NCBI GenBank assembly: GCA_029239935.1
Contig: JARBTY010000141.1
Coordinates: 1-7,934, forward strand
Source of the DNA: Clostridia bacterium
Lineage (GTDB): Bacteria > Bacillota_A > Clostridia > Lachnospirales > Cellulosilyticaceae
Length of the DNA stretch: 7,934 nucleotides
Reading direction: 5' to 3'
The position numbers were made by a program, and so were the translations under genes. The notes below the pieces were generated by a model. That model searched no databases, was not told the origin of the DNA, and saw only the letters and a program-made list of their open reading frames with translations. Below are positions 1 through 7,934 of this stretch, in pieces. The number at the start of each line of letters is the position of its first letter. The stretch's first letter is position 1.

Positions 1-389
1 TCTGTTTTGTGAAGTGGACTCACATTTTCTATATTGACATAGTCAGGAAAAACAAATTGATACACATGTCTTAGATGATTTTGTAAAAGCTCAAATCCAT
101 CAGTCAGTTCTCTTACTACAACGCCGTTGGGGGAAGGGATAACGCCGAGGGCTTCTTCAAGAGCTAAAGTAGCTGCCAGGGTATGGTGAGTGCAGCATAT
201 ACCACATGTCCTTGCTGTTAAATAGGGCATATCTAAAGGAGGTCTTTCTCTAAACATGGCCTCAAAACCCCTGAACTGCATACCACCGCTTCTAGCTTCT
301 ACGATAGAGTTGTTTTCAACTTCTACACTGATATCAAGAAGCCCACTTACTCTTGATACAGGGTCAATTCTAATTTCTGTTCTTGCCAT
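1..389 (-). CDS. [NiFe]-hydrogenase large subunit, N-terminal part (gene cut by window start)
   Basis: First 129 codons of the catalytic subunit that carries the Ni-Fe(CN)2CO site for H2 oxidation or evolution. The translation begins MARTEIRIDPVSRVSG and contains the N-terminal metal-ligand (L1) motif RTCGICCTHH at residues 60-69. This fits RxCGxCxxxH, with Cys62 and Cys65 as expected Ni/Fe ligands. MQFRGFE at 37-43 also matches the family. The ATG at 387-389 is preceded by GAGGTGA about 5 nt upstream, so the start is secure. It lies 13 nt after the small-subunit stop and is the third gene of the operon. Odd point: where most large subunits read RIEGH, this one reads RVSGL (residues 13-17), so the well-studied proton-relay Glu is a Ser. 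The C-terminal ligand motif (DPCxxC type) and the maturation cleavage site lie outside the window. Family assignment is firm; the subgroup is not determined. Confidence 0.93.
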   Translation of the reverse strand, partial: MARTEIRIDPVSRVSGLLDISVEVENNSIVEARSGGMQFRGFEAMFRERPPLDMPYLTARTCGICCTHHTLAATLALEEALGVIPSPNGVVVRELTDGFELLQNHLRHVYQFVFPDYVNIENVSPLHKT

Positions 390-402
390 GTCATCACCTC
401 GC

Positions 403-1281
403 TTAATATCGTACGAAAGGTTCCATCAAATCAGGAAACCCAAAAGAAGCACAGCCTATACAGGTGGAATTGGTACCTATAGGCCAGTTATCACTATCAT
501 TCCATCTAGTCAAAGGGCAGGTGGTTCGGGTAATGGGACCGCGGCAGCCTAATTTAAACATACATTCCGGATCACCATAGGTATTGGCAAAAATACCGTA
601 GTCAAAAAAGGCTCTTCTGGGGCACCGTTCATGGATGGTAATACCATAAAAAGTAACGGGTCTGCCTATGGAATCCAGCTCGGGCATGCCGAAATTTAAG
701 ATATAGCCAATGGTACCTAGTATCCAGACCGGATTGACTGTACAGCCAGGTATATTGATAACGGGTTGATCAATAGCTTGATTAAAGGGGACTGCCTCGG
801 ATACATTGGGTCTTCCAGATGTAGGACCACCAAAGGAGGCACATGTACCGGCAGCTAAATTATAACTGGAGCCTGGAGCAATGAGCCTCGCAGCTTCAAG
901 AGCGGAAATGGCTCTTCCTTGGTAATTAGCAATAATGGCGTAGCGGCCACCATCTCTAAGGGGGACTGCCCCGCTGAGAATAAAGATATAAGGTGTATCT
1001 GAATTGACAGTATTTAGTATTTGTTCGTAGGCCGCCTCACCCGAATCAGCCATAATACTGTTAAAAAAAGTCATATTAACCATTTGTGTCAAAAGGTCTG
1101 CTAGACCAGGATTGGCACCATCCAAAAGAGCGATGACCTCACCAAAGCACCCGGAGGTTTCAAGCCAGATACAGTTGGGTTTTTCGATAGTACCCTGGCG
1201 TATTTTTTCTATAGCCATATTGATATAGTTCATCGGTATATGATATTTGCTGTCTGGCAGAGGACAGTTTGTAGGGTTCAA
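403..1281 (-). CDS. [NiFe]-hydrogenase small subunit, cytoplasmic type (no Tat signal)
   Basis: Iron-sulfur electron-transfer subunit (292 aa) that pairs with the large subunit. Visible ligands: proximal cluster Cys45 (in ETSGCFGE), Cys147 (GTCASFGG) and Cys180 (IPGCTVNP); distal cluster His217, Cys220, Cys240 and Cys246; medial cluster Cys255, Cys274 and Cys277 (CIGC). The fourth proximal ligand, the second Cys of CxxC, is replaced by Glu48. The N-terminus has no twin-Arg motif or hydrophobic segment, so the enzyme should stay in the cytoplasm. Translation starts at TTG (1279-1281), preceded by AAGAAGGTG. The first in-frame ATG, at residue 17, has no ribosome binding site and would trim the N-terminus. 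The TGA of the upstream b5/collagen gene is 13 nt away and abuts this ribosome binding site, which suggests translational coupling. The large subunit follows after 13 nt. Family assignment is firm; the group within the [NiFe] hydrogenases needs phylogeny. Confidence 0.94.
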   Translation of the reverse strand: MNPTNCPLPDSKYHIPMNYINMAIEKIRQGTIEKPNCIWLETSGCFGEVIALLDGANPGLADLLTQMVNMTFFNSIMADSGEAAYEQILNTVNSDTPYIFILSGAVPLRDGGRYAIIANYQGRAISALEAARLIAPGSSYNLAAGTCASFGGPTSGRPNVSEAVPFNQAIDQPVINIPGCTVNPVWILGTIGYILNFGMPELDSIGRPVTFYGITIHERCPRRAFFDYGIFANTYGDPECMFKLGCRGPITRTTCPLTRWNDSDNWPIGTNSTCIGCASFGFPDLMEPFVRY

Positions 1282-1297
1282 AGCGCACCTTCTTTCA
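1282..1297 (-). promoter_or_regulatory. Ribosome binding site that decides a TTG start, overlapping upstream stop region
   Basis: Read on the minus strand, the TGA stop of the b5/collagen gene (1297-1295) runs directly into AAGAAGGTG and then, 4-6 nt later, the TTG start of the hydrogenase small subunit. No in-frame ATG nearby has a comparable Shine-Dalgarno. The tight arrangement suggests ribosomes finishing the first gene reinitiate on the second. Confidence 0.6.
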
Positions 1298-2455
1298 GTC
1301 TTTTTTTAGTCTTCCTAAGACAGGGACGAATTTTGCAAGAGTAGTTAAATCGCTGCAGCCATGGGTACAGGAATACAAACAAGTACGCCACTGAGATGTA
1401 TTGGTAATATCAAATACAATATCAGCAACAACTATATATTTAGGATTATTATTTTGGCCATTATAGTGATGCCGAAGTTCCTCAGCGGTAAAAAATCTAT
1501 AAGGAATCAAAAAAGGATAATTGTTAATAACGGAGTAACTGCCAGTGAAACCAGTAGGGCCAGTGAAACCAGTGGGACCAGTGAAACCAGTAGGGCTAGT
1601 GAAACCAGTAGGGCCAGTGAAACCAGTGGGACCAGTGAAACCGGTAGGGCTAGTGAAACCAGTAGGGCCAGTGAAACCAGTGGGACCAGTGAAACCGGTA
1701 GGGCTAGTGAAACCAGTAGGGCCAGTAAAACCAGTAGGACCAGTGAAACCAGTAGGACCAGTGAAACCAGTAGGACCAGTGAAACCGGTAGGGCTAGTGA
1801 AACCAGTAGGGCCAGTAAAACCAGTAGGACCAGTGAAACCAGTAGGGCTAGTGAAACCAGTGGGACCAGTGAAACCAGTGATACCAATAGAACCAGTAGG
1901 ACTGGTCATGTCGGGGGTAGAGGGCTGGAAGTATCCCACGGCAGGCATTATGCGCATGATATCCAGCGGATTATGATAGCCACAAGCCCTAGCGCGAGCA
2001 GTTGCATCAGTACCTGCCAACATACCAAAGTGGGCGCCCCCGCCCCAAGTAGCAATGTTGTTTACATTAAAAACAATACCATTAAGGGCCACGTAAGAAG
2101 GTCTGCCATCTAATCCATCATAATTACTAAGTTCTTCAGAGGTGAAAACTCTTTCTGGCACGCTAAAAGGAAGGATGGAAGGCAGCGGGACAGGATTGGA
2201 GGGAGGATTTTGCAGTGCGGTTTCAGGTATATTTAATGGCATACCTGGGGAGACTGCAGAAGCTGGCTGCTGGCGATTAATCTTTTTAGAATGAGCAGAA
2301 GGTGTTTTTAAAGAAGAAAGTTCAGCGTCTAGTTCCATAAGCTCTTGTATATAAGCAGCTATAGTGCTTGGGTTATTAAGTGTTGAAAGAAGTTTTTTAG
2401 TATTTCTTATTTCTTTTTCAAGATAAACGGCATATGATTCTTTGAGAGAGTCCAT
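1295..2455 (-). CDS. Two cytochrome b5-like domains joined by a collagen-like (GFTGPT)n linker
   Basis: Protein of 386 aa, first gene of the hydrogenase operon. Layout: charged, probably helical/coiled segment at 1-50; Pro/Ser-rich linker at 51-100; cytochrome b5-like (Cyt-b5 family) domain about 101-177, with [22 protein letters not shown] and GGAHFG followed by GYHNP, giving His142 and His161 as candidate haem ligands; collagen-like Gly-X-Y tract 188-307 with 18 full [12 protein letters not shown] units; second b5-like domain about 319-386 ([35 protein letters not shown]). The second domain is about 15 residues shorter between its Trp356 and His365, lacks the GGxH histidine and instead carries Cys359, Cys363, His365 and Cys367. 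There is no signal peptide or membrane helix. ATG 2453-2455 has GAGGAT 7 nt upstream. Inferred role: haem electron carrier or scaffold for the hydrogenase encoded next to it. Domain calls are by pattern; the electron-partner role is inference. Confidence 0.85.
1542..1901 (-). repeat. Tandem 18-bp repeat encoding the collagen-like GFTGPT tract, with 54-bp higher-order order
   Basis: Eighteen full 18-bp units (on the plus strand, ccagtgaaaccagtaggg and variants) run from 1542 to 1865, followed by diverged copies to about 1901. Five units (starting 1596, 1650, 1704, 1794, 1848) read ctagt instead of ccagt. This changes GGC to AGC, Gly to Ser, on the coding strand. Blocks of three units recur exactly: 1596-1649 equals 1650-1703, and 1686-1739 equals 1776-1829. 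The identity extends beyond 70 nt in both cases, which points to recent unequal exchange or slippage. The tract stays in frame in the b5 gene. Confidence 0.95.
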
Positions 2456-2483
2456 ATGTAATCCTCAGCAATCTATAAAATAT

Positions 2484-2512
2484 CTTATACATATATATTC
2501 TAAGCATATAAA
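2484..2512 (-). promoter_or_regulatory. Candidate sigma-A-like promoter of the b5/hydrogenase operon
   Basis: On the minus strand, TTTATA (2512-2507, 4/6 to TTGACA), a 17-nt spacer and TATAAG (2489-2484, 5/6 to TATAAT) would place the transcript start about 22 nt before the ATG at 2455. The region is very AT-rich, so such matches arise easily. A sporulation sigma promoter cannot be excluded. Confidence 0.35.
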
Positions 2513-2624
2513 TAAATATGTGTGATAAGTAGAATTTGTCATAAAAAACATAGGCAGCTGCTTAGTTAAGGATGAAAAAAATTTTAAAACCTATCAATTC
2601 AAGTTAAAGGGTAAGGAGGAAAAA

Positions 2625-2942
2625 ATGAAAAATATTATTAAATATGTAAAAATAACTGCTTATGTAGCAGTATGGATAGTTATTATTCCGTTAATTATGA
2701 GCGGCGTTTCTATTTTGCAGCTTTTTAGTGAGAAATATGATGTGACAAAATCTTATTATAATAGGGACTACTATATAAAGGTAAAGTCAGGAACAAATAA
2801 TATAGAAATTTTTAAAGAGTATATGGCAGAAAAAGGATGGACTTTGCAAACAGAAGAAAAAGATAGGCTTTTATTTGCCAATGAAAAAGGAAAGACAAAA
2901 CAAGTTTCTAAAGAAAATATAAAAACCATGCTTTATGAATAA
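2625..2942 (+). CDS. Small single-helix membrane protein, unknown function
   Basis: Protein of 105 aa that I do not recognise. A strong hydrophobic segment spans about residues 9-32 after a short Lys-rich N-terminus, consistent with an uncleaved signal anchor or one membrane helix. The remaining ~70 residues are polar and basic, with the segments VKSGTNNIEIFKEYMAEKGW and LLFANEKGKTKQV. They resemble a small alpha/beta domain rather than disorder. The start is well supported: AAGGAGG at 2613-2619 lies 5 nt before the ATG. The gene is divergent from the hydrogenase operon and convergent with the ProX gene, so it is likely transcribed alone. It has no obvious partner here. The gene itself is well supported; its function is open. 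Confidence 0.8.
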   Translation: MKNIIKYVKITAYVAVWIVIIPLIMSGVSILQLFSEKYDVTKSYYNRDYYIKVKSGTNNIEIFKEYMAEKGWTLQTEEKDRLLFANEKGKTKQVSKENIKTMLYE

Positions 2943-2969
2943 TAAGGGGACTTTACCTAGCATATTAAG

Positions 2970-3005
2970 TCTGATGCCAATAAGGCAAGAGATTTCTTGG
3001 TTTAA
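2970..3005 (+). terminator. Weak imperfect hairpin between convergent genes
   Basis: TCTGATGCC (2970-2978) can pair with GGCAAGAGA (2984-2992) around a 5-nt AATAA loop, with two central mismatches, followed by a T-rich stretch. It may end transcription of the small membrane-protein gene, but the stem is weak. Confidence 0.25.
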
Positions 3006-3010
3006 AAAAG

Positions 3011-3514
3011 CTATAGATCACTATCTTTAGTGACACCAATAAATTCATAAGGGATATCGCAGTGGATGATATATTTTTCAAAATCAGCATAGCTTATGAT
3101 AAAAGTAGAGGTGTTGATATTAGGGTGAAATCCTAGTTTAGATTGTTTAGGGAGATCTTCGTCTAGAAGAAGGGTTAAAGATTTGTTCTGAGCATGGACA
3201 ATGCCTAAAGGACTAACTGAACCTGGAGTTACACCAAGCAGTTCTAGAAGTTTGTCTTCCGTACCAAAAACAAGGCTGGCAGCTTTTAGCCTTTTGCGTA
3301 TCGTATTGAAATGAGCTTTTTTATCTTGAAGCATAGTGACTAAATAATGTCTGTCGGCTCTTTTATCATAAAGAAATAAATTTTTGCATACATTTCCATC
3401 AAATTCTCCTAGATGTTTAATATCATCAATGGTAAATGCAGGTTCATGAGTAATGCGCGTATAGGAAATATTGAGCTGATTTAAAGTTTCTAAAATAAGG
3501 ACATCTTCGTTCAT
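3011..3514 (-). CDS. proX: Prolyl-tRNA editing protein ProX (YbaK/EbsC family, Ala-tRNA(Pro) deacylase)
   Basis: Cytoplasmic trans-editing enzyme of 167 aa. This family hydrolyses tRNA(Pro) mischarged with another amino acid, typically alanine for the ProX/PrdX branch. Family hallmarks: VCKNLFLYDKR at 42-52 with the conserved Lys44; YLVTMLQDKKA at 57-67; GVTPGSVSPLG at 94-104; and FHPNINTSTFIIS at 129-141. The length is normal for a stand-alone ProX. I chose the ATG at 3512-3514 because AAAGGAG precedes it by about 9 nt. A longer in-frame start 30 codons upstream (3604) would run through the promoter and the hairpin terminator and has no conserved sequence. There are no D-proline reductase (prd) genes nearby, so general proofreading is more likely than a proline-fermentation role. 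It is probably monocistronic. The family assignment is strong; the exact amino acid edited is inferred. Confidence 0.9.
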   Translation of the reverse strand: MNEDVLILETLNQLNISYTRITHEPAFTIDDIKHLGEFDGNVCKNLFLYDKRADRHYLVTMLQDKKAHFNTIRKRLKAASLVFGTEDKLLELLGVTPGSVSPLGIVHAQNKSLTLLLDEDLPKQSKLGFHPNINTSTFIISYADFEKYIIHCDIPYEFIGVTKDSDL

Positions 3515-3556
3515 TGCAAGGAACTCCTTTATAGTAAAATAGTTTATATTAACTTT

Positions 3557-3585
3557 ATGATATAGATATCCTTTAGAAATATCAA
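3557..3585 (-). promoter_or_regulatory. Sigma-A promoter of the ProX gene
   Basis: On the minus strand, TTGATA (3585-3580, 5/6) and TATCAT (3562-3557, 5/6) are separated by exactly 17 nt. They lie about 45 nt upstream of the ProX ATG and downstream of the nucleotidase terminator. The position and match make this a convincing housekeeping promoter. Confidence 0.7.
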
Positions 3586-3590
3586 GCAGT

Positions 3591-3629
3591 AAAAAACCCC
3601 CCATCTAAATAATTTAGAGGGGGAGTTTT
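3591..3629 (-). terminator. Strong intrinsic terminator of the nucleotidase gene
   Basis: A 17-bp arm (3593-3609) pairs with 3613-3629 across a 3-nt loop, with two mismatches. The core is C-run against G-run plus TCTAAA/TTTAGA. On the minus strand the stem ends in TTTTTT (3596-3591). It sits about 40 nt beyond the nucleotidase stop codon and separates that gene from the ProX promoter. The A/T flanks on both sides could give some bidirectional function. Confidence 0.85.
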
Positions 3630-3669
3630 GTTAAGTTAAGATACAAATAGATGATTAATTGTAGTTTGC

Positions 3670-5469
3670 TTAGTTTGCAGGAACTAATAAAGTACTGCCA
3701 GTGTAAATTTTATGTATATCAGCAAGTTTGTTGATTTTGGCAAGTTCTTGATAAGTAGTCCCCACTTTTTTTGCGATGACTGCAAGGGTATCGCCAGATT
3801 GTACAACATATTTAACTAAAGTATTTTGAACAGTTGGTGCAGGAGCCGCTACAGGAACGACTACAGTCGCAGGTTCAGGTTTTACTTCAACCTTCACTTC
3901 AGCTTTAACTGTTTCTTTAGTCTCGGCCACTGGAACAGTTGCAGAGGTTAAGGCTTCAACTTTACCTGTTAACTCAATATCTTTTACACCGTTTACAGCA
4001 ATGTAGTCTATAACAGCTTCATCTAGCGCAGAGAACTGACCAGTATTTGGTTTGCCGCCAAACATGGTGTATCCATCGCCGCCAGCAGCTAGAAAGTCGT
4101 TTGTAGCTAAAGAATAAGTTTTGGTTTTATCGAGGGCTTTGCCTCCGATTTTTACCTCTTTAACACGGCTGCCAGCCTCAAGAGAAGGATCAAAGGTAAA
4201 GCTCATACCACCGATGTGAGGGAAACAGCCTTCTGGTGCAGGGTATTTAGCCACACCGACTTCAAGAGCTGCTACAAGTTCGGCACCGGTAATGTCTATG
4301 CTTACGATAAAGTTTCCAAAAGGAAGTACATTAATAATATCTTTTTTAGTGATATCTCCGGATTCAATAGAAGCGCGGATACCACCGCCGTTGGTAAGAG
4401 CGACATCGGCACCTGTTGCATCCAGCATGGCATCAACAATTAGATTACCCATGTTGGTTTCAGAGGATCTTACATTTTCTCTTTCGCCTACTAACCTAAC
4501 AGGAGTAGAACCTACTTTTTCAGAAGTTAAAGTGTCAAATTCCGCTTTAAGTTTAGCAATAACTGCTGTAACCGCTTCATCAGGTACGAGTGCTGCAGCA
4601 GCTTCTTTAGTATAAAGAGTAGGTACAAAAGTAACTTCATTATTGGCATCTACAGTGACATTAACGATACCAAGATTTTTATCATATTCACCTGTTTGTA
4701 CAATCAGTGTATCATTAACTTTTTTGCCTTCAGGCAAAGTCGTATGACTATGACCATCAATAATAAGGTCGATACCTGGAACTTCTAAAGCAACTTTTTC
4801 ACTGGTATAGACACTGCCTTTATCAAGGCCTAAATGAGCTAAAGCAATAATAATATCAGTCTTATTTTCAAGCTCTTTGACCATTGCTGCTGCTGCTTTG
4901 CTAGGATCTTCAAAGTCAAGGCCTTGAACATTTTTAGGATGTGTTTTATAGGTTGTCTCAGGTGTTGATAAACCAAAGATACCTACTTTTATGCCATTGA
5001 CCTCTTTAATGATATAAGGAGAAAGCAAAGTGCTATCATCAGCCTTCTTTACGTTAGCAGAGATAAGCGGAAAATCCATAGTTTTACTAAGTTCTACCAG
5101 CCTGTCCTGTCCATAATTAAAATCATGATTGCCAGGAGTCATTGCATCATAACCGATAGTATTTAAAATAGTTACAATACCTGCGCCCTCACTTACAGTG
5201 GATAAAGGAATACCATGTAAGGTATCACCAGCGTCAAGAACCAATACGTTTTCTTTGCCGAGAGCAGTTCTAAGTTCATTAATTTTGGCGGATACTTTGG
5301 CAAAGCCCATGCCGTCATTACTGCTTTCTTCAATACGGGAGTGTGTGTCATTAGTATGTACGATAGTCATTGTTTTAGGTGTTGTCTTAGCCATAAGCTG
5401 TACAGGTAATAAAAGTGTACCAATTAAAAATAGTGTGATAAGTGAAACAATAGCTTTCTTTTTAAACAT
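3670..5469 (-). CDS. Secreted 5'-nucleotidase/2',3'-cyclic phosphodiesterase family protein with C-terminal LysM
   Basis: Extracellular metallophosphoesterase of 599 aa, likely releasing phosphate and nucleosides from nucleotides at the cell surface. A signal peptide covers about 1-27 (KKK, hydrophobic core, LMA|KT). The calcineurin-like domain runs about 33-260, with metal ligands in HTNDTH (Asp41, His43), DAGDT (Asp82), GNHD (Asn114, His115), ALAHLG (His212) and DGHSH (His240, His242). The 5'-nucleotidase C-terminal domain runs about 315-505, with TNGGGIRAS (359-367) and AAGGDGYTMF (461-470). A Val/Lys/Pro/Ala-rich linker (515-548) leads to one LysM domain (553-597; YVVQSGDTLAVIAKK, LLVPAN) expected to bind peptidoglycan. 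The ATG at 5467-5469 has AAGGAGG 6 nt upstream; a 23-codon upstream extension lacks such a site and would bury the signal peptide. A terminator follows the gene. Family assignment is firm; the preferred substrate cannot be read from sequence. Confidence 0.95.
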   Translation of the reverse strand: MFKKKAIVSLITLFLIGTLLLPVQLMAKTTPKTMTIVHTNDTHSRIEESSNDGMGFAKVSAKINELRTALGKENVLVLDAGDTLHGIPLSTVSEGAGIVTILNTIGYDAMTPGNHDFNYGQDRLVELSKTMDFPLISANVKKADDSTLLSPYIIKEVNGIKVGIFGLSTPETTYKTHPKNVQGLDFEDPSKAAAAMVKELENKTDIIIALAHLGLDKGSVYTSEKVALEVPGIDLIIDGHSHTTLPEGKKVNDTLIVQTGEYDKNLGIVNVTVDANNEVTFVPTLYTKEAAAALVPDEAVTAVIAKLKAEFDTLTSEKVGSTPVRLVGERENVRSSETNMGNLIVDAMLDATGADVALTNGGGIRASIESGDITKKDIINVLPFGNFIVSIDITGAELVAALEVGVAKYPAPEGCFPHIGGMSFTFDPSLEAGSRVKEVKIGGKALDKTKTYSLATNDFLAAGGDGYTMFGGKPNTGQFSALDEAVIDYIAVNGVKDIELTGKVEALTSATVPVAETKETVKAEVKVEVKPEPATVVVPVAAPAPTVQNTLVKYVVQSGDTLAVIAKKVGTTYQELAKINKLADIHKIYTGSTLLVPAN

Positions 5470-5636
5470 TCTATACCTCCTTAACAATTTTGAATAGTCT
5501 ATCACAATTAGTATACAAGCTAAAAATAGAAAAAGCACTACTAAAATGATAAAAATACAATTTAAAGAAATATAAATATTTTTAATTATATGATATGATA
5601 GAAATAAATTGCCAGCTATAGGGGAGAGAATAAGCG
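5470..5636. promoter_or_regulatory. Divergent AT-rich promoter region between nucleotidase and membrane-protein gene
   Basis: This 167-nt region must hold promoters for both directions. On the minus strand TATACT (5515-5510) is a reasonable -10 for the nucleotidase, but no good -35 lies 16-18 nt upstream of it. On the plus strand, overlapping TATGAT copies (5589-5594 and 5594-5599) are possible -10 elements for the following gene, again without a clear -35. I see no riboswitch or convincing operator. Confidence 0.35.
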
Positions 5637-6317
5637 GTGATAAGAATACAAAAAAGGCAGCTTAAAGAAGAGGAAAAAAATTTTAGGCAGGCTCTTATGC
5701 AAAAAGCTGATTCTGGGGAGCTGAGCTTAACGGAGAAAGAAAAGCATGAAGAATTTATGCAATATATAAGGCAAAAAGAGCAACGAAGAAATCAAGCCAT
5801 TATCATTTTTATAGGTCTATTGGGGGTTGTGTTGACCGTACTATTTCTAAGGTATGGAGGACAAAGATTAGTAGATATAACTATGCCGCAGCAAAAAATA
5901 ACTTATTATGAAGTACCAGGATTATCGAATAGAAGTACTACGGAGTTATTGCAAAAGGTAGCAGTACATATAGAGCGGAATAACAGTGCCAGCAATCTTT
6001 TTAATAGTGCCATCGGGCAGTATAATGAGGCGTATTATGTAGATCATGACTACATAACCCATTTAGCATCGTTAAAGGAGTTTAGTGCGGATACAAGTCT
6101 TGCAGATTTGGATGTCTTATTTAAAGAAATTGTAGATAAACAAATACTTGTACTTAAAGAATTAATGGAAGGAAAGAGAAATATACACAATGTAAATAGA
6201 ACGCTGCAAGAAATACAGCAGTTAAACGAAACCTACACGCAGTCCATCATCTATATACTGCAAAATGAAGATATTAAATGTGAAAATACCCAAGACGGCA
6301 TCAGTATCTATGAATAA
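5637..6317 (+). CDS. Bitopic membrane protein, unknown function
   Basis: Protein of 226 aa that I do not recognise. It has a very charged, probably coiled-coil cytoplasmic N-terminus (about 1-51, many Lys/Glu/Gln), one membrane helix at about 53-72 (AIIIFIGLLGVVLTVLFL), then an outside domain of ~150 residues. That domain is predicted mainly helical and includes FKEIVDKQILVLKELMEGK and a C-terminal QQLNETYTQSI stretch. Positive residues before the helix (RQKEQRR) support an N-in topology. The start is GTG at 5637-5639, with GGGGAGAG beginning 16 nt upstream, a somewhat long spacing. No ATG with a better site exists before the membrane helix. It is transcribed away from the nucleotidase. Its architecture (short cytoplasmic tail, one helix, outside domain) resembles the next gene, but I see no sequence similarity. 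Function is open. Confidence 0.78.
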   Translation: MIRIQKRQLKEEEKNFRQALMQKADSGELSLTEKEKHEEFMQYIRQKEQRRNQAIIIFIGLLGVVLTVLFLRYGGQRLVDITMPQQKITYYEVPGLSNRSTTELLQKVAVHIERNNSASNLFNSAIGQYNEAYYVDHDYITHLASLKEFSADTSLADLDVLFKEIVDKQILVLKELMEGKRNIHNVNRTLQEIQQLNETYTQSIIYILQNEDIKCENTQDGISIYE

Positions 6318-6342
6318 ATTATAGCGTATAAAAAGATTGTGT

Positions 6343-6372
6343 AAACATTTAGAGAAAATTTTAATGTTTTTG
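6343..6372 (+). terminator. AT-rich hairpin, possible weak terminator
   Basis: AAACATT (6343-6349) and AATGTTT (6363-6369) form a perfect 7-bp inverted repeat around a 13-nt loop. The 3' arm ends in a T-run (6367-6371). It lies just past the stop of the membrane-protein gene. The low GC of the stem keeps confidence low. Confidence 0.3.
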
Positions 6373-6392
6373 GTGTATTGATGATAATGTAT

Positions 6393-6421
6393 TTGACAGA
6401 TGATAGATAAGTCACTAATAT
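6393..6421 (+). promoter_or_regulatory. Sigma-A-type promoter for the second membrane-protein gene and the LytS-like gene
   Basis: A perfect TTGACA (6393-6398) is followed after 17 nt by TAATAT (6416-6421, 4/6 to TATAAT). Transcription would start near 6428, giving a leader of roughly 45 nt before the start codon at 6475. A small inverted repeat lies just downstream of it. Confidence 0.6.
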
Positions 6422-6434
6422 TTAAGTATACAAT

Positions 6435-6447
6435 GATTGGCACAATC
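6435..6447. promoter_or_regulatory. Small inverted repeat near the +1 site, possible operator
   Basis: GATTG, GCA spacer, CAATC forms a perfect 5-bp inverted repeat about 14 nt after the candidate -10 element, where a repressor could act. CAAT at 6431-6434 also pairs with the same left arm. It is short enough to be chance. Confidence 0.25.
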
Positions 6448-6474
6448 GATTAACGGGCTTGAAGGGAGATGACC

Positions 6475-7320
6475 ATGTTATTTTTATTTGATTTACCTAT
6501 AGAGGCAGATGAAGACACAAAACCCAAAAAAGATAAAAAGAAATTTACATTACATATAGTTAATAAAGAAAAATGGATAATTGGAAGTATTGTCCTAGTC
6601 ACATTGATGATTATAGTCGGAACGGCCGGGGTATTGATGACCTATAAAACCCCAGAAAATATTTCACCTTATTGCAAGCTGATGAAGGATCAAGGCAAGA
6701 TTTGCAAAATACATGGAAAAAAACATGAGGAAAAGGGACTAAAAGATCTTGTTATTCCAGAAGGAGAGATGGCGTTCCATAGGCAGCTGGCAGAAGAGAT
6801 AGAAAAGGGTGCTTATTTTGACGGGGACAAGCTGTATAAAAAAGAAGACGCAGAGGAAATATGGGCTATAAAGGATAATTTTATTAAAGAAAAGGAATCC
6901 TTATTTGAAAGATACCTTGCTAGTACCTTGTCACAACAAGAAAAAGAACGGTATAATTTTCTTATAGAAGAATTGGTAACCTTAGAAGAGGCAATCATTA
7001 AGCTAGGTATAGAAGAATCAGCCAGCCTGCCTCTACAGGAAGAGTTACAAGTGGAGCAAACACAACCCATAGAACAAATAGAACAAATAGAACAAATAGA
7101 AGAGACCGAACCCATAGAACAGATAGAGCAAGCGGATCAGCAGGAACAGTCTGAACCCATAGCTCAAGGGGAGCTAAAGCGTGGAGATGAGAATAGCAGT
7201 CAAACCCCTCAAAGACAAAGTGCGGTAGTATTTGAACAAAGCGAAACACAAACATTAAACATCCCACCAGACATAGAGAAGGCCGCAACCTTAAAAAAAA
7301 GTTTATTATATAACTACTAA
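6475..7320 (+). CDS. Bitopic membrane protein with juxtamembrane Cys/His cluster and Pro-Ile-Glu-Gln repeats, unknown function
   Basis: Protein of 281 aa that I do not recognise. Layout: acidic then Lys-rich cytoplasmic N-terminus (1-33); one membrane helix at about 34-56; a Cys/His cluster immediately after it (Cys67, Cys77, His80, His84, spacing C-x9-C-x2-H-x3-H); a helical, charged region at about 95-185; a Glu/Gln-rich repeat tract (198-231, PIEQIEQ type); and a polar C-terminus. With Lys on the N-terminal side, the Cys/His part and repeats should lie outside the membrane. I chose the ATG at 6475 over the in-frame ATG at 6469 because AAGGGAG (6462-6468) touches the earlier codon but is 6 nt from this one. 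A good promoter lies upstream, and the LytS-like gene follows after 27 nt with no terminator between, so the two are probably co-transcribed. Function is open. Confidence 0.8.
   Translation: MLFLFDLPIEADEDTKPKKDKKKFTLHIVNKEKWIIGSIVLVTLMIIVGTAGVLMTYKTPENISPYCKLMKDQGKICKIHGKKHEEKGLKDLVIPEGEMAFHRQLAEEIEKGAYFDGDKLYKKEDAEEIWAIKDNFIKEKESLFERYLASTLSQQEKERYNFLIEELVTLEEAIIKLGIEESASLPLQEELQVEQTQPIEQIEQIEQIEETEPIEQIEQADQQEQSEPIAQGELKRGDENSSQTPQRQSAVVFEQSETQTLNIPPDIEKAATLKKSLLYNY
7066..7131 (+). repeat. Short in-frame repeat encoding PIEQIEQ units
   Basis: Three perfect copies of the 9-nt unit gaacaaata (7072-7098) follow cccata. A second cccatagaacagatagag block starts at 7111, and another cccata is at 7156. 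The repeat encodes a flexible acidic Pro-Ile-Glu-Gln tract and is likely to vary in length between strains. Confidence 0.75.
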
Positions 7321-7347
7321 AAATAATAGATGTTAAAGAGGAAAAAG

Positions 7348-7934
7348 ATGCATATGCTTGTAGAATTATCACAAAATCTTATGAATAAACTGGGGATTAT
7401 TGTTTTAGCAGCTTTTGTGTTATCCAAATCCGACTTTTTTAAGGACTATCTTTTAAAAGAGAAGTTGACATTAAAAGGAAAAATATTATTTTCAATCATT
7501 TTTGGTGGTGTTGGAATCATTGGGACTTATTGGGGAGTTCCTGTTAATGATGCCATTGCTAACTCACGGTCTATAGGTGTTATTGTTGCGGGATTATTTG
7601 GCGGGCCTGCAGTTGGTGTTGGGGCAGGGCTTATTGCGGGTATTCATAGGATACTGATACCAACAGGCAGATTTACCGCTGTAGCTTGCGGCATATCCAC
7701 CGTAGTAGGGGGAATGATGGCAGGGTACCTTAAAGGATATGTGGATACAAAACCTAATAAATGGATATGGGGGCTTATTATTTGTGCATGGATTGAGACG
7801 ATTCAGATGGGTATTATCCTGATTGTCGCCAGACCCTTTGATCAGGCAGTGAACCTTGTACAGCTTATCTTTTTACCTATGGCTTTTATTAATGCTATCG
7901 GGACCGCTGCATTTATTCTTTTAATTGAGCAGAT
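7348..7934 (+). CDS. LytS-family (5TM-5TMR_LYT) sensor, N-terminal part (cut by window end)
   Basis: The first 195 residues of a multi-pass membrane sensor, open to the window edge. The hallmark of the 5TM-5TMR_LYT domain is clear: GTYWGVPVNDAIANSRSIG at 59-77, then GLFGGPAVGVGAGLIAGIHR at 82-101 and FTAVACGIST at 109-118. Further hydrophobic segments at about 139-161 and 170-193 complete the usual membrane bundle. In LytS/BtsS-type kinases this domain senses an extracellular or membrane signal and feeds a GAF, HisKA-like and ATPase part, which would lie outside the window. Diguanylate cyclases and other outputs also use this domain, so the kinase call is likely but not shown here. The ATG at 7348 has AAAGAGG 6 nt upstream; an in-frame ATG two codons later is possible. 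The upstream neighbour, 27 nt away, is a membrane protein of unknown function that might work with it. Confidence 0.88.
   Translation, partial: MHMLVELSQNLMNKLGIIVLAAFVLSKSDFFKDYLLKEKLTLKGKILFSIIFGGVGIIGTYWGVPVNDAIANSRSIGVIVAGLFGGPAVGVGAGLIAGIHRILIPTGRFTAVACGISTVVGGMMAGYLKGYVDTKPNKWIWGLIICAWIETIQMGIILIVARPFDQAVNLVQLIFLPMAFINAIGTAAFILLIEQ

Follow-up and report, generated by a model that had tools for sequence, protein, structure and literature searches.

The window analysed here (the whole stretch of 7,934 nucleotides, from a Clostridia bacterium) opens with a hydrogenase encoded beside a protein related to cytochrome b5, which raises the question of what such a protein does for the enzyme. 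As the preliminary description had it, the locus consists of three tightly packed genes on one strand. These genes are co-directional on the minus strand from 2455 to 1 (2455–1295, 1281–403 and 389–1 in the list of open reading frames), are separated by gaps of 13 and 13 bases and are each preceded by a plausible ribosome site. Their features are as follows.

1295–2455, minus strand: b5 partner protein, 386 amino acids, comprising a helical hairpin, b5 domain 1, a Gly-X-Thr spacer and a decayed b5 domain 2 (open reading frame; PF00173, PF01391)
2306–2452, minus strand: N-terminal helical hairpin, residues 2–50 (helices 2–23 and 29–50), predicted by an AlphaFold2 model with block pLDDT 84–93 there
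1928–2152, minus strand: b5 domain 1, about residues 102–176 (PF00173; alignment; nearest solved structures 6nzx and 6vz6)
1544–1894, minus strand: Gly-X-Thr repeat spacer, residues 188–304, 39 triplets (triplet count; PF01391)
1298–1498, minus strand: decayed b5 domain 2, residues 320–386, without the conserved His pair (profile of first-type domains)
403–1281, minus strand: [NiFe]-hydrogenase small subunit, 292 amino acids, TTG start (PF14720, PF01058, TIGR00391)
1–389, minus strand: [NiFe]-hydrogenase large subunit, first 129 amino acids, cut by the window end (open reading frame; PF00374; L1 motif RTCGIC)

In our view, these genes form the front end of a clostridial operon encoding a group 1 [NiFe]-hydrogenase that works in the cytoplasm and has, as a third subunit of its own, a soluble protein of the cytochrome b5 type; we assign this reading a probability of roughly 0.6. 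The subunit identities given earlier are borne out by PF14720 and PF01058 in the second protein and PF00374 in the third. The small subunit reaches 198.2 bits with TIGR00391 (cutoff 179.5), but falls short of the [NiFeSe] small-subunit model NF045520 (215.8 against 470 bits). Read by eye, the small subunits of the window and of aligned relatives begin with a mature-like N-terminus and no Tat leader, which is consistent with the cytoplasmic location that had been proposed. The L1 motif RTCGIC is present in the window; because the window ends early, the L2 motif DPCLNC was taken from the whole large subunits of loci L001 and L033. At the proximal-cluster site of the small subunit Cys45 is kept, the usual second cysteine is Glu48 and the four-cysteine arrangement of a proximal [4Fe-4S] site is not found. 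Among the 58 of 60 aligned rows with a letter at this second position, 44 have Asn, 11 Glu, two Gln and one, the outlier L075, Cys. The available part of one paper (PMC5364354) describes Asn or Asp in place of one proximal cysteine for groups 1f and 2a.

The pairing of the b5 gene with the hydrogenase is conserved. A contig scan with the small subunit, in which selection was blind to b5, gave 40 loci; 30 carry a b5 gene, directly upstream in 29 and about 2.4 kb downstream in L035. The second set, 391 genomes drawn from across the class, contains 21 that encode the hydrogenase (four of these also occur in the first set). Here b5 lies inside the operon in 18 of the 21, directly upstream in 17 (one broken by stops and one fused) and between HycI and a HypA-like gene in G228. 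The b5 type is found in all 21 hydrogenase genomes and, without a hydrogenase, in 16 of the 370 others (Fisher p = 4e-25, kinship ignored). On a small-subunit tree of 60 rows the presence of b5 in the operon changes five times, compared with a mean of 12.0 for shuffled states, and none of 500 shuffles was as low. In two lineages (P0009 and L056) b5 is fused to the small subunit itself. The b5 part of the P0009 fusion scores 20.3 bits, just below the Pfam cutoff of 23.7, and is not folded in the structure model, which has a pLDDT of 63 overall and 27–49 over most of the b5 part. Conserved synteny, the check that the preliminary description had called for, is thus found in both sets and is accompanied by fusions. 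Chance neighbourhood of b5 and hydrogenase is ruled out by the two genome sets. We do note that the hydrogenase occurs without b5 in the operon at ten of the 40 loci and in three of the 21 genomes (G024, G108 and G426), and that two models found no b5 whatever in G009 and G038; the b5 partner is therefore dispensable or exchangeable.

Eight genes of the L001 operon were scanned and none encodes a membrane cytochrome b (Ni_hydr_CYTB). The other genes that recur in the operon, HycI and Hyp, serve maturation, and at other loci, in the part of the neighbours scanned, the recurring genes fall in the same clusters as those of L001. Because the pairing is conserved, the remaining operon genes are concerned with maturation and a membrane subunit was not found, the b5 protein most likely serves the cytoplasmic group 1 enzyme as its own electron-transfer subunit; a soluble b5 as redox partner of the hydrogenase is the simplest reading. 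The b5 protein would then take the place that a membrane cytochrome b or a periplasmic cytochrome c usually fills. The large subunit would split H2, the three Fe–S clusters in the small subunit would carry the electrons onwards, and the b5 domain would dock at the distal cluster. There the b5 haem, held by two histidines, would accept one electron at a time and pass the electrons to a soluble acceptor.

Domain 1 of the partner is akin to cytochrome b5 at the level of the fold. It scores 35 bits with Cyt-b5 PF00173 (cutoff 23.7; residues 105–171), the best Foldseek matches of its predicted model are cytochromes b5 (TM 0.82 by target length) and the closest solved sequence is the prokaryotic cytochrome b5 6nzx (E = 8e-21), termed a b-type cytochrome in the portion of PMC7096707 available. 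Trp137, His142, Cys158 and His161 are identical in all 33 aligned rows, which include 27 of the 30 b5 loci; the same residues are kept in L004 and L005 but not in L033, which lacks the second histidine. His142 and His161 are candidate haem ligands, although their setting differs from the classical HPGG, and we infer that domain 1 binds haem.

The main doubt about a haem-carrying b5 is that most of the b5-operon genomes show no terminal enzyme of haem synthesis. A ferrochelatase match was found in five of 40 genomes (all partial, two above the cutoff) and an AhbC/AhbD-like tandem pair in eight of 40, all under the family cutoff. Even with every match counted, 20 of the 30 b5-operon genomes, some of which may be incomplete, have neither, and the same is true of the nearest relative, G033 (2.4 Mb). 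For clostridial acetogens with such a pairing, the accessible text of PMC9431212 likewise reports only parts of one haem pathway. The b5 protein might accordingly work without haem, as a subunit for scaffolding, maturation or docking in which the b5 fold is a binding module only, and the helical hairpin (a stretch of similar length lies N-terminal of b5 in many partners) and the long spacers do resemble assembly parts. However, His142 and His161 are invariant in the aligned rows, those from genomes with no visible haem synthesis included, the AhbC/AhbD-like pair is present in the relatives L001 and L002, and haem could be imported. On balance we regard a haem-free partner as improbable, and retain the electron-transfer subunit as the preferred reading.

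For the acceptor of that subunit, the evidence hints most at a diiron peroxidase. The operon b5 of Romboutsia (L004) and Paraclostridium (L005) follows a rubrerythrin/Mn-catalase-like domain in one fused protein, and in G016, where the hydrogenase has no neighbouring b5, a rubrerythrin with a rubredoxin domain bears a terminal b5 (L045). Electrons from H2 could thus pass through b5 to a rubrerythrin-like diiron peroxidase, making the operon an H2-driven defence against peroxide or O2; the Asn or Glu at the proximal site, with its counterpart in groups 1f and 2a, would suit such a role. Against this, the b5–diiron fusion was seen in three genomes only, no diiron domain is visible in the window partner or in the other operon partners read, and none of the eight genes scanned in the L001 operon is an oxidative-stress gene, so that we consider the proposal doubtful. 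Distinctly doubtful, too, is its wider form, in which a widespread clostridial family, marked by the three-Cys plus Asn/Glu proximal site and a dedicated soluble b5, burns intracellular H2 for diiron peroxidases with b5 as an exchangeable plug, so that strict anaerobes would use H2 to protect themselves from O2 and peroxide. We note in connection with the exchangeable plug that b5 is joined, by lineage, to the hydrogenase, to rubrerythrin-like domains or to long repeat spacers.

In the lineage of the window the partner has been enlarged by a second copy of b5 and by a long spacer of low complexity. The preliminary description spoke of two b5 domains with a collagen-like linker, and two points of this need qualification. 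Domain 1 passes Pfam, as described above; domain 2 gives no PF00173 match, but it is homologous, scoring 41.9 bits with a profile built on the first-type domains of other genomes, compared with 5.8 for the best of 200 shuffles. It has no histidine at either conserved position and the matching domain end is missing; the second b5 copies in L002 and P0123 retain two histidines. A wire of two equal haem domains is ruled out for the window, where domain 2 is without the His pair. The spacer matches Collagen PF01391 (53 bits; cutoff 27.2) but is far below the NCBIfam collagen cutoffs. Glycine comes first in 34 of its 39 triplets, the other five being Ser-Pro-Thr, and the longest unbroken Gly-X-Y run is nine triplets; judged on its sequence, it is not the unbroken array expected of a trimerising collagen. 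Since the second b5 copy is decaying, the repeat and the tail probably serve for tethering or spacing, not as a second electron site.

The preliminary description suggested that collagen-like tails could trimerise and so gather several hydrogenases into one particle. The Pfam score and the up to 37 unbroken Gly-X-Y triplets in L001 speak for this, but the collagen-like spacer is confined to part of one small clade. L002 and L003 have no Gly-X-Y run of at least three triplets and yet show the same two-domain layout around different spacers; those of the sister species are Thr-Pro or Pro-Gly-Ile, which are unrelated low-complexity sequence. The repeat array is short in P0121 and L033, and single-domain b5 partners elsewhere have no such spacer. 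Together with the interruptions in the window and the decay of domain 2, this makes trimerisation very unlikely as the working principle. As a general principle, collagen as the essential part is ruled out by the unrelated sister spacers and the spacer-free single-domain partners.

Collagen-like GPT repeats resemble exosporium proteins. This resemblance and the Tyr/Cys-rich N-termini in L013, L025, L074 and L078 could suggest that the enzyme belongs to sporulation or to the spore surface, with coat-like N-termini and exosporium-like repeats as its anchors, and CATATAAT, a motif chosen after the fact, lies 25–50 bases before the start of six of 26 b5 genes (four of the 30 b5 loci were filtered out) and of none of 192 control genes. 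Yet CATATAAT includes the vegetative TATAAT, which alone is not clearly enriched (6/26 against 23/192, p = 0.11), no common −35 element is seen by eye and the window is without CATATAAT; because the −10-like match is ambiguous with a vegetative one, a sporulation promoter is a lead only. Even with the stationary-phase peak of the C. beijerinckii [NiFe] cluster in the available part of PMC6362236, which may or may not belong to the family of the window enzyme, this is the least probable of the readings considered.

The larger questions here are what the clostridial Tat-less [NiFe]-hydrogenases do and which acceptor takes their electrons. With a soluble b5 that is conserved and in places fused, a likely partner can be named and these questions become testable. 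If the diiron link were true, anaerobes would have an additional route by which to spend H2 on the removal of oxidants.

Comparison with known systems places the enzyme as follows. The Desulfovibrio-type periplasmic [NiFe]-hydrogenases (1frv and 1yqw) are exported and have periplasmic or membrane cytochromes as partners. The small subunits of these and of 3myr are kin to that of the window and have most cluster sites in common with it; the window enzyme differs in being leaderless by our reading, in its soluble b5 partner and in the replacement of one proximal cysteine. The structures 6nzx (Hadesarchaea) and 6vz6 (Methanococcoides burtonii) are nearest to domain 1 in sequence and fold, but they are 78-residue constructs standing alone, their second histidine aligns inexactly and we know of no link between these cytochromes and a hydrogenase. 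The bacterial collagen-like proteins (Scl/Lcl adhesins, Pfam Collagen) share Gly-X-Y repeat scores with the partner, which in contrast has no visible secretion or anchor signal and has short, interrupted runs below the NCBIfam cutoffs. Closest by description are the Tat-less enzymes of clostridial acetogens, for which PMC9431212, in the part available, reports group 1a as the class. There a cytochrome b5 gene adjoins the subunits in C. carboxidivorans, C. drakei and C. scatologenes, a Tat leader was not found, a cytoplasmic location was not ruled out and haem supply is likewise doubtful. The pairing itself was therefore already known, and the novelty that the preliminary description saw in the arrangement is only in part borne out; a b5–collagen–b5 hydrogenase partner was not found described within the coverage of our literature search. 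Where that account mentions a b5 partner for just three species, the present analysis adds class-wide conservation of the pairing, fusions to the small subunit and to diiron domains and, in the lineage of the window, a double b5 protein with a repeat spacer.

The operon in the window lies on the minus strand and has intergenic gaps of 13 bases each. The features referred to here, in the window or in comparison loci (L numbers), are as follows.

Features of the hydrogenase operon and of b5 fusions
2455-1295, minus strand: cytochrome b5-like (b5) protein, 386 aa
1281-403, minus strand: [NiFe]-hydrogenase small subunit, 292 aa, TTG start after AAGAAGG
1138-1149: small-subunit C45 and E48, proximal Fe-S site
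389-1, minus strand: large subunit, first 129 aa
L004:6158-6976 and L005:6162-6998: b5 fused to a rubrerythrin/Mn-catalase-like domain, in the hydrogenase operon
L045:724-1596: rubrerythrin-rubredoxin-b5

Pfam gives the first protein a single Cyt-b5 match (35 bits, residues 105-171) and a Collagen match (53 bits); small-subunit families match the second protein and the nickel hydrogenase family the third. The window small subunit exceeds the NCBIfam cut-off for TIGR00391, and its closest solved counterparts are 3myr and Desulfovibrio-type enzymes. Upstream of the operon, a YbaK-type aminoacyl-tRNA editing gene (window 3011-3604; L001:4759-5280, L002, L033) keeps its position among close relatives. 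Elsewhere in the window, the ORF at 6469-7320, which gave no match in a Pfam scan, has a short Glu-Gln-Ile repeat (7069-7131) and a likely membrane span, and adjoins the start of a LytS-type 5TM receptor.

The pairing of b5 with the hydrogenase in one operon is firmly supported. Scanning contigs with a small-subunit alignment yielded 40 loci, and a b5 profile located a partner in 30 of these, directly upstream in 29 and about 2.4 kb downstream in L035; no partner was matched at L009, L014, L015, L016, L024, L032, L034, L036, L038 and L040. To control for bias, an even draw of 391 genomes was made across the class to which G008 (Anaerophilus) belongs, presumably Clostridia; four genomes (G004, G008, G024 and G025) are common to both surveys. 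Of the 391, 21 carry the small subunit at a threshold of E 1e-40 or better; there were 22 matches, one of them distant. The b5 gene is in the operon in 18 of the 21, a positive outcome for the synteny search proposed in the preliminary description. It lies directly upstream in 17; this count includes L064, whose b5 is interrupted by stops, and L056, which joins b5 and small subunit in a single frame of 440 aa. In G228 the b5 gene is flanked by HycI and a gene weakly resembling HypA, and in G024, G108 and G426 it is found elsewhere in the genome. The b5 type (E 1e-10) occurs in 37 of the 391 genomes, comprising 21/21 with the hydrogenase and 16/370 without (Fisher p 4e-25, a statistic that ignores relatedness). 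As exceptions to this pattern, two b5 models, one of which recovers a known G001 copy that the other missed, found no b5 in the hydrogenase-bearing genomes G009 and G038. A redox role for the b5 partner is likely. In G298, one of the 16 genomes without hydrogenase, b5 adjoins a large-subunit remnant.

The complete operon in L001 reads b5, small subunit, large subunit, HycI, HypA, HypB, HypF, HypC, HypD, HypE, and not every Hyp gene is present at every locus. At the HypA position, eight loci (L013:3563-3832, L020:3794-4063, L028:9752-10000, L038:9660-9938 and four more) carry a gene of 83-93 aa that resembles only the N-terminal part of HypA and has no zinc-finger cysteine pairs; of four scanned, three scored 14.9-19.7 bits, below the cut-off, and one gave no match. 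The sequence CATATAAT is located 25-50 bases ahead of the b5 start in 6/26 b5 genes (L013, L020, L023, L025, L026, L030) versus 0/192 controls, and could be either a vegetative or a sporulation promoter.

On a small-subunit tree of 60 rows, built by a quick method with the partial rows L033 and L074 retained and with L035, G228 and the broken L064 scored as b5 present, b5 in the operon requires five changes (shuffled mean 12.0; 0/500 as low). With so few changes, the operon b5 looks old, with a few local losses. Fused b5-small-subunit frames fall on two separate branches: L056, which has no clear internal ribosome site, and P0009, known from protein rather than DNA, in which the b5 part scores 20.3 bits, below the Pfam cut-off.

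An AlphaFold2 model of the b5 protein, built on 33 aligned sequences (mean pLDDT 75, pTM 0.58), starts with a hairpin of two helices (2-23 and 29-50) and continues through a Pro-rich stretch at low confidence into a b5 fold, which is most similar structurally to Hadesarchaea and Methanococcoides cytochromes b5, followed by those of animals. Trp137, His142, Gly148, Asp150, Cys158 and His161 are invariant in all 33 rows (the window, protein relatives P0121-P0125 and 27 of the 30 b5 loci). Among the three loci outside this alignment, L004 and L005 retain the W, H, C and H, and the first domain of L033 is without the end bearing the second His. In this near-identical relative (L033:1795-3300) the b5 protein is much shortened and the small-subunit frame is split, which could be genuine or could stem from misassembly at the repeat. 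The two b5-like domains of the preliminary description stand as homologues: against a profile made from first-type domains of other genomes, the second scores 41.9 bits, compared with 5.8 for the best of 200 shuffles, yet both conserved positions lack a His. Of ten second domains scored, L002 and P0123 reach 83-88 bits with two His and the remainder 37 to 71 bits; from these lower scores and the missing His in the window, the second copies seem to be decaying.

Apart from the window, the double-b5 layout with spacer is found at four of the 40 loci (L001, L002, L003 and L033) and in the proteins P0121-P0125; its five members in the small-subunit tree group together. The window spacer consists of 39 triplets (19 GFT, 13 GPT, 5 SPT, 1 GSI, 1 GIT). 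Gly-X-Thr also occurs in P0122 and in L001, whose longest unbroken array is 37 triplets, and is replaced by Thr-Pro in L003, Pro-Gly-Ile-Gly-Thr in L002 and Pro-Met in P0123. Spacer length also varies among near relatives, with proteins of 260 (L033), 291 (P0121), 357 (P0122) and 386 aa (window). Judged from these sequences, the conserved element is a spacer, not collagen, and the proposal that collagen tails cluster the enzymes is doubtful.

Of the 60 rows, 58 small subunits have a letter at the second proximal cluster position, which is Cys in the two PDB chains compared: 44 have Asn, 11 Glu and 2 Gln, the sole Cys being in the distant L075. To our knowledge, the Glu of the window branch is the less familiar form. 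The available part of PMC5364354 describes Asn or Asp replacing one of four proximal Cys in groups 1f and 2a, which one not being stated. The altered site hints at an enzyme that may be built to withstand oxidants.

The operon b5 of Romboutsia (L004) and of Paraclostridium (L005) is preceded by the rubrerythrin/Mn-catalase-like domain listed in the table. Genomes without b5 beside the hydrogenase often have it elsewhere: as rubrerythrin-rubredoxin-b5 in G016 (L045), as cupin-b5 in G036, following an unnamed half with DUF5661 in G040, and with an unnamed C-terminal part in G108 and G426. These fusions and distant copies suggest a redox module that can be exchanged, one of whose acceptors would be a diiron peroxidase, an inference from three genomes. 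Stand-alone b5 proteins (L042, L048, L076, L079, L080, L085) begin alike with MSIY or MSTY and share a stretch reading TIREL or TISEL; an unnamed C-terminal part is present in several, and one has GMGTTTGG repeats.

Ferrochelatase matches occur in 5/40 genomes, all partial and two above the cut-off. In 8/40 (G001, G002, G008, G015, G021, G028, G036, G039) an AhbD-like protein is encoded next to an AhbC-like one; six of these are b5-operon genomes, including the window relatives G001 and G002. The AhbD-like matches (342-373 bits) are under the NCBIfam cut-off of 500, yet clear of other radical-SAM matches, and the tandem genes suggest the siroheme-based haem route. G033, the nearest relative, has neither a ferrochelatase nor an AhbC/AhbD-like match, and the G003 match is limited to a 150-bit fragment containing a stop. 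Neither terminal haem enzyme was found in 20 of the 30 b5-operon genomes, which may be incomplete; otherwise these would need haem import or a haem-free domain.

The same doubt over haem supply is met in PMC9431212, the available part of which describes three acetogens with a b5 gene next to group 1a enzymes that have no Tat leader, and does not settle where these enzymes are located. Our searches of open-licence PMC papers turned up no account of a wider pairing pattern, nor of the fusions or of a partner with repeat spacer. As far as these sources extend, the pairing in three acetogens was already known, and its wider pattern, the fusions and the repeat-spacer form are new here.
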